Positions 1 through 64,000 of a stretch of 64,000 nt of DNA are shown one piece after another. The DNA lies in the NCBI RefSeq assembly GCF_001724135.1, contig NZ_MEDS01000025.1, forward strand, positions 1-64,000, read 5' to 3'. The notes beneath the pieces were generated by a model. That model saw only the letters and a program-made list of their open reading frames with translations. It did not search any database and was not told the DNA's origin. Source of the DNA: Comamonas sp. SCN 65-56. GTDB lineage: Bacteria > Pseudomonadota > Gammaproteobacteria > Burkholderiales > Burkholderiaceae_C. How positions within the stretch are numbered: position 1 is the stretch's first letter; every line of letters starts with the position of its first letter. The position numbers and the translations under genes are program-made.

Positions 1-97
1 CAATGGCCGCCGTCAGCGTCGTCTTGCCGTGGTCCACGTGTCCGATCGTGCCCACGTTCACGTGGGGCTTGGTACGCTCGAATTTTCCTTTTGCCAT
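1..97 (-). CDS. tuf: Elongation factor Tu (partial, N-terminus only)
   Basis: The minus strand from 97 reads [20 protein letters not shown], followed by the Walker A region [11 protein letters not shown], and runs off the left edge. This is the invariant N-terminus of EF-Tu, the GTPase that delivers aminoacyl-tRNA to the ribosome. It is the last gene of the rpsL-rpsG-fusA-tuf order, 169 bp downstream of fusA. Only about 32 codons are present, but the G1 motif (GHVDHGKT) makes the call secure. Confidence 0.95.
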
Positions 98-266
98 TTT
101 CAAACTCCAAAAGAGCAATGCCTGTGCGGGGGTTTAAGGTCTGCACCCGATTGCTGATTCGCCTTGCACAGAGCAACAAGGCGGCACCGGATCGCAGACC
201 GATAAACTTTAAAAAACAGAGCTGCTCGCGCTTTCCCAGCAAGCGCCAGAGCCCTATTTCGTTCAA

Positions 267-2375
267 TTATTTGGCGCGAGCGGCCATGATGGCCTCCGCG
301 ACATTGCGCGGAGCCTCTGCGTAGTGCTTGAACTCCATCACGTAGGTGGCGCGGCCTTGCGTCATGGAGCGCAACTGCGTGGCATAGCCGAACATTTCGG
401 ACATCGGCACCTCGGCCTTGATGGCCTTGCCACCGCCCGTCATGTCGTCCATCCCCTGCACCATGCCGCGACGACTCGACAAGTCACCCATCACGGTACC
501 AGCGTAGTCTTCCGGCGTCTCCACCTCGACCGCCATCATGGGCTCGAGGATCACCGGATTGGCCTTGCGTGCCGCTTCCTTGAAACCAAAGATGGCAGCC
601 ATCTTGAAGGCCTGCTCGGACGAGTCCACGTCGTGGTACGAACCGAAAGTGAGCGCCACCTTGACGTCCACCACCGGGTAGCCGGCCAGCACACCGCTTT
701 GCAGCGCTTCGACCACGCCCTTTTCCACCGCCGGGATGTACTCGCGCGGCACCACGCCGCCCTTGATTTCATCCAGGAACTCAAAGCCCTTGCCCGGCTC
801 GTTCGGCTCCAGGCGGAACACCACGTGACCATACTGGCCCTTGCCGCCGGACTGGCGCACGAACTTGCCATCGACATCCTTGACGGTGTTGCGGATGGTT
901 TCGCGATAGGCCACCTGGGGCTTGCCGACGTTGGCTTCGACGCCGAACTCGCGCTTCATGCGATCAACGATGATGTCCAGGTGCAGCTCGCCCATGCCGG
1001 CGATGATGGTCTGGCCCGATTCCTCGTCGGTACGCACGCGGAAGGATGGATCTTCAGCAGCCAGGCGCGACAGGGCGATGCCCATTTTTTCCTGGTCAGC
1101 CTTGGACTTGGGCTCCACGGCCTGGGCAATCACGGGCTCGGGGAACACCATGCGTTCGAGCATGATGTGCGCGTTCAGGTCGCACAGCGTGTCGCCCGTC
1201 GTCACGTCCTTCAGACCCACGCAGGCGGCGATGTCACCCGCGCGGATTTCTTCAATTTCCTGGCGGTCGTTGGCGTGCATCTGCACGATACGGCCGATGC
1301 GCTCCTTCTTGCCCTTGACCGGGTTGTACACCGTGTCGCCCTTGGTCAGGACGCCCGAATAGACGCGCACGAAGGTCAGCTGACCGACGAAGGGGTCCGT
1401 CATCAGCTTGAAGGCCAGAGCTGAGAACTTCTCGTCATCACTGGGCTTGCGCGACAGATGCTTTTCGTGGTCATCGGGATCGCTCCCAGCCACATCCGGG
1501 ATATCCGTCGGCGCCGGCAAAAAATCGAGCACGGCGTCCAGCATGCGCTGCACACCCTTGTTCTTGAAGGCCGAGCCACAGAGCATGGGCTGGATTTCGG
1601 TTGCAATCGTGCGCTGGCGGATACCGGCGATGATGTCATCCTCGCTGAGCCCACCCTCTTCGAGGTATTTGTTCATCAGCTCTTCGCTCGCCTCAGCGGC
1701 AGACTCAATCATCTTCTCGCGCCACTCATTGGCCAAAGCCACCAAGTCAGCGGGAATGTCCTGGTATTCAAATTTCATGCCCTGGGAGGCTTCATCCCAA
1801 ATGATGGCCTTCATCTTGATCAGGTCAACGACTCCCTGGAAGCCGTCTTCGGCGCCAATCGGTATCACCACCGGCACCGGATGCGCATTCAGACGCGTCT
1901 TCATCTGATCGTGCACCTTGAAAAAGTTCGCGCCGGTGCGGTCCATCTTGTTGACGAACGCAATGCGCGGCACCTTGTGCTTGTTGGCCTGGCGCCAGAC
2001 GGTTTCCGACTGCGGCTGCACACCGCCCACGGCGCAGTACACCATCACCGCACCGTCGAGCACGCGCATAGAACGCTCCACCTCGATGGTGAAATCCACG
2101 TGCCCGGGGGTATCGATGATGTTGATGCGGTGCGGCTGACGCTGCATATCCATGCCGCGCCAGAAGCAGGTCACGGCAGACGAGGTGATCGTGATGCCGC
2201 GCTCCTGCTCCTGCTCCATCCAGTCGGTCGTTGCAGCGCCGTCATGCACCTCGCCGATCTTGTGCGTCAGACCGGTATAAAACAGGATGCGCTCGGACGT
2301 CGTCGTCTTGCCCGCGTCAATGTGCGCGGAAATGCCGATGTTGCGATAGCGCTCGAGAGGAGTAGTGCGAGCCAT
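267..2375 (-). CDS. fusA: Elongation factor G
   Basis: This 702-residue protein has the normal EF-G length. It is the translational GTPase that moves tRNA-mRNA during elongation and helps recycle ribosomes. The N-terminus [20 protein letters not shown] leads into the P-loop [17 protein letters not shown] (G3) and NKMDR (G4) follow, then domain II and the C-terminal domains III-V. The start is fixed by the conserved MARTTPL beginning. It lies 87 bp downstream of rpsG and 169 bp upstream of tuf on the same strand, the classic str operon. Long open frames antisense to it are GC shadows. Confidence 0.98.
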
Positions 2376-2462
2376 GATGGTCTTTCGTTAACGGGCAAAA
2401 GCCCGGCCGCCGGAAATCGGCGGTGTCGGGCTTCCGGCCTTCGAGGAAAATGGGGATGGGAC

Positions 2463-2936
2463 TTAGAAACGGAAGTGGCTGAAGGCCTTGTTCGCCTCGG
2501 CCATGCGGTGCACCTCATCACGGCGCTTCATCGCACCTCCGCGGCCTTCGGTGGCTTCCATCAATTCATTGGCCAAGCGCTGCGCCATGGATTTTTCGCC
2601 ACGCTTGCGCGCCGCTTCCTTGATCCAGCGCATCGACAGCGCCAGACGGCGCACCGGGCGCACTTCCACGGGCACCTGGTAGTTGGCACCACCCACGCGG
2701 CGGGATTTGACTTCCACCATGGGCTTGACGTTATTGATGGCCGTGGTGAACACCTCCAGGGAGTTCTTCTCGGGCTGCTTCTTCTCGATCAGTTCCAGAG
2801 CGCCGTAAATGATGCGCTCGGCCACTGCTTTTTTGCCGCCTTCCATGATGACGTTCATGAATTTGGACAGCTCTACATTGCCGAACTTTGGATCCGGCAG
2901 GATTTCACGTTTGGGGACTTCGCGACGACGTGGCAT
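2463..2936 (-). CDS. rpsG: 30S ribosomal protein S7
   Basis: This 157-residue protein begins [20 protein letters not shown], the standard S7 N-terminus, and has normal bacterial length. S7 nucleates assembly of the 3' domain of 16S rRNA and lies at the mRNA exit channel. It is the second gene of the str operon, between rpsL and fusA. In other bacteria S7 autoregulates the operon by binding the rpsL-rpsG intercistronic mRNA; no such element was resolved here. Confidence 0.98.
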
Positions 2937-3094
2937 TTTTTACCTCTATCTTGCTTCAGTTGGCACCATTTCAGGCACCGCGAGAGCCATCAGGACTCTC
3001 ACTTACTCGACCCGCGCACACCATGCACGTTGGGGTCACTGCGCTGCACCGCCGCGCCACGCGACAGACAGCACCGAAAAACGAAAACCTGGAA

Positions 3095-3472
3095 TTACTT
3101 GGCCTTCGGACGCTTGGCACCGTACTTGGAGCGCGATTGCTTGCGATCCTTGACGCCTTGCAGGTCGAGCGAACCACGCACGATGTGGTAACGCACACCA
3201 GGCAAGTCCTTGACACGACCACCACGCACCAGCACCACACTGTGCTCTTGCAGGTTGTGACCTTCACCCCCGATATACGAGATGACCTCGAAACCATTGG
3301 TCAGGCGCACCTTGGCAACCTTGCGCAAAGCGGAGTTCGGCTTCTTCGGCGTCGTGGTGTACACACGAGTGCACACACCGCGCCGCTGCGGGCAGTTCTC
3401 CATGGCAGGACTCTTGGATTTGACAACTTCGACCGTGCGGCCCTGACGCACGAGTTGGTTAATGGTTGGCAT
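3095..3472 (-). CDS. rpsL: 30S ribosomal protein S12
   Basis: This 125-residue S12 starts at [12 protein letters not shown]. The reading frame is open 14 codons further upstream, but MPTINQL is the universal S12 start, so 3472 is chosen. The decoding-centre loop [20 protein letters not shown] carries lysines of the sort altered in streptomycin-resistant mutants; here they look wild type. S12 acts in tRNA selection at the A site. It is the first gene of the str operon, with a good sigma-70-like promoter 88-116 bp upstream (3560-3588). Confidence 0.97.
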
Positions 3473-3559
3473 TAATAAAACGTCCCTGAAACGTGAATTC
3501 TCTGGCCCAAGCATCGAAAAGCACGAGCCACCCCGTCCAACAATTTGGAAAAGCCTTGT

Positions 3560-3588
3560 AGTTTACTGCAACCGGCTGCGAATATCAA
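3560..3588 (-). promoter_or_regulatory. Predicted sigma-70 promoter of the str operon
   Basis: On the minus strand, TTGATA (3588-3583) and TAAACT (3565-3560) are separated by exactly 17 nt. The predicted transcription start lies about 80 nt upstream of the rpsL ATG at 3472. Placement ahead of a highly expressed ribosomal operon supports the call. No start-site data are available. Confidence 0.6.
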
Positions 3589-3616
3589 TACGCACCGCCA
3601 AGACCAGGGGGATGCA

Positions 3617-3656
3617 GTGGTGGCACCACGCCAACGCCAGCGCGTGGTACTACCGC
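3617..3656. promoter_or_regulatory. Two tandem GTGGT-N3-ACCRC dyads upstream of haoA
   Basis: Two copies of the dyad GTGGT-N3-ACCRC lie at 3617-3629 (GTGGTGGCACCAC) and 3644-3656 (GTGGTACTACCGC). Their centres are 27 bp apart, and they sit 54-93 bp upstream of the haoA ATG at 3710. Tandem dyads before a specialised operon suggest an operator pair for an unidentified regulator. They do not match FNR/DNR (TTGAT-N4-ATCAA) or NorR (GT-N7-AC). Chance occurrence in GC-rich DNA is possible. Confidence 0.35.
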
Positions 3657-3709
3657 AATCGCGACAGATGGCCATGATTGCTCAACGCAAAGCTCATTCG
3701 GAGGGAATC

Positions 3710-5464
3710 ATGTGGTCGCGACTCCTCAGCCTTTTCACCCTGTTGCTCTGCCTGACGGCAGTGCACCTGCCCACGCAGGCGGCCATCTGGGACTCCGTCC
3801 CCGACGAGCAGCTCAAGGCATTGAACTTGAATAGGGATGCATCCCCCAAGGAGCTTTTCGACAGCCTGTCCAAGCGCTACCGCGCGGAACTGACCAAAGG
3901 CAAGCATGCCAAGTTCTGGGAGCCGATCCCGATGGACATGTACCTCGCGCCTACCCTGTTCTACAAGGCACCCGATCTGAACATGGAAGTCACGCGTGAA
4001 CAATGCGCCACATGCCACAAAGATGTCACGCACGGCTGGGTGGCCTCATGGGAAAAGAGCGTGCACGCGAATCTCGATCAGATCCGCAAGTTGCCGGCCG
4101 ATGACATCAAGGCATACAAGAAAGACATCATCACCGAGGTGGAGGCCAACTTGCAGTCGCAAGGGTTGTTGGCGCAAGGCGGCCAGCTCAAGGACGTGGG
4201 TTGCGCCGACTGCCACATGAGCATAGGCGCCAAGGCCGGCAATCACAAAGATCTGCGCATGCCGGACCGCACGGTCTGTGGCAGCTGCCACCTGCGCCAG
4301 TTCGCAGAAGCGGAATCTGAGCGCGACACCCTCACCTGGCCACAGAAACAGTGGGACAAGGGCCACCCCTCCCACTCGGTGGACTACATGGCCAACGTGG
4401 AGACTGCCACGTGGGCCGCACTCCAGCAACGCGAAGTGGCGGCCAGTTGCACCATGTGCCACACCAATCAGACGAAATGCGACAACTGCCATACACGCCA
4501 TGAATTTTCCACGGTAGAGGCGCGCAAGCCAGAAGCTTGCGCCACCTGCCACAACGGCGTGGACCACAACGAGTTCGAGCAGTACATGTTCTCCAAACAC
4601 GGCACCCAGTACCAAACCAAAGGCCACCAATGGAACTGGGATGCCCGCTTGGCAGACCAGAACACCAAGGGCGGCTTCACCGGCCCCACCTGCCAAGGAT
4701 GCCACTTCGAGTTCAAGGGGCAGTTCACCCACAACACCGTCCGCAAGGTGCGCTGGGGCTTCCTGCCCTTCCAGAACATCGTTGACAACCTGGAAGACCC
4801 GTGGTTCAAGGATCGCAAGACCGCATGGGTGGGCACCTGCTCGCAATGCCACTCGCCCCGGTTTGCCGAAACCTATCTGACGATGATGGACAACGGCATC
4901 AAGGATGGCACCAAGCTGGTCGAGGAAACGCGTTCCGTCGTCAAGAAGCTCTATGACGACAAGCTGCTCGTGGGACAGAAGACCAATCGTCCGGCTCTAC
5001 CGGCGCCGGAACAAGATGAACCTGGCGGATTCTTCACGCTGTTCTTCGCCAAGGCCAATCAGACAACGACGGTGGATCGCACCTTTGCCGAGATGTGGGA
5101 ACAACACGTCGCGCGCTTCATGAAAGGGTTGGAACACGTCAATCCCGGCGGCTGGACTTACTCTCACGGCTGGAGCGATTTGATCAAGGACCAAGCCATC
5201 ATCAACGAGCAGGACACCCTCCTGCGAGAAAAAGCGCAGATGGAGCAACGGCTGCAAAAGCTCGAAAGCAAAGCGGGTAGCAGCGGCAAGATGTCATCGC
5301 TCGACAACCGCTCGCCCAAGAGTTTGTTCGCGACCCTGCAGGCAGACCCCTTGTACTCGGGAGGCACCCTGGCTCTCTTGGGCGGCGGTCTGCTGCTGGG
5401 CGGCATCGTAGGGCGGCGACGCAGTCACACTGAAGACCAAAAGACGGGGCAAACAGATGCCTGA
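3710..5464 (+). CDS. haoA: Hydroxylamine oxidoreductase, octaheme c-type cytochrome
   Basis: This 584-residue periplasmic enzyme oxidises hydroxylamine, to NO in current models, passing electrons through a chain of c-haems. It has a signal peptide (residues 1-24, cleavage near QAA) and eight CXXCH sites with Cys at about 99, 165, 190, 247, 257, 277, 328 and 377. D285-H286 lie 38-39 residues after the fourth haem Cys. Y484 lies in GGWTYSHGW, about 237 residues after that Cys, the spacing expected for the P460-crosslinking tyrosine (Tyr467) of Nitrosomonas HAO. A C-terminal hydrophobic helix (about 550-568) followed by RRR suggests a membrane anchor. The start at 3710 has GGAGGG just upstream; an upstream extension to 3545 lacks a ribosome site and would bury the signal peptide. 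It heads the haoAB-ccm cluster. No c554 or cM552 gene is present. Confidence 0.95.
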   Translation: MWSRLLSLFTLLLCLTAVHLPTQAAIWDSVPDEQLKALNLNRDASPKELFDSLSKRYRAELTKGKHAKFWEPIPMDMYLAPTLFYKAPDLNMEVTREQCATCHKDVTHGWVASWEKSVHANLDQIRKLPADDIKAYKKDIITEVEANLQSQGLLAQGGQLKDVGCADCHMSIGAKAGNHKDLRMPDRTVCGSCHLRQFAEAESERDTLTWPQKQWDKGHPSHSVDYMANVETATWAALQQREVAASCTMCHTNQTKCDNCHTRHEFSTVEARKPEACATCHNGVDHNEFEQYMFSKHGTQYQTKGHQWNWDARLADQNTKGGFTGPTCQGCHFEFKGQFTHNTVRKVRWGFLPFQNIVDNLEDPWFKDRKTAWVGTCSQCHSPRFAETYLTMMDNGIKDGTKLVEETRSVVKKLYDDKLLVGQKTNRPALPAPEQDEPGGFFTLFFAKANQTTTVDRTFAEMWEQHVARFMKGLEHVNPGGWTYSHGWSDLIKDQAIINEQDTLLREKAQMEQRLQKLESKAGSSGKMSSLDNRSPKSLFATLQADPLYSGGTLALLGGGLLLGGIVGRRRSHTEDQKTGQTDA

Positions 5465-5485
5465 CCTCAAGGCATAAGACTATGG

Positions 5486-5521
5486 CGCCTGCCAGTGCAC
5501 ACAAACTGCACTGCGCAGGCG
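5486..5521 (+). promoter_or_regulatory. Strong intercistronic hairpin between haoA and haoB
   Basis: The arms CGCCTGC-CAGTGCA (5486-5499) and TGCACTG-C-GCAGGCG (5507-5521) form a 14-bp stem with one bulged C and a 7-nt loop. Only a weak T-rich stretch (TTACATATTT) follows. It could be a leaky terminator or a 3'-protecting mRNA processing element that sets haoA expression above haoB-ccm. The GGAG ribosome site of haoB begins about 17 nt later. Confidence 0.6.
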
Positions 5522-5549
5522 TTACATATTTGCCACAGGAGAGACCAAC

Positions 5550-6578
5550 ATGAAACAACACCGCCTTGTTACCACGACAGTCTCTGTGGTGGGGCTGGCA
5601 CTGCTGCTGGCAGCCTGCGCCCTGCTCTGGCAGCATTTCACCGCCCCGCCTGTCTATCAATACGTGATCGGAGAAACGGTTCCCGCAGCCGAGGCCGGGC
5701 CGCTCGCTGCTTATGTAGAGGCAGGCCTCACGGTGCGCCGGGCAAGCCTGCAATCGGCCGAGCAGGCATCGTCGCTTGCCACGCTGGACATTGCCGAAAC
5801 GGCAGCCGGTCCGGTATTGCTGAACTGGCAGGCGCGCGTGGACGACCCTTTCATGACCCTGGCAGTGCCGCCACAAGACGTTGTCGCACTCTCAGGGGTC
5901 CTCAAACGCCACGTTTCCGAGCAGTCAAAAGTGTTCGCTTGGTGGGACACCTCCCGCCAGATCAATGCGCTTGGCGCGGTTGATTTCATGTTCGACCGTC
6001 ATTTGGGTTTGCCTCTGTTTTTGCCTGCGCATTGGAGCGGCCAGCGAGCAAAGATCGAAAAAATTGAAAACGGCTTCTGGACCAATGGTGCAAGCGACGC
6101 GACCAACGAACGGGAGCGGTTTCGCCAGTTTGCCCGTGCCCTGACTGCGCCAGAAGCCGAGGGTATGGCAATGCTCCGTTCGCTCGCGGGCGAAGGGAAG
6201 CCAACCATACTGGTGCTGCATCTGCGCGACATCATTCTTTTGGGCCAAATGTTCCCCGACCGGCTGGGCGTCGCGTTCCAGGATTTTGGTGCTTCCAACG
6301 ATGTTCATGGCATGGTGCGACGGGTCCACGCCTGGCTGGAGGAACACAAATACGCAGCATATGGCGTGCTGCAGGCCAGTGGACAGCCGGTGCGCGCGAT
6401 TGCCCTGACGGACGCAGCGTCGGCAAAAACATTGGCCGCGCGCCTGCTTCCCTTCATGGGCAACGAGCAGCACGATGTGTCGGGCGCCACATTGGTTTAC
6501 CAGGCGGGAGGGTTTTCAGTATTTGAAATTGCGCCCGCCGACAATACCAAGCTAGCCATCAGTCAGCCACGAAGTTAG
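5550..6578 (+). CDS. haoB: HaoB, hydroxylamine oxidation accessory protein
   Basis: This 342-residue protein is exported or membrane-anchored by one N-terminal hydrophobic segment (residues about 8-29). It resembles HaoB, encoded directly after haoA in ammonia oxidisers and methanotrophs; its molecular role is unknown. No haem motif is present in the mature region, and LAACALLW within the hydrophobic segment could pass for a lipobox but is weak. The start has CAGGAGAG upstream. It follows haoA after a hairpin and ends 4 nt before ccmC, so it is co-transcribed with the maturation genes. The assignment rests on position plus general similarity. Confidence 0.8.
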   Translation: MKQHRLVTTTVSVVGLALLLAACALLWQHFTAPPVYQYVIGETVPAAEAGPLAAYVEAGLTVRRASLQSAEQASSLATLDIAETAAGPVLLNWQARVDDPFMTLAVPPQDVVALSGVLKRHVSEQSKVFAWWDTSRQINALGAVDFMFDRHLGLPLFLPAHWSGQRAKIEKIENGFWTNGASDATNERERFRQFARALTAPEAEGMAMLRSLAGEGKPTILVLHLRDIILLGQMFPDRLGVAFQDFGASNDVHGMVRRVHAWLEEHKYAAYGVLQASGQPVRAIALTDAASAKTLAARLLPFMGNEQHDVSGATLVYQAGGFSVFEIAPADNTKLAISQPRS

Positions 6579-6582
6579 CCCC

Positions 6583-7395
6583 ATGTCCGCAACGCCCGAT
6601 CAGCGCACAACGATCAATTGGTTCAAATACGCAGCGCCGGCGCGCTTTTATCCGCTGGCGGGCAAGGCGGTCCGATGGTTTTCCGTCCTGGCACTCGTCT
6701 TGGGGCTCGTCGGTCTGTACATCGGCTTTTTCGTCGCCCCGACAGATGCCCAACAGGGTGATGCCTATCGCATCATTTTTTTGCATGTACCCGCGGCCTG
6801 GCTCTCCATGGTGATCTATGTGGCCATGGCCTTCTGGGCAGGGGTAGGACTGGTGTTCAACACGCGGCTTGCATCCATGCTGGCCAGCGCATTGGCGCCG
6901 ACGGGCGCATTGATGACTTTCATAGCGCTATGGACAGGCGCATTATGGGGAAAGCCCACTTGGGGCACTTGGTGGGTCTGGGACGCACGACTCACGTCCG
7001 AGTTGATTTTGTTGTTCCTGTATTTCGGCTTTCTGTCGCTGCAGGCCTCGATTGACGATGAGCGCCGCGCAGATCGTGCCACGGCGGTGCTGGCACTGGT
7101 GGGCGTGGTGAACGTGCCCATCATCTATTTTTCAGTCAAATGGTGGAACACCCTGCACCAAGGAGCCTCGGTCAGCCTTTCCAGCGCTCCAAGCATCGCC
7201 ACCCCCATGCTGATCGGCATGCTGGTGATGTCGGCGGCGGTGTGGTGTTATTGCATCGCGGTCGTACTGGCAAGGGTTCGCGTCATCATTCTTGAGCGGG
7301 AACAACACGCCGGTTGGGTTGCGCGGGAACTGGGGATCGCTGCAGTGAATCCACCCATCGGTCCAACTTCGCAACGCATAGAAATCTCACCGTGA
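6583..7395 (+). CDS. ccmC: Haem exporter protein CcmC
   Basis: This 270-residue, six-helix membrane protein delivers haem to the chaperone CcmE in System I cytochrome c maturation. The tryptophan-rich haem-handling motif is visible as PTWGTWWVWDARLTSE, and flanking histidines are present (for example FLHVPAAW). It starts 4 nt after the haoB stop and overlaps ccmD by one base. Putting ccmC first, ahead of ccmD-I, and ccmAB last is not the usual ccmABCDEFGH order. Confidence 0.95.
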   Translation: MSATPDQRTTINWFKYAAPARFYPLAGKAVRWFSVLALVLGLVGLYIGFFVAPTDAQQGDAYRIIFLHVPAAWLSMVIYVAMAFWAGVGLVFNTRLASMLASALAPTGALMTFIALWTGALWGKPTWGTWWVWDARLTSELILLFLYFGFLSLQASIDDERRADRATAVLALVGVVNVPIIYFSVKWWNTLHQGASVSLSSAPSIATPMLIGMLVMSAAVWCYCIAVVLARVRVIILEREQHAGWVARELGIAAVNPPIGPTSQRIEISP

Positions 7396-7532
7396 TGTAC
7401 TGGAGCAGTTGGTCCGAATTTTTCCATATGGGCGGGTACGGCCGCTACGTATGGGGTTCCATGGGCATCATGGCAATCGCCATGGTGCTTGAGGTCTGGC
7501 AGATTCGCGCTCGACGCAAGCGGATGGGGTAA
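7395..7532 (+). CDS. ccmD: Haem exporter subunit CcmD
   Basis: This 45-residue protein has a single transmembrane segment (about residues 20-35) followed by a basic tail (RARRKRMG), and an aromatic N-terminus MYWSSWSEFFHMGGYGRYVW. The FFxMGGYxxYVW signature is typical of CcmD, which stabilises the CcmABC-CcmE complex. Its ATG overlaps the ccmC TGA by one base, and its stop is 3 nt before ccmE. It is shorter than most gene-finding cut-offs. Confidence 0.93.
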   Translation: MYWSSWSEFFHMGGYGRYVWGSMGIMAIAMVLEVWQIRARRKRMG

Positions 7533-7535
7533 TTC

Positions 7536-7997
7536 ATGAAATCCAGAACAAAACGCGGGTTGATCATCGTTGGCGGCTTGGCCACCCTCGCCGTGGTCAG
7601 CACCTTGGTGCTCAACGCCTTCCAGGACAACCTGGTGTTTTTCTTCAGCCCATCGCAAGTCGCCACCAAGGAAGCGCCCGCCGACCGCAGCTTCCGGCTT
7701 GGCGGGTTGGTAGAGGAAGGGAGCGTCAAGCGCTCCAGCGACAGCCTGGCCGTACAGTTTGTCGTAACGGACGGCGCCAAGGCAATTCCCGTGACCTACA
7801 ACGGCCTGCTTCCGGATATGTTCCGAGAAGGGAAAGGCGTAGTGGCGCAGGGCCGTCTGGACTCCGGCGGGACCTTCCATGCCGACCAGGTGCTGGCCAA
7901 GCACGATGAAAACTACACACCCAAGGAAGTCGCCGACACCCTGAAAACAACGGCCTACAAAGAGAAAGAGCCCGCCACCACCGGAGTACGTCAATGA
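7536..7997 (+). CDS. ccmE: Periplasmic haem chaperone CcmE
   Basis: This 153-residue protein has one N-terminal anchor and an OB-fold domain. CcmE binds haem covalently through histidine and hands it to CcmF/CcmH. The motif AKHDENYTP supplies H123 and Y127, the HxxxY signature. The ATG of ccmF overlaps its TGA by four bases. Confidence 0.95.
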
Positions 7998-10009
7998 GCG
8001 CGGAACTGGGGCAGCTTGCCCTCATCCTCGCCTTGGCGATGGCCATCGTGCAGTGCGTCGTGCCCCTGGCGGGAGCTGCGCGCGGCAATCCGGACTGGAT
8101 GTCGCTGGCCCGCCCCACGGCCATCGGGCAGTTTATGTTCGTTGCCACGGCGTTTGCATGTCTCACGATGTCTTTCGTGAACAACGATTTTTCCGTGCTG
8201 TACGTCGCCCAGCACTCCAACTCCGCATTACCGTTGATCTACCGCATCTGCGCGGTTTGGGGCGGGCACGAAGGCTCCATTCTGCTCTGGGTCTTGATCC
8301 TCGCCAGTTGGACATTGGCCGTCTCGCTGTTTTCAAACAACCTTGATGACCAGACTACGGCCCGCATCATTGGCGTGATCGGCCTCATCTCCATCGGTTT
8401 CCTGCTGTTCATCCTGTTCACGTCCAACCCCTTTGAGCGCCTGATCCCCGCCGCGGTCGACGGGCAAGACCTGAACCCGCAGCTGCAGGATCCCGGTCTG
8501 ATCATCCACCCACCGTTGCTCTACATGGGCTATGTCGGAACAGTAGTCGCCTTTGCGTTTGCCATCGCGGCACTCCTTGCGGGTCGTCTGGATGCAGCAT
8601 GGGCGCGCTGGTCGCGTCCTTGGGCCACCGTCTCTTGGGGTTTTCTCACGCTGGGCATCGCCATTGGAAGCGCCTGGGCTTATTACGAGCTGGGCTGGGG
8701 CGGCTGGTGGTTCTGGGATCCGGTTGAAAACGCCTCATTGATGCCTTGGCTCGTCAGCACGGCGCTGCTGCATTCTCTGGCCGTCACGGAAAAACGCAAC
8801 ACCTTCAAGCTCTGGACAGCGCTATTGGCCATCATCGCGTTTTCACTATCGTTACTCGGTACTTTCTTGGTGCGCTCGGGCGTCCTCACATCAGTGCATG
8901 CGTTTGCCTCCGATCCATCGCGCGGCATCTATATCCTCGGATTCCTGACGCTGGTCGTAGGCGGTTCCCTCGTATTGTTTGCCTGGCGCGCGCCCAAGGT
9001 GGGTCTTGGCGCGCGATTCGGCATGGTTTCGCGCGAAGCCATGCTGCTCGTGAACAACGTCGTTCTGCTCGTGGCATTCACGGCAGTGCTGCTGGGAACG
9101 CTCTATCCGCTGCTCATCGACGCCTTGGGCATGGGCAAGCTGTCGGTTGGCCCCCCCTACTTCAATGCCGTCTTCGTTCCATTGATGGCGCCCGCGTTGT
9201 TCCTCATGGGCATTGGCCCGATCGCACGCTGGCGTGAGGACAAGGCCATGGCGCTGGCCCAGAAACTGCGTTGGGCTTTGGGAGTGAGTTTGGCGGCCGC
9301 ACTGATCTCTCCTTGGCTTCTTGGCAACTGGGAGCCTTTGGTGGGCTTCGGGCTGTTCCTGGCTTTCTGGATCGCAACGACGACGGCCTACAACCTCTAT
9401 GAGCGGCTCAAAAGCCACCCGGCGCCAAGCTGGCGCCGGCGCATCGCCATGCAGCCGGGCAGTTATTACGGCATGTTGCTGGCACATTTGGGCGTGGCCA
9501 TCTTCATCGTCGGTGTCACCATCGTCAATGGTTACGAGGTCGAAAAGGACGTCACCATGGAGCCCGGTGAAACCACGACGATCGCCGGCTACACCTTCCA
9601 GTTCGAAGGCACCAGCCAGAAAAAAGGTCCAAATTACACGGCGGACGTCGGCATTCTCAACGTCACATTCGACGGCAAACCGATTACGACCCTCAGGCCG
9701 GAACGTCGCATCTATACCGCCAGCCGCAACCCGATGCCAATGACCGAAGCCGCCATCGATCCCGGGCTCACCCGCGATTTGTACGCCGCTCTGGGTGATC
9801 GCTTGACCGACAAGCGTTGGATTGTCCGCGTGTATTTCAAACCCTTTGTCGACTGGATTTGGGTTGGATGCCTGGTCATGGCCTTGGGCGGTTTGTTTGC
9901 CGTCCTGGACAGGCGCTACAAAATTGCCCGTCGAACGCAACAGGAGCGCGCCCCGCAAGTACCGCAAGGCGTGCCGGCAACCGCCACAGCACGGATGGTT
10001 TCGCCATGA
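7994..10009 (+). CDS. ccmF: Cytochrome c haem lyase subunit CcmF
   Basis: This 671-residue polytopic membrane protein is the haem ligase of System I, joining haem from CcmE to CXXCH apocytochromes. The WWD domain is clear as [31 protein letters not shown] and several other histidine-bearing helices are present, and a large periplasmic loop precedes the last helix. The length matches the family (about 650). It overlaps ccmE and ccmG by 4 nt each. Confidence 0.96.
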
Positions 10010-10533
10010 GGAAGGGCATCGTTCCGCTTGCGGTTTTCTTGGTACTGGTGGCGTTTTTGGGTATTGGCCTGACCCTGAACCCAAGGGAGCTGCCGTCGCC
10101 GTTGGTTGACAAACCCTTGCCCCAATTTTCCCTGCCGCGGCTGAGCGAACCGCAAAAGGCCTTTACGGCTGCAGACATGAAGGGCAAGGTATGGATGCTG
10201 AACGTATGGGCCTCCTGGTGCGTGGCCTGCAGAGTGGAGCATCCAGTGCTCGTAGAGCTATCCAAGACCAACAAATCCGTTCTGATTTATGGTCTCAACT
10301 ACAAAGACAAACGCGACGATGCGCTGCAATGGCTCACCCGCTTTGGCAATCCCTATGTCGAATCCATCTCCGATACCCAGGGTCTTGTAGGCATTGATCT
10401 GGGTGTGTACGGCGTGCCAGAAACCTTCATCATCGACAAGCAAGGTGTCATTCGGCACAAGCAGATCGGTCCGATCACCCCGGAAGTATTGCAGGACACC
10501 ATCCTGCCGTTGATGAGGAAACTGGGTGCGTAA
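10006..10533 (+). CDS. ccmG: Thiol:disulfide interchange protein CcmG/DsbE
   Basis: This 175-residue membrane-tethered thioredoxin reduces apocytochrome or CcmH thiols before haem attachment. It has an N-terminal anchor (residues 5-24) and the active site WASWCVACRVEHP with C72 and C75. The family-specific acidic and proline features follow (GVYGVPETFIID, cis-Pro). The ATG at 10006 overlaps the ccmF stop; a longer open frame from 9817 runs inside ccmF and is rejected. It overlaps ccmH by 8 nt. Confidence 0.95.
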   Translation: MRKGIVPLAVFLVLVAFLGIGLTLNPRELPSPLVDKPLPQFSLPRLSEPQKAFTAADMKGKVWMLNVWASWCVACRVEHPVLVELSKTNKSVLIYGLNYKDKRDDALQWLTRFGNPYVESISDTQGLVGIDLGVYGVPETFIIDKQGVIRHKQIGPITPEVLQDTILPLMRKLGA

Positions 10534-11002
10534 ATACCTTGCCCTGATTGCGCTGTGCTGCGCATGCCTGACTGCCCAACACGCTTTGGCGACCGAGGCG
10601 CCGACACTGGCCAACGATCCCGCCCTCGAACAACACGTCTTGGAAATCGCCCAGGAGTTGCGCTGCCTCGTCTGCCAGAACGAGACCATTGCGGCATCGC
10701 ATGCCGATCTGGCGGTTGATCTCCGACAGCAAATCCGCACCAAACTCCAGGAAGGCGAAACGCCTGCTCAGATACGCACGTTCATGGTGGATCGTTACGG
10801 CGAATTCGTGCTCTACAAACCTCGCCTGAGCACCAAGACGTTGCTGCTCTGGATCGGACCTTTTGTCTTGCTGGTGCTGGGCTTCATCGTGTTGTGGCGC
10901 ACGCTGCGTCAGCGCGCCACAGAGGCCGACACGCCCCTGTCTGAACACGATGTCCAACGCGCGCGGGCGCTGCTGGGTATCACCCGGGAGAAAGGTGAAT
11001 GA
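10526..11002 (+). CDS. ccmH: Cytochrome c maturation protein CcmH (CcmL/NrfF family)
   Basis: This 158-residue protein has a signal sequence (1-22), the redox motif LRCLVCQN (C47, C50) and a C-terminal transmembrane helix (about 107-127). CcmH binds apocytochrome thiols and works with CcmG and CcmF. The start is GTG, overlapping the ccmG stop. It overlaps ccmI by 4 nt. Its length corresponds to the short CcmH, the TPR part being the separate gene ccmI. Confidence 0.94.
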   Translation: MRKYLALIALCCACLTAQHALATEAPTLANDPALEQHVLEIAQELRCLVCQNETIAASHADLAVDLRQQIRTKLQEGETPAQIRTFMVDRYGEFVLYKPRLSTKTLLLWIGPFVLLVLGFIVLWRTLRQRATEADTPLSEHDVQRARALLGITREKGE

Positions 11003-12231
11003 CTCTGTTCATGGCGATTGCTGTCTGCATGGTCTTGGCGGCTCTGGCAGTCATCATCATTCCTCTGCTGCGCAGCAGACACCACACCGCACGACAAGGC
11101 CAGGACCTGATGGTGCTCGCAGACGGCTTGCGGGAGCTGGATGCGGAACGTGCAGCCGGCGACATCGGTGCGCCTGAGTACGAGCGCGCCCGGCTGGACT
11201 TGGAACGTCAGGCCTTGCAATCCCAGCATGCAGCAGACATCAGCGCCGAGGGCAACTTGCGGGCCAACTGGGGAGTGGCGCTGGTGACCGCGATTGCCTT
11301 GCCTTTGCTGGCCGGAGGCCTGTATCTTTCGATCGGACAGCCCGGCGCGCTCAAGCCAGGAGCGACCCAGGTGGCACAAGCAAGCGGCGCCGACGCCCAT
11401 GCCCCCGACGATGCGGCGGTCACGGCATTGCAGGCGCGCCTGGCGAAAGACGACAAGGACGTCGAAGGCTGGGTACTGCTGGCACGCTCCTACTTCCAGA
11501 TGCGGCGCGTGGACGATGCGCTCAATGCCTATCGCAAGGCGACAACACTGGTCTCGGACAACCCCGATCTCTGGGTGGAGTACGCCAATACCTTGGCCAT
11601 CGCGCACAACCGCGATCTCGCGGGCGAACCGACACAAATGGTTGAGCGTGCGCTCAAGATTGATCCCAACAACTTCAATGCACTGGCCTTCGCCGGTTTG
11701 GCAGCATTTCAGCGTGACGACCGTACCGCGGCGCTGAAGTACTGGGAGCGGCTCAAGGCGCTTTTGCCTCCCGGATCAGAAGACAACAAGAGAATCGACG
11801 AGCTCATCGCCAGAGCGCGTGGTGATGTTGTTGCCGCAGGCCAAGGCAATGCAACACAGCCCACCGCCGCGGCTCCTGCAGAAGCGACGGCCATTCATGG
11901 CACCGTGACACTGAACAGTACCCTGGCAAGTCAGGTTGCGGCAGCCGACACCCTGTTCATCTACGCCCGCGCTCCGAGCGGTCCGCCCATGCCCTTGGCA
12001 GCCGTGCGGGCGCGGGCCACCGGCTGGCCGGTTTCGTTCACCCTGGATGACAGCAGCGCCATGGCGGCTGAACGAGCACTGTCGAAGTTTCCGCATGTGA
12101 ACGTGGTTGCCCGCATTTCTCGTACCGGCAGCCCTGCAGCGCAGCCGGGCGACATCGAAGGCAGCCTCGACAACGTTGCCTTGGGCAGCAAGAACGTACG
12201 CATCGTGCTGGACCGGGTGGTCGGACGCTGA
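10999..12231 (+). CDS. ccmI: Cytochrome c maturation protein CcmI (CycH), TPR apocytochrome chaperone
   Basis: This 410-residue protein has two membrane helices, one at the N-terminus and one near residues 95-112. They are separated by the typical DGLRELDAERAAGDI cytoplasmic loop. Periplasmic TPR repeats follow (LARSYFQMRRVDDALNAYRK and onward) and a C-terminal beta-rich domain. CcmI holds apocytochrome c for the CcmFH ligase. It ends 7 nt before ccmA. Confidence 0.92.
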   Translation: MTLFMAIAVCMVLAALAVIIIPLLRSRHHTARQGQDLMVLADGLRELDAERAAGDIGAPEYERARLDLERQALQSQHAADISAEGNLRANWGVALVTAIALPLLAGGLYLSIGQPGALKPGATQVAQASGADAHAPDDAAVTALQARLAKDDKDVEGWVLLARSYFQMRRVDDALNAYRKATTLVSDNPDLWVEYANTLAIAHNRDLAGEPTQMVERALKIDPNNFNALAFAGLAAFQRDDRTAALKYWERLKALLPPGSEDNKRIDELIARARGDVVAAGQGNATQPTAAAPAEATAIHGTVTLNSTLASQVAAADTLFIYARAPSGPPMPLAAVRARATGWPVSFTLDDSSAMAAERALSKFPHVNVVARISRTGSPAAQPGDIEGSLDNVALGSKNVRIVLDRVVGR

Positions 12232-12238
12232 CAAGCGC

Positions 12239-12892
12239 ATGGATCGCGTTGCCACCGCAGCGTCACTGGCTGCGCCGCCGTTGCAGCTTGTCAACCTGCA
12301 GTGCATCCGGGCACGACGCGTCCTGTTTTCCGGGCTGACGCTGGATGTCCCCGCTGGTCACGTCCTGCGGGTGCAGGGCCCCAATGGCGCTGGCAAAACC
12401 AGTCTGTTGCGCATGATCTGTGGTCTGCTCTCCCCCCACGCGGGCGAAGTGCTATGGAAAGGTCGCAACATTGCCAGGCTGCGCGAAGAATACAGTCGTG
12501 AACTGACCTTTTTTGGACACCTGGCGGGCCTCAAGGCCGAGCTCTCGCCGCTGGAAAACCTGCTTGTTACGGCAGCGCTGAGCGACGTCGCATGTGATTC
12601 GGCAACCGCCTTGCAGGCATTGGCAGCGGCCGGCCTTGGCGGTCATGAACGCATGCCTGTACGAGCACTGTCGCAAGGCCAACGCCGCCGCGCAGCTCTG
12701 GCCCGACTGATGCTTTCGCCCACACCCTTGTGGGTGTTGGATGAACCATTCAATGCGCTGGACCAAGCTGCCACGCAGTGGCTGTTGGCTCTGATTGGTG
12801 CGCATGCAAATCGCGGAGGCATCATCGTTCTCACCAGCCATCAATCGGTGGCGCTCGAGCGCGGCACTTGCCAGATCACGCTTACGCTATGA
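12239..12892 (+). CDS. ccmA: Haem-exporter ABC ATPase CcmA
   Basis: This 217-residue ATP-binding protein has Walker A GPNGAGKTSLL, signature LSQGQRRRAALARL and Walker B LWVLDEPFNALD. CcmA with CcmB powers release of holo-CcmE from the CcmC complex. The start at 12239 is chosen because the frame before it lies within ccmI. It overlaps ccmB by 4 nt. Its position at the 3' end of the operon instead of the front is notable. Confidence 0.94.
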   Translation: MDRVATAASLAAPPLQLVNLQCIRARRVLFSGLTLDVPAGHVLRVQGPNGAGKTSLLRMICGLLSPHAGEVLWKGRNIARLREEYSRELTFFGHLAGLKAELSPLENLLVTAALSDVACDSATALQALAAAGLGGHERMPVRALSQGQRRRAALARLMLSPTPLWVLDEPFNALDQAATQWLLALIGAHANRGGIIVLTSHQSVALERGTCQITLTL

Positions 12893-13605
12893 CGCAGACC
12901 AGCAGCAAGACCGAAACATTGGCGATGCGGCCAGGCCTGCTTGGCGGTATACGCCATCTATTTCTGCGCGACATTCGCATTGCCTTGCGTCGCCAGTCTG
13001 ATTCCGCTGCAGCCATCGTGTTTTTTTTCATCGTCGTCAGCCTCTTCCCGCTGGGAGTGGGGGCCGAGCCGCAACTGCTGCGCGCCATGGCACCTGGCGT
13101 CATTTGGGTCGCCGCCTTGCTGGCTGCGATGCTGTCCTTGCCACGGATGTTCAGCGACGATCTGCAGGATGGAACGCTCGAGCAACTTCTGCTGGCGGCA
13201 TCTCCGCTACCGCTGCTCGTCGGGGCAAAAATGGCGGCGCACTGGCTCAGTTCGGGCCTGCTGCTAACACTGCTGTCTCCCTTGCTGGCGCTGCAATTCG
13301 ACCTTCCGTCCGATGCCACAAACGTCCTTCTGGTCTCCCTGCTGCTGGGTACCCCAACGCTGAGTCTGATCGGCGCCATCATGTCGGCGCTGACGCTGGG
13401 CGCACGCGGCAGCGGCGTCCTGCTGGCCTTGCTGGTCCTTCCGCTGTATATCCCGGTACTGGTGTTCGGAGCCGCATCCGTGCATGCGAGTGCCTCCGGT
13501 TTGGGCGTTTCGGCACATTTTTCATTGCTGGGCGCGATCTTTGTGCTGGCCCTGTTTCTCAGTCCATGGGCCGCCGCCTGGGCTCTGCGAATCTCGGTGG
13601 AGTGA
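12889..13605 (+). CDS. ccmB: Haem-exporter ABC permease CcmB
   Basis: This 238-residue protein has about six membrane helices and begins MTQTSSKTETLAMRPGLLGG before a basic LRDIRIALRRQ segment. It is the membrane partner of CcmA. The motif MLSLPRMFSDDLQDGTLEQLLL is characteristic of CcmB. It is the last gene of the haoAB-ccm cluster, 17 nt from the convergent MocR-type gene; no terminator is obvious there. Confidence 0.93.
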   Translation: MTQTSSKTETLAMRPGLLGGIRHLFLRDIRIALRRQSDSAAAIVFFFIVVSLFPLGVGAEPQLLRAMAPGVIWVAALLAAMLSLPRMFSDDLQDGTLEQLLLAASPLPLLVGAKMAAHWLSSGLLLTLLSPLLALQFDLPSDATNVLLVSLLLGTPTLSLIGAIMSALTLGARGSGVLLALLVLPLYIPVLVFGAASVHASASGLGVSAHFSLLGAIFVLALFLSPWAAAWALRISVE

Positions 13606-13622
13606 TGTGGTTTGCTTGCCTT

Positions 13623-15122
13623 TCAGGCTATCGCTGCAGACGCACAGCCTGATTCGGCAGACAACTGTCGCAATCGAAGCAGCGCTTCGCTGATTTCGGT
13701 TTCCGTCAAGGCCGCGTAACCCAGCAGAATGACGCGCTGCAAGGTGTCATCGTGATCTGCCGACCCCAACGTCAAAGCGTTGCCCGAATCAATGCCGTAG
13801 ATACCCACACCACAAGCGTGTGCTTGCATTTCCATCGCGTGCGCGCGCAATCCGCCCTGGGGCAAATAGGCAACCACATGCATGCCCCCACTGCGGCCAT
13901 CGACTTGCCACTGCGGCAAAAAATGCGCCAATGCGGTGCACAGATGGTTGCGTCGCGCAGCATACGCGTGTCGCATGCGGCGAAGATGTTCCGCATACCC
14001 CCCTTCCGCAATGAAGGCGGCAAGCGCTGCCTGTTCCAACCACGGCTGGCAGTTGTTGAGCAGCGCCTTCGCATGGCAGACAGGCGCAACCATATCCGCA
14101 GGCAAAACCATGTAGCCAATGCGCAGCCCGGCGCCCAGACTCTTGGAAAACGTGCCGAGATAAATGACCTGATCGTTGCGATCCAGGCTTTTGAGTGCCG
14201 GCAGCGGGGCGCCATCGTAGAAAAAATCGCTGTCGTAATCGTCTTCAACCACCGTTGCTCCGGTATCACTGGCCCACGCCAGCAGCGCCTGGCGCCTTGG
14301 CAACGACAGCGTGCTGCCCAACGGATACTGGTGCGAAGGCGTCGTGTACACGACCGCCGCCTCGCCCGGCAACTTCGCCGGATCCAGGCCATGCTGATCA
14401 ACCGGCACCGGCAGCAGGCGCGCACCATGATTGATGAAGACATTGGCCGCGCCTCGGTAGCACGGGTTCTCCACTGCCACACAAGCATCAGATTCCAGAA
14501 GCACGCACGCCAGCAGGTTCAAGCCTTCCTGAATGCCATTGGTAATCACGATCCGCTCAGCCGTCGTAGCAATACCTCGCGTTGCTCCCACATGCAGCGC
14601 AATCGCTTCGCGCAGCGTCAGCAAACCTTGCGGATCACCATACTCGCAGAGACCGTGCGCATCTTCACGCAGCATGCGCTGCAGCAGTGACTGCCACGAT
14701 CGCATGGGAAACAGTCGTGCGTCGGGTCGTCCCACCCAGAAATCAAAGTCCAAGGCAGACGCATGCAGCCGCGTTACCCGGTGCGAATCCTCTCGCTGCC
14801 GCAAGCTGCGGCGCTGCGCACCCAGAGAGCAATAGTGTCCATGCGCAAGTGGCAAGACTGCAGGTCCTTCCCGCACGACACCTTCGGTCACAAAGGTGCC
14901 AAGGGGCTCGCGCGTCTCGATCAGCCCCTCCGCCACAAGGCGTGCATACGCCGCCACCACCGTGTTGCGCGAGACTTTCAAGTCTGCCGCAAGCTCACGA
15001 CTGGCAGGCATCCGGGCACCTGCAGCCAGCCGGCCATCAAGGATGAGATCTCGAATCTGGCCCGCGATCGCTTCCTGGAGCCGGGTGGTCCCGACATCAT
15101 CCAGTCGTATCGGCAGTTGCAT
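13623..15122 (-). CDS. MocR/PdxR-family GntR-aminotransferase transcriptional regulator
   Basis: This 499-residue protein fuses an N-terminal GntR winged helix (about residues 10-75, PASRELAADLKVSRNTVVAA) to a fold-type I aminotransferase domain. PLP-binding elements are visible: NGIQEGLNLLA, VEDDYDSDFFYDG and the Schiff-base lysine in TFSKSLGAGLRIGYM. MocR proteins use PLP or aminoacyl-PLP as an effector. The start at 15122 gives MQLPIRLDD; the frame upstream is probably non-coding. The target cannot be told, since no pdx, gab or taurine genes are adjacent. Confidence 0.85.
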   Translation of the reverse strand: MQLPIRLDDVGTTRLQEAIAGQIRDLILDGRLAAGARMPASRELAADLKVSRNTVVAAYARLVAEGLIETREPLGTFVTEGVVREGPAVLPLAHGHYCSLGAQRRSLRQREDSHRVTRLHASALDFDFWVGRPDARLFPMRSWQSLLQRMLREDAHGLCEYGDPQGLLTLREAIALHVGATRGIATTAERIVITNGIQEGLNLLACVLLESDACVAVENPCYRGAANVFINHGARLLPVPVDQHGLDPAKLPGEAAVVYTTPSHQYPLGSTLSLPRRQALLAWASDTGATVVEDDYDSDFFYDGAPLPALKSLDRNDQVIYLGTFSKSLGAGLRIGYMVLPADMVAPVCHAKALLNNCQPWLEQAALAAFIAEGGYAEHLRRMRHAYAARRNHLCTALAHFLPQWQVDGRSGGMHVVAYLPQGGLRAHAMEMQAHACGVGIYGIDSGNALTLGSADHDDTLQRVILLGYAALTETEISEALLRLRQLSAESGCASAAIA

Positions 15123-15243
15123 TGCGCTGCGCCTCCTCTGCGTGGCGAATGTCCGTGCAACGCGTGCGTTGCACACTGTTTCACTGCAGTATCGCCAAAC
15201 ATCGGGGACGAAGCAAGCCGTTATCAGTCGGTAGAAACCATCA

Positions 15244-16407
15244 TCACTTGATCCAGAGACGAATGGCATCCCAGGCGCGCCCCAGCAACCCGGCCTGGTC
15301 CACACTCTCCAACGCCATCAACGGCAGTTCGGCAAGCTTTTCTTCGCCCAGCGTTACCTGGAGCAAACCTACTTCCTGACCCTTGACGTAAGGCGCGAGC
15401 AGCGGATCCGGCCGGACGACCTGAGTGGAAAGCTTGTCCGCCTTGCCTGCAGGCACGCTCACCACGATAGGTCGGTTGCGACCGATCTTCAGCGTGTCCT
15501 GCGTGCCCTTCCACAGGCGCGGAGCAGCGACAGGTTGACCGGCATCAAACAGCTTCACGTCCTCGAACGCGGTATAGCCCCAGTTGAGCAGCTTCTGCGT
15601 CTCGTTCGCCCTGATGTTGTCGCTGGCCGCGCCAAGTACGACGGCGATCATCTGCCTTGCGCCAACCTGTGCCACATCACGCTTGGCAGTTGCCACAAGG
15701 CAGTAGCCTGCTGCCGCCGTATGCCCGGTCTTCAAACCATCGACGGTCGGATCGCGAAACAGCAGCACATTGCGATTGTTGGCGTTGGATTTGGGTGTGC
15801 CCTCATAGCGGTATTGCTTGATGGCGAAATAGTGCATGTACTCGGGGAAATCCTGCATCAACCGCTGCGAAAGCGTCGCCAGATCACGCGCCGTCGTGTG
15901 ATGCCCGGGCTCGGTCAGGCCTTCGGGATTCTTGAAAGACGTGCCATTGAGCCCCAGCGCCTTGGCCTGTTCATTCATCAGTCGTACAAAATTTTCGGCT
16001 GTCCCGCCCACACCTTCCGCCAAAGCCATCGACGCATCGTTGCCTGATTGCACGATCATGCCCTTGAGCAGGTCATCCACCGGAACCTGCATCTTGGGAT
16101 CGATGAACATGCGCGATCCAGGCATCTTCCAGGCCAATTCACTCACCGGCAGACGCTGCTCCAGCGTCAGCTTCTTGCTGCGCAGCGCATCAAAAACCAG
16201 GTAACTGGTCATGATCTTGGTCAGAGAGGCCGGCTCTATCGGGGCATCAACGTCCTTGGAGGCCAGCACCTGGCCCGACGTCAAATCCATCAGCAGGTAA
16301 TTGCGAGCTGCAATCTCCGGCGGCTGGGGCGCCTGCGCGAAAGCCAGCCAAGGCACGAGCACGAACAGACCAACGAGGCGATGCAGAAAAGAGAAAAGCG
16401 ATTTCAT
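15244..16407 (-). CDS. dacC: D-alanyl-D-alanine carboxypeptidase (PBP5/6 type)
   Basis: This 387-residue low-molecular-mass penicillin-binding protein trims the terminal D-Ala of peptidoglycan pentapeptides. It has a signal peptide (1-24, ending AFA), the SXXK nucleophile in ASLTKIMTSY, SGN in QSGNDAS and KTG in DGLKTGHTAAAGYC. A C-terminal beta domain and an amphipathic tail (DAIRLWIK) fit peripheral membrane anchoring. The start is MKSLFSFLHR at 16407. The choice between the dacA and dacC name is uncertain. Confidence 0.9.
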   Translation of the reverse strand: MKSLFSFLHRLVGLFVLVPWLAFAQAPQPPEIAARNYLLMDLTSGQVLASKDVDAPIEPASLTKIMTSYLVFDALRSKKLTLEQRLPVSELAWKMPGSRMFIDPKMQVPVDDLLKGMIVQSGNDASMALAEGVGGTAENFVRLMNEQAKALGLNGTSFKNPEGLTEPGHHTTARDLATLSQRLMQDFPEYMHYFAIKQYRYEGTPKSNANNRNVLLFRDPTVDGLKTGHTAAAGYCLVATAKRDVAQVGARQMIAVVLGAASDNIRANETQKLLNWGYTAFEDVKLFDAGQPVAAPRLWKGTQDTLKIGRNRPIVVSVPAGKADKLSTQVVRPDPLLAPYVKGQEVGLLQVTLGEEKLAELPLMALESVDQAGLLGRAWDAIRLWIK

Positions 16408-16483
16408 GAGAACCAGCGCCCGCCGCGGAGGCCGGACGCGCATAGAGATAAAGAAGGGCCGTTCGCCCACTGAGACCCAGCGA

Positions 16484-17113
16484 CTATGCCGTCGCTTGCA
16501 GATGGCGTGCCACCAAGCCCTTGAGCAGGGGCAATTGTCCATGAAAGAAATGCCCGCCACCGGGTACAACCGTTACAGGCAGTAGCTGGGGCCGCGCCCA
16601 ATCCATCACGGCGGCCAGTGGCACGACGTCGTCACTTTCGCCATGCACGACCAAGGTACGCGCACGCGCGGGCTGAGGCACCTCTGCCACACCAAAACGC
16701 CCCGCGGCTGTGCCTGCCAGCACCACATGCGTCACCTCGCGCACCCCCCAGACCTGGCTCAGGACGTGGCTGGTGACGAATGCACCAAAAGAAAAACCCG
16801 CCAGCGCCAGCGGTGCGTCCGCTGCCGCCTGGGCAACGACTGCCAGCATGTCCTGCACCTCGCCTCTCCCTTCATCCCAGGTGCCGGCAGACCCTCCTAT
16901 GCCACGGAAATTGAACCGTACGGCAGCGAACCCGGAGGCGACAAATGCGCGCGCCATGGTCTGGACCACCTTGTTGTCCATCGTCCCGCCGTACAAAGGA
17001 TGGGGGTGGGCAATGACGGCGACCCCGCGCAGCGGTCTGCCCGCATCAGGCAGATCGCGAATGGCTTCGATGGTGCCCGCAGGTCCCGTCAGGGCAAGAC
17101 GTTCAAGGCGCAT
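16484..17113 (-). CDS. Alpha/beta hydrolase
   Basis: This 209-residue cytoplasmic hydrolase has a catalytic triad visible as Ser in GFSFGAF, Asp in HGESDDVVP and His in GGGHFFHG. HPHPLYGGTMDNKVV and RFNFRGIGGS are typical of the small 'dienelactone hydrolase-like' group common in Proteobacteria. The substrate is unknown. It lies between the 2Fe-2S ferredoxin and dacC, 76 bp upstream of the latter. Confidence 0.82.
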   Translation of the reverse strand: MRLERLALTGPAGTIEAIRDLPDAGRPLRGVAVIAHPHPLYGGTMDNKVVQTMARAFVASGFAAVRFNFRGIGGSAGTWDEGRGEVQDMLAVVAQAAADAPLALAGFSFGAFVTSHVLSQVWGVREVTHVVLAGTAAGRFGVAEVPQPARARTLVVHGESDDVVPLAAVMDWARPQLLPVTVVPGGGHFFHGQLPLLKGLVARHLQATA

Positions 17114-17172
17114 GGTTTTACTATGAAAATTGATGGCTTCACGCGCACCCCACTTGCGTTGCGCATTGAAAC

Positions 17173-17514
17173 CTATCGCCCAATTTCGGGTGACAGCAGC
17201 AAGCGTTCAACAATGCGGCCACGCCCCAGATGTTCCTGCACGATCTCGTCGATATCCGTCAGATCGACAAAGGTGTACCAGATCCCTTCGGGGTACACCA
17301 CCGCCACGGGCGCACCAGCGCAGCGATTCATGCAGCCTGCCTTGTTCACACGCACCTTGCCGACACCGGCCAGCCCCGATTCTTTCACCTTGCGCTTGCA
17401 GTAGTCGTAGGCCTCTTTCGCGCCATGTTGCGCACAACAGTAGTCACCATTGTCGCGCTCATTCAAGCAAAAAAAGATGTGGTGCTGGTAATAGGAAGCG
17501 GGCGAATCGGTCAT
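17173..17514 (-). CDS. Thioredoxin-like [2Fe-2S] ferredoxin
   Basis: This 113-residue protein belongs to the thioredoxin-fold 2Fe-2S ferredoxins. Cluster cysteines are in FFCLNERDNGDYCC and in KAGCMNRCAGAP, and VVYPEGIWYTFVD follows as in the family. The start at 17514 (MTDSPASYYQHH) is chosen over an upstream Met because the family begins with YYxHHIFFC. Electron partner unknown. It sits 23 nt after hemJ. Confidence 0.85.
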   Translation of the reverse strand: MTDSPASYYQHHIFFCLNERDNGDYCCAQHGAKEAYDYCKRKVKESGLAGVGKVRVNKAGCMNRCAGAPVAVVYPEGIWYTFVDLTDIDEIVQEHLGRGRIVERLLLSPEIGR

Positions 17515-17537
17515 GGCGCCCAATTGTAGAAGGCGAC

Positions 17538-17969
17538 TCAAAAAGGCTTGACCACCACCAGCAAAACGGCCGCAAGCAGCATGAGTACCGGCGCCTCATT
17601 GAACCAACGGTACCAGCGGTGCCCGTGGCGGTTGCGACCTTGCCTGAAACGGCGCAGCAGGCCTGCGCAACTGGCGTGATACACAAGCACGAGAAGCACC
17701 ACGAACAGTTTGGCATGCAGCCAGCCATTGCCCGGGCCATAACCTATGCCAAACCCCAGCCACAACCACAGACCGAGCACCACGGCCGGCACGGCGAGCA
17801 TGGTGGTGAATCGCATCAGCTTGTCCCCCATGAGCAACAAGCGCTCGCGCTCGGCTTCGGAAGCTGGCTCCACCATGGCCAGGTTCACGAAGATGCGCGG
17901 CAGGTAAAACAGGCCGGCGAACCAGCTTACGACAAAGACGATATGGAAGGACTTCACCCACAGCATCAC
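17538..17969 (-). CDS. hemJ: HemJ-type protoporphyrinogen oxidase (CopD family)
   Basis: This 143-residue protein has four membrane helices. KSFHIVFVVSWFAGLFYLPR at the N-terminus carries the conserved His and the R that mark HemJ, the oxygen-independent-type oxidase of the penultimate haem step. LHAKLFVVLLVLVYH provides the second His/Lys set. Haem supply suits a cytochrome-rich cell, but the gene is not part of the ccm operon. The start may be the first or second Met (17969 or 17966). Confidence 0.85.
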   Translation of the reverse strand: MMLWVKSFHIVFVVSWFAGLFYLPRIFVNLAMVEPASEAERERLLLMGDKLMRFTTMLAVPAVVLGLWLWLGFGIGYGPGNGWLHAKLFVVLLVLVYHASCAGLLRRFRQGRNRHGHRWYRWFNEAPVLMLLAAVLLVVVKPF

Positions 17970-18022
17970 AACGTACCGATTCTCGATGCGCGGCCCGCCG
18001 GGGCGCGCGCATCGACTGTCAT

Positions 18023-18099
18023 TGGCCTGCCCGGAGGGACTCGAACCCCCTACCTATTGCTTAGAAGGCAATTGCTCTATCCGGATGAGCTACGGGCAG
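18023..18099 (-). tRNA. tRNA-Arg (anticodon UCU)
   Basis: This 77-nt gene on the minus strand has acceptor stem CTGCCCG/CGGGCAG and discriminator G. CCA is encoded (18025-18023). The D-arm is TAGCTCATCCGGATAGAGC, the anticodon stem TTGC/GCAA encloses loop CTTCTAA, and the T-loop is GGTTCGAGTCC. The anticodon TCT (UCU) reads AGA/AGG. It lies between hemJ and the DUF1631 gene. Confidence 0.95.
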
Positions 18100-18134
18100 A
18101 AGAGGCGCGCATCATAGTCGTTGCACGCCGCGGA

Positions 18135-20456
18135 TCAGTGCAGGAGCCGCTCCGGATTCGCATTGAGCTTGGTCAGCACATTGCGCGTGGCGCGCACCGT
18201 GATGCCCTCAACATCTTCCATCGCCAGAAGCCGTGCCTGCAGGTAGGCCGCCAGGCGCCGCACCTGAAACAGGTAATTCTGACCATTGGGCGCAACAAAC
18301 AGATGCAACTGCTTGCGTTCGCTGTGCCATACATACTGCACACGGGCGGCGCCCCGGTTGTGGTCCAGGGTAAACCAGGTACCCAGCGGCAATTCGTGTG
18401 CGCGCTTGAGCGCTTCGGTCTGCACCGGTGCGCCCGTATCCGCAATCACCTCGATGGTCGAGGCATCGATGCCCAGCAGCATCTCGATGTTCTCGGCACT
18501 CAGCGGAATATCGCCCATGCTTTCATCGCTGATGAATTCTTCGAGGTTCGCCAGCCGCTCAGCCATCTCATCGATGCGAGCCTGTGAAATCATCGCAGTC
18601 TTGGACACAAAGGCATCGGCCAGCGTGTCGGTGATTACCTTGACCTCGGCATCCTGCCGCTCGCCATCGATGCCGATCAGCACCAGGCCTCGGCGCAAGC
18701 GCTCCAGAATGGCTGGCAGCGCCTTGATGACCTGCGTTCGCTCAGTGCGGTTGGGCTTGGCACCTGACGCCCATACCAGGTCGGCAGCGATGCGCTTGTA
18801 GGCCACCGTTTCCTTGTCTTGTTGACCAAACTTCACGGCCGACATCGCGAGCACTTCGGCCCATGTCTTGAACAGGAAATCGCGGATCTCATCGCGCACC
18901 GGCATATCGCGCAGCATGGTGCGCAGTTCAATCGTGAATTGAACGGTCAGCGTCTCCTTCTGCTCCATCTGCTGGGCCACGCCCACGATTTCGGATGCGG
19001 TTTTTTGCGTCTGCGCCAGCGAGCTGGCCAGAAACTTCTCGAATTCGTCCAAAACGATCTGGAAGACCTTGCTGCCAGTTTCGGGGTACTGCTCCACCAC
19101 CTGCACAACGCGGCGAATCTCTTTTTCCAGCGCGCTGTCGCTGATAGCGTTGGCATCGAACCCCAGCACGCAGGACCCCATGCGGTCGATCAGTCTGCGT
19201 GCAGGATGGTCTGCATTGTTGAAAAATGCCGGTTCTCCCAGTGCCACCCTGAGCACCGGCACCTGCAGCCGCGCAAACCAGACGCGCACCGATGGGGGAA
19301 TGCGATCCTCGTCCAGGATGCTCTGGAACATCAGTGCAACGATCTCGATGATCGCCTTCTCGCTCGCCGACTCCGCTTTTTCCTTGAGCTCCACGGCGCG
19401 CTGGCGCACTTCGGTGGCAGCGTGCGCGACGGCTTGCGGCGCATAGCCGACAACCATGGGCGGCATGCCGCTGCCGTAAAACGCATTGGCCTGCACCTGC
19501 AGCGACGAGAGCGCCTGCGTCAAGGCCATCGTCGCCGGGGGGGCTTGCACCGGGCTGAACCCGGTGGAGCTCTGTACCAGCAGATGCTGCAGCTGAAACA
19601 TCACCTCCTGGGCGCGCTGGCGTGCCTCTTCCAGCGGGCCCACGCCATAGGGCACACCTCCCGCTGCCACCATGCCCGGTGGGGTCGCCATGCCATAAGA
19701 CGCAGGGGACAGTCCGCCAGGAACGGGCAACGCTCCGGCTCCCGAAGTCGGCCCAGCCGCAGCGAAGCTCCCAGGGGCACGGGCCGCCGCCCCCGCGGCT
19801 CGCACCGCATGGGTACGCAAAGCAGCCACATCGGGCACGCCTTGCTCGTCATACAGATCGGCCACACTCTCATAAGCGGGAACCACGATCTGCACGACCG
19901 CTTCCTGCAGGGAATCAAACACCAGATCCAGTTCGTCACGCGACAAGCCGGATGCCAGCCACTGGTCCACCACCGCCAGGCAAGCCACCTCCGGGCGCAA
20001 CACATCGGTGCTCGCAAGCTCGCTGCCCTGCAAGTGCTTGGTTCGCTGGCGTATGGCTTCCAGCAGATGCTCCGCGCTCGCTGCCACGGCACGCGCCAGA
20101 CGGGCACCCACGAGGCGGTTTTCAACCACGTCTTCGCTGACCAGTTCCAACTCACCCAGCGCATCGCTGGCCGAATTCCTCGATGGCTCGGACCCGCTCA
20201 ACGGCGCTGCGGCCGAATCGCGCCATGCCTGACCGACGCTGTCGAGCCATTGTTGGTGCAACGTGCGGAAATGCAGCCAAGTATCCCGGCGCTTTTGCAT
20301 CACCTGGTGCGTTGCGACATCGCGAATCTGCGAATCGAGTGCGCCAGACAGCGACTTGCCCAGCGCTGGCAGACCGTCGCACAGGCTGCTCACAAAGCGC
20401 TCGCGCGCCTGAACAGCGAGCCGGGTAGCGCGATAGGAGGTCGGGGGTTGTGCCAT
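18135..20456 (-). CDS. DUF1631 family protein
   Basis: This 773-residue cytoplasmic protein begins MAQPPTSYRATRLAVQARER. The layout fits the DUF1631 family of beta- and gammaproteobacteria, whose function is unknown. The C-terminal third resembles a PilZ-like or RNA-polymerase-linked beta domain (LPLGTWFTLDHN...VQYVWHSERKQLHLFVAPNG) as in other members. Long helical stretches with charged heptads fill the middle, and a Gly/Ala/Pro-rich linker spans about residues 215-275. It lies downstream of secF (58-bp gap) and upstream of tRNA-Arg. Confidence 0.75.
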   Translation of the reverse strand: MAQPPTSYRATRLAVQARERFVSSLCDGLPALGKSLSGALDSQIRDVATHQVMQKRRDTWLHFRTLHQQWLDSVGQAWRDSAAAPLSGSEPSRNSASDALGELELVSEDVVENRLVGARLARAVAASAEHLLEAIRQRTKHLQGSELASTDVLRPEVACLAVVDQWLASGLSRDELDLVFDSLQEAVVQIVVPAYESVADLYDEQGVPDVAALRTHAVRAAGAAARAPGSFAAAGPTSGAGALPVPGGLSPASYGMATPPGMVAAGGVPYGVGPLEEARQRAQEVMFQLQHLLVQSSTGFSPVQAPPATMALTQALSSLQVQANAFYGSGMPPMVVGYAPQAVAHAATEVRQRAVELKEKAESASEKAIIEIVALMFQSILDEDRIPPSVRVWFARLQVPVLRVALGEPAFFNNADHPARRLIDRMGSCVLGFDANAISDSALEKEIRRVVQVVEQYPETGSKVFQIVLDEFEKFLASSLAQTQKTASEIVGVAQQMEQKETLTVQFTIELRTMLRDMPVRDEIRDFLFKTWAEVLAMSAVKFGQQDKETVAYKRIAADLVWASGAKPNRTERTQVIKALPAILERLRRGLVLIGIDGERQDAEVKVITDTLADAFVSKTAMISQARIDEMAERLANLEEFISDESMGDIPLSAENIEMLLGIDASTIEVIADTGAPVQTEALKRAHELPLGTWFTLDHNRGAARVQYVWHSERKQLHLFVAPNGQNYLFQVRRLAAYLQARLLAMEDVEGITVRATRNVLTKLNANPERLLH

Positions 20457-20514
20457 CGGATCGCTATGTTAGCGCGTGCCCGTCTGCCGGCGATTGCACA
20501 ATGGCAAAAGATGG

Positions 20515-21468
20515 TCAGACCACGGCGCCGGCGTTCGGATCGTTGGGATCACTGCCCTTGTGCGTATGCACCTTGGCCAAGTCTTCACGCTTGACGCCGA
20601 GCCACATCGCGATGGCCGCGGCGACGAAGACGGAGGAATAAATGCCGAACAGGATGCCTATGGTCAAAGCCAGTGCAAAGTAATGCAGGCTTTGCCCGCC
20701 AAAGAAGAACATCGACAGCACCATCGCCTCGGTCGAGGCGTGGGTGATGACCGTGCGGCTCATGGTCGACGTGATGCCGTGGTCAATCACTTCATGCGGC
20801 GTGAGCTTGCGGAATTTTCGGAACGCCTCGCGGATCCGGTCGAAGATGACCACCGATTCGTTGACCGAATAGCCGAGCACGGCCAACACCCCGGCCAGCA
20901 CCGAGAGCGAAAACTCCCATTGGAAGAAGGCGAAGAATCCCAGAATGATGACCACATCATGTAGGTTGGCGATGATGCCCGCGACGCCGAACTTCCACTC
21001 GAACCGGATGGACAAGTAGATGACGATGCCCAGCACCACCATGCCGAGCGCCATCAGCCCTCCGTGCACCAGTTCATCCCCCACCTGCGGGCCGACGAAT
21101 TCGGTGCGCCGCAGCGTGACGCCCGGATCGTGCGCGCGCAGTGCCTGCATCACGCTTTCACTTTGCTGGGCCGATGTGACGCCTTTTTGCACCGGCAAGC
21201 GGATCATCACGTCGCGCGACGTGCCGAAGTTTTGCACGATCACGTCCTGGTAGCCGAGCGAGGAGACCGCGTCGCGCACCTTGCCGATGTCCGCAGTCTG
21301 CGCGTAGGCCACCTCCATCACCGTGCCGCCGGTGAATTCCACCGACAGGTGCAAGCCCCGCGTGAGCAGGAAAAATACGGCCAGTGCAAACGTCACAAAG
21401 GAAATCACGTTGAAAACCAACGCGTATTTCATGAACGGGATGTCTTTGCGTATGCGGAAGAATTCCAT
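20515..21468 (-). CDS. secF: Protein translocase subunit SecF
   Basis: This 317-residue membrane protein starts MEFFRIRKDIPFMKY. It has six helices and the conserved LSVEFTGGTVMEV and SVNESVVIFDRIRE motifs. SecF with SecD uses the proton gradient to help pull proteins through SecYEG. It lies 20 bp after secD. Its C-terminus is hydrophilic. Confidence 0.96.
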   Translation of the reverse strand: MEFFRIRKDIPFMKYALVFNVISFVTFALAVFFLLTRGLHLSVEFTGGTVMEVAYAQTADIGKVRDAVSSLGYQDVIVQNFGTSRDVMIRLPVQKGVTSAQQSESVMQALRAHDPGVTLRRTEFVGPQVGDELVHGGLMALGMVVLGIVIYLSIRFEWKFGVAGIIANLHDVVIILGFFAFFQWEFSLSVLAGVLAVLGYSVNESVVIFDRIREAFRKFRKLTPHEVIDHGITSTMSRTVITHASTEAMVLSMFFFGGQSLHYFALALTIGILFGIYSSVFVAAAIAMWLGVKREDLAKVHTHKGSDPNDPNAGAVV

Positions 21469-21488
21469 GGTTCATCGCTCCCGTTGCA

Positions 21489-23390
21489 TCAATTGTTGTA
21501 GCCACGGCCGGCCACCGAGCGCAGCTCGGAGCCATCGTCGGGCTTCCAGATCTGGCCGATCGCAATGCTCTTGAGCTTCTTCTTGCGGCCATACCAGAGG
21601 TTGACCAGGCCACGCGAGAAGAACACCGCCGAGAACATGCTGGTCAGAATACCGATGCAGTGCACTACGGCAAACCCCCGCACCGGGCCGGAGCCGAAGG
21701 CCAGCAGCGCCAGGCCCGCGATCAGCGTCGTGACGTTGGAGTCCAGAATCGTCGCCCAGGCGTTTTCGTAGCCGGCGTGGATCGCCGTCTGTGGCGACAC
21801 GCCCGCGCGCAGCTCCTCGCGGATGCGCTCGTTGATCAGCACATTGGAATCAATCGCCACGCCCAGGGCGAGCGCCATGGCCGCGATACCCGGCAGCGTC
21901 AGCGTGGCCTGCAGCATCGACAGGATGGCAATGAGCAGCAGCACGTTCACCGACAACGCGATGGTGGAGAACACGCCAAACAACAGGTAGTACACGCACA
22001 TGAAAACGGCGATCACCGCCATGCCCCAGACCACGGAATGGATGCCGCGCTGGATGTTGTCCGCGCCCAGGCTCGGGCCTATCGTGTATTCCTCGATGAT
22101 CTCCATCGGCGCAGCCAGCGACCCGGCGCGCAGCAGCAGCGCGGTGTCTGTCGCCTCGGTGGTCGTCATGCGGCCGGAAATCTGCACCCGCCCGCCACCG
22201 ATCTCGGTACGGATGACGGGCGCCGTGACCACCTCGCCCTTGCCTTTCTCGAACAGCACGATGGCCATGCGCTTGCCCACGTTGTCGCGCGTCACATCCT
22301 TGAAAATGCGCGAGCCCTTGGCATCGAGCGTGAGGTTGACCGTCGGCTCCTGCGTCTGGCTGTCAAAGCCCGGCTGGGCATCGGTCAGGTTTTCGCCAGT
22401 CAAAATGACCTGCTTCTTGACGATGACGGGTTGCTGGTTGCGATCAAGGTATTTCTCGTCGCCGAACGGTACCGGGGCGCTGCCGGTTTCCGCCGCGCGG
22501 CCCTCGCTGGTCTCGTCGACCATGCGGATTTCCAGGGTCGCCGTGCGCCCGAGAATGTCCTTGGCCTTGGCGGTGTCCTGCACGCCAGGCAGCTGTACCA
22601 CGATGCGGTCCAGCCCCTGCTGCTGGATCACCGGCTCGGCCACGCCCAGTTCGTTGATGCGATTGTGCAGCGTGACGATGTTCTGCTTGAGCGCCTGCTC
22701 CTGCACCTTGCGCAGTGATTCGGGCTTGATCGTGGCCGTCAGCAGCTGACCTTCACCATCGGGGCTGCTCGCGACCTGCAGATCCTGAAACTGGTCAGCG
22801 ATCAGGTTGCTCGCCGCCTTCACCGCCGCCTCGTCACGCAACCGGATGCGGATCGTCTGCCCTTCGCGCGTGATGCCGCCGTGGCGGATGTTCTTCTCGC
22901 GCAGCGCGGTGCGCAAATCGCCGGCGTACGACTCTGCCTTCTTGGTCAGCGCCGCCTGCATGTCCACCTGCAGCATGAAGTGCACGCCGCCGCGCAAATC
23001 CAGCCCCAGGTACATCGGACGGGCGTTGATGGCGGTGAGCCAGTCCGGCGAGCGCGACACCAGGTTCAGCGCGACGATGTAGGGCGGATCGGACGGATCG
23101 GGGATCAGCGCCTTCTCGATCACATCCTTGGCCTTGAGCTGATCGTCCGGGGTATCGAAGCGCGCCCGCACCGATGTGCCTTCCAGCACCACCGAATCGG
23201 ACGTGAGTCCGGCGCTCTTGATGATCTGCTGCACTTTTTCGAGCACCACGGAATCGACCTTGATCGTCGCCTTGGCGGAAGACACCTGCACGGCGGGCGC
23301 TTCGCCGAAAAAATTGGGCAGCGTATACAGCGCCGCAACGAACAACGCGATCACGAGGATCACGTATTTCCAGGCCGGGTAACGATTCAT
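21489..23390 (-). CDS. secD: Protein translocase subunit SecD
   Basis: This 633-residue protein has an N-terminal helix (MNRYPAWKYVILVIAL), a large periplasmic P1 domain with YLGLDLRGGVHFMLQVDM, then five C-terminal helices. The family motif ALGVAIDSNVLINERIREE is present. The length is usual for SecD. It lies between yajC and secF in the conserved yajC-secD-secF order. Confidence 0.96.
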   Translation of the reverse strand: MNRYPAWKYVILVIALFVAALYTLPNFFGEAPAVQVSSAKATIKVDSVVLEKVQQIIKSAGLTSDSVVLEGTSVRARFDTPDDQLKAKDVIEKALIPDPSDPPYIVALNLVSRSPDWLTAINARPMYLGLDLRGGVHFMLQVDMQAALTKKAESYAGDLRTALREKNIRHGGITREGQTIRIRLRDEAAVKAASNLIADQFQDLQVASSPDGEGQLLTATIKPESLRKVQEQALKQNIVTLHNRINELGVAEPVIQQQGLDRIVVQLPGVQDTAKAKDILGRTATLEIRMVDETSEGRAAETGSAPVPFGDEKYLDRNQQPVIVKKQVILTGENLTDAQPGFDSQTQEPTVNLTLDAKGSRIFKDVTRDNVGKRMAIVLFEKGKGEVVTAPVIRTEIGGGRVQISGRMTTTEATDTALLLRAGSLAAPMEIIEEYTIGPSLGADNIQRGIHSVVWGMAVIAVFMCVYYLLFGVFSTIALSVNVLLLIAILSMLQATLTLPGIAAMALALGVAIDSNVLINERIREELRAGVSPQTAIHAGYENAWATILDSNVTTLIAGLALLAFGSGPVRGFAVVHCIGILTSMFSAVFFSRGLVNLWYGRKKKLKSIAIGQIWKPDDGSELRSVAGRGYNN

Positions 23391-23449
23391 TGGATGCTCT
23401 CACGGCGCGCCACAGCACGCCACCGCGCGCCCCACCGGGGCGCGACTGC

Positions 23450-23815
23450 TTACTTGACGGTGCCCTTCGGCAGCACCTGCGAGACGGCGCCGCGCTGGAC
23501 CTGCACCTCCACACCGTTGGCTATTTCAAGGTGTACCGTCCCTTCCGACAGCTTGGTCACCTTGCCCAGAACACCGCCGGAGGTAGCCACCTCGTCGCCC
23601 TTGGCGAGCGCGTCGATCATGGCGCGGTGCTCTTTCTGGCGTTTCATCTGCGGCCGGATCATGATGAAGTACAGCACCACGAACATCAGCACCAGCGGCA
23701 ACATGCCCCCGAGAGAGGACATCAGATCGCCGCCGCCAGCGGCAGCGGCGGGGGCGGTCTGGGCGTAAGCGGAAGAAATCAGCACGGGGGAAACTCCAAT
23801 AGCGGGAAATGTCAT
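23450..23815 (-). CDS. yajC: Sec translocase accessory subunit YajC
   Basis: This 121-residue protein has one membrane helix (about 37-56, LMFVVLYFIMIRPQMKRQKE). The cytosolic domain ALAKGDEVATSGGVLGKV is the YajC hallmark. It associates with SecDF. The start at 23815 gives MTFPAIGVSPVLISSAYAQ; an internal alternative start nearer the more usual LISSAYAQ is possible. A longer frame upstream is not supported. Confidence 0.92.
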   Translation of the reverse strand: MTFPAIGVSPVLISSAYAQTAPAAAAGGGDLMSSLGGMLPLVLMFVVLYFIMIRPQMKRQKEHRAMIDALAKGDEVATSGGVLGKVTKLSEGTVHLEIANGVEVQVQRGAVSQVLPKGTVK

Positions 23816-23949
23816 GCGCGCCTGCCTGGGAAAACCGTGCAGGCGCTGGTGAACCTGTAATTGTATGCGTCGACCTGCTCCGGATTGCGACCCGCGCCAT
23901 GCGCTGACGGCACCACCCCGAAAAAACAGACGAAAAGCGGTCTTTGCAA

Positions 23950-26900
23950 TTACACAGCAACCGCTATGCGCTCCTGTTTTTGATGATTCTGCCCCTGCCG
24001 CCATTGCGCCATCAGCCCGTCCCAGCGTGTGCCAGCGCTCTGCAGATGGTGCGCCTTGACGTGGCCGTAACCACGGATGTCCTCGGGGATGCGGGCAATC
24101 TGCAGCGCCAAGGCACAGCGCTCTGGCGTCAACCCTGCCAGCAGTTCCTCGATACTGGAGCGGTAGCGTTCGATCAGCGCGCGCTCCATGCGCCGCTCCG
24201 CCGTGCGGCCAAACGGATCCAGCCAGGTTCCGCGCAGCCGCTTGAGCCGCGCGAGCCAGCCAAAGGCACTGCGCACCCAGGGCCCATAGGCACTCTTGAC
24301 CAGTTCGCCGCTGGCGTTCTTCTTGGACCACAACGGCGGCGCAAGGTGGTGCACGATGCGATAGTCGCCCTCGAAACCGTCCGCAATCGTGCGCATGAAA
24401 GCAGCGTCCGTGTGCAGGCGCGCCACTTCGTATTCGTCCTTGTAGGCCATCAGCTTGAACAGATTGCGCGCCACAGTCTCTGTCAGTGGTGTGCCCTGAC
24501 CCAGTGGCTCTTCCACCAGCCGCACCTTCTCCACAAAGCTGCGGTAGCGGGCAGCGTAATGCGCATCCTGGTAATCGGTGAGGAAATCCGCGCGGCGCTG
24601 CACCAACTCGGCCAGCGTGGGCTGGCTGGCGGCCGCCATCGCCTTGCGCGCGGCAAACAGCGCCTCAACCGCCGCGAGATCGTGCGCGCAATGACGGCCC
24701 CATTCAAAGGCCGCCAGGTTGGCGTCCACCTGCACGCCGTTGAGCTGCATCGCGCGGCGCAGCGCCACGCGCGAGAGCGGCACCCAGCCTTTTTGCCAGG
24801 CGTAGCCCAGCATCAGCGGATTGGTGTAGATGCTGTCGCCCAGCAACTGCGCAGCGGCGCGCTCCGCATCCAGCATGAAAAGCTGCTCACGGCCCACGGC
24901 AGTGCCGATCGCGGCCTCGCAGCTCCCGAGCGGAAACTGCCAGTCGGGGTTGTGGACAAACGCGGCGGCCGGCAGGCGATGCACATTCAGCGCCACATGG
25001 GTGCGGCCCGGCTGCATGACGGCCAGCGTGGTCTTGTTGGCACTCACGATGGGCTCGCAGCCGATCACCAGATCGGCCTGTGCGGTATCGACGCGCGTGG
25101 TGTGAATCGCCTCCGGCCCCTCGGCAATCTGCACGTGGCTCCAGGTGGCCCCGCCTTTTTGCGCCAGACCCGCCGCATCCTGCGTGACCACACCCTTGCC
25201 CTCCAGGTGCGCGGCCATGCCCAGCAGTTGCCCGATGGTGATGACGCCGGTGCCGCCCACACCGGCGACCACGATGCCCCAGGGGGCCGCGCATTCGGGC
25301 AGAGAGGGCTCGGGCAGCTCGGGCATGGCGGCCAGATCGCCCTTCTGCTCGCGCCGCGGCTTTTTGCGCTGGCCGCCCTCGATGGTGACGAAGCTGGGGC
25401 AAAAGCCCTTGACGCAGGAAAAGTCCTTGTTGCAGGTGTTCTGGTTGATTTGGCGCTTGCGCCCGAACTCAGTCTCCACTGGCTCGACCGAGAGGCAGTT
25501 CGATTGCACCGAGCAATCACCACAACCCTCGCACACCAGCTCGTTGATGACCACGGTCTTGGCGGGCGTTGCAAGCGTTCCACGCTTTCTGCGTCGGCGC
25601 TTTTCCGTGGCGCAGGTCTGGTCATAGATCAGCGCGGTGCAGCCTTTGATCTCGCGCAGCTCGCGCTGGAGGCGATCGAGCTCGTCACGGTGTAACACCT
25701 CGACACCCGGCGGCAGATCGTTGAGCAGCTCGGGATGCCCGGCGCGCGCACTGCTGGCGGCATGGGTGCGGCCGGCGTATTTCTCTGGCTCGTCGGTCAC
25801 CACCACGGTCTTGACCACACCTTCGGCACGCAGGCTGTGCGCGATCTGCGCGACCGAATGGCCCTCGGGGCGCTCGCCCACAGGCTGGCCGCCGGTCATG
25901 GCGACCGCGTCGTTGTAGAGAATCTTGTAAGTGATGTTCACGCCCGCGGTCACGCTCTGGCGGATGGCCAGCAGCCCGCTGTGAAAGTAGGTGCCATCGC
26001 CCAGATTGGCGAACACATGGGTGTCCTGCGTGAATGGCGCCTGCCCGACCCAGCTCACGCCCTCGCCGCCCATCTGCGTGAAGGTGGAGGTGGAGCGGTC
26101 CATCCACACCGTCATGTAGTGGCAGCCTATGCCCGCCACGGCACGCGAGCCCTCCGGCACGCGGGTGCTGGTGTTGTGCGGACAGCCGCTGCAGAACCAC
26201 GGCGTGCGCTCGCCCGTATCTACGGTCTGGCTGGCAAGCGCCTGCTCGCGTGCAGCGATCTGCGCCAGGCGCTGATCCATGCGTGTGGCCACCTCGGTGG
26301 GCACGCCCAGCGCCTTCAGGCGCTGCGCAATGGCTTTGGCGATGAGCGCCGGTGACAGGTCGGCCTTGGGTCGCAGCAACCAGTGCGCGCCCGGGTTGGG
26401 CGAGCCCCATTCACCGCCCTCCTCATCGAACTTGCCCAGCACGCGCGGGCGCACATCATCGCGCCAGTTGTAGAGCTCTTCCTTGAGCTGGTATTCGATC
26501 ATCTGGCGCTTTTCCTCGACCACCAGGATCTCCTGCAGGCCGCGAGCAAAGTCGCGCGTGATCGTAGCCTCGAGCGGCCAGACCACGCCCACCTTGTGCA
26601 CGCGGATGCCGAGCTGGCGGCAGGTGGCGTCATCGAGCCCAAGATCGATGAGCGCCTGGCGCATGTCGTTGTAGGCCTTGCCGCTGGCGATCAGGCCGAA
26701 GCGGTCGTGCGGACCATCGATCACGTTGTGGTTCAGCCGGTTGGCACGGATATAGGCCAGCGCCGCATACCACTTGTGGTCCATCAGCCGCGCCTCCTGC
26801 ACCAGCGGTGGATCGGGCCAGCGGATGTGCAAACCGCCTTCGGGCATGGCAAAGTCCTCGGGCAGCACGATGCGCACCCGGCCCGGGTCGATCGAGACGC

Positions 26901-27564
26901 TGCTGCTGGATTCGACCACTTCCTGGATGGTCTTCATCCCCGCCCACAACCCGGCAAAGCGGCTCATGGCGAAAGCGTGCAGGCCAAGGTCGAGAATCTC
27001 CTGCACGCTCGCCGGAAAAAACACCGGCGTACCGCAGGCTTTGAAGATGTGGTCGCTCTGGTGCGCGGCCGTGGAGCTCTTGCTGACGTGGTCATCTCCC
27101 GCCAGCGCAATCACCCCGCCGTGGCGTGCGGTACCGGCCATGTTGGCGTGCTTGAACACGTCGCCGCTCCTGTCCACCCCCGGCCCTTTGCCGTACCAGA
27201 TACCGAAGACGCCGTCGTACTTCCTGCTCTGCGGATAAATATCAAGCTGCTGAGTGCCCCAGACGGCGGTAGCCGCGAGCTCTTCATTCACACCGGGCTG
27301 GAAAACGATGTGGTGCTGCGCCAGGTGCTTCTTCGCCGACCACAGCGCCTGGTCATAACCGCCCAACGGCGAGCCGCGGTAGCCGCTGATGAAGCCTGCC
27401 GTGTTGAGCCCAGCCGTGCCATCACGCTCGCGCTGCAGCATCGGCAGACGCACCAGGGCCTGGGTACCGCTCATGAACGCGCGCCCGCGCGCCAGCGTGT
27501 ATTTGTCGTCCAGGGTGACCGTCTCCAGTGCCTGGCGCACCGCTTCGGGTAAGGGAGCATTCAT
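23950..27564 (-). CDS. Indolepyruvate ferredoxin oxidoreductase (fused alpha-beta-gamma type)
   Basis: This 1204-residue cytosolic enzyme decarboxylates aryl- or branched 2-oxoacids to acyl-CoA with ferredoxin or a substitute as acceptor. The N-terminal pyrimidine-binding domain contains GFISGYRGSPLGGYD. The TPP-binding region holds GIGCHYMTVWMDRSTSTFTQ and NLGDGTYFHSGL with NDAVAMTGGQP. Cysteine clusters VCEGCGDCSVQSNC and CNKDFSCVKGFCPSF follow, then a gamma domain with GVGGTGVITIGQLLGMAAH. The length fits the aerobic betaproteobacterial fusion form. The start is MNAPLPEAVRQAL at 27564. It sits upstream of yajC-secDF with a 134-bp gap; a functional link is unlikely. Confidence 0.92.
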   Translation of the reverse strand: MNAPLPEAVRQALETVTLDDKYTLARGRAFMSGTQALVRLPMLQRERDGTAGLNTAGFISGYRGSPLGGYDQALWSAKKHLAQHHIVFQPGVNEELAATAVWGTQQLDIYPQSRKYDGVFGIWYGKGPGVDRSGDVFKHANMAGTARHGGVIALAGDDHVSKSSTAAHQSDHIFKACGTPVFFPASVQEILDLGLHAFAMSRFAGLWAGMKTIQEVVESSSSVSIDPGRVRIVLPEDFAMPEGGLHIRWPDPPLVQEARLMDHKWYAALAYIRANRLNHNVIDGPHDRFGLIASGKAYNDMRQALIDLGLDDATCRQLGIRVHKVGVVWPLEATITRDFARGLQEILVVEEKRQMIEYQLKEELYNWRDDVRPRVLGKFDEEGGEWGSPNPGAHWLLRPKADLSPALIAKAIAQRLKALGVPTEVATRMDQRLAQIAAREQALASQTVDTGERTPWFCSGCPHNTSTRVPEGSRAVAGIGCHYMTVWMDRSTSTFTQMGGEGVSWVGQAPFTQDTHVFANLGDGTYFHSGLLAIRQSVTAGVNITYKILYNDAVAMTGGQPVGERPEGHSVAQIAHSLRAEGVVKTVVVTDEPEKYAGRTHAASSARAGHPELLNDLPPGVEVLHRDELDRLQRELREIKGCTALIYDQTCATEKRRRRKRGTLATPAKTVVINELVCEGCGDCSVQSNCLSVEPVETEFGRKRQINQNTCNKDFSCVKGFCPSFVTIEGGQRKKPRREQKGDLAAMPELPEPSLPECAAPWGIVVAGVGGTGVITIGQLLGMAAHLEGKGVVTQDAAGLAQKGGATWSHVQIAEGPEAIHTTRVDTAQADLVIGCEPIVSANKTTLAVMQPGRTHVALNVHRLPAAAFVHNPDWQFPLGSCEAAIGTAVGREQLFMLDAERAAAQLLGDSIYTNPLMLGYAWQKGWVPLSRVALRRAMQLNGVQVDANLAAFEWGRHCAHDLAAVEALFAARKAMAAASQPTLAELVQRRADFLTDYQDAHYAARYRSFVEKVRLVEEPLGQGTPLTETVARNLFKLMAYKDEYEVARLHTDAAFMRTIADGFEGDYRIVHHLAPPLWSKKNASGELVKSAYGPWVRSAFGWLARLKRLRGTWLDPFGRTAERRMERALIERYRSSIEELLAGLTPERCALALQIARIPEDIRGYGHVKAHHLQSAGTRWDGLMAQWRQGQNHQKQERIAVAV

Positions 27565-27632
27565 CGCCGTATCTCCTTGCTGCTGGTGTGCCCAGTGTAG
27601 GGGGTTGTGGCACTTTGCATGCCCACCGTGTC

Positions 27633-28409
27633 TCAAGCGCCGGGCGCCTGGGCGTTGAGCGCGGCCAATCGCTCGGGCGTGCCCACATCCACCCAAAGAC
27701 CGGAATACAGCTCGGCGCTCACCCGCCCGGCATCCATGGCGCGCCTGAGGACGGGTGCCAGCGGCGCCTGCACGCCGTTCGGATTGCCCACCGGGATGTC
27801 GCACCACGGCGGCGCAAAGAGCTCGGCGCGCAGCAGCGCGATGGTGCTGTAGGTGTAACGCGGCCGCGGATCGCCGTCTGGAAGGTTCAGCGCATGACCA
27901 TCGTCCGAAAGGCCGAAATCCCCCTTGGGATGCTGCGGCGGATTCGGCACCAGCCACAGGTGAGCCAATACCTCACCCGCGGCAAAACGCCGCGCCGCGC
28001 CGGCATCAAACGCAAAATCGGGGGCAAACACATCGCCCGCCGCCAGCCAGAAGATCGGCCCCAGCAGCGGCAGCGCGCGCGCGATTCCCCCGGCAGTCTC
28101 CAGCGCAACGCCGAAGTCTTCGCCTTCGTTGGAGTATGAAATCGAGAGCGTATTGCGCTTGTCCAGCATGGGCTGAAGGCAGTATTGATGCCCATAGTAC
28201 TGGCGGATGGCGCTGCCGAGCCAAGCGGTATTGACGAGCACATTCGCCACGCCCGCGCGCGCAAGCGCCTGCAAGTGCCAGGTCAGCAGCGGCTGGCCAT
28301 GCACCTGCAACAAAGGCTTGGGGCAGGCATCGGTCAGCGGTCGCATGCGCTCGCCGCGTCCTGCGGCCAGCAGCATGGCTCGGGGACATCCAGGAAGAGG
28401 AGTGACCAT
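27633..28409 (-). CDS. murU: N-acetylmuramate alpha-1-phosphate uridylyltransferase (MurU-type nucleotidyltransferase)
   Basis: This 258-residue sugar nucleotidyltransferase has the N-terminal signature MLLAAGRGERMRPLTDACPK, with the catalytic Arg and Lys present. AGDVFAPDF supplies the metal-binding Asp and GLWVDVGTPERL the C-terminal motif. MurU makes UDP-MurNAc in the peptidoglycan recycling bypass. Its usual partner, the kinase AmgK, is not next to it here. A longer frame to 29954 is antisense to pepP and rejected. It is divergent from pepP with a 42-bp gap. Confidence 0.8.
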   Translation of the reverse strand: MVTPLPGCPRAMLLAAGRGERMRPLTDACPKPLLQVHGQPLLTWHLQALARAGVANVLVNTAWLGSAIRQYYGHQYCLQPMLDKRNTLSISYSNEGEDFGVALETAGGIARALPLLGPIFWLAAGDVFAPDFAFDAGAARRFAAGEVLAHLWLVPNPPQHPKGDFGLSDDGHALNLPDGDPRPRYTYSTIALLRAELFAPPWCDIPVGNPNGVQAPLAPVLRRAMDAGRVSAELYSGLWVDVGTPERLAALNAQAPGA

Positions 28410-28451
28410 GGCGGGCAAGTGTAGGCGGGCTGCGCGCAGTACGATCACGCG

Positions 28452-29834
28452 ATGAGCACACTTTATGCACAGCGCCGGGCCCACCTGGCCTCCCAGTTGG
28501 GTGAAGGCGGCATCGCGCTGATTCCCACGGCCCCGGCGGCGATGCGCAACCGCGACAGCGACTTCCCGTACCGGCACGACAGCTACTTTTACTACCTGAC
28601 CGGCTTTTCCGAACCTGGCGCCTTCCTGGTAGTGACGGCCGACGGCGCATCCACCCTGCTGTGCCAGCCCAAGGACATGGAGCGCGAGATCTGGGACGGC
28701 TACCGGCTGGGCCCCGAGGCGGCGCCGCAGGCCTTGGGCGTGCAGGCGGCACATTCGATCGCCGAGCTCGACCAACGGCTGCCGCAACTGCTGGAAAACC
28801 GCAGCGAGGTGTGGTTTCCCTTTGCCACGCACACTGGTCTTGCGGCACGCGTCGAAGGCTGGCTGACCCAGGTGCGCACCCGATCGCGTGCCGGCGCACT
28901 GTGCCCGCAGATGCAACGCGACCTGTGCGAGCTGCTCGACGAAATGCGCCTCGTCAAGGACGCCCAGGAACAGGACACCATTCGCCGCGCCGGCGCCATC
29001 AGCGCACGCGGGCATATCCGCGCGATGCAGCGCAGCGCCCGCATGCTGCGCGCCGGTGAAGATGTGCGCGAATACCACCTGGACGCCGAGTTGCTGCACG
29101 CCTTCCGCGACGGCGGCTCGCAGTTTCCGGCCTACACCAGCATCGTCGCCGCGGGGGCGAACGCCTGCGTGTTGCACTACCGCGCGGGCGACACCCCGGT
29201 ACGCGCGGGCGATCTGGTGCTGATCGATGCCGCCTGCGAACTCGACGGCTACGCCAGCGACATCACCCGCACCTTCCCCGCCAGCGGGCGCTTCACCGGG
29301 CCACAGCGCGCGCTGTATGAATTGGTGCTGCAAAGCCAGGTGGCAGCGATTGCCGCTACCCGCGCCGGTGCGCGCTTTGACGACCCGCACGACGCCGCCG
29401 TAGCGGTGCTGGCGCAGGGCATGCTCGATCTGAAACTGCTCGACGCGAACAAAGTGGGCAGCGTGCAGGACGTGATCGAAAAGCGCGCCTACTTCCCCTT
29501 CTACATGCACCGCACCAGCCACTGGATGGGCATGGACGTGCACGATTGCGGCAGTTATGTGGAGCCCTCCGAGGCCAACCAGACCAGCCAGCAGGTGGAC
29601 CCCATTACCGGCCAGACGGTGACGCGTCGGCCCAGCCGCATCCTGCAGCCGGGCATGGTGCTGACGATTGAGCCCGGCATCTATATGCGCCCGGGCGAAG
29701 GTGTGCCCGAGCCGTTTCACCACATCGGCATCCGCATCGAAGACGATGCCATCGTCACCGCAGACGGCTGCGAGCTCGTGACGCGCGGCGTGCCGGTAGA
29801 GCCGGACGCCATCGAGGCGCTGATGCGCGACTGA
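28452..29834 (+). CDS. pepP: Xaa-Pro aminopeptidase (aminopeptidase P)
   Basis: This 460-residue di-manganese peptidase releases an N-terminal residue preceding proline. It has the creatinase-like N-domain (RNRDSDFPYRHDSYFYYLTG). The pita-bread domain supplies metal ligands in LIDAACELDGYASDITRTFP (two Asp), HRTSHWMGMDVHD (His), TIEPGIYM (Glu) and GIRIEDD (Glu). The length is usual for PepP. Confidence 0.95.
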   Translation: MSTLYAQRRAHLASQLGEGGIALIPTAPAAMRNRDSDFPYRHDSYFYYLTGFSEPGAFLVVTADGASTLLCQPKDMEREIWDGYRLGPEAAPQALGVQAAHSIAELDQRLPQLLENRSEVWFPFATHTGLAARVEGWLTQVRTRSRAGALCPQMQRDLCELLDEMRLVKDAQEQDTIRRAGAISARGHIRAMQRSARMLRAGEDVREYHLDAELLHAFRDGGSQFPAYTSIVAAGANACVLHYRAGDTPVRAGDLVLIDAACELDGYASDITRTFPASGRFTGPQRALYELVLQSQVAAIAATRAGARFDDPHDAAVAVLAQGMLDLKLLDANKVGSVQDVIEKRAYFPFYMHRTSHWMGMDVHDCGSYVEPSEANQTSQQVDPITGQTVTRRPSRILQPGMVLTIEPGIYMRPGEGVPEPFHHIGIRIEDDAIVTADGCELVTRGVPVEPDAIEALMRD

Positions 29835-29876
29835 TCCGGCGCTTCGGCTCTCTTGAGCCTTGAGCAAATTTTGGCG

Positions 29877-29899
29877 GTAATGCGAATCTTTCGCATTAC
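29877..29899. promoter_or_regulatory. Predicted Fur box ahead of the iron-uptake pair
   Basis: A perfect inverted repeat, GTAATGCGAA-TCT-TTCGCATTAC (10-bp arms, 3-bp spacer), lies 54-76 bp before the cupredoxin ATG. AATGCGAA/TTCGCATT arms resemble Fur-binding sites of Betaproteobacteria. The downstream genes are an FTR1 iron permease and a periplasmic cupredoxin, which fits iron repression. Confidence 0.72.
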
Positions 29900-29952
29900 A
29901 CTTGTGGTCTTTCGACCACCCGCGGGCCCAGGCCCGAGAAGGAGCCAGGTTC

Positions 29953-30309
29953 ATGCGCCACCGTTTCGCTCATGTGTTGTTGTCTGTTGGCGTGGCAGGG
30001 GGCTTGCTGGGCATCGCACTGCCTTGCGCACAAGCGGCGGACGACATGCCGGTGGCGCGCATCGAATTCAACGACGGCGCGGTGAACACCCGCTTGGTGG
30101 AACTGCCGGCCGGCAAGCGCTTTCGCCTGGAGATGGTGAACAACGGCAAGACGCCGGCCGAGTTTGAATCGCGCTCGCTCGGCGTGGAAATCGTGATCCC
30201 GCCAGGCGCCACGCGCACCAAGACCATCCCGCCCAAGCTGGCCGGCAAGTACCCCTTCTTCGACGACTTCCACATGGAAAATTCGCAAGGTCACATCGTG
30301 ATGAAGTGA
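29953..30309 (+). CDS. Periplasmic cupredoxin-domain protein linked to iron permease
   Basis: This 118-residue exported protein has a signal peptide (1-28, ending AQA) and a small cupredoxin-like beta domain. Met and His near the C-terminus (FHMENSQGHIVMK) are possible copper ligands. It resembles FtrB of the FtrABCD ferrous-iron uptake system, where the cupredoxin oxidises Fe(II) for the FTR1 permease. The P19 (FtrA) and ferredoxin (FtrD) genes are missing here. It lies 58 bp before the permease gene, behind a predicted Fur box. Confidence 0.78.
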   Translation: MRHRFAHVLLSVGVAGGLLGIALPCAQAADDMPVARIEFNDGAVNTRLVELPAGKRFRLEMVNNGKTPAEFESRSLGVEIVIPPGATRTKTIPPKLAGKYPFFDDFHMENSQGHIVMK

Positions 30310-30367
30310 GCCCCTGCCCGCACCACAGCGCATAGCATTCATCTACCCGTCAACCGCCAACCCCTCC

Positions 30368-31213
30368 ATGGAACAAGTCATCTTCGTGATGTGGCGCGAG
30401 AGCGTCGAAGCCCTGCTCGTCGTCGGCATCCTGCACAGCTGGCTGTCGCGCACGCCCGGTGCTGAATCGGGGCGCCGTTGGCTTTGGGGTGGCGTAGTGG
30501 CCGGCCTGGTGCTTGCCGGCCTGCTGGGCGCGGGCATCTACAGCGCGCAGGAATTGCTAGCCAACTGGCAGGACCAGTTTCAGACGCTCATGGTGCTGGT
30601 GGCGGCCGCGCTCATCGCGCAAATGGTGCTGTGGATGCGCGCCCATGGCCGCACGCTCAAGCGCGAGCTGGAACAAGGCCTCACGCGCAACCTGGAGCAT
30701 CAGAACTGGTGGGGCGTGGCCGTGCTGGCGGCGCTGGCCATCGCACGCGAAGGCAGCGAAGCCGTGGTCTTTCTCTACGGCACGCTGGCGGCGGCACCGG
30801 CCAGCGACCTGCCGCTGATGGGCATCGCTGCCCTGGGCGGGTTGCTGGCCGCCGTGGCAACCTTCTGGCTGCTGCAGCTGGGCAGCAAGGTCATGACCTG
30901 GCCGCGGTTCTTCCGCATCACCGAAATCCTGCTGTTGCTTTTGGCCGCGTCGCTGGTCGTCACCGGCGTGGAGAAGATGCAGGCGCTCGAATGGCTGCCA
31001 CCGCTGGTGGATGGCATCTGGGATACCTCCTGGCTGCTGCCCGACATGGGACGCGTGGGCGGCCTGGTCGCGGGGCTGACGGGTTATCGCGCGCAACCCT
31101 CCTTGATGACGGTGCTGGCCTTCGTCGGCTACTGGCTGCTGATGGCCTGGTTGCTGAGCCGCACCAAAGCCGGGACGCCGCAAGCCCAGCGCGCCCGCAT
31201 GGGACGGGCCTGA
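30368..31213 (+). CDS. FTR1-family high-affinity iron permease
   Basis: This 281-residue membrane protein has about seven helices. It carries both REXXE iron-transfer motifs: MWRESVEALLVV near the N-terminus and IAREGSEAVVFLYG near residue 125. FTR1 permeases take up iron after oxidation by a partner, here the upstream cupredoxin. The start MEQVIFVMWRESVE places the first motif at the expected position. The pair is probably iron-repressed. Confidence 0.9.
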   Translation: MEQVIFVMWRESVEALLVVGILHSWLSRTPGAESGRRWLWGGVVAGLVLAGLLGAGIYSAQELLANWQDQFQTLMVLVAAALIAQMVLWMRAHGRTLKRELEQGLTRNLEHQNWWGVAVLAALAIAREGSEAVVFLYGTLAAAPASDLPLMGIAALGGLLAAVATFWLLQLGSKVMTWPRFFRITEILLLLLAASLVVTGVEKMQALEWLPPLVDGIWDTSWLLPDMGRVGGLVAGLTGYRAQPSLMTVLAFVGYWLLMAWLLSRTKAGTPQAQRARMGRA

Positions 31214-31267
31214 CCCCTTGGCAACCGGGGCTGAACGCGCCACCCGCCGATAGAATCCGCACCGTCC

Positions 31268-31621
31268 ATGCGCCGCTTTCTGTTCATCCTCCTGATGCTC
31301 GCCATGCCGCTGCAGTCCGTCTGGGCTGCGGCCGCAGGCTATTGCAGCCACGAGGCGGCACCGGCCAGCGCGCATTTCGGGCACCACGCGCACCAGCACG
31401 AAACCGATGCGGACAACGGCAAGGCCGGCACCAACCAGACCCCTCCCGCGCTGGACATGGATTGCCAGAGCTGCCACGGCCAAACCAACGCCCTGAAGCA
31501 GACCAGCAGCACCACCGCCTTGTGGACGCAGGCGTTGCAGCGCGCACCTGCGCTGCGTTTTGTACTTCCCACCCCCAGCCCTCAGCGGCCCGAACGCCCC
31601 AACTGGCGCCCCGTTGCCTGA
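31268..31621 (+). CDS. CzcI-like metal-efflux accessory protein
   Basis: This 117-residue protein has a signal peptide (1-20, ending VWA). A His-rich stretch (FGHHAHQHETDAD) follows, then DMDCQSCHGQ in the middle. The layout fits CzcI, a small periplasmic regulator or accessory often first in czc efflux loci. The single CXXCH is read as part of a metal site, not a haem. A TAGAAT box at 31251-31256 would give a very short leader; no good -35 is seen. It lies 275 bp before the efflux genes, across a palindromic element. Confidence 0.7.
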   Translation: MRRFLFILLMLAMPLQSVWAAAAGYCSHEAAPASAHFGHHAHQHETDADNGKAGTNQTPPALDMDCQSCHGQTNALKQTSSTTALWTQALQRAPALRFVLPTPSPQRPERPNWRPVA

Positions 31622-31670
31622 ACGGCAAGGCGGGGCAGGGCAGCCCTTTCCCTCTTGATCGCTCCAGTGG

Positions 31671-31840
31671 CCTAGTACGGCAACCTGGAAGTAGAGGAAC
31701 ACAATGAAAGCGATGGATTCGCGCCCAGGGCAAGGCGCAAACCGCAGCGATAGCCGTAGCTATCGCGAGGATTTGCAACGCCGCCATGGGGGCGAAGGCG
31801 CGCTTTCATGTTTCGATATTTCCGGGTTGCTGTACGAGGG
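31671..31840. repeat. Large imperfect palindrome A (~168 bp), MITE-like
   Basis: The left arm 31671-31754 and the right arm 31759-31840 are imperfect inverted copies of about 83 nt around a CGTA loop. The core CGATAGC-CGTA-GCTATCG is exact, as is TGAAAGCG in both arms, and the outer ends match as GTAC-R-GCAACC-Y-GGAA. The element lies between the CzcI-like and TolC-like genes. It is non-autonomous in appearance with no ORF of its own, and its centre ATAGCCGTAGCTAT recalls that of palindrome B. Confidence 0.7.
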
Positions 31841-31896
31841 CCGCATGGTGCATTGCGTCTTGCCGGTATTGACCTTTGCCATGGGAGCAATATCGG

Positions 31897-33162
31897 ATGC
31901 CATCGAATCCCCCGAGGAATCACCCCCGACCGCGGCCACGCATGTGGCTCGCGGCCAGTGCCCTGGCGCTGGCGGCCAACACCGCCGCAGCCCAGCCCGG
32001 CACGCCATTGCAGGCCCTGTTTGAGCAGGCCTGGCAGCTGCAGCCAGAAGCGCGGGCGCTGCCGCTGCGCCGCCAGGCCGCCCAGGCCCAGCGCAGCAGC
32101 GCCGACGCCTGGACGCCCGAACCTGCCGCCCTGGAGCTCGAGAGCAAGACCGACCGCGTCGGCAGCCGCCAGGGCGAGCGCGAATACACCGTGGGCCTGG
32201 CCCTGCCGCTGTGGCTGCCCGGCGAGCGCGCGCGCCGCGCGGCGCTGGGCGATGCCGAGTTGCAGGCCGTGCACAGCGCCGCCCAGGCGGCGCAACTGCA
32301 GCTGGCCGGACGCGTGCGCGATGCCTGGTGGCAATGGCAGCGCGCCTGCGGCGAGCTGACGCTGGCGCAGGATCAGGAGGGCAGCGCCAAGGCCCTGGAG
32401 GCCGATGTGGCGCGGCGCCTGGCCGCGGGCGACATGGCGCGCTCCGACCACTACCAGGCCCAGGCCGGCGTGGCCCAGGCCCAGGCCGCCGTGGCCCAGG
32501 CCCGGGGCGGCTGCACCGCGGCGCGCACGGCTCTGACCGCCCTGGGTGGCGGGCCGCAGCTGCCGGTGGCCGGCGACAGCCTGGGCATGGAGAGCACGCC
32601 GGCCCTGGGCCAGGCCCCGGGCGTGCCGCCCGAGCACCCGACCCTGGCCGAGGGCGAGCGCCAGGCCGCCCTGGCCCGGCGCCAGGCCGAGCTGATTGCC
32701 GTACAGACGCGCGCCAACCCGGAGCTGACGCTGTCGGCCGCCAGCGCGCGCGGCCAGGCGGGCGAGAGCTACCAGCAGTCCGTGACCCTGGGCGTGCGCC
32801 TGCCGCTGGGCGCGGGCGTGCGTGCCCAGGCGCGTGAGGCCGCGGCCCTGGCCCAGGCGCTGGAGGCCGACACGCGCGTGCAGCGCGAGCGCGAGCGCCT
32901 GGCCGCCGACATCCAGTCCGCCCAGGCCCAGGCCGGCGCCGCCGCCGCCCAGGAGCAGGCCATGGCGCGCAACGCCGAGCTGGCCCGCGCCACGCGCGGC
33001 TTCGTCGCCAAGGCCTTTTCTTTGGGCGAGGCCGACTGGCCCACGCGCCTACGCGTGGAGCAGGACGCCCAGCTGGCCGAACGCCAGTGGCAGCGCGCCC
33101 GCGTGGACGCCGCCGCCGCCACCTCCACCCTGCGCCAGGCGCTGGGCCTGCTGCCTGAGTAA
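31897..33162 (+). CDS. TolC/CzcC-family outer-membrane efflux protein
   Basis: This 421-residue outer-membrane channel belongs to a tripartite metal efflux pump. It has a basic N-terminus then a signal segment (MWLAASALALAANTAAAQPG), followed by the repeated alpha-helical OEP barrel. Long Ala/Gln/Glu helices (QVTLGVRLPLGAGV-type beta strands between) and two OEP repeats are visible. The start at 31897 is an ATG; an in-frame TTG at 31876 is less likely. It is strikingly GC-rich: bases 32461-32520 contain 52 G/C of 60. Confidence 0.85.
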   Translation: MPSNPPRNHPRPRPRMWLAASALALAANTAAAQPGTPLQALFEQAWQLQPEARALPLRRQAAQAQRSSADAWTPEPAALELESKTDRVGSRQGEREYTVGLALPLWLPGERARRAALGDAELQAVHSAAQAAQLQLAGRVRDAWWQWQRACGELTLAQDQEGSAKALEADVARRLAAGDMARSDHYQAQAGVAQAQAAVAQARGGCTAARTALTALGGGPQLPVAGDSLGMESTPALGQAPGVPPEHPTLAEGERQAALARRQAELIAVQTRANPELTLSAASARGQAGESYQQSVTLGVRLPLGAGVRAQAREAAALAQALEADTRVQRERERLAADIQSAQAQAGAAAAQEQAMARNAELARATRGFVAKAFSLGEADWPTRLRVEQDAQLAERQWQRARVDAAAATSTLRQALGLLPE

Positions 33163-33170
33163 TCTTTAAG

Positions 33171-33231
33171 CAAAAAAGGCCTGCAGCGCCCTTCCATAAA
33201 GCGCAAACAGCTATTAAATATATAGCTTGCA
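33171..33231 (-). repeat. Dispersed intergenic repeat copy 1 (Comamonadaceae type)
   Basis: Read on the minus strand this gives TTTAATAGCTGTTTGCGCTT, then TATGGAAGGGCGCTGCAGGCC and a T-run. It aligns to the copy at 55334-55380 (ATAGCT...GCGCTT..TGG...GCG...AGGC..TTT). Such AATAGCT-GCGCTT intergenic elements are abundant in Comamonadaceae. The copy occupies the gap between the TolC-like gene and the HEGHDD protein gene. Confidence 0.6.
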
Positions 33232-33252
33232 GGCCATTGTTCCGGGACCGAT

Positions 33253-33795
33253 ATGTACCACCGACGTTTTCTTTCCCCCGCCCTGGCGGCCTTGCTGGGG
33301 CTGTCTGCCCTGGCCGTCCAGGCCCATGAGGGTCATGACGATGCGCCCGCCGCCGTGCAGACCAGCGCCGCGCCGCGCTTTGCCGCTGTGTCCGAGCAGT
33401 TCGAGCTGGTCGGCGTGATCGAGGGCCACAGGCTGTCCCTGTACCTGGACCATGCGGCCGACAACAGCCCCGTGCCGGATGCCACGCTGGAGCTGGAGTT
33501 GGGCGGCAAGGGCAAGCCCCTGGCCGTGACCCGGGTGGGCGAAGGCCTGTACCAGGCTGAGCTGAGCCAGCCCCTGGCCGACGGCGAGACTCCGGTGACC
33601 GCCACCGTCGTCGCCGGCGCCGACAGCGACCTGCTGGCCGCCGACATCGACTGGCACGCCCCGGCTACGGCCGTGCCGCCATCGGCCTGGGCGGGCAAGA
33701 GCCGCCTGGCCCTGGCCGGCGGTGCCGTCCTGCTGGCCCTGGCCGCTCTGTGGGCCTGGAGCCGCCGCACGCAACGCACGGGAGGTGCAGCATGA
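33253..33795 (+). CDS. Periplasmic HEGHDD metal-binding protein of the efflux locus
   Basis: This 180-residue protein has a signal peptide (1-24, ending VQA) and mature N-terminus HEGHDDAPAAV. A beta domain with KGKPLAVTRVGEGLYQAEL follows, then a C-terminal membrane helix (about 148-168) with basic tail RRTQR. The mature start AHEGHDDAP is shared with the next gene (adaptor), suggesting duplication of a metal-binding leader. A related domain is fused to some CzcB-type adaptors. Role unknown, probably a metal chaperone or adaptor accessory. It overlaps the adaptor by 4 nt. Confidence 0.6.
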   Translation: MYHRRFLSPALAALLGLSALAVQAHEGHDDAPAAVQTSAAPRFAAVSEQFELVGVIEGHRLSLYLDHAADNSPVPDATLELELGGKGKPLAVTRVGEGLYQAELSQPLADGETPVTATVVAGADSDLLAADIDWHAPATAVPPSAWAGKSRLALAGGAVLLALAALWAWSRRTQRTGGAA

Positions 33796-34904
33796 GCCGC
33801 CAAACCAAATACCTGAACGCCCTGGCCCTGGCCTGCGCCCTGTCCCTGCCACTGTTCGTCCAGGCCCACGAGGGCCATGACGACGCGCCCCCGGCCCTCA
33901 GCGGCGACAGCCCGCGGCGCCAGAGCGACGGCAGCGTATTCATCCCCAAGTCGGCCCAGCGCCAGCTGGGCCTGCGCACCCTGGCCGTGGCGGCGGGCGA
34001 GCATGCGCGCGCGTTCGAGCTGGCGGGCACCGTGGTCATGGACCCGAACGCCGGCGGCAAGGTGCAGGCGGCCCTAGCCGGCCGCCTGGAGGCCGGCCCG
34101 CAGGGCCTGCCGCTGCCGGGCCAGAGCGTGAAGAAGGGCCAGGTGCTGGCCTATGTGGTGCCCACGGCGGGTGCGCTGGAGCGCTCCGGCCAGCTGGCCC
34201 AGCAGGCCGAGCTGCGCGCGGCTAAAGAGTTGGCCCAGCGCCGCCTGGCGCGCCTGCGCGAGCTGGCCGACACCGTGGCGCGCAAGGACATCGAGGCCGC
34301 CGAGAGCGAGCTGCAAAGCCTGACCGCGCGCCTGGCCGCCGTGGGCGCCGGCCTGCGCCAGCGCGATGCGCTGGTGGCGCCGGTGTCGGGCGTCGTCGCC
34401 TCCAGCAACGCCGTCGCCGGCCAGGTGCTGGACGCGCGCGAGCAGGTGTTCGAGGTGGTGGATCCGGCGCGCCTGCGCATCGAGGCCCTGGCCTACGACC
34501 CGGCCCAGGCGCAGGACGTGGCCGGCGCCAGCCTGGCCCTGCCGGGCGGGCAGAACGTGCCGCTGCGCTTTCTGGGCGCGGCCCGCAGCCTGCGCGAGCA
34601 GGCCCTGCCGCTGTCCTTTGCCGGCGACGCCCAGGCCCTCTCGCAACTGGCCCTGGGCCAGAGCGTGCGCCTGGTGGTGCAGACGCGCTCGCGCGTGGCC
34701 GGGCTGCAGGTGCCGCTGGCGGCGCTGCAGAAGAACCCGTCCAACCAGGCCATCGTCTGGGTCAAGACCGCGCCCGAGCAGTACGCGCCGCGCGTGGTGC
34801 GCATCCAGCCGCTGGACGGCGTGCATGTGGCCGTCACCGACGGCCTGCAGCCCGGCGAGCGCGTGGCCACGCAGGGTGCCTCCCTGCTGAACCAGATTCG
34901 CTAA
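33792..34904 (+). CDS. RND efflux membrane fusion protein (CzcB/CusB family)
   Basis: This 370-residue periplasmic adaptor has signal peptide 1-25 and the mature start HEGHDDAPPAL, the same as the upstream gene. A lipoyl/hairpin region follows (PLPGQSVKKGQVLAYVV; coiled coil rich in Glu/Arg/Leu about 125-195), then beta-barrel and C-terminal domain DGVHVAVTDGLQPGERVATQ. It bridges the inner-membrane pump and the TolC-like channel. The start at 33792 overlaps the upstream stop by 4 nt, and the pump gene follows after 9 nt. Confidence 0.88.
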   Translation: MSRQTKYLNALALACALSLPLFVQAHEGHDDAPPALSGDSPRRQSDGSVFIPKSAQRQLGLRTLAVAAGEHARAFELAGTVVMDPNAGGKVQAALAGRLEAGPQGLPLPGQSVKKGQVLAYVVPTAGALERSGQLAQQAELRAAKELAQRRLARLRELADTVARKDIEAAESELQSLTARLAAVGAGLRQRDALVAPVSGVVASSNAVAGQVLDAREQVFEVVDPARLRIEALAYDPAQAQDVAGASLALPGGQNVPLRFLGAARSLREQALPLSFAGDAQALSQLALGQSVRLVVQTRSRVAGLQVPLAALQKNPSNQAIVWVKTAPEQYAPRVVRIQPLDGVHVAVTDGLQPGERVATQGASLLNQIR

Positions 34905-34913
34905 GGAGCCGCA

Positions 34914-38198
<3,285 letters not shown>

Positions 38199-38276
38199 CC
38201 CCTGCTTCACTGGTGCGCAAGTCAAACATGGGCACAATGGACAGCCGCATTTCGCCCAGAGCCCATCACCCATCGC

Positions 38277-39719
<1,443 letters not shown>

Positions 39720-39750
39720 CCGCGGCACCTCACACCGCCAGGGTGCAACC

Positions 39751-40536
39751 ATGACTTTTCTGCTGTCTTGGCCCTTGTGGCTGTCCGCCTTGTTCGCCTA
39801 CCTGATTGCAACGGCGGCAGCGCTGGCGCTGTCGGTCGCGGCAACCGCCTGGATGCGCCGGCGCTCCGTGCGCCTGGCTGGCGTGGCCGGTCTGATCGCG
39901 ACAATCGGCTCACCCATGATGGCGGGCTTCGTCGTCTGGCTAGGCCTGACGGCATCGGTCGAACTGCGCGATTTTTCCGACGCCGACCGCGCGGTGCGCA
40001 GCGAAGCCAGCGCGCTCTACACCCTGAACGCGCTGGCCGCCAGCGCCGCACCGACTGCCACAGCAGGTTGGTCCGCACAACTGGCGGACTACGGCCACAA
40101 GGCGCTGACGCGTGAATGGCCTGCCATGAGCTGGACCGGCTCCGATGCGGACACCGGCCGCCAGTTGCACCATCTGCGCACGGAGGCGCTGCGCCGCTTC
40201 GCCGCCGAATCCCCCGATTTGCGAACCGCCCTTGGGCAGACGCTGCAGGCCCTGTCCGCAGCGCGCGACAACCGGCTTGCCATAGCCACAGGGCACCTGC
40301 CCAGCGTGGTGTGGAGTGCGATGCTGATCTGCGCGTTCATCGTGCTCACGTTTGCCGCACTCACCCATGCCAACCAGCCGCGATCGAGCCGCTGGATATG
40401 CCTGCTGATGGGCTTGTTCATCGGTGTGCAACTGCACGCGGTCTACGTGATCGACCGGCCGTTCGTCGGCGCCGTGGCCACCAGCGACGCCCCCCTGCGC
40501 CACGCCGTGCAACGGCTGCAGGACGCCGCCCGATAG
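39751..40536 (+). CDS. DUF4239 (bestrophin-like) membrane protein
   Basis: This 261-residue protein has about four membrane helices: two N-terminal (7-30, 43-67) and two C-terminal (about 187-207, 214-235). Between them lies a helical region ending in LSAARDNRLAIATGHLPSVVW. This arrangement and the RxxRLxxAxxxLPxxxW motif fit the DUF4239 family. Function unknown. It lies 31 bp after pyk and 112 bp before the aldolase gene. Confidence 0.7.
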   Translation: MTFLLSWPLWLSALFAYLIATAAALALSVAATAWMRRRSVRLAGVAGLIATIGSPMMAGFVVWLGLTASVELRDFSDADRAVRSEASALYTLNALAASAAPTATAGWSAQLADYGHKALTREWPAMSWTGSDADTGRQLHHLRTEALRRFAAESPDLRTALGQTLQALSAARDNRLAIATGHLPSVVWSAMLICAFIVLTFAALTHANQPRSSRWICLLMGLFIGVQLHAVYVIDRPFVGAVATSDAPLRHAVQRLQDAAR

Positions 40537-40648
40537 CCAGCATTGCCGCACCGGCACAACGACGTGCTCAAGGCGAGGTCGGTAGAATCAAACGATCCTG
40601 GGCGCTGCTTGCGCCTACCGCGTTTCTGAACTACCCGAGGACTGCGCC

Positions 40649-41713
40649 ATGCCACTCGTTTCCATGCGTGAACTGCTCGACCATGCCGCCGAAAACGGCT
40701 ACGGCATCCCAGCCTTCAACGTCAACAACCTCGAGCAGGTGCAGGCCGTGATGGCCGCGGCCGATGAGACCGGCGCGCCTGTCATCCTGCAGGCCAGCGC
40801 CGGCGCGCGCAAGTACGCGGGCGAGCCTTTCATCAAGCACCTGATCACCGCCGCCTGCGAGGCCTATCCGCACATCCCGATGGTGATGCACCAGGACCAC
40901 GGCACCAGCCCCAAGGTCTGCGAGGGCGCGATCGCGCTGGGCTTCGGCTCGGTGATGATGGACGGCTCGCTCAAGGAAGACGGCAAGACGCCCTCCTCGT
41001 TCGAATACAACATCGACGTCACGCGCCAGGTGGTGGCGATGGCCCACAAGGTGGGCGTCACCGTCGAAGGTGAACTCGGCTGCCTCGGCAGCCTGGAAAC
41101 CGGCGAGGCCGGTGAAGAAGACGGCATCGGCGCGGTTGGCAAGCTCAGCCACGACCAGCTGCTGACCGACCCCGAGGAAGCGGCGCAGTTCGTCAAGGCC
41201 ACGCAGCTCGATGCGCTGGCAATCGCCATCGGCACCAGCCACGGCGCCTACAAGTTCACCCGCCCGCCCACCGGCGACGTGCTGGCGATCTCGCGCGTGA
41301 AGGAAATTCACGCCCGCATCCCCAACACCCACCTGGTGATGCATGGTTCCTCCAGCGTGCCGCAGGAGCTGCTGGCCATCATCAACCAGTACGGCGGCAA
41401 GATGAAACAGACCTGGGGCGTGCCGGTCAAGGAGATCCAGGAAGCCATCAAGCACGGCGTGCGCAAGATCAACATCGACACCGATATCCGCATGGCCATG
41501 ACCGGCGCGGTACGCAAGTTTCAGGTCGAGAACCCGGACAAGTTCGACATGCGTGAATGGATGAAGCCGGCACGCGAGGCCGCCAAGGCAGTGTGCAAGC
41601 AGCGCTACCTGGAGTTCGGCTGCGAAGGCCAGGGCGGCAAGATCAAGGGTGCGACACTGGTGGACATGGCGGCGCGCTACGCCGCCGGCGCACTCGCGCA
41701 AGTAGTGAACTGA
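40649..41713 (+). CDS. fba: Fructose-bisphosphate aldolase, class II (Calvin-cycle subtype)
   Basis: This 354-residue zinc-dependent aldolase interconverts fructose 1,6-bisphosphate with DHAP and glyceraldehyde 3-phosphate. It begins [20 protein letters not shown]. Zn-binding HQDHG, catalytic and substrate residues in [17 protein letters not shown] and NIDTDIR are present. The length and YNIDVTR segment fit the CbbA/Fba class IIA-like Calvin subtype. A TAGAAT box (40583-40588) is a possible -10 element. A strong terminator follows at 41737-41761. Confidence 0.95.
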
Positions 41714-41736
41714 ACACCAGCAGCGCGCAAACAGGG

Positions 41737-41761
41737 TGGCGGCCAATGGTCGCCATTTTTT
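41737..41761 (+). terminator. Rho-independent terminator after fba
   Basis: TGGCGGCC-AAT-GGTCGCCA forms an 8-bp stem with one G-T pair (41737-41755) and is followed by six T. It lies 24 nt after the aldolase stop and 14 nt before the convergent FmdE-like gene end, so it separates the two convergent transcripts. Confidence 0.85.
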
Positions 41762-41774
41762 GTGCCTGCGCCGT

Positions 41775-42404
41775 TCAGGCCGGAACCCGCCACTCGCTGA
41801 CCTGCACCATGGCCGGATCGGTCGCATGCTCGGTCAGCATGCGGCACACGCGGCCCTGCCAGAGTTCGCCAAAGCGCGCCAGTTCGGCATCGCTCGCGTA
41901 GCCGCCGACGGCCTTGGGCATGACGGTGCGCATTTCGTCGGTCCACGGCACGACCGAGGCATCCAGCGACACCTGCACCGCGCGCCCGGTATCCATGCGC
42001 CGCAGGCCAAAAACGCCCTGCACCGGCTGATCGAACGTGAGCAGATCCAGACGCGAGAACTGCCCGCCTATGCCGTGAAAGCCGGTTTCCGCCGCTGCGC
42101 CGGTGAGCAGTTGCACCACGGTGGCCACCACGCCCGTCGCGCCGCTGTCACGCGCGTCGCCCATGAAGACCTCGATCTCCCCACGCACCGGCAACTCGTC
42201 ACCATAGAGCGCGCGCAGGCCGTTCAGCACCATCAGCCAGGTACCCGCCACCGTCGGGCACGAGTGGCCCGCCAGGCGCACGGCATCGGCGTAGTGGTAG
42301 GTCATCGTGCCGTGCAGCGCCGCGCCAAGGAACTGCGCCAACTTGTCACGCACCGTGATCGTCGGCACTCTGGCAAAAAATTCGGGAAAGTCTTCGCTGG
42401 CCAC
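41775..42404 (-). CDS. FmdE-like domain protein of the NnrS/ABC operon
   Basis: This 209-residue cytoplasmic protein contains GHSCPTVAGTWLM, followed by IEVFMGDARDSGATGVVATVVQL and LLTGAAAETGF. This spacing resembles the FmdE domain (GHxCPG...D...LTG...G) of molybdenum formylmethanofuran dehydrogenase operons. No C-terminal zinc ribbon is visible. The role is unknown. It is the last gene of a minus-strand operon with ABC importer and NnrS, separated from nnrS by 110 bp. It ends beside the fba terminator. Confidence 0.5.
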   Translation of the reverse strand: MASEDFPEFFARVPTITVRDKLAQFLGAALHGTMTYHYADAVRLAGHSCPTVAGTWLMVLNGLRALYGDELPVRGEIEVFMGDARDSGATGVVATVVQLLTGAAAETGFHGIGGQFSRLDLLTFDQPVQGVFGLRRMDTGRAVQVSLDASVVPWTDEMRTVMPKAVGGYASDAELARFGELWQGRVCRMLTEHATDPAMVQVSEWRVPA

Positions 42405-42514
42405 TGCATGCTCCTGTCGATGGGGGCGGCTCCCTCGGGGGGCCGCGCCGGGAGTTCCGATTATTCAGAAACCGCGGAGTCCACAAACCCATCAAGGTCG
42501 CAGCAAGCCCTCAC

Positions 42515-43744
42515 CTACCCCGGCATGCCGAGCACGCCGGCGCACCCCTCGCGTCCATCCGCACGCGGGCGCAGGAAGACCGGCAGCATGTGGGCGCACT
42601 GCAATGCAAAGGCAGCGCACCAGAACAGCGCCGCCAGCCCCATCAGCGCCATGCTGGCCACGCCCGCATAGGCCAGCGCACGCAGCACGGCCGCCACGCC
42701 CAACGCCGCCGCACCCCACGGCACCCAGGGGCGATCGTCCTTGTCCAGGCCTGTATGCGTGTAACCCGCAATGCAGACCACCACATAGATATTGAGCCCG
42801 AACACGCCCGTGGTCAGCAAATGCACCCCCGCGTTCGCACTGAAGCCGCCCGTCAGCAGCGCCACGCCGATCACGCCGTAACCGATCGCCATGAAACCAT
42901 AAACCAGATACAGCATCAGCGGCCAGCGTTGGAACAGCGGCTTGCCGACATGCCAGTCATTGAGCAGGCCGAGCAGCGCGCTGGCCGCGGCCAGTGCCAG
43001 CCAGGCACTGACGCGACCACCCGGCTGCCAGAACTCCGCCAGCGAATAGAGCGCAATCGCCAGCAGCGCCAGGTTGCGCCGGGGCGGGCGGGCAAGGTAG
43101 GGTGGCCTGTCCGCACCATCCAGCGCGTTGCGCGCATCGATGCTGGCATTGACGATGCTCATCGAGATGCGGCTCATCGCCACCACGATGAGCGCCATCA
43201 GCACGCCCAGCAGCAAATGCAGCCAGCGCATGGCTGAAGCCCCCCGCAGCGCATCGCCATACAAGCCGGCAAGCACCAGCGCGATCAGCCCCAGGACCCA
43301 CAGAAAGGAGACATGGCGGCGCTCGGGATCGCGCCACAGACGCGGCGCAAGCAAGGCCATGAGCCCAAGCACCAGCGCCAGGTGCGCCAGCCCCGCGACC
43401 ACCAGCCCAGGTCGTGGCCACCAGCCACTCGCCCAGAAACCCGCACGGCCCAGCAACCACAACAGCACCAGCGCGCGTACCGGCCGGGCAGCAAACGAAG
43501 GCGTATCGGTGAACTCCGGGACGGAGGTCAGGATGAAGCCCGCCACCGCCGCCAGCCCGACTCCCACCAGCAGCTCATGCACATGCCACACAAAGGGCCC
43601 GCCGGGCACGGAAGGAAGGGGCCAGCCCAGCAGCAGAAACGCGCCCCACAGCGCCATCAGCACCACGGCCGACAGCGCGGCCAGGCCGAAGAAGGAGCGA
43701 AACGGACACAGCCAGAGCGGGTGCTCCAGACACCACGGATTCAC
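42515..43744 (-). CDS. nnrS: NnrS-family haem-copper membrane protein
   Basis: This 409-residue membrane protein has about twelve helices. HVHELLVGVGLAAVAGFILT is the hallmark NnrS histidine motif. Further histidines follow, including GYTHTGLDKDDRPWV. NnrS proteins bind haem and copper and protect denitrifiers or pathogens from NO stress. The N-terminus carries HPLWLCPFRSFFGLAALS, typical of the family. Its ATG overlaps the ABC ATPase stop by 4 nt, so it is translationally coupled to the importer. Confidence 0.9.
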   Translation of the reverse strand: MNPWCLEHPLWLCPFRSFFGLAALSAVVLMALWGAFLLLGWPLPSVPGGPFVWHVHELLVGVGLAAVAGFILTSVPEFTDTPSFAARPVRALVLLWLLGRAGFWASGWWPRPGLVVAGLAHLALVLGLMALLAPRLWRDPERRHVSFLWVLGLIALVLAGLYGDALRGASAMRWLHLLLGVLMALIVVAMSRISMSIVNASIDARNALDGADRPPYLARPPRRNLALLAIALYSLAEFWQPGGRVSAWLALAAASALLGLLNDWHVGKPLFQRWPLMLYLVYGFMAIGYGVIGVALLTGGFSANAGVHLLTTGVFGLNIYVVVCIAGYTHTGLDKDDRPWVPWGAAALGVAAVLRALAYAGVASMALMGLAALFWCAAFALQCAHMLPVFLRPRADGREGCAGVLGMPG

Positions 43745-44592
43745 AGCAGCACCTCGCAGCGCTCGCTGGCCACATGTGCGTGCGCCAGCACGGTAACGCC
43801 CGCGCTCAGGCCGCCGTCGGGTGTGGACGAGCTGGCGCCTTGCAGCGGGGGCAGTTCAAAGGCCTCTCGCACCGCGCCCTGCGCCAGCACCAGCGCCGTC
43901 TGGCGATGCACCCAATCATCGCTGCGCTGCACGGCGGGCAGCGCCAGGTCCAACCGCCAGCAGATGCGGGCCGGTCTGCCCGACAGCAGCAGCACACTGT
44001 CTGCCAGTGCCACTGCCTCCATCAGGTCGTGCGTGATCATCAAGACGGTCAGCGAACGGCGCGCCTGTTCGGCCAGCAGCAAGCGGTGCATCTGATCGCG
44101 CAGACCGATGTCGAGGGCGGAAAACGGTTCATCCAGCAGCAGCAGATCAGGCTCCAGCACCAGCGCGCGCGCCAGCGCAGCGCGGCTTTGCATGCCGCCG
44201 GAGAGCTGCGTCGGAAACTGCGCCAACGCCAGATCGTCGAGTCCCACGGCATGCCCGATGACACGCGAACGCGCGATCCGCTCGTGCCCGGATACACCGG
44301 CCGCCTTCAGCCCCAGAGCGATGTTGTCCAGCACCGTCTTCCAGGGCAGCAGGCTGGGTTGCTGAAACAGCATCACGGGCCGCGCAAAACCGTTCTCGAT
44401 GCGGCCCCCGCGCACCGTCAGCAGTCCGGCGCACAGATTCAGCAGAGTGCTCTTGCCGCTGCCCGACGGCCCGACCAGCGCCAGCGTGTGACCTGCCGGC
44501 ACTTCCAGGCTCACATCCGCCAGCACGTCGCGCGGGCCAAAGGCATGCGAGAGGTGACGCACACGCAGCGCTGGCTGCACCGTGGTGCTCAT
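43741..44592 (-). CDS. ABC transporter ATP-binding protein (NitT/TauT family)
   Basis: This 283-residue ATPase has Walker A VGPSGSGKSTLLN, Q-loop LFQQPSLLPWK, signature LSGGMQSRAALARAL, Walker B LLLLDEPFSALD and H-loop THD. It groups with SsuB/TauB-like ATPases. It energises the adjacent permease and overlaps it and nnrS by 4 nt each. The C-terminus is about 30 residues longer than minimal. Confidence 0.88.
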   Translation of the reverse strand: MSTTVQPALRVRHLSHAFGPRDVLADVSLEVPAGHTLALVGPSGSGKSTLLNLCAGLLTVRGGRIENGFARPVMLFQQPSLLPWKTVLDNIALGLKAAGVSGHERIARSRVIGHAVGLDDLALAQFPTQLSGGMQSRAALARALVLEPDLLLLDEPFSALDIGLRDQMHRLLLAEQARRSLTVLMITHDLMEAVALADSVLLLSGRPARICWRLDLALPAVQRSDDWVHRQTALVLAQGAVREAFELPPLQGASSSTPDGGLSAGVTVLAHAHVASERCEVLL

Positions 44593-45404
44593 GGCGCGCC
44601 TCCATGGGTCGTGCCGCCACCGTCACGCCAGCGCTCGATCTCGCGCTTGATCGGCTCCATCAACAGATACTCCAGCGCCAGCAGCACCAGCACCACCGCA
44701 CCTATCCAGGCCAGCGTGCCCGCCATGTCCAACTGCGCGCGGGTCGTGGCCAGCTCGACGCCAACGCCGCTGTCGGACGCCAGCAGCTCGGCCATCACCA
44801 CCACCTTCCAACTGCTGCCCAGCGCCACGATCCAGGCCGGGAACAGGTAGGACACCACATGCGGCACATAGACATCGAGCACGCGCATGTGCCAGGGCAG
44901 GCGATAGACGCGCGCCAGATCACGCCAGCGCCGCTCCAGCGTGCGCGCGCCCTGCATGCCGCCGACGAACACAATGGGAAAACAGGCAATGAACACCGTG
45001 AACACCGGCGTGCCGTCGCCGGTACCAAACCACAGCATCGCCAGCACCAGCCAGGCGATCGGCGGCGTGCCCAGCAGCACCGTCACCCAGGGCCTGGACA
45101 TCATCGACGCGGTCATCGACACCCCTGCCGCCACACCCAGCAGGCTGCCAGCCAGCACCGCGAGTGCCAGGCCGATGAAGGCGCGCCGCCCGCTGATCGC
45201 CAGCGCAGGCCAGAGTTCACCACCACGCCCCGCCCAGGCCAGCAGCTGCTGACCCGCTTGCATAGGCGTGGGCAGCACCAGCGGCCCGTAGACCGCGGCG
45301 AGCGCCTCCCATAGCGCGACCATCAGGAACAGGCTGGAAACGGCGCCCCAGCCACTCCAGAGGTAGCCCGGGATGCCGAGAAACCAGCGACGCAGCAGGC
45401 TCAT
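44589..45404 (-). CDS. ABC transporter permease (NitT/TauT family)
   Basis: This 271-residue permease has about six helices and the EAA-like cytoplasmic loop around GARTLERRWRDLARVYRLP. It forms the channel of the importer with the ATPase downstream and the binding protein upstream. The start at 45404 (MSLLRRWFLG) is 7 nt past the binding-protein stop; the longer frame to 45521 overlaps that gene. Confidence 0.87.
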   Translation of the reverse strand: MSLLRRWFLGIPGYLWSGWGAVSSLFLMVALWEALAAVYGPLVLPTPMQAGQQLLAWAGRGGELWPALAISGRRAFIGLALAVLAGSLLGVAAGVSMTASMMSRPWVTVLLGTPPIAWLVLAMLWFGTGDGTPVFTVFIACFPIVFVGGMQGARTLERRWRDLARVYRLPWHMRVLDVYVPHVVSYLFPAWIVALGSSWKVVVMAELLASDSGVGVELATTRAQLDMAGTLAWIGAVVLVLLALEYLLMEPIKREIERWRDGGGTTHGGAP

Positions 45405-45411
45405 GCGTGCT

Positions 45412-46446
45412 TCATCCGTAGAACCCGGCGTCCGGCAACTTGCCACCCACCAGGCCCGGCTGGCGCTCCAGCAACTGCTGGTAGAAAAATTCCAGATCAG
45501 GGCGCGCCTGTGCGGCGCCAACCCAGGCCATGGTGTCCCGCGTCGCCGCGAGCGCGCCGGCCACGCCCTCGGGCGTCAGCATCTCCACATGCCGTGCAGC
45601 CATCGCACCGCAGGGTTCGGGGTGTTCCTGGCACCACTTCAGCGCCTTGGCATGCTCCTGTTCAAAGCGCACCAGCAATGCCGCATCCTCACACACCCCC
45701 TTGAGCGCTGCCACACCCGCCTGCGCAATGCGCGGCGGACGCTTGAAAACCCGCCCCCATTCCTGCTGCAAATCCACGCTGCGGTACAAATCCGGTGCAA
45801 TGACCTTCACCGGAAACGAATGCGTCTTGCGCAAGCCCATGGATACCGCGGGCTCAGCCAGCAGCGCATGATCGGCCCGGCGCGTGATGAGCAGCTGCAT
45901 GGCGTCAATCGGCGAGGCCACATAGCGCAGCTTGATGTCGCTGCCCACCTTGATGCCCTGCTTCTCGGCGAGCAACTGGAACACGATGTCCGGCATGTCG
46001 CCACGGAATGGCATCACCACCTCCTTGCCACGAAAATCCGCCAAGGTGCGCAGACCCTGGTCACGTGAGACCATCCACAGCAATCCCCAGGTGGTGATGT
46101 CCAGCAGCTTCAGCGGCACACCCCGGTTGTAGAGGTTGGCGGCGACATTGCTGGGCATTGCCATGAGATCCACCGCATCGCCAATGGCCATGGCGCGCAG
46201 CTGGTCGGGGCTCTTCCAGGTGGTGAACTCCACCTTGTCCGCAACGTCGGCCAGGGCGCCGCTGTCGGCGATGCGCATGAGTGGATACGACACCAGCGCA
46301 AACGGTCCGGCCAGGGTCAGCTTCGCCCGCCTGGCTGGCGCCGCATGGGCGAGTGGCACCTGGCCCATGCCCAGCGCTGCCATGGCTGCAGCACTGGCGA
46401 GCCATCGCCGCCGCCGCATGCCTTTCATCTTTGCAGATTCCGTCAT
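45412..46446 (-). CDS. ABC transporter substrate-binding protein (NitT/TauT family)
   Basis: This 344-residue exported protein has a very basic MRRRRWLASAAAMAALGMG signal region, Sec or possibly Tat, with cleavage near AHA. The mature domain has LADFRGKEVVMPFRGDMPDIV and ARHVEMLTPEGVAGAL, as in SsuA/TauA/NMT1 relatives. The ligand is unknown; the neighbours (NnrS, FmdE-like) hint at a metal, cofactor precursor or N/S compound. The start could be 46446, 46428 or 46419. It is the first gene of the operon, divergent from the histidine phosphatase. Confidence 0.82.
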   Translation of the reverse strand: MTESAKMKGMRRRRWLASAAAMAALGMGQVPLAHAAPARRAKLTLAGPFALVSYPLMRIADSGALADVADKVEFTTWKSPDQLRAMAIGDAVDLMAMPSNVAANLYNRGVPLKLLDITTWGLLWMVSRDQGLRTLADFRGKEVVMPFRGDMPDIVFQLLAEKQGIKVGSDIKLRYVASPIDAMQLLITRRADHALLAEPAVSMGLRKTHSFPVKVIAPDLYRSVDLQQEWGRVFKRPPRIAQAGVAALKGVCEDAALLVRFEQEHAKALKWCQEHPEPCGAMAARHVEMLTPEGVAGALAATRDTMAWVGAAQARPDLEFFYQQLLERQPGLVGGKLPDAGFYG

Positions 46447-46510
46447 CACCATCGTTTTGTTGCCGACGCATTGCGCATTGTGCGGGCGCCGCCTTGTACA
46501 TTCTGCCTCC

Positions 46511-47155
46511 ATGCAAGAGCCCACCCGCATCATTGCCATTCGCCATGGCGAGACCGCATGGAACGCCCAAGGGCGCATTCAAGGCCACCGGGACATTGCG
46601 CTCAACGCCACCGGCATGCAGCAGGCCCGCCAGCTGGGAAAAGCGCTGGACAGCACAACGCTGGATTGCATCTACAGCAGCGACCTGCAGCGCGCCATGG
46701 CGACCGCCGAGGCGCTTGCGCTGGCCACCGGCGCGCCCATCGTGCCCGAGCCCGGTTTGCGCGAACGCTGCTTTGGCGAGTATGAAGGGCTCACCTTCGC
46801 CGAGGTAGAACGCGACGCGCCGGACCATGCACGGCTGTGGCGCGTGCGCGACCCGGTGTATGCACCGCGCGGCGGCGAATCACTGATGGCATTGCAGCAA
46901 CGCATCACCGAGGCGATCGATCGCATTGCCGCACGTCACGGCGGACAACTGATCGCGCTGGTCGCGCATGGCGGCGTGCTGGACATGCTCTACCGGCTGG
47001 CAACGCACCAACATCTGCAGGCGCCGCGCACATGGCAACTGGACAACGCCGCCATCAACCGCTTGCTCTGGAGCCGGGGTTCCGGCCTGGCCCTGGTCGG
47101 CTGGGGCGACGTGCAGCACCTCGAAGGCGCAGCCCGCGACGAGTTGCACGATTGA
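46511..47155 (+). CDS. Histidine phosphatase family protein (phosphoglycerate mutase-like)
   Basis: This 214-residue cytoplasmic phosphatase has the RHG motif IAIRHGETAWNAQGRIQGH, YSSDLQRAMATAEALA, a phosphate-pocket ERCFGEYEG and VAHGGVLDML. It resembles GpmB/CobC-type enzymes; the true substrate is uncertain. The start MQEPTRI at 46511 is used; the upstream open frame is antisense to the binding-protein gene. It lies 19 bp from the convergent cheB. Confidence 0.85.
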   Translation: MQEPTRIIAIRHGETAWNAQGRIQGHRDIALNATGMQQARQLGKALDSTTLDCIYSSDLQRAMATAEALALATGAPIVPEPGLRERCFGEYEGLTFAEVERDAPDHARLWRVRDPVYAPRGGESLMALQQRITEAIDRIAARHGGQLIALVAHGGVLDMLYRLATHQHLQAPRTWQLDNAAINRLLWSRGSGLALVGWGDVQHLEGAARDELHD

Positions 47156-47174
47156 CCGCCATCGGGCTACCGGG

Positions 47175-48263
47175 TCAGATGCGATTGAGCAAGCGATCGG
47201 TCGATCCGCGCAGACGGCTGACCAGCGCCTGCGCTATCTGCGTCACCGGCAGCACTTCATCTGCCGCACCACGGGCGATGGCCTCGCGGGGCATGCCGAA
47301 CACCACGCAACTGGCCTCGTCCTGGACGAAGTTGTAGCTGCCGGCGTCCTTCATTTCACGCATGGCGGTCGCTCCGTCATCCCCCATGCCGGTCAGCATC
47401 ACGCCCAGGGCGTTGCGCCCGACCAGGGCAGCGACGGATTTGAACAGCACCTCCACCGATGGCTTGTGCCGGTTCACGGGCGGCCCATCATCGACCACCG
47501 CGACGTAATTGGCACCACTGCGGCTGATGTGAAACTGGCGCCCTCCTGGCGCGATGTAGGCATGGCCGGGCAAGATGCGCTCGCCGTCCTGTGCCTCCTT
47601 GACGGTGATCTGGCACAGGCTGTTGAGACGCGCGGCAAAGCTTGTGGTGAAACCCGGCGGCATATGCTGCGTGATCACGATGGCGGGCGAGTCCGCAGGC
47701 ATCGGCGTGAGGACTTCACGTATGGCCTCGGTGCCGCCCGTCGATGCACCGATGGCGATGATCTTTTCAGTGGACAGACGCCCCAGCAGGCCAGGGCGCG
47801 CCGCGGCGGCCGCCACCTGGCCTGCCTGCGCCGCGGCCGCCGGAGCCAGCCGATGCACTCTGGCCTTGGACGCGACGCGAATCTTGTCGGTGATCTCCGT
47901 GGTCAGCAGCTGGATGCCCGCGGCCAGGCCAATGCGCGGCTTGGCAACGAAATCCACCGCACCCAGTTCAAGTGCCCGCATCGTCACTTCGGCTCCGCGT
48001 TCGGTAAGCGTGGAGACCATCACCACCGGCATCGGACGCAAGCGCATGAGCCGACCCAGAAAATCAATGCCATCCATGCGCGGCATCTCGACATCCAGCG
48101 TGATCACGTCGGGGTTGAGGCTGCGGATCATCTCGCGCGCCTGCAGCGGGTCGTTGGCCGCGCCTATGCATTCCATGTCGGGCTGGCGGTTGATGATCTC
48201 CGTCAGCAGGCTGCGCACCAGTGCTGAATCATCCACCACGATCACCCGTATCTTGCTTGCCAT
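47175..48263 (-). CDS. cheB: Chemotaxis glutamate methylesterase CheB
   Basis: This 362-residue protein demethylates and deamidates chemoreceptors. The N-terminal receiver domain starts [14 protein letters not shown] with phospho-Asp in [14 protein letters not shown] linker with Ala/Gln follows, then the CheB catalytic domain with Ser in [10 protein letters not shown], His in THMPPGFT (Q-H-M) and Asp in MGDDGATAM. It is last in the che operon, 26 bp after cheD. Confidence 0.96.
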
Positions 48264-48289
48264 GATCTTGTCGCTTCCTTGTGCGATCT

Positions 48290-49009
48290 TCAGAACAAAT
48301 CGACCGATCCGCCCCGGCCGGATTGCGCCACCACGGCGGCATTGCCACGTGTCTTCTCCGCCGCAAGGAGGTCCGGGTGGGCATGCGCCAGCCGCTTCAC
48401 CATGGCCTTGCCCGTCACCGGAAAGAACACCACCTTGCGCGGATAGATATCCAATACATCCTCCGATACGATGGGAATGCGTTCGGTCGCCAGATAGTCC
48501 CGCACGAAAGCGGTGTTGCGCTCGCCCACGTTCACGGACGAAAAATTGGCCATGACCTGGCCACCGCCAAACACCTTGGCTTGCATGGTCTCGCGGCGTC
48601 CGCCGATCTTCATCAATTCATTGATCAGCACTTCCATGGCATACGAGCCATAGCGACCGGATTGATCAGTGCTGCTGCTGTCGGGCAACATGAAATGATT
48701 CATGCCGCCCACGCGGGTGCGGCTGTCCCAGAGGCAAGCGGCGATGCATGAACCCAGCACCGTCTGGATCACCAGGTTTTCATCGGAGACGAAATACTCA
48801 CCCGGAAGAATTTTTACGGCATTGAACTGGAAATGCTGGTCAAAAAAGAAGAACGCCGCTTCTCCGGTGTGGCGCGGCAGTGCCTTGAGTTCTTCCAGCG
48901 TGGGGGTACGGATCGGCCTGTTCCCGATGTCCGGCGGGATCGGCCGGATGCGCGGTGCGTGGCGGCGCTCGGCACCACCGGCCGCGGCAATCGCCTCATA
49001 CGCGCTCAT
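48290..49009 (-). CDS. cheD: Chemoreceptor glutamine deamidase CheD
   Basis: This 239-residue protein (start [12 protein letters not shown] at 49009) deamidates receptor glutamines. The catalytic Cys is in [13 protein letters not shown], His in [12 protein letters not shown], and Thr in [11 protein letters not shown]. The N-terminal ~60 residues before the CheD core are longer than in many homologues. It overlaps cheR by 14 nt; an alternative Met 5 codons upstream exists. Confidence 0.94.
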
Positions 49010-49868
49010 AAACCGTCTTTCCACGCAGCACGAACAGGTCGCGCGACTCGCTGAAATTCTCTGCGTGACCGACGAAAAGCGTGCCCCCCGGCTTCATCAC
49101 CCGGTGGATGCGCTCCAGCACCCGGCGCTGGGTAGGCGCATCAAAGTAAATCATCACGTTGCGGCAGAACACCGCATCGAATGGCTCACGGAAAGGCCAA
49201 TCGTCGCGGATCAGGTTCACGCTCAGGAAGGTAATGGGCTTGCGCACTTCCGGGCGCACGCGTACCAGCCCGTCATTGTTCCCTTTGCCGCGCATGAAAA
49301 AGCGCTGCAGCTGCTCCTGCGTCAGGCCCTTGAGCCCCTGGGAGCGATACACACCGCGGCTTGCGGTTTCCAGCACACGGGTGTCGATGTCGCTGGCGAA
49401 AAGCTCGAACGGCACGCCGACGCCCAGCGCCTGCAACACCGTGATGACGATCGAATACGGCTCCTCGCCCGTGGAGGCAGCGCTGCACCAGATCCTCCAC
49501 GGCCCGCTCGGGCGCTTCTTGAGGATGGCGGTGAGACTGTCGAAATGGTGCTGCTCCCGAAAAAACGCCGTCAGATTGGTGGTGAGCGCATTGATGAACT
49601 CCTGCCATTCGGGGCCATCCTGCGACTCGAGCCAGCCCAGGTATTCTTCAAAACTCGTGTGTCCGGTGTCGCGCAGACGCCGCGACAGGCGGCTGTACAC
49701 CATGGCATGCTTGCCATCGTGCAGGCTGATGCCGGCGCGCTGGTAAATCAGCTTTTGTACGCGGGAAAAATCGGCGTTCGTCCACGCGAACTCTCTCCCC
49801 TCGCTGACAGCCAGCGTCGCGGGGCTCGCGGCGGCTGTCGCGCGGCCGGGCAGCGGACGTGCACTCAT
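48996..49868 (-). CDS. cheR: Chemotaxis protein methyltransferase CheR
   Basis: This 290-residue SAM-dependent enzyme methylates receptor glutamates. The all-alpha N-domain is followed by TTNLTAFFREQHHFD, the SAM motif IWCSAASTGEEPYS, and CRNVMIYFD with HRVMKPGGTLFVGHAEN. The N-terminal 30 residues (Ala-rich) are poorly conserved. It lies 43 bp after cheW and overlaps cheD. Confidence 0.95.
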   Translation of the reverse strand: MSARPLPGRATAAASPATLAVSEGREFAWTNADFSRVQKLIYQRAGISLHDGKHAMVYSRLSRRLRDTGHTSFEEYLGWLESQDGPEWQEFINALTTNLTAFFREQHHFDSLTAILKKRPSGPWRIWCSAASTGEEPYSIVITVLQALGVGVPFELFASDIDTRVLETASRGVYRSQGLKGLTQEQLQRFFMRGKGNNDGLVRVRPEVRKPITFLSVNLIRDDWPFREPFDAVFCRNVMIYFDAPTQRRVLERIHRVMKPGGTLFVGHAENFSESRDLFVLRGKTVYERV

Positions 49869-49911
49869 GAATCGATGGCAACCGGACGATGGTGGAGCGT
49901 GCGCTCACCCA

Positions 49912-50397
49912 TCAGGTGTTGGCAAGCCCCATGTCGGGGCTCGCCATGAGCTTCTCGATATCCAGCAGGATCAGCATGCGCCCGCCCACGGAACCCAGAC
50001 ACCGTATGCAGCGGGCATCAATCGTGCTCTCCACATCGGGCGCCGGCTGCACCTGCTCGGCCGTCAATTCGATCACATCGCTGACCGAATCCACCACGAT
50101 GCCGACCACCCGCTCGCGCAGATTGAGGATGATCACCACCGTCAAATGGTTGTATTCGGCACTCGCACAGTTGAAGCGCAAGCGCATGTCGATGATGGGC
50201 ACGATGGTCCCGCGCAGATTGGAAACTCCCTTGAGAAACGCGGGCGCATTGGCCACGCGGGTCGGCGCTTCATAGCCACGGATTTCCTGCACCGCAAGGA
50301 TGTCCAGTCCGTATTCTTCCTCGCCCAGGCGGAAGGTCAGGTATTCGCCCACTCCCGGTGCCGTCGCTTCGTTCATGGTTTTGAGCACTGCGTTCAT
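49912..50397 (-). CDS. cheW: Chemotaxis coupling protein CheW
   Basis: This 161-residue scaffold links CheA to receptors. The two-SH3-like fold shows YLTFRLGEEEYGLDILAVQE, NLRGTIVPIIDMRLRF and VVDSVSDVIEL. The start at 50397 (MNAVLKTMNEATAPG) has GGAGGGCTATGAC just upstream. It lies 25 bp after cheA. Confidence 0.95.
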   Translation of the reverse strand: MNAVLKTMNEATAPGVGEYLTFRLGEEEYGLDILAVQEIRGYEAPTRVANAPAFLKGVSNLRGTIVPIIDMRLRFNCASAEYNHLTVVIILNLRERVVGIVVDSVSDVIELTAEQVQPAPDVESTIDARCIRCLGSVGGRMLILLDIEKLMASPDMGLANT

Positions 50398-50422
50398 GTC
50401 ATAGCCCTCCTGTGTGGTGCTT

Positions 50423-52570
50423 TCAGTGACGCGCGCGGCGCACCAGCGAGCCGACATCGAGAATCAATGCCACGCTGCCATCGCCCATGATGGTAGCGCC
50501 CGAAACATTGGCCACCTTGCGGTAATTGGTCTCCAGATTCTTGACGACGACCTGCTGCTGCCCGAGCAGCTCATCCACCAGTACCGCCACGCGCGAGCTT
50601 TCGGCTTCCACCACGACCATGATGTCGTTGCCCTGGTCCGGCTTTTGCCGGGGCACCTGAAACACCCGCTCCAGCGAAACGACCGGCATGTACTCCTCGC
50701 GCACCTTCACCAGTTGCGAGCCCTGCGCCACGGTATTGATGCCTTCCTGGTTGACCTGGAATGATTCGACAACGGACGACAGCGGCAGGATGTAGACCTC
50801 ATCGCCGACCCCGACCGACATGCCATCCATGATGGCCAGCGTCAACGGCAGGCGCACCGATACCCGCGTGCCCACGCCTTCGACGGAATCGATTTCCACT
50901 GAGCCGTTGAGCGCGGAAATGTTTTTCTTCACGACATCCATGCCGACGCCGCGACCGGAGACATCGGTGACCACATCTGCCGTGGAAAACCCCGGCGCCA
51001 TGATCAGATTCCAGACGTCCGAGTCCGACATCGCATCGGAGACGTCCATGCCGCGCTCGCGCGCCTTGTTCAGCAGCTTCTCGCGCGAAAGGCCACGGCC
51101 GTCGTCGCGCACCTCGATCACGATGGAGCCGCCCTGGTGCGACGCCGAGAGCGTCAGCGTGCCATGTTCCGGTTTGCCGGCCGCCAGCCGATCGGCGGGC
51201 ATTTCTATGCCGTGATCGCAGCTGTTGCGCACCAGGTGGGTCAGCGGATCGGTGATTTTCTCGACCAGACTCTTGTCCAGTTCGGTCGCCTCGCCGTTGG
51301 TGACGAATTCCACTTTTTTTCCGAGCTTGGCCGCTAGGTCGCGCAGCATGCGCGGGAAACGACTGAAGACGGTGGACATCGGGATCATGCGAATCGACAT
51401 CACCGATTCCTGCAAGTCCCGCGTGTTGCGATCCAGGTCGGCCAGCCCGGCGAGCAATTGCTGGTGCAGCCCCGCGTCCAGGTCGCGGCTGTTTTGCGCC
51501 AGCATGGCCTGGGTGATGACCAGCTCGCCGACGAGATTGATCAACTGGTCCACCTTGTTCACGGCAACGCGAATGGTGCTCGATTCCATCGACGCGTGCG
51601 CCGCCGGCTTTTGCTGAGCCGCAGTGCCGGCAGCCACAGTCGGTGGTGCGCTTGATGGAGCGGGCGATGCGCTCTTCTGCGCCGCCGCCGGCACAATAGC
51701 AGCCCCTTCGTCCGCCGGAGCACCGGGCGCACCACTGAAAAATCCGTACTCCAGGCCCTGCGCGGAGTCGGCCGCGGTGGCCGGCGCCGGTTGCGCATCG
51801 GGCGATGCACCCAGCGCGCGAATGTTCACCTTCTCCTTGGCGACATGGAAGACGAACAGGTCCAGCAGGTCGCCATCGCTTGAGTTGGTACGCACGGCAA
51901 AGGTACGCATGCCCGCACGGTCGTCAGGCAGGTCGCTGATGGTGCCCAGACCGGCAATATCGCGGAACAGGTCCTTGATGGCATCGGCCAGCTCGGGTTG
52001 CTCCAGCGGGCCGATGCTGATCTCCAGTGCACGCTCACCCTGCGCACCCGCCAGCTGGACCGGGGCCGGCGCTGCCACGGGCGTCACCGCCGGCGGGGGC
52101 GGCGGGGGTGGGGGCGGAGCCTGCGCAGCGGCAGGTGCCGGTGCTTCGCCATCGGCCAGCGCCCGGATACGCTGCACCAGGTCGACCGTGGACACCGCCT
52201 CTCCCTGTTCGCCGCTCTGGTGGCGTGCGAGCAGACTGCGCGAGGCATCGGCGGACTCGAGCAGCGCGTCGATCATCGGCGGCGTGAGCTGCAGCTCGTG
52301 ACGGCGCAGCTTGTCCAGCAGCGATTCCATCTTGTGCGTCAGCTCCGCCACGTCGCTGAAACCAAAGGTCGCCGAGCCGCCCTTGATCGAGTGTGCGCAG
52401 CGGAAGATGCCGTTGAGCTCTTCGTCATCCGGTGCGCTGACATTGAGCGCCAGCAGCATCTGCTCCATCTGATCGAGGTTTTCGCCGGCTTCCTCGAAGA
52501 ACACGCCGTAGAACTGGGTGAGGTCGAAATCCGCCTCGCCGCCTGCGCTCTGGGAATGAAGGTCCGCCAT
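50423..52570 (-). CDS. cheA: Chemotaxis histidine kinase CheA
   Basis: This 715-residue kinase has an N-terminal HPt domain with phospho-His in CAHSIKGGSATFGF, Pro/Ala-rich linkers and a P2-like region. The dimerisation helices are ESSTIRVAVNKVDQLINLVG. HATPase elements HLVRNSCDHGIE and DDGRGLSREK follow, and a C-terminal CheW-like domain. It phosphorylates CheY and CheB. The start at 52570 is MADLHSQSAGGE; the upstream part of the frame is not needed. Confidence 0.96.
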   Translation of the reverse strand: MADLHSQSAGGEADFDLTQFYGVFFEEAGENLDQMEQMLLALNVSAPDDEELNGIFRCAHSIKGGSATFGFSDVAELTHKMESLLDKLRRHELQLTPPMIDALLESADASRSLLARHQSGEQGEAVSTVDLVQRIRALADGEAPAPAAAQAPPPPPPPPPAVTPVAAPAPVQLAGAQGERALEISIGPLEQPELADAIKDLFRDIAGLGTISDLPDDRAGMRTFAVRTNSSDGDLLDLFVFHVAKEKVNIRALGASPDAQPAPATAADSAQGLEYGFFSGAPGAPADEGAAIVPAAAQKSASPAPSSAPPTVAAGTAAQQKPAAHASMESSTIRVAVNKVDQLINLVGELVITQAMLAQNSRDLDAGLHQQLLAGLADLDRNTRDLQESVMSIRMIPMSTVFSRFPRMLRDLAAKLGKKVEFVTNGEATELDKSLVEKITDPLTHLVRNSCDHGIEMPADRLAAGKPEHGTLTLSASHQGGSIVIEVRDDGRGLSREKLLNKARERGMDVSDAMSDSDVWNLIMAPGFSTADVVTDVSGRGVGMDVVKKNISALNGSVEIDSVEGVGTRVSVRLPLTLAIMDGMSVGVGDEVYILPLSSVVESFQVNQEGINTVAQGSQLVKVREEYMPVVSLERVFQVPRQKPDQGNDIMVVVEAESSRVAVLVDELLGQQQVVVKNLETNYRKVANVSGATIMGDGSVALILDVGSLVRRARH

Positions 52571-52625
52571 GGATGGGTTCCTTTGCGTCTTTGTTTGCTG
52601 TTCAAACTGCGAATGCGTGACCGGC

Positions 52626-52988
52626 TCAGCCAATCACCTTGTGGATCACTTCCACCAGCCGGGTGGGGTCGAAAGGTTTGACCAGCCAGCCGGTGGCGCC
52701 GGCGTTGCGCCCGGCCTGCTTCATGACGTCGCTCGACTCGGTCGTGAGAATCAGGATCGGCATGCTTTTGAAACGGGGGTGCGAACGCAGGCGCCGGGTC
52801 AGGCCGATGCCATCCAGGCGCGGCATGTTCTGGTCTGCCAGCACCAGGCTGACGTCATGTGCCATGGCTTTTTCGTAGGCGTCCTCGCCGTCCACCGCTT
52901 CAACGACGTTGAATCCCGCGCTGGTGAGCGTGAACGTCACCATTTTTCGCATGGACGGTGAATCATCGACGGCCAGAATCGACTGCAT
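52626..52988 (-). CDS. cheY: Chemotaxis response regulator CheY
   Basis: This 120-residue single receiver domain begins MQSILAVDDSPSMRKMVTFT. The acidic pocket and phospho-Asp (VSLVLADQNMPRLDG), Thr in ILTTESS and Lys in WLVKPFD are all present. Phospho-CheY acts on FliM/FliN of the motor, encoded further along. It lies between the CheZ-like gene and cheA. Confidence 0.95.
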   Translation of the reverse strand: MQSILAVDDSPSMRKMVTFTLTSAGFNVVEAVDGEDAYEKAMAHDVSLVLADQNMPRLDGIGLTRRLRSHPRFKSMPILILTTESSDVMKQAGRNAGATGWLVKPFDPTRLVEVIHKVIG

Positions 52989-53045
52989 GCCAAGGCTCCC
53001 AAGATTCCAAGGTAGGTAGGTTAACCGGTAACTGTGTGTATGGAT

Positions 53046-53495
53046 TCAAAAGAGCTCGATGGAACCGGCGTCCATTTCACTCTGCGTCACCGGATTGGGC
53101 CGATCTGGCGCCACGGCATCCGGCGCCGCCGCTTCCTCGCCTGCCTCCGACCCCATGGCCTGTGCGCCAAGCCGATCCGAGCAGGCCTGCAACACCTTGC
53201 TGGTATGCGTGATGAGCTGGGTCGCCATGTCGTGAAATTGCAACTCCGTGACGGCGCTGCGCAGGGTATCGCGCAAACCCGCAAGCTCCGGCTGCGCCAT
53301 CAGCGCCTGCGGCGAGAGCGCCGCATCCGCGCTGGCAAAGCGCTGTATCAGATTGGTGGCAGCATGGTCGAGCAGACCTTCCAGGCGATGCAGATCATGC
53401 AGCGACGTCAGCAACGCATCCTGTATTTCGGCCAGCGCCATGACCTGAACCCCGACCACCGGCCCCGAAGAAGCATCCGACGTTGACGGCATCAT
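53046..53495 (-). CDS. Short CheZ-like putative CheY-P phosphatase
   Basis: This 149-residue helical protein is encoded just upstream of cheY. The central helix holds LQFHDMATQLITHTSKVL, in which D89 and Q93 make D-x3-Q, similar to the catalytic DLTGQ of CheZ. The C-terminus ends EMDAGSIELF, reminiscent of the short CheZ CheY-binding tail (acidic with terminal hydrophobics). It is shorter than typical CheZ (~214). The start MMPSTSD has GGGAGAG upstream. Role in dephosphorylating CheY-P is inferred. Confidence 0.6.
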   Translation of the reverse strand: MMPSTSDASSGPVVGVQVMALAEIQDALLTSLHDLHRLEGLLDHAATNLIQRFASADAALSPQALMAQPELAGLRDTLRSAVTELQFHDMATQLITHTSKVLQACSDRLGAQAMGSEAGEEAAAPDAVAPDRPNPVTQSEMDAGSIELF

Positions 53496-53579
53496 CTCTC
53501 CCGCATCGCACCAGCGAAACGTCCAGGCCACGGCAGCCATGCGACTAACATTGCACCGCTGTGCTCCCACTTGGCAAAC

Positions 53580-54707
53580 ATGATAGCTATTCCGGCCGAA
53601 ATTGACACCCTGAAAAAGCCCGTGCACATCTTGCATCTGGAAGATTCGGCGGCCGACCATGAGCTTGCGTGCCTTGTCCTGCGGCGCGCCGGGCTGGCGC
53701 ATCACATCCGGCAAGTGGACACCCTGGACGGGCTTGTGGCGGCGCTGCAAGAGCTGCCGTTCGATATCGTGCTGGCGGACTATCGGCTGCGCGGCTTCAC
53801 CGCGATCGACGCCTGGGCCCTTGCCCGCCCCTTGCCTGCCTGCCCGCCCTTCGTGCTGCTCTCGGGCGCCATCGGCGAAGCCGCCGCGGTGAACGCCATG
53901 CACCTGGGGTTTTCCGATTACCTGCTCAAGGACGATGTGGCCCGCTTGCCACGGGTCATTGCCCGTGCCATTGAAATGGCCGAATCCAGGCTGGCACGAG
54001 AGCAGGCGATGGCGGAGCTGGCCGCATCCGAGCAGCGCCTCGCGGACCTGGCCGAGCATTTGCAGGCCACTTTGGAGGAAGAGCGTGCCGCCATCGCGCG
54101 CGAGATCCATGACGATGTCGGTGGCGCCTTGACCGCGGCGCGCTTTGACCTGGCATGGATCAGCCGGCACGGCAGCGATGCGCAACTCTTGAGCCATGCA
54201 CAGAGCGCCAGCGAGATGCTGCAGCACGCCCTGGGTGCAAGCCAGCGAATCATGATGAATCTGCGCCCACCGGTGCTTGACCAGGGGCTGCTGGCGGCCG
54301 TGCAATGGCTGGTGCAAACCTTCGAGCGCCGCACTCGCATCGCCGCGCGATTGAGCACCGACCGGGAGATCCTTGCCCTGGCCCCGGCACTGCAACTGGT
54401 GGCCTACCGGACGGTGCAGGAAGCGCTCACCAACATCCAGAAATATGCCCAGGCCAGCCATGTGCGGGTGGAGCTTTCCGAGCACGATGGCAATCTGCTG
54501 CTGGAAGTGGGTGATGACGGCGTGGGCATCGCACCCGCGGCGCTGGCCAAACACACCTCGTTCGGCCTGCGCGGGCTGCGCGAGCGCGCCCGGCGCGCGG
54601 GCGGCTGGCTGGACGTGAGCAGCCAGCCAGGGCGCGGCACCACCATCATCCTCTCGCTGCCCACCGCAGCCGCGCGCACCAGCGACACCGGAGACAGTGC
54701 CTCATGA
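53580..54707 (+). CDS. Receiver-histidine kinase hybrid (HisKA_3/NarX-like, cytoplasmic)
   Basis: This 375-residue soluble protein has an N-terminal receiver domain with acceptor D67 (IVLADYRLRG) and K117. A coiled-coil linker (131-168) follows, then HisKA_3 with phospho-His H177 (AREIHDDVGG), and HATPase with QEALTNIQKYAQASHV and DDGVGIAP. No membrane segment or sensor domain is seen, so the signal may arrive by phosphotransfer. The start is ATG at 53580; a TTG three codons upstream is possible. It overlaps the LuxR-type regulator by 4 nt. Confidence 0.85.
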   Translation: MIAIPAEIDTLKKPVHILHLEDSAADHELACLVLRRAGLAHHIRQVDTLDGLVAALQELPFDIVLADYRLRGFTAIDAWALARPLPACPPFVLLSGAIGEAAAVNAMHLGFSDYLLKDDVARLPRVIARAIEMAESRLAREQAMAELAASEQRLADLAEHLQATLEEERAAIAREIHDDVGGALTAARFDLAWISRHGSDAQLLSHAQSASEMLQHALGASQRIMMNLRPPVLDQGLLAAVQWLVQTFERRTRIAARLSTDREILALAPALQLVAYRTVQEALTNIQKYAQASHVRVELSEHDGNLLLEVGDDGVGIAPAALAKHTSFGLRGLRERARRAGGWLDVSSQPGRGTTIILSLPTAAARTSDTGDSAS

Positions 54708-55333
54708 TCCATGTGATTTTGTGCGACGACCACGCCATCTTGCGCCGCGGCATCCGCGACACCTTGGCGGAGGCCCCGGACATTGAAGTGACCGGCGAGG
54801 CAGGCAGCTATACGGAGCTCAGGGAGCTGCTGCGTCACACCCCATGCGAGGTCCTGCTGCTGGACCTCAACCTGCCGGGGCGCAGCGGCATGGAAGTGCT
54901 TGCCAGCCTGCACGAAAGCCATCCGCAGATCAAGGTGCTGATTGTCTCGATGTACCCCGAAGACCAATACGCACTGCGCGCCATCAAGGCCGGCGCGCAC
55001 GGCTACGCCAACAAGGCGAGCGACCCGCTGCTGCTGATCCAGGCCGTGCGCACCGTGGTGCAGGGTCGCAAATACCTCACGCCCGAAGTCGCCCAACTGC
55101 TTGCCGACAGTCTGTCGCAGCCCGAACGCGAATTGCCGCATGAGCAACTCTCGGAGCGCGAAATGCAGACGCTGGTGAAAATTGCGTCGGGCAAGCGCCT
55201 GTCGGACATCGCGCAGGAATTGGTGCTCAGCCCCAAGACCGTGAGCGTTTACCGCGCTCGGGTGCTGGACAAGCTGCACCTGAGCAACAACGCCGAACTC
55301 ACGGTCTATGCCATTCGCAACAAATTGGTATGA
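54704..55333 (+). CDS. LuxR/NarL-family response regulator
   Basis: This 209-residue response regulator has a receiver domain with acceptor D54 (VLLLDLNLPGRSG), MYPEDQYALRAIKAGAHGYA and a LuxR helix-turn-helix (about 143-205: LSEREMQTLVKIASGKRLSD...LSPKTVSVYRARVLDKL). It is coupled to the preceding kinase. Position next to che and fli suggests but does not show motility control. It ends at the repeat at 55334. Confidence 0.88.
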   Translation: MIHVILCDDHAILRRGIRDTLAEAPDIEVTGEAGSYTELRELLRHTPCEVLLLDLNLPGRSGMEVLASLHESHPQIKVLIVSMYPEDQYALRAIKAGAHGYANKASDPLLLIQAVRTVVQGRKYLTPEVAQLLADSLSQPERELPHEQLSEREMQTLVKIASGKRLSDIAQELVLSPKTVSVYRARVLDKLHLSNNAELTVYAIRNKLV

Positions 55334-55380
55334 AAATAATAGCTTATAGCGCTTGCTGGCAAAGCGCGAAAGGCATATTT
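55334..55380 (+). repeat. Dispersed intergenic repeat copy 2 (Comamonadaceae type)
   Basis: AAATAATAGCTTATAGCGCT at 55334 continues as TGCTGGCAAAGCGCGAAAGGCATATTT. It lies in the 57-bp gap between the convergent response-regulator and fliR genes. It matches the minus-strand copy at 33171-33231 in the order AATAGCT, GCGCTT, TGG, GCG, AGGC, TTT. The GCGCTT/AAGCGC arms around TGCTGGC suggest a small hairpin. It may act as a bidirectional terminator. Confidence 0.62.
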
Positions 55381-55390
55381 ACTTGTATTT

Positions 55391-56158
55391 TCAGTACCCC
55401 CCGAACAGATCTATCGCCTGCTGCAGCAAGGTAAAGAGCGGCTGCTCCAGCATGGGCAGCGTCGCGGTGATGCCCAGCAGCCCGACGGTAATCGTGACCG
55501 GAAAGCCCACTGCATAAATATTGGTCTGCGGCGCCACGCGCGAGATGATGCCCATGGTAAGGTTGACGAACAGCAGCAGCGCCACCAGCGGCAGCGCGAT
55601 CCACAGCGCACTGGAAAAAACCCCTGCCCCCAGATCCTGCAGACGCAGTTGCGCCAGCGCCTGCATCAGCTCGCCATCGACCGGAAAAGCCTTGAAACTG
55701 TGAATCACGGCCATGAGCACCATCAAGTGGCCGTTGACGACGATGAACAGCAGCAGCGCCAGGTTGCTGTAGAAGCTGGTGAGCGCGCCACGCTGCGAAT
55801 TGCTGGCCGGATCGAAAAACGAGGCGTAGTTCAGCCCCATCTGCAGGCCTATGACTTCGCCTGCCAGCTCAATCGCGACAAACACCAGTCGCACGGCAAA
55901 GCCTATGCACAGGCCAACGCCCACTTGCTGCACGATTGCGCCCCAGGCAGCGCTAGAGTTGATCGCAACCACGGGCTGATCCGGCAAAGCCGCCTGCGCG
56001 CAGACCGCCACCAAAAACGCCAGCGCCACCTTCAGGCGCACCGGAATGGCGCGCATCGAGAAGATGGGCGCGGCGGTGAACATCGCCAGTACACGCAGAA
56101 ACGGCCACAGCACCGGCGAAAGCCAGGCCATGAGCTGCGCCTCATTGAAAGTAAGCAC
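55391..56158 (-). CDS. fliR: Flagellar export apparatus protein FliR
   Basis: This 255-residue protein has about six helices and is part of the FliPQR core of the flagellar type III export gate. It begins MLTFNEAQLMAWLSPVLWPF and has the conserved GLQMGLNYASFFDP segment. It is last of the fliLMNOPQR cluster, with fliQ 9 bp upstream. Confidence 0.94.
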   Translation of the reverse strand: MLTFNEAQLMAWLSPVLWPFLRVLAMFTAAPIFSMRAIPVRLKVALAFLVAVCAQAALPDQPVVAINSSAAWGAIVQQVGVGLCIGFAVRLVFVAIELAGEVIGLQMGLNYASFFDPASNSQRGALTSFYSNLALLLFIVVNGHLMVLMAVIHSFKAFPVDGELMQALAQLRLQDLGAGVFSSALWIALPLVALLLFVNLTMGIISRVAPQTNIYAVGFPVTITVGLLGITATLPMLEQPLFTLLQQAIDLFGGY

Positions 56159-56167
56159 GGCGCGCGC

Positions 56168-56437
56168 CTAACCGACGACGCTCGGAATGCTCTCTATCGT
56201 GCTGCGCACATAGTCCACCAGTGTCGTCACCATCCAGGGGCCGGCAAGCGCAAACACCAGCACCGCCGCCACCAGCTTGGGCACAAAGGACAGCGTGGCC
56301 TCATGCACCTGGGTGACCGCCTGAAAAATGCTGACGATGAGGCCGACGACCATCACCGCACCGAGCGCCGGCAGAGCAATCATCAAAAGCAGCATCAGCG
56401 CATCGTGGCCGAAGCCAAGAACGAATTGGGCCGTCAT
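56168..56437 (-). CDS. fliQ: Flagellar export apparatus protein FliQ
   Basis: This 89-residue, two-helix protein has GHDALMLLLMIALPALG and AVTQVHEATLSFVPKL, as in FliQ. It builds the export gate with FliP and FliR. The start MTAQFVLG at 56437 is chosen; an 8-residue extension overlaps the fliP end. It lies 13 bp after fliP. Confidence 0.93.
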   Translation of the reverse strand: MTAQFVLGFGHDALMLLLMIALPALGAVMVVGLIVSIFQAVTQVHEATLSFVPKLVAAVLVFALAGPWMVTTLVDYVRSTIESIPSVVG

Positions 56438-56450
56438 GAATACCTCGTTT

Positions 56451-57215
56451 TCAACCGGCAAAGCTCGCGGCCAGCGAGCCCATGATCAGGTTCCAGCCAT
56501 CGGCCAGCACAAACAGCATCAGCTTGAACGGCAGCGCCACCAGCACCGGGGAGAGCATCATCATTCCGAGCGACATCAGCACGCTGGCCACCACCATGTC
56601 GATGATGAGAAACGGGATGAACACCATGAACGCAATCTGAAAGGCCGACTTGAGTTCGCTGGTGACGAAGGCAGGCACCAGCACCCGCAGTGGCGCAGTC
56701 TCGGCCGTCACCTCGGCCGGCAGCTTGGCCAGGCGGGCAAACAGCGCAAAGTCGCTCTGCCGCGTCTGCTTGAGCATGAAGCTGCGCATCGGTGCCTCGG
56801 CCTTGGGCAGCGCCTGCTCGAAGTTGAGCTGATTGTTGGTATAGGGCAGGTAGGCTTCCTGGTAGACCTTGTCCAGCGTCGGCCCCATCACAAAGAACGT
56901 GAGAAACAGCGACAGCCCGATGATGACCATGTTGGGCGGCGCCGCCTGCGTGCCCAGCGCCTGACGCAGCAACGAAAGCACGATGACGATGCGCGTGAAG
57001 CTCGTCATCAGGAGCAGCACCGCCGGCAGGAAAGACAGCGCGGTGAAGAACAGCAGTGTCTGAATCGGCACCGAGTAGCTGTTGCCCCCCGGGCCCGATC
57101 CGATCATGATGGGCAGCGTGCCCGCCGCATCCTGCGCCAGCGCGCCACCGACCGGCAGCAGCGCCAGCGCCGCGACCACCGCCAGCCAGCCCAGCCACAG
57201 AGGCAGCCTACGCAT
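56451..57215 (-). CDS. fliP: Flagellar export apparatus protein FliP
   Basis: This 254-residue protein has a cleaved signal sequence ([20 protein letters not shown]). Four helices follow, with [20 protein letters not shown] and [16 protein letters not shown] typical of FliP. The start at 57215 overlaps fliO by 8 nt; an upstream Met at 57248 is less likely. FliP nucleates the FliPQR gate. Confidence 0.94.
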
Positions 57216-57534
57216 GGGATGCCGCGCCGCGCGCCGCGGCCACTTCATCGGAAAACGACGCCGCCTCGCGCACATGCAGGCAAGTAATCTGCTGCGCCGT
57301 CACGCCCAGGATCAACACCACCCGCTGCCCGGGGGCCCCGGCCTCCACGGTCACCACACGCTGCTGCGGCCCTATGGCCACGGACGAAAGCACGCGCGCA
57401 TTCGCGGCCACCGCATCCGGCAGCAACTGGTCACGCCCCTGCTGCCAGCGCCGCACCCACCACGGCAAGAGCGCGATGGCGCCGATGAACAGCACCACCC
57501 ACACCAAGGACGAATAACTAGCCCCGGCTGACAC
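57208..57534 (-). CDS. fliO: Flagellar biosynthesis protein FliO
   Basis: This 108-residue protein has one N-terminal helix ([18 protein letters not shown]) and a cytosolic domain [20 protein letters not shown] that is typical of FliO, the assembly factor for FliP. The GTG start at 57534 overlaps fliN by 17 nt. An ATG at 57564 is also in frame and would overlap fliN by 47 nt, so the start is uncertain. Confidence 0.85.
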
Positions 57535-57979
57535 GGCGCAGGCGCTCCGACGGCGTGACCACATCGGTGAGACGAATGCCGAACTTGTCGTTCACAACCA
57601 CCACCTCCCCCTGCGCGATCAGATACCCGTTGACCAGCACGTCCATGGGCTCACCCGCGAGCGCATCGAGTTCGACCACCGAGCCCTGACCCAGCTGCAG
57701 GATGTACTTGATCGGCACCTTGGTGCGCCCCAGCTCCACCGACAGCTGCACGGGAATGTCCAGCACCATGTTGATGTCGTGCACCGAGGGGTCGCCACTG
57801 CCGGCATACGCTGGCGCACCGCCGCCGGAGAGCGGGCCACCCTGCTCTGGCGCGGACGCGTCGGACGTGGCTGACTTTTGCTCGTTGAGCGCCTCTGCCC
57901 AGTCGGCGAAGGCATCATCGGCCGCTGCCTGGCCGCCTTCGGCAGCAACCGCTTCGGAGGTGTTGGAATCAGTAGCCAT
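57518..57979 (-). CDS. fliN: Flagellar motor switch protein FliN
   Basis: This 153-residue protein has a variable acidic N-terminus (residues 1-70) and a C-terminal SpoA domain with MVLDIPVQLSVELGRTKVPI and VNDKFGIRLTDVV. It forms the C-ring with FliM and FliG. The start at 57979 overlaps fliM by 11 nt. Confidence 0.95.
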   Translation of the reverse strand: MATDSNTSEAVAAEGGQAAADDAFADWAEALNEQKSATSDASAPEQGGPLSGGGAPAYAGSGDPSVHDINMVLDIPVQLSVELGRTKVPIKYILQLGQGSVVELDALAGEPMDVLVNGYLIAQGEVVVVNDKFGIRLTDVVTPSERLRRVSRG

Positions 57980-58973
57980 GGTCTTTCCCCGTCCAGCCGG
58001 CATCGCCGGTTTGCAAGCGCTCTTCGATGCGAATCGCGTACTTGGCGTTGTGCGTGCCGTACTGGCACTCAAACAGGTCGATGCCGCCGACCGAAGCACG
58101 AATGCGCGGCAGGCGCTCGAGCTCCACAAAATCGCCCGGGCGCATCGCCAGCAACTGCTCGACCGTGGCATCCGCGCGCGCCAGCTCGGCCACCAGCGTC
58201 ACTTCGGCCGATTGCATCTCGCGCGACAGCACCTTGACCCAGCGCCGGTCCACCTCGATCGCATCGCCCTGCACGGTGGAATAAAGCACGTCGCGGATCG
58301 GCTCCAGCGTGGCGTAGGGCATGGTGATGTGGATGGAGCCGGCCAGATCGCCGATTTCCAGGTGAAACGCGGTCGAGACGACGATCTCGCTCGGTGTGGC
58401 GATATTGGCAAACTGCGGCTGCATCTCCGAGCGCTGATACGACAACTCAAGCGGGTAGATGCCCTGCCAGGCCTTCTTGTATTCGGTGGTGATCACATCC
58501 ACCAGCCGCTGGATCACGCGCTGCTCGGTGGCGGAAAAATCACGCCCCTCGATGCGCGTCTGGTACTTCCCGGCGCCGCCATACAGCGTGTCGATGAGAC
58601 CAAACACCAGCGATGGTTCGCACACCACCAGACCGCTGCCACGCAGCGGGCGTATCGCCACGATATTGAAATTGGTCGGCACCACGATCTCGCGCAGGAA
58701 GGCGTTGTAGCGCTGTACCGAGACCGTTCCGACGGAAATCTCGGGGCTGCGGCGGATGAAGTTGAACAGGCCCACACGCAAGTTGCGCGCAAAGCGTTCG
58801 TTGACGATCTCCATCGTCGGCATGCGCCCGCGGACGATGCGCTCCTGACTGGAAATGTCGTAATTGCGTACGCCGCTCGATTCGACCTCTTCCTCGACGT
58901 TTTTCTGGCTTTCGCCCGTCACGCCTTCCAGCAGAGCATCGACTTCTTCCTGGGACAGAAAGCTGTCAGCCAT
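57969..58973 (-). CDS. fliM: Flagellar motor switch protein FliM
   Basis: This 334-residue C-ring protein starts MADSFLSQEEVDALLEGVTG, the conserved N-terminal peptide that binds CheY-P. The CheC-like middle domain is followed by a SpoA-like C-terminus. It links cheY of this window to the motor. It lies between fliL (24 bp gap) and fliN. Confidence 0.96.
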   Translation of the reverse strand: MADSFLSQEEVDALLEGVTGESQKNVEEEVESSGVRNYDISSQERIVRGRMPTMEIVNERFARNLRVGLFNFIRRSPEISVGTVSVQRYNAFLREIVVPTNFNIVAIRPLRGSGLVVCEPSLVFGLIDTLYGGAGKYQTRIEGRDFSATEQRVIQRLVDVITTEYKKAWQGIYPLELSYQRSEMQPQFANIATPSEIVVSTAFHLEIGDLAGSIHITMPYATLEPIRDVLYSTVQGDAIEVDRRWVKVLSREMQSAEVTLVAELARADATVEQLLAMRPGDFVELERLPRIRASVGGIDLFECQYGTHNAKYAIRIEERLQTGDAGWTGKDHGY

Positions 58974-58997
58974 GGTTTCCTCCTCGGCCCGGTCCCA

Positions 58998-59606
58998 CTA
59001 CTGAACAATGAAACTGGAGAACAGCACTGCACGCACCGGCGCGTTGCTGTCCACAGTCGCCTTGCGAGGCTTGGTGTCCTCCTGGTCATCTTCTTCGGCG
59101 GCAGCACGTTTCTTGCGTGTTTTTGCTCGCGGCGGCACATACCCCAGCGCATCGAGCACCTCGCCGCGTATGTCGGCTGCGAGCTTCTCCTTGCCTTCGC
59201 GCGAAAGCAATTCCTCGGAGCTGCGTTGCGACAGCAGCATCAGCACGCCACTGCGTATCGTCGGCATGAGGGATTTGACCTTCTCTGACGTCTTGCCATC
59301 GGCCAGTTCCAGCGTGATGCCCACCTGGGCAAAACGGTCTCCGCCGGGGTCCGCCAGATTGACCACCATGTTGTCCATGGGCAAAAACGCCGGCGGCGTC
59401 TTGGACTCTGCCACTTGGGCGACAGCTTCGTCCCCGTCCTCATCCAGATGGGCGCTGCGCTGTTTGGCGAGGTACCACAGCACACCGGCAGCAGCAATCG
59501 CCAGCACCACCACCAGCGCCAGAATGATGATGATCAGCTTCTTCTTGCCCTTGGGAGGTGTGGGTGCAGCAGTTTCTTCGGCCACGTGCAAGCTTTCTCG
59601 CGCCAC
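58998..59606 (-). CDS. fliL: Flagellar basal body-associated protein FliL
   Basis: This 202-residue protein has one helix near the N-terminus (KKKLIIIILALVVVLAIAAA) and a periplasmic FliL domain with MVVNLADPGGDRFAQVGITL. The insert RAKTRKKRAAAEEDDQED is a charged loop absent from many FliLs. The start is GTG at 59606. The C-terminus APVRAVLFSSFIVQ matches the family. It supports the stator. Confidence 0.9.
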   Translation of the reverse strand: MARESLHVAEETAAPTPPKGKKKLIIIILALVVVLAIAAAGVLWYLAKQRSAHLDEDGDEAVAQVAESKTPPAFLPMDNMVVNLADPGGDRFAQVGITLELADGKTSEKVKSLMPTIRSGVLMLLSQRSSEELLSREGKEKLAADIRGEVLDALGYVPPRAKTRKKRAAAEEDDQEDTKPRKATVDSNAPVRAVLFSSFIVQ

Positions 59607-59787
59607 GCGGGCGCCATGGGTTCAAGAGCTCGACAGCGCCACCAGGGGCACGACCGAGCCGTTGCACGATTATTGGGCAGGTACGCCCCGGTGATAGCCA
59701 GAATAACGCTGCAAACCCGGCATATTCACCCCCTGCAGGTGACCACGCAGAGGGACCGCAGCCAGCGCCGCGGCCCATCGGGCAGGA

Positions 59788-61212
59788 TCAGACAAAGATG
59801 TCCAGCGCTCTCTGACCGTCAGAACGCCGGGCAGCACCTGCCTGGGCATTCGGAACGCTGACCTGCGCCTCACCCCGACGGCTGCCCTGGTGCCCGGCTT
59901 GGCCATCGCCCGCCGCGCCCTCTCCCCGGCCCCCGGCGACCCCGACATTCACATCCGCCAACGCAAGACCCTGCTCCTGCAGCATGCCGCGCAAGTCTTC
60001 CATGTTGGCATCCAGCGCCTGCCGCACGCTGGCATGGTCGCTCAGGAAAGCCACCTTGGCGGTATCACCGGCCAGCGTCACCTGCACCTGCACCGGCTGG
60101 CCAGCCTGGTCCAGCGTGAACTCGGCCCGCTGGCTCTTCTGGTGTACCCAGAACGCCACTTGCTCGCCCAGTTTCTCCAGAAAATTGCCTGGCAACTGGC
60201 CATCCTGCCCCGCCAGTGCAGAGCCGTCACCGGCCACCCCGCCCTGCTGCACCGGCGCCTGCTGCAGCCCGGCCTCCCCCCCTGCGCCGCCCTGCGTACC
60301 GGCCTGAGCGTTGCCCTCGGATGCGGTGCGAGCGGGACGCGCCGCCAGGGCGGCATCGACCGCGGCGGGCATGGCAGAGGCCGCCCTGTGGGCCAGCGTA
60401 TCACCAGCCCACTGACCGAGCGCGCCACCTTCGCGCAGCAGCACGCGCGGATCACCCGCAGCGTGGCCGGAGCCAAACGTTGGCAGCGGCTCTTTGCCGC
60501 TGACGGCAAGTGTGCCCGCATCGTCTGCGCCCAGCGCCATCCCATGAGCGCCGGCAGTACCGCCTTGGCTGGTTGAACCATCGCCCCCCCCGGCCGCCGC
60601 AGCCACGGCTCCAGGGCTCTGGCCCGAAAGGCGCGCCAGTGCCCCGGTTGCGCCGTGCGACGACCGCAGCGCACCCACCAACGGCCGCGCCGCGGCATCG
60701 CTGCGCGCCGTTTCGGCCACCATGGAGTCAGGGCTCGGCCCCTTTCCCGCGAGGGCGTGCTGCGCCTGGTTCAGCAGCATGTGCAAATGTTCGGCCAGCG
60801 GCAGCGGGGCCGGCAGATCGCCTGCCGGCCCCGGCGTCGCCTTTGCGGGGTCGGCGGCCGTGCCGCTCTGCTGCAAAGCAGGCGCCGGGCCCATCTGCGG
60901 CTGCGGCAGTTGCTGCGACGCGTCCTGAGCGCCGCTTGCGGGCAGCGGGGTGCCCGCTGCCGCCGGTTCGGTCTCGGGCTGACCTACGGTGGATTCAGAT
61001 GGGTCCATGGCAGACTCTGGCAAACCATCGCCCTGCGCCTCACCGGCAAGCACCACGCTCCCACCGAGCGCCGCCAGCAGCAGCGAGAACCCATCCTTGG
61101 CACCAGACGCCGGTGCCTCTGCAGCGGACGGTTTGCCATGGGCTGCACCGGCTGCGGCCTGTGCCTTTTGCGGTGCATGCGCCTGCGCGCTGGCGGGTCG
61201 TACCTGTTCCAT
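59788..61212 (-). CDS. fliK: Flagellar hook-length control protein FliK
   Basis: This 474-residue protein has a long low-complexity Ala/Gly/Gln/Pro N-terminus that acts as the ruler. The C-terminal hook-length domain contains FTLDQAGQPVQVQVTLAGDT and MQEQGLALADVNV-type motifs (LQEQGLALADVNV). A 181-bp gap before fliL holds no clear gene or promoter. It begins 3 bp after fliJ. Confidence 0.9.
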   Translation of the reverse strand: MEQVRPASAQAHAPQKAQAAAGAAHGKPSAAEAPASGAKDGFSLLLAALGGSVVLAGEAQGDGLPESAMDPSESTVGQPETEPAAAGTPLPASGAQDASQQLPQPQMGPAPALQQSGTAADPAKATPGPAGDLPAPLPLAEHLHMLLNQAQHALAGKGPSPDSMVAETARSDAAARPLVGALRSSHGATGALARLSGQSPGAVAAAAGGGDGSTSQGGTAGAHGMALGADDAGTLAVSGKEPLPTFGSGHAAGDPRVLLREGGALGQWAGDTLAHRAASAMPAAVDAALAARPARTASEGNAQAGTQGGAGGEAGLQQAPVQQGGVAGDGSALAGQDGQLPGNFLEKLGEQVAFWVHQKSQRAEFTLDQAGQPVQVQVTLAGDTAKVAFLSDHASVRQALDANMEDLRGMLQEQGLALADVNVGVAGGRGEGAAGDGQAGHQGSRRGEAQVSVPNAQAGAARRSDGQRALDIFV

Positions 61213-61215
61213 GGC

Positions 61216-61680
61216 TCATATCCCCTGTGTCAACTGGCGGCCAGTGCCACGCACATGGCGCTGCATGGCCCATTCGTCGGTTTCCTTCTGTTCACGCCGC
61301 TGCTGCGCTCTCTGCGCCGCTTGCTCGCGCTGCTGCAGCACGTGGCGCAGACTGGCAAGGCGCGCCTCGGCAGTCGCCAGCTGCTGCACGGCCTGCTGCA
61401 CACGCTGCTGCTGCGCCTGCACCACGACTTGCTGCATCTGCGCTGTCTGTTCCAGCCGCTGCAGGAACTGCAACTGATGGCGCAACACCTCCGGCAGCAG
61501 GCGCGCACCTTCGCTCGCACCCCAGCGCTGGCGCGTCTCCTGGGCGTAACCGGTGAGCTGGGCCAGCTGAGCTTCGGCATTGGCGCACTGGCCGCGCTGC
61601 TGCACCAGCACGCGGCGGGCCGCATCACGCTGGCGCTGAGCCATGTCTATCGCCACCTCGAACGCGCGGTGTCCTGCCAT
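61216..61680 (-). CDS. fliJ: Flagellar export chaperone FliJ
   Basis: This 154-residue, almost entirely coiled-coil protein (Gln/Arg/Ala rich) matches the FliJ position and length. It stimulates the FliI ATPase and FlhA. The start MAGHRAFEVAIDMAQ at 61680 is 8 bp after the fliI stop; longer open frames are upstream shadows. Confidence 0.88.
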   Translation of the reverse strand: MAGHRAFEVAIDMAQRQRDAARRVLVQQRGQCANAEAQLAQLTGYAQETRQRWGASEGARLLPEVLRHQLQFLQRLEQTAQMQQVVVQAQQQRVQQAVQQLATAEARLASLRHVLQQREQAAQRAQQRREQKETDEWAMQRHVRGTGRQLTQGI

Positions 61681-61688
61681 GGCGCCTC

Positions 61689-63092
61689 CTAGCTCCGCCC
61701 GAGGGCGATCGCCATGCCGGCGACGCTGTCGTCCAGTGGTGCCGCAGTGCGCATGCCTTGCTGCAAAAAGGCCTGCATCGCCGGCTGCAGCCGGATGGCT
61801 TCGTCGAGCTGCGGGTCCGAGCCAGCCACATAGGCGCCGACCTGCACCAGATCGCTGCTCTTCTGGTAGCGCGACCAAGTGGCCCTGAAGTCACGCGCGA
61901 GCTCGAAATGCTCCGCGGGAACGACATTGACCATCACGCGGGAAGCCGACTGCTCGATGTCGATCGCCGGGAAATGTCCGCCCTCGGCCAGCGCCCGGGA
62001 GAGCACGATATGACCGTCCAGAATGGCGCGTGAGGCGTCGGCGATCGGGTCCTGCTGGTCGTCGCCTTCCGAGAGCACGGTATAAAACGCGGTGATGGAA
62101 CCCACGCCGTTCAAGCCGTTGCCGCTGCGTTCGACCAGCGCCGGCAACTTCGCAAAACAGCTCGGCGGATAGCCCTTGGTGGCCGGCGCCTCGCCAATGG
62201 CCAGCGCAATCTCGCGCTGCGCCATCGCATAGCGCGTCAGCGAATCCATAAGCAGCAGCACATGCTTGCCCTGATCGCGAAAGTACTCCGCCACTGCCGT
62301 GGCATAGCTGGCACCCTGCATGCGCAGCAGCGGCGGCGCATCTGCGGGTGCCGCCACCACCACCGCGCGGCTGCGGTCCTGCTGCCCCAGGATGTCTTCG
62401 ACGAATTCCTTGACTTCACGACCGCGTTCGCCGATGAGGCCGACCACGATCACATCGGCGGCGGTGTAGCGCGCCATCATGCCCAGCAGCACGCTTTTGC
62501 CGACACCCGAACCGGCGAACAGCCCCAGCCGCTGCCCGCGCCCGACGGTGAGCAGCGCATTGATCGCGCGCACACCGGTATCCAGCGGTTCGCGCACCGG
62601 AGCGCGTTCCATCGCGTTGATCGGCTCGCGGCGCAGCGAGCGCGCCGCGACGTTCTGCAGCGCTCCCGCATGGTCCAGCGGTTGTCCCTGGGCATCGACC
62701 ACGCGACCGAGCAAGCCATCGCCCAAGGGCAGACGCAGCACGCCCACACCTGCGGGAGGATCGCCGCCCGCATCACTGGCCAGACGCAACGGCGGCACAT
62801 AGGCGTCGGCGGGAGTGACGGTAGCGCCCGAAGACAGCCCGTGGATATCCCCCGCTGGCATGAGAAAGGCCTTGTCACCGGAAAAACCGACCACCTCGGC
62901 GAGCACCGGCGTGCGCGTACCCTGGCGCACTAGGCACTGCGCGCCCACGGGCACACGCAGACCCGCCGCCTCCAGCACCAGCCCCGTCAGACGCGTCAAC
63001 GTGCCGCGCGATGCCAGCGGCACTTCACCGCCGGCACGCATGCGGGCCCGCTCCATCAGATGCGCCCAGGCGGCGCTGGCTTCAATCGGCAT
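61689..63092 (-). CDS. fliI: Flagellum-specific ATPase FliI
   Basis: This 467-residue export ATPase has Walker A in [14 protein letters not shown], Walker [18 protein letters not shown], and [19 protein letters not shown] as in FliI/F1-beta. It unfolds flagellar substrates with FliH and FliJ. It overlaps fliH by 11 nt. Confidence 0.96.
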
Positions 63093-63804
63093 CGCTCATC
63101 TCCCGCCAGGCGGACACCAGCCCCAGCGCCGCAATTGCTCGGCGCCAGCGCGTTTCCAGCGTTCCATCGACGACGGCACCGGCGCATTCCACGCTGCAGC
63201 CACCGGGTGCCATCGACGCATCTGCTTGCCATTGCACGCGCGTACTGCCGAATTCATCGCGCAGCGCGCCCTCCAGCGCTTGCCAATCCGCCGGATTCAG
63301 GCGCACCGTGGCCGGGCGGCTGTCCTGCACAAAGGTGGCCAGCGCCTCACGCACCACCGGCAGCAGTGCGCGCGGATTGGCCTGCAACTCCTGGCGCACC
63401 ACCTGGCGCGCAATGTCGCACGCCAGCTGCATCAGGCTTTCGGCCATCTGCTGCTGCAGCCCCCCCAGGCTTTCCTCGAAGGTATTGGCCACGCTCGCCA
63501 GCTGCGCAGCCACCTGCTGCCCCTGACCAGCGACATAGTCATCCAGCCGCTGCTGCCACTCGCGCGCCGCCTGCGCCTGACCCTGGCGCAGACCTTCTGC
63601 GAACGCCGCGTCGTGCACCTGCTGCGCCTGCGCGGCGGCGGCCTGTGCCGCTTCCTCGACCTGCTGCTGCTCGACCTCGGCAGACTGCATCGGCAACAAG
63701 GCCGGCTCACCCAGGCCGACATCGCCAAAGCGCCACTGCACCGCCTCGGCGATCTCCTCGCCCGGTATGAAGCGGGTGTAGTGACGGGTGCTGGAAGTCG
63801 CCAT
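63082..63804 (-). CDS. fliH: Flagellar assembly protein FliH
   Basis: This 240-residue protein has the Gln/Ala-rich helical N-terminus and C-terminal FliH domain ([35 protein letters not shown]). FliH negatively regulates FliI and docks it to the C-ring. It starts 12 bp after fliG. Confidence 0.92.
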
Positions 63805-63816
63805 GGAGGATCCCCG

Positions 63817-64000
63817 TCAGACGAAGGCGTCGTCACCGCCGCCGGCCAAAGCAATCTGGCCCTCGTCGGAAAGGCGCCGCACAGTCTTGAGGATTTCCTT
63901 TTGCTGAGCCTCGACCTCGGACAGGCGGATCGGCCCGCGCGACTCGAGGTCTTCGCGCATCGCCTCGGCGGCGCGCGTGGACATGTTCTTGAGGAATTTC
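63817..64000 (-). CDS. fliG: Flagellar motor switch protein FliG (partial, C-terminus)
   Basis: The last 60 codons read KFLKNMSTRAAEAMREDLES, then GPIRLSEVEAQQKEILKTVR and a C-terminal GGGDDAFV before TGA at 63817. This is the FliG C-terminal torque helix region. The gene continues off the right edge. It is first of the fliGHIJK set seen here. Confidence 0.93.
   Translation of the reverse strand, partial: KFLKNMSTRAAEAMREDLESRGPIRLSEVEAQQKEILKTVRRLSDEGQIALAGGGDDAFV

What the first reader, a model, noticed from the sequence alone, without database searches (positions are those of the whole stretch)
41775..46446. ABC importer-NnrS-FmdE-like operon: candidate undescribed nitrosative-stress or cofactor system
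Five minus-strand genes encode a binding protein, permease, ATPase (overlapping), NnrS (overlapping the ATPase) and an FmdE-like protein. Translational coupling of NnrS to an importer of unknown ligand suggests the importer supplies something NnrS or the FmdE protein needs, such as a metal, a haem-related compound or a sulfur/nitrogen compound. FmdE-like domains occur in molybdenum-enzyme operons. The module could protect from NO made by the HAO encoded 37 kb away.
Basis: partly seen in the sequence, partly recalled or inferred. Interest (0 to 1): 0.62.

Follow-up and report, generated by a model that had tools for sequence, protein, structure and literature searches.

The report
NnrS-coupled ABC importer with FmdE-like protein
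A row of five bacterial genes joins a nutrient importer to NnrS, a membrane protein known from nitric-oxide stress, and to a small metal-site protein; the importer-NnrS unit recurs in many bacteria, often beside iron-uptake or denitrification genes, which suggests a link between iron import and nitric-oxide protection.

Summary
In detail: five minus-strand genes (binding protein, permease, ATPase, NnrS, FmdE-like) at 41775-46446, with 4-bp overlaps at permease/ATPase and ATPase/NnrS. The FmdE call misses Pfam's cut-off by sequence, but the predicted fold matches all three solved FmdE proteins (Z 9.8-10.4, next 5.3). The five-gene order is kept in 8 of 9 genomes of the genus; Paracoccus has the same five genes in another order. 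The importer-NnrS core is wider: 19 of 23 complete importer loci examined outside the genus have NnrS beside them. All 27 importer-linked NnrS proteins tested group together with one other row, a NnrS abutting fur. A TonB receptor adjoins 15 of 26 importer loci, but none in the window's genus. Fur-box-like sites, ferritin, HutX or fur occur beside some; NO reductase, Nap, NnrU or Rrf2 genes beside others. Best reading: uptake of an iron-containing (or haem-type) ligand, with NnrS guarding incoming iron from nitric oxide and FmdE handling metal in the cytoplasm. Gene conservation is shown; ligand and roles are inferred. Copper is a serious rival. Nothing found supports the HAO or molybdenum-enzyme link.

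The parts
45412..46446 (-). periplasmic substrate-binding protein (NMT1/SsuA-like, nearest to 3hn0); start uncertain (46452, 46446, 46431 or 46419)
   Evidence: 3hn0 phmmer 2.7e-13; 3hn0 Z 30.1
44589..45404 (-). ABC permease (NitT/TauT class)
   Evidence: BPD_transp_1 56.3 bits; ATG 7 bp after the binding-protein stop
43741..44592 (-). ABC ATPase, 4-bp overlap with the permease gene
42515..43744 (-). NnrS of the importer-linked group, 4-bp (GTGA) overlap with the ATPase gene
   Evidence: NnrS 259.7 bits; tree group
41775..42404 (-). FmdE-like protein (GTG start), 110 bp after NnrS

Best explanation
The operon encodes the inner-membrane part of a high-affinity import system for an iron-containing ligand (ferric chelate or haem-type compound). 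In many relatives a TonB-dependent outer-membrane receptor feeds the binding protein; the permease and ATPase move the ligand inwards. The NnrS made from the same operon belongs to its own group and sits in the same membrane, where it would keep newly imported iron from forming dinitrosyl-iron complexes with NO made by denitrification (the role reported for Vibrio NnrS). The FmdE-like protein would be a cytoplasmic protein that uses its invariant His-x-Cys site to take over or release the metal. Shown here: gene set, conservation, NnrS group, fold, neighbourhoods. Inferred: ligand, direction of benefit, biochemical roles.
For: NnrS lies beside 19 of 23 complete importer loci outside the genus, in Alphaproteobacteria, in the window's own class (GTDB sense, Betaproteobacteria included) and in Campylobacterota. 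Importer-linked NnrS: 23 of 23 rows fall in a 24-row group with 100/100 support, and 27 of 27 in a 28-row group with SH-aLRT 100 when the four later loci are added; the one extra row is a NnrS that abuts a fur gene. TonB receptor adjacent in 15 of 26 importer loci. Iron or haem neighbours: ferritin, imelysin and a repressor that matches a Fur model below its cut-off in Nitratiruptor, HutX in Cereibacter and Arcobacter, an iron ABC transporter in Bartonella, a ferritin in L121 (140.6 bits). Fur-box-like sites (14-15 of 19) upstream in 7 of 25 loci tested and in the gonococcal locus (15 of 19); the FetA control gave 14. The gonococcal FmdE lies inside a fet-type siderophore-uptake operon. NnrS protects the iron pool from dinitrosyl-iron complexes (PMC9246220, passage). 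Most FmdE-family genes lie beside metal-ion transporters (PMC2954224, section 16). The host genome carries NirS and NO-reductase-type genes.
Against: The window operon has no Fur-box-like site (10 of 19; 55% of other windows do as well) and neither have L017 and L019; L023 is weak (11 of 19); none of the alphaproteobacterial plasmid loci exceeded 12. No TonB receptor was found near the operon in the 8 genus loci with the seeds used. Receptors are mixed: siderophore-, haem- and PqqU-like, and an OprC/'copper'-like type without a recognised plug; every receptor scanned against NCBIfam (14 of the 15 loci, one receptor each) was below the cut-offs, so they do not name the ligand. The binding protein's invariant residues in 8 rows include no Cys, His or Met. 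After 3hn0, whose ligand I do not know, its next fold matches bind sulfonates, PQQ and small anions. NnrS is missing at L179, L181 and L212, and cannot be judged at L121 (contig end). Most FmdE homologues (71 of 80 loci) have no NO-related neighbour within 5 kb among the seeds used.
Confidence: 0.42

Rival explanations
1. Copper importer: the system brings in copper (as a chelate) for NnrS itself and for copper enzymes of denitrification; FmdE is a copper-site chaperone.
For: Receptors of L123, L175, L178 and one frame of the gonococcal L211 match TIGR01778 TonB-copper best (194.8, 177.7, 179.2 and 126 bits). NnrS is listed as a cuproprotein (PMC6769254, passage). Pseudoazurin adjoins one importer locus and NirK adjoins FmdE in Azospirillum; haloarchaeal FmdE follows an HMA protein and a P-type ATPase in 5 of 5 viewed.
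Against: All these receptor scores are far below the 472-bit cut-off and the other receptors are haem-, siderophore- or PqqU-like. Fur-type sites, ferritin, HutX and fur point to iron. The haloarchaeal ATPases lack CPC, SPC or TPC (5 of 5) and have CPG (3 of 3 looked at), so copper is not certain there.
Confidence: 0.2
2. Importer of a metal-free organic compound (a sulfonate, quinone or pyrimidine-like cofactor precursor) used by NnrS, FmdE or anaerobic respiration.
For: Closest solved binding proteins with known ligands are SsuA (Z 25.4) and PqqT (Z 24.9-25.3); some receptors resemble PqqU weakly; the Agrobacterium unit lies between U32-peptidase/SCP2-type genes and nap.
Against: Scores to the ligand-named binding-protein and transporter families are far below cut-off; iron-related neighbours recur.
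Confidence: 0.2
3. NnrS acts inside the importer, for example as a haem/copper membrane redox component that reduces or accepts the imported metal, and NO protection is secondary.
For: Separate NnrS group tied to the importer; translational overlap with the ATPase gene; a fur-NnrS pair of the same group.
Against: No group-specific conserved residue was found with the cut-offs used; several neighbours are NO-related (Nor, Rrf2, NnrU).
Confidence: 0.15
4. Chance neighbourhood or operon drift without functional coupling.
For: FmdE itself joins the core in few lineages.
Against: 19 of 23 loci in two phyla and one NnrS group.
Confidence: 0.03

Closest known systems
NnrS (Vibrio cholerae, Cereibacter; Pfam PF05940)
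   Same: Same family over its full length (259.7 bits); His54 shared by all rows compared; NO-linked neighbours.
   Different: Belongs to a separate, importer-linked group and is coupled to an ABC importer; the copies I read about are members of NsrR, NnrR, NorR or DNR regulons (PMC1274295, passages).
FmdE family PF02663 (2glz, 2gvi, 3d00)
   Same: Fold Z 9.8-10.4; the His and Cys of the GHxC part of FHGHxC are invariant.
   Different: First His of FHGHxC is Ala and no second Cys is invariant, so the four-ligand site of 2glz and 2gvi is incomplete; only two Cys in the window protein, so no Cys4 zinc finger; low sequence score.
NitT/TauT-class ABC importers (SsuABC, TauABC, PqqT) and 3hn0
   Same: Binding-protein fold (3hn0 Z 30.1); permease and ATPase classes.
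   Different: Below every ligand-specific NCBIfam cut-off shown; usual partner is NnrS, often a TonB receptor.
Gonococcal fet-type operon (ferric-siderophore uptake)
   Same: An FmdE homologue (60% identity) lies between a permease and an ATPase gene in a TonB/ABC iron-uptake operon.
   Different: FecCD-type permease and Peripla_BP_2 binding protein; no NnrS match in that stretch.
TonB-dependent copper receptor (TIGR01778; OprC/NosA recalled)
   Same: Best model for four receptors beside the importer.
   Different: Far below cut-off; matches of L123, L175 and L178 begin at profile position 126-140, and Pfam finds no plug.

Membership tests
NnrS (PF05940) | full-length profile match over curated cut-off | tested here: met
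   259.7 bits against 28, positions 1-371 of 371
NnrS (PF05940) | binds haem and copper | not testable with these tools
FmdE (PF02663) | profile match over curated cut-off | tested here: inconclusive
   window protein 19.8 bits against 22.9, so it misses the cut-off itself; homologues in Neisseria 26.3 and Azospirillum 30.0 pass it; 10 of 10 aligned members match at E<0.01
FmdE (PF02663) | alpha+beta core fold | tested here: met
   VIA Z 10.4, 10.2, 9.8 to the three solved members, next 5.3; Foldseek 2gvi E 1.3e-4
FmdE (PF02663) | four-ligand metal site FHGHxC plus a second Cys | tested here: not met
   A1 has AGHSC with His47 and Cys49 invariant in 10 of 10, Ala in place of the first His, and no second invariant Cys; site from PMC2954224 passages, where 3d00 also lacks metal in this domain. 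Hence filed as FmdE-like with a variant site
FmdE of methanogens | co-transcription with formylmethanofuran dehydrogenase | tested here: not met
   no such gene among the five genes; the rest of the window was not annotated in full
NitT/TauT ABC importer | binding protein, permease and ATPase of that class | tested here: met
SsuA/TauA sulfonate binding protein | score over family cut-off | tested here: not met
   SsuA_fam 30.1 bits against 163.5
PQQ importer (PqqT/PqqU) | PqqT-like binding protein and PqqU receptor over cut-off | tested here: inconclusive
   fold Z about 25, like SsuA; PqqU model 45-119 bits against 1200 in the receptors it matched; pocket not compared
Fur-regulated iron uptake | Fur box upstream | tested here: inconclusive
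   14 or more of 19 in 7 of 25 loci and in L211; absent in the window
Fur-regulated iron uptake | TonB receptor partner | tested here: inconclusive
   15 of 26 importer loci outside the genus; none near the 8 genus loci with the seeds used

The most novel reading that the evidence does not exclude
A dedicated NnrS subfamily is a working part of a TonB/ABC iron (or haem) import system: iron entry and NO protection of the entering iron are one genetically coupled machine, with an FmdE-family protein as the cytosolic metal acceptor.
Probability: 0.3. Interest if true: 0.8.

Novelty: new variant of a known kind. Interest (0 to 1): 0.6.

Why it matters
NnrS and the FmdE family are old puzzles: NnrS is a member of many NO regulons (PMC1274295, passages) without an agreed biochemical role, and FmdE proteins have structures but no function that I found stated. 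A conserved operon that ties one NnrS group to one importer, often to TonB receptors and iron genes, and in places to FmdE, gives both a testable job: handling imported metal in cells that make NO. It also offers a genetic link between iron supply and denitrification, which bears on N2O release.

Tried and rejected
Viral contigs: no match to the FmdE-like protein. NnrR/FNR-type site (TTGAT-N4-ATCAA) upstream of the operon: best match in the window has 4 mismatches, best in the genus 2; rejected. FmdE-like sequence or profile against solved sequences: no hit; only the fold comparison placed it. Cluster analysis of the genes around 88 FmdE loci gave no specific partner common to most; the largest non-FmdE cluster is generic ABC ATPases (30 loci). 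FmdE versus NO genes: within 5 kb, NnrS in 4 of 80 loci, any NO/denitrification seed in 9 of 80, a TonB receptor in 8 of 80 (one of the 80, L024, is in the genus; rough chance estimate for NnrS P = 0.004, loci not independent), so FmdE is not a strict NO gene. Phyletic test in 274 class genomes: NO-reductase homologue in 9 of 12 FmdE genomes against 78 of 274 overall (Fisher P 8.6e-4), NnrS in 11 of 12 against 134 of 274 (P 0.002); relatedness was not corrected for. NnrS group-specific residues: none. Two contigs of G190 were compared to see whether importer and NnrS join: they share only a 34-bp repeat, so that NnrS is not shown to adjoin the importer. Gonococcal TdfF: reviews report TdfF as iron-repressed with unknown ligand (PMC9519893, PMC12748263, passages; a table in the former calls its regulation unknown); I suspected that the L211 receptor is TdfF, but the record is unannotated and I could not confirm it, so it is not used as evidence. 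P-type ATPase of haloarchaea as proof of copper: rejected.

Papers. Passages only: PMC6710368, PMC9409073, PMC6769254, PMC4417242, PMC1274295, PMC9246220, PMC10256816, PMC9519893, PMC5808646, PMC12748263, PMC2662411, PMC12918729, PMC6288298. PMC2954224: passages and section 16. All others: search listings. That I know of no published description rests on searches (open-licence PMC only); most listed papers were not opened.
Full report
What is there. Five minus-strand genes fill 41775-46446: binding protein, permease, ATPase, NnrS, FmdE-like. The permease stop and ATPase start overlap (ATGA), as do the ATPase stop and NnrS start (GTGA). The permease most likely starts at ATG 45404, 7 bp after the binding-protein stop. 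FmdE follows NnrS after 110 bp. The divergent gene upstream is a histidine phosphatase (window 46532-47152, 205.7 bits).

Identity of the FmdE-like protein. Its Pfam score (19.8) misses the cut-off (22.9). Ten of 10 aligned homologues hit FmdE at E<0.01, and Neisseria and Azospirillum homologues pass the cut-off. The AlphaFold2 model (mean pLDDT 81) matches the three solved FmdE proteins above all other rows: Z 10.4, 10.2, 9.8; next 5.3. The known metal site is FHGHxC plus a second Cys (PMC2954224, passages). Here the motif is AGHSC: His47 and Cys49 are invariant in 10 of 10, the first His is Ala, and no second Cys is invariant. It is thus an FmdE-fold protein with a reduced site. The G208 homologue (L123), which has no Pfam match, begins with what looks like a signal peptide (read by eye).

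Conservation within the genus. Of 60 genomes searched (the window's own included), 13 have the FmdE-like protein: 9 of 9 in the genus and 4 of 51 others. Eight of the 9 genus members keep all five genes in order; one (L024) has FmdE alone. The four others have no binding protein or permease beside FmdE at the threshold used; one of them, L026, has an NnrS of another group.

Conservation of the importer-NnrS core. The binding protein is uncommon: 4 of 274 class genomes at E<=1e-20, 10 of 398 phylum genomes at E<=1e-25, both counts including the window's genome, and 59 of 72,556 plasmid records with the Paracoccus protein as query. I examined 26 loci outside the genus: Paracoccus (L111 and L125, counted once), L121-L124, L168-L181, L206-L212. 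The plasmid loci were chosen for spread, not at random: 16 of the 59 records were viewed, and the 18 Agrobacterium records are represented by one. Binding protein, permease and ATPase are all present in 23 of 26 (L212, a distant Collinsella locus, has permease and ATPase fused in one gene; incomplete: L123, L208, L210). NnrS lies within about 1.2 kb in 19 of these 23. It is missing in L179, L181 and L212, and in L121 the contig ends 80 bp after the ATPase. L170 and L176 have identical NnrS rows and may be one strain, so the independent number may be 18. Gene order varies: FmdE-DUF1971-SBP-permease-ATPase-NnrS in Paracoccus, permease-ATPase-NnrS-SBP-receptor in Arcobacter. FmdE joins the core in the window's genus and in Paracoccus (5 of 5 Paracoccus records have FmdE next to the binding protein by coordinates); in G208 it follows a second binding protein (L123).

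One NnrS group. A maximum-likelihood tree of 55 NnrS rows puts all 23 importer-linked rows in a group of 24 with 100/100 support. A quicker tree with the four later loci added (L206, L207, L209, L211) puts all 27 in a group of 28 with SH-aLRT 100. The one extra member in both (L189, genome G190) directly follows a fur gene (Pfam FUR 155.5 bits), the two genes abutting, and G190 carries the importer on another contig (L121). The trees are rooted at the midpoint only, the sample of other NnrS proteins is small (32 rows), and long branches and odd letter make-up were flagged for some rows. FmdE-adjacent NnrS from other genomes fall in several places (5 changes), so the FmdE-NnrS neighbourhood arose more than once.

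Clues to the ligand. A TonB receptor adjoins 15 of 26 importer loci (Paracoccus, L121, L122, L123, L168, L171, L173, L175, L178, L179, L180, L207, L208, L209, L211). They are of mixed type; all scanned against NCBIfam are below the cut-offs (L208 was scanned only against Pfam). That of L178 has no Pfam match and rests on TIGR01778 (179.2 bits) and likeness to the L123 receptor. None was found by the same receptor seeds in the 64-kb window or the seven other genus loci. Iron or haem neighbours: imelysin, ferritin and a repressor with a weak Fur-model match (L206), HutX (L168, L207), an iron ABC transporter (L209), ferritin (L121), fur (L202). NO or denitrification neighbours: NorCBQ (L170), NorCBQD (L176), pseudoazurin, NnrU and Rrf2 (L169), Rrf2 (L125, L172), nap (L174), NnrU and hemerythrin (L170). 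Fur-box-like matches of 14 or more out of 19 occur upstream in L018, L020, L021, L022, L177, L178 and L180 among 25 loci tested (share of other windows in the same locus that reach the same score: 0 to 0.026), and 15 of 19 in the gonococcal L211 (4 of 106 windows reach 14). L018/L020 and L021/L022 are near-duplicates, so about six independent cases; some gene starts were approximate. The window, L017 and L019 have none, and the alphaproteobacterial plasmid loci stay at 12 or less. The binding-protein fold is closest to 3hn0 (Z 30.1), then SsuA and PqqT; residues invariant in 8 rows include Asp, Glu, Arg, Asn, Gln and Trp but no Cys, His or Met.

FmdE elsewhere. In two Azospirillum records the order is nirK-FmdE-hemerythrin beside the nor operon; in a third, nirK is separated from FmdE by insertion-type genes. 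In the gonococcal record it lies inside a fet-type operon. In 5 of 5 haloarchaeal plasmids viewed it follows an HMA protein and a P-type ATPase. This agrees with the published remark that most FmdE-family genes adjoin metal-ion transporters (PMC2954224, section 16). Yet 71 of 80 FmdE loci without the five-gene order had no NO-related seed within 5 kb.

The host. The genome has NirS (509.8 bits), an 807-aa and a 499-aa frame with NO-reductase homology, a NirK-like match under the cut-off and three NnrS copies. NO is therefore likely made in this cell by NirS; HAO need not be invoked.

Mechanism. NnrS of Vibrio cholerae is reported not to remove NO but to keep the iron pool from forming dinitrosyl-iron complexes (PMC9246220, passage). 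An importer of an iron compound, co-translated with an NnrS of its own group, fits cells that import iron while making NO. This last step is inference. Copper remains a serious rival because of the OprC-like receptors and because NnrS is reported to hold copper (PMC6769254, PMC10256816, passages).

Novelty. Seven library searches showed no paper that describes the importer-NnrS unit or FmdE in denitrifiers, as far as listings and the passages read can show; open-licence papers only.

Noticed in passing
window 3497-5461 (+): Octahaem HAO-like cytochrome (8 CXXCH; Pfam Multi-haem_cyto 451 bits) in a genome that also has NirS.
   Followed up: partly
L115, L128-L131 (haloarchaeal plasmids): Conserved order regulator, HMA protein, P-type ATPase without CPC motif, FmdE in 5 of 5 viewed; metal specificity unclear.
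   Followed up: partly
L202 (G190:C51), about 2449-4061: fur gene directly followed by a NnrS gene of the importer-linked group; a Fur-box-like match (14 of 19) lies upstream.
   Followed up: yes
L123, L175, L178: OprC-like TonB-receptor barrels in which no N-terminal plug domain is recognised (profile match starts at position 126-140 of 637).
   Followed up: partly
L211 (Neisseria gonorrhoeae record): Importer-NnrS locus with an OprC-like receptor lying in two frames; may correspond to the orphan receptor TdfF, not confirmed.
   Followed up: partly
L170 and L176: Identical importer-linked NnrS rows in a Rhizobium plasmid and in genome G621; possibly the same strain.
   Followed up: no
L121 end and L202 start (G190): A 34-bp repeat, inverted between the two contigs, lies near contig ends; perhaps a small mobile or repeat element.
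   Followed up: no
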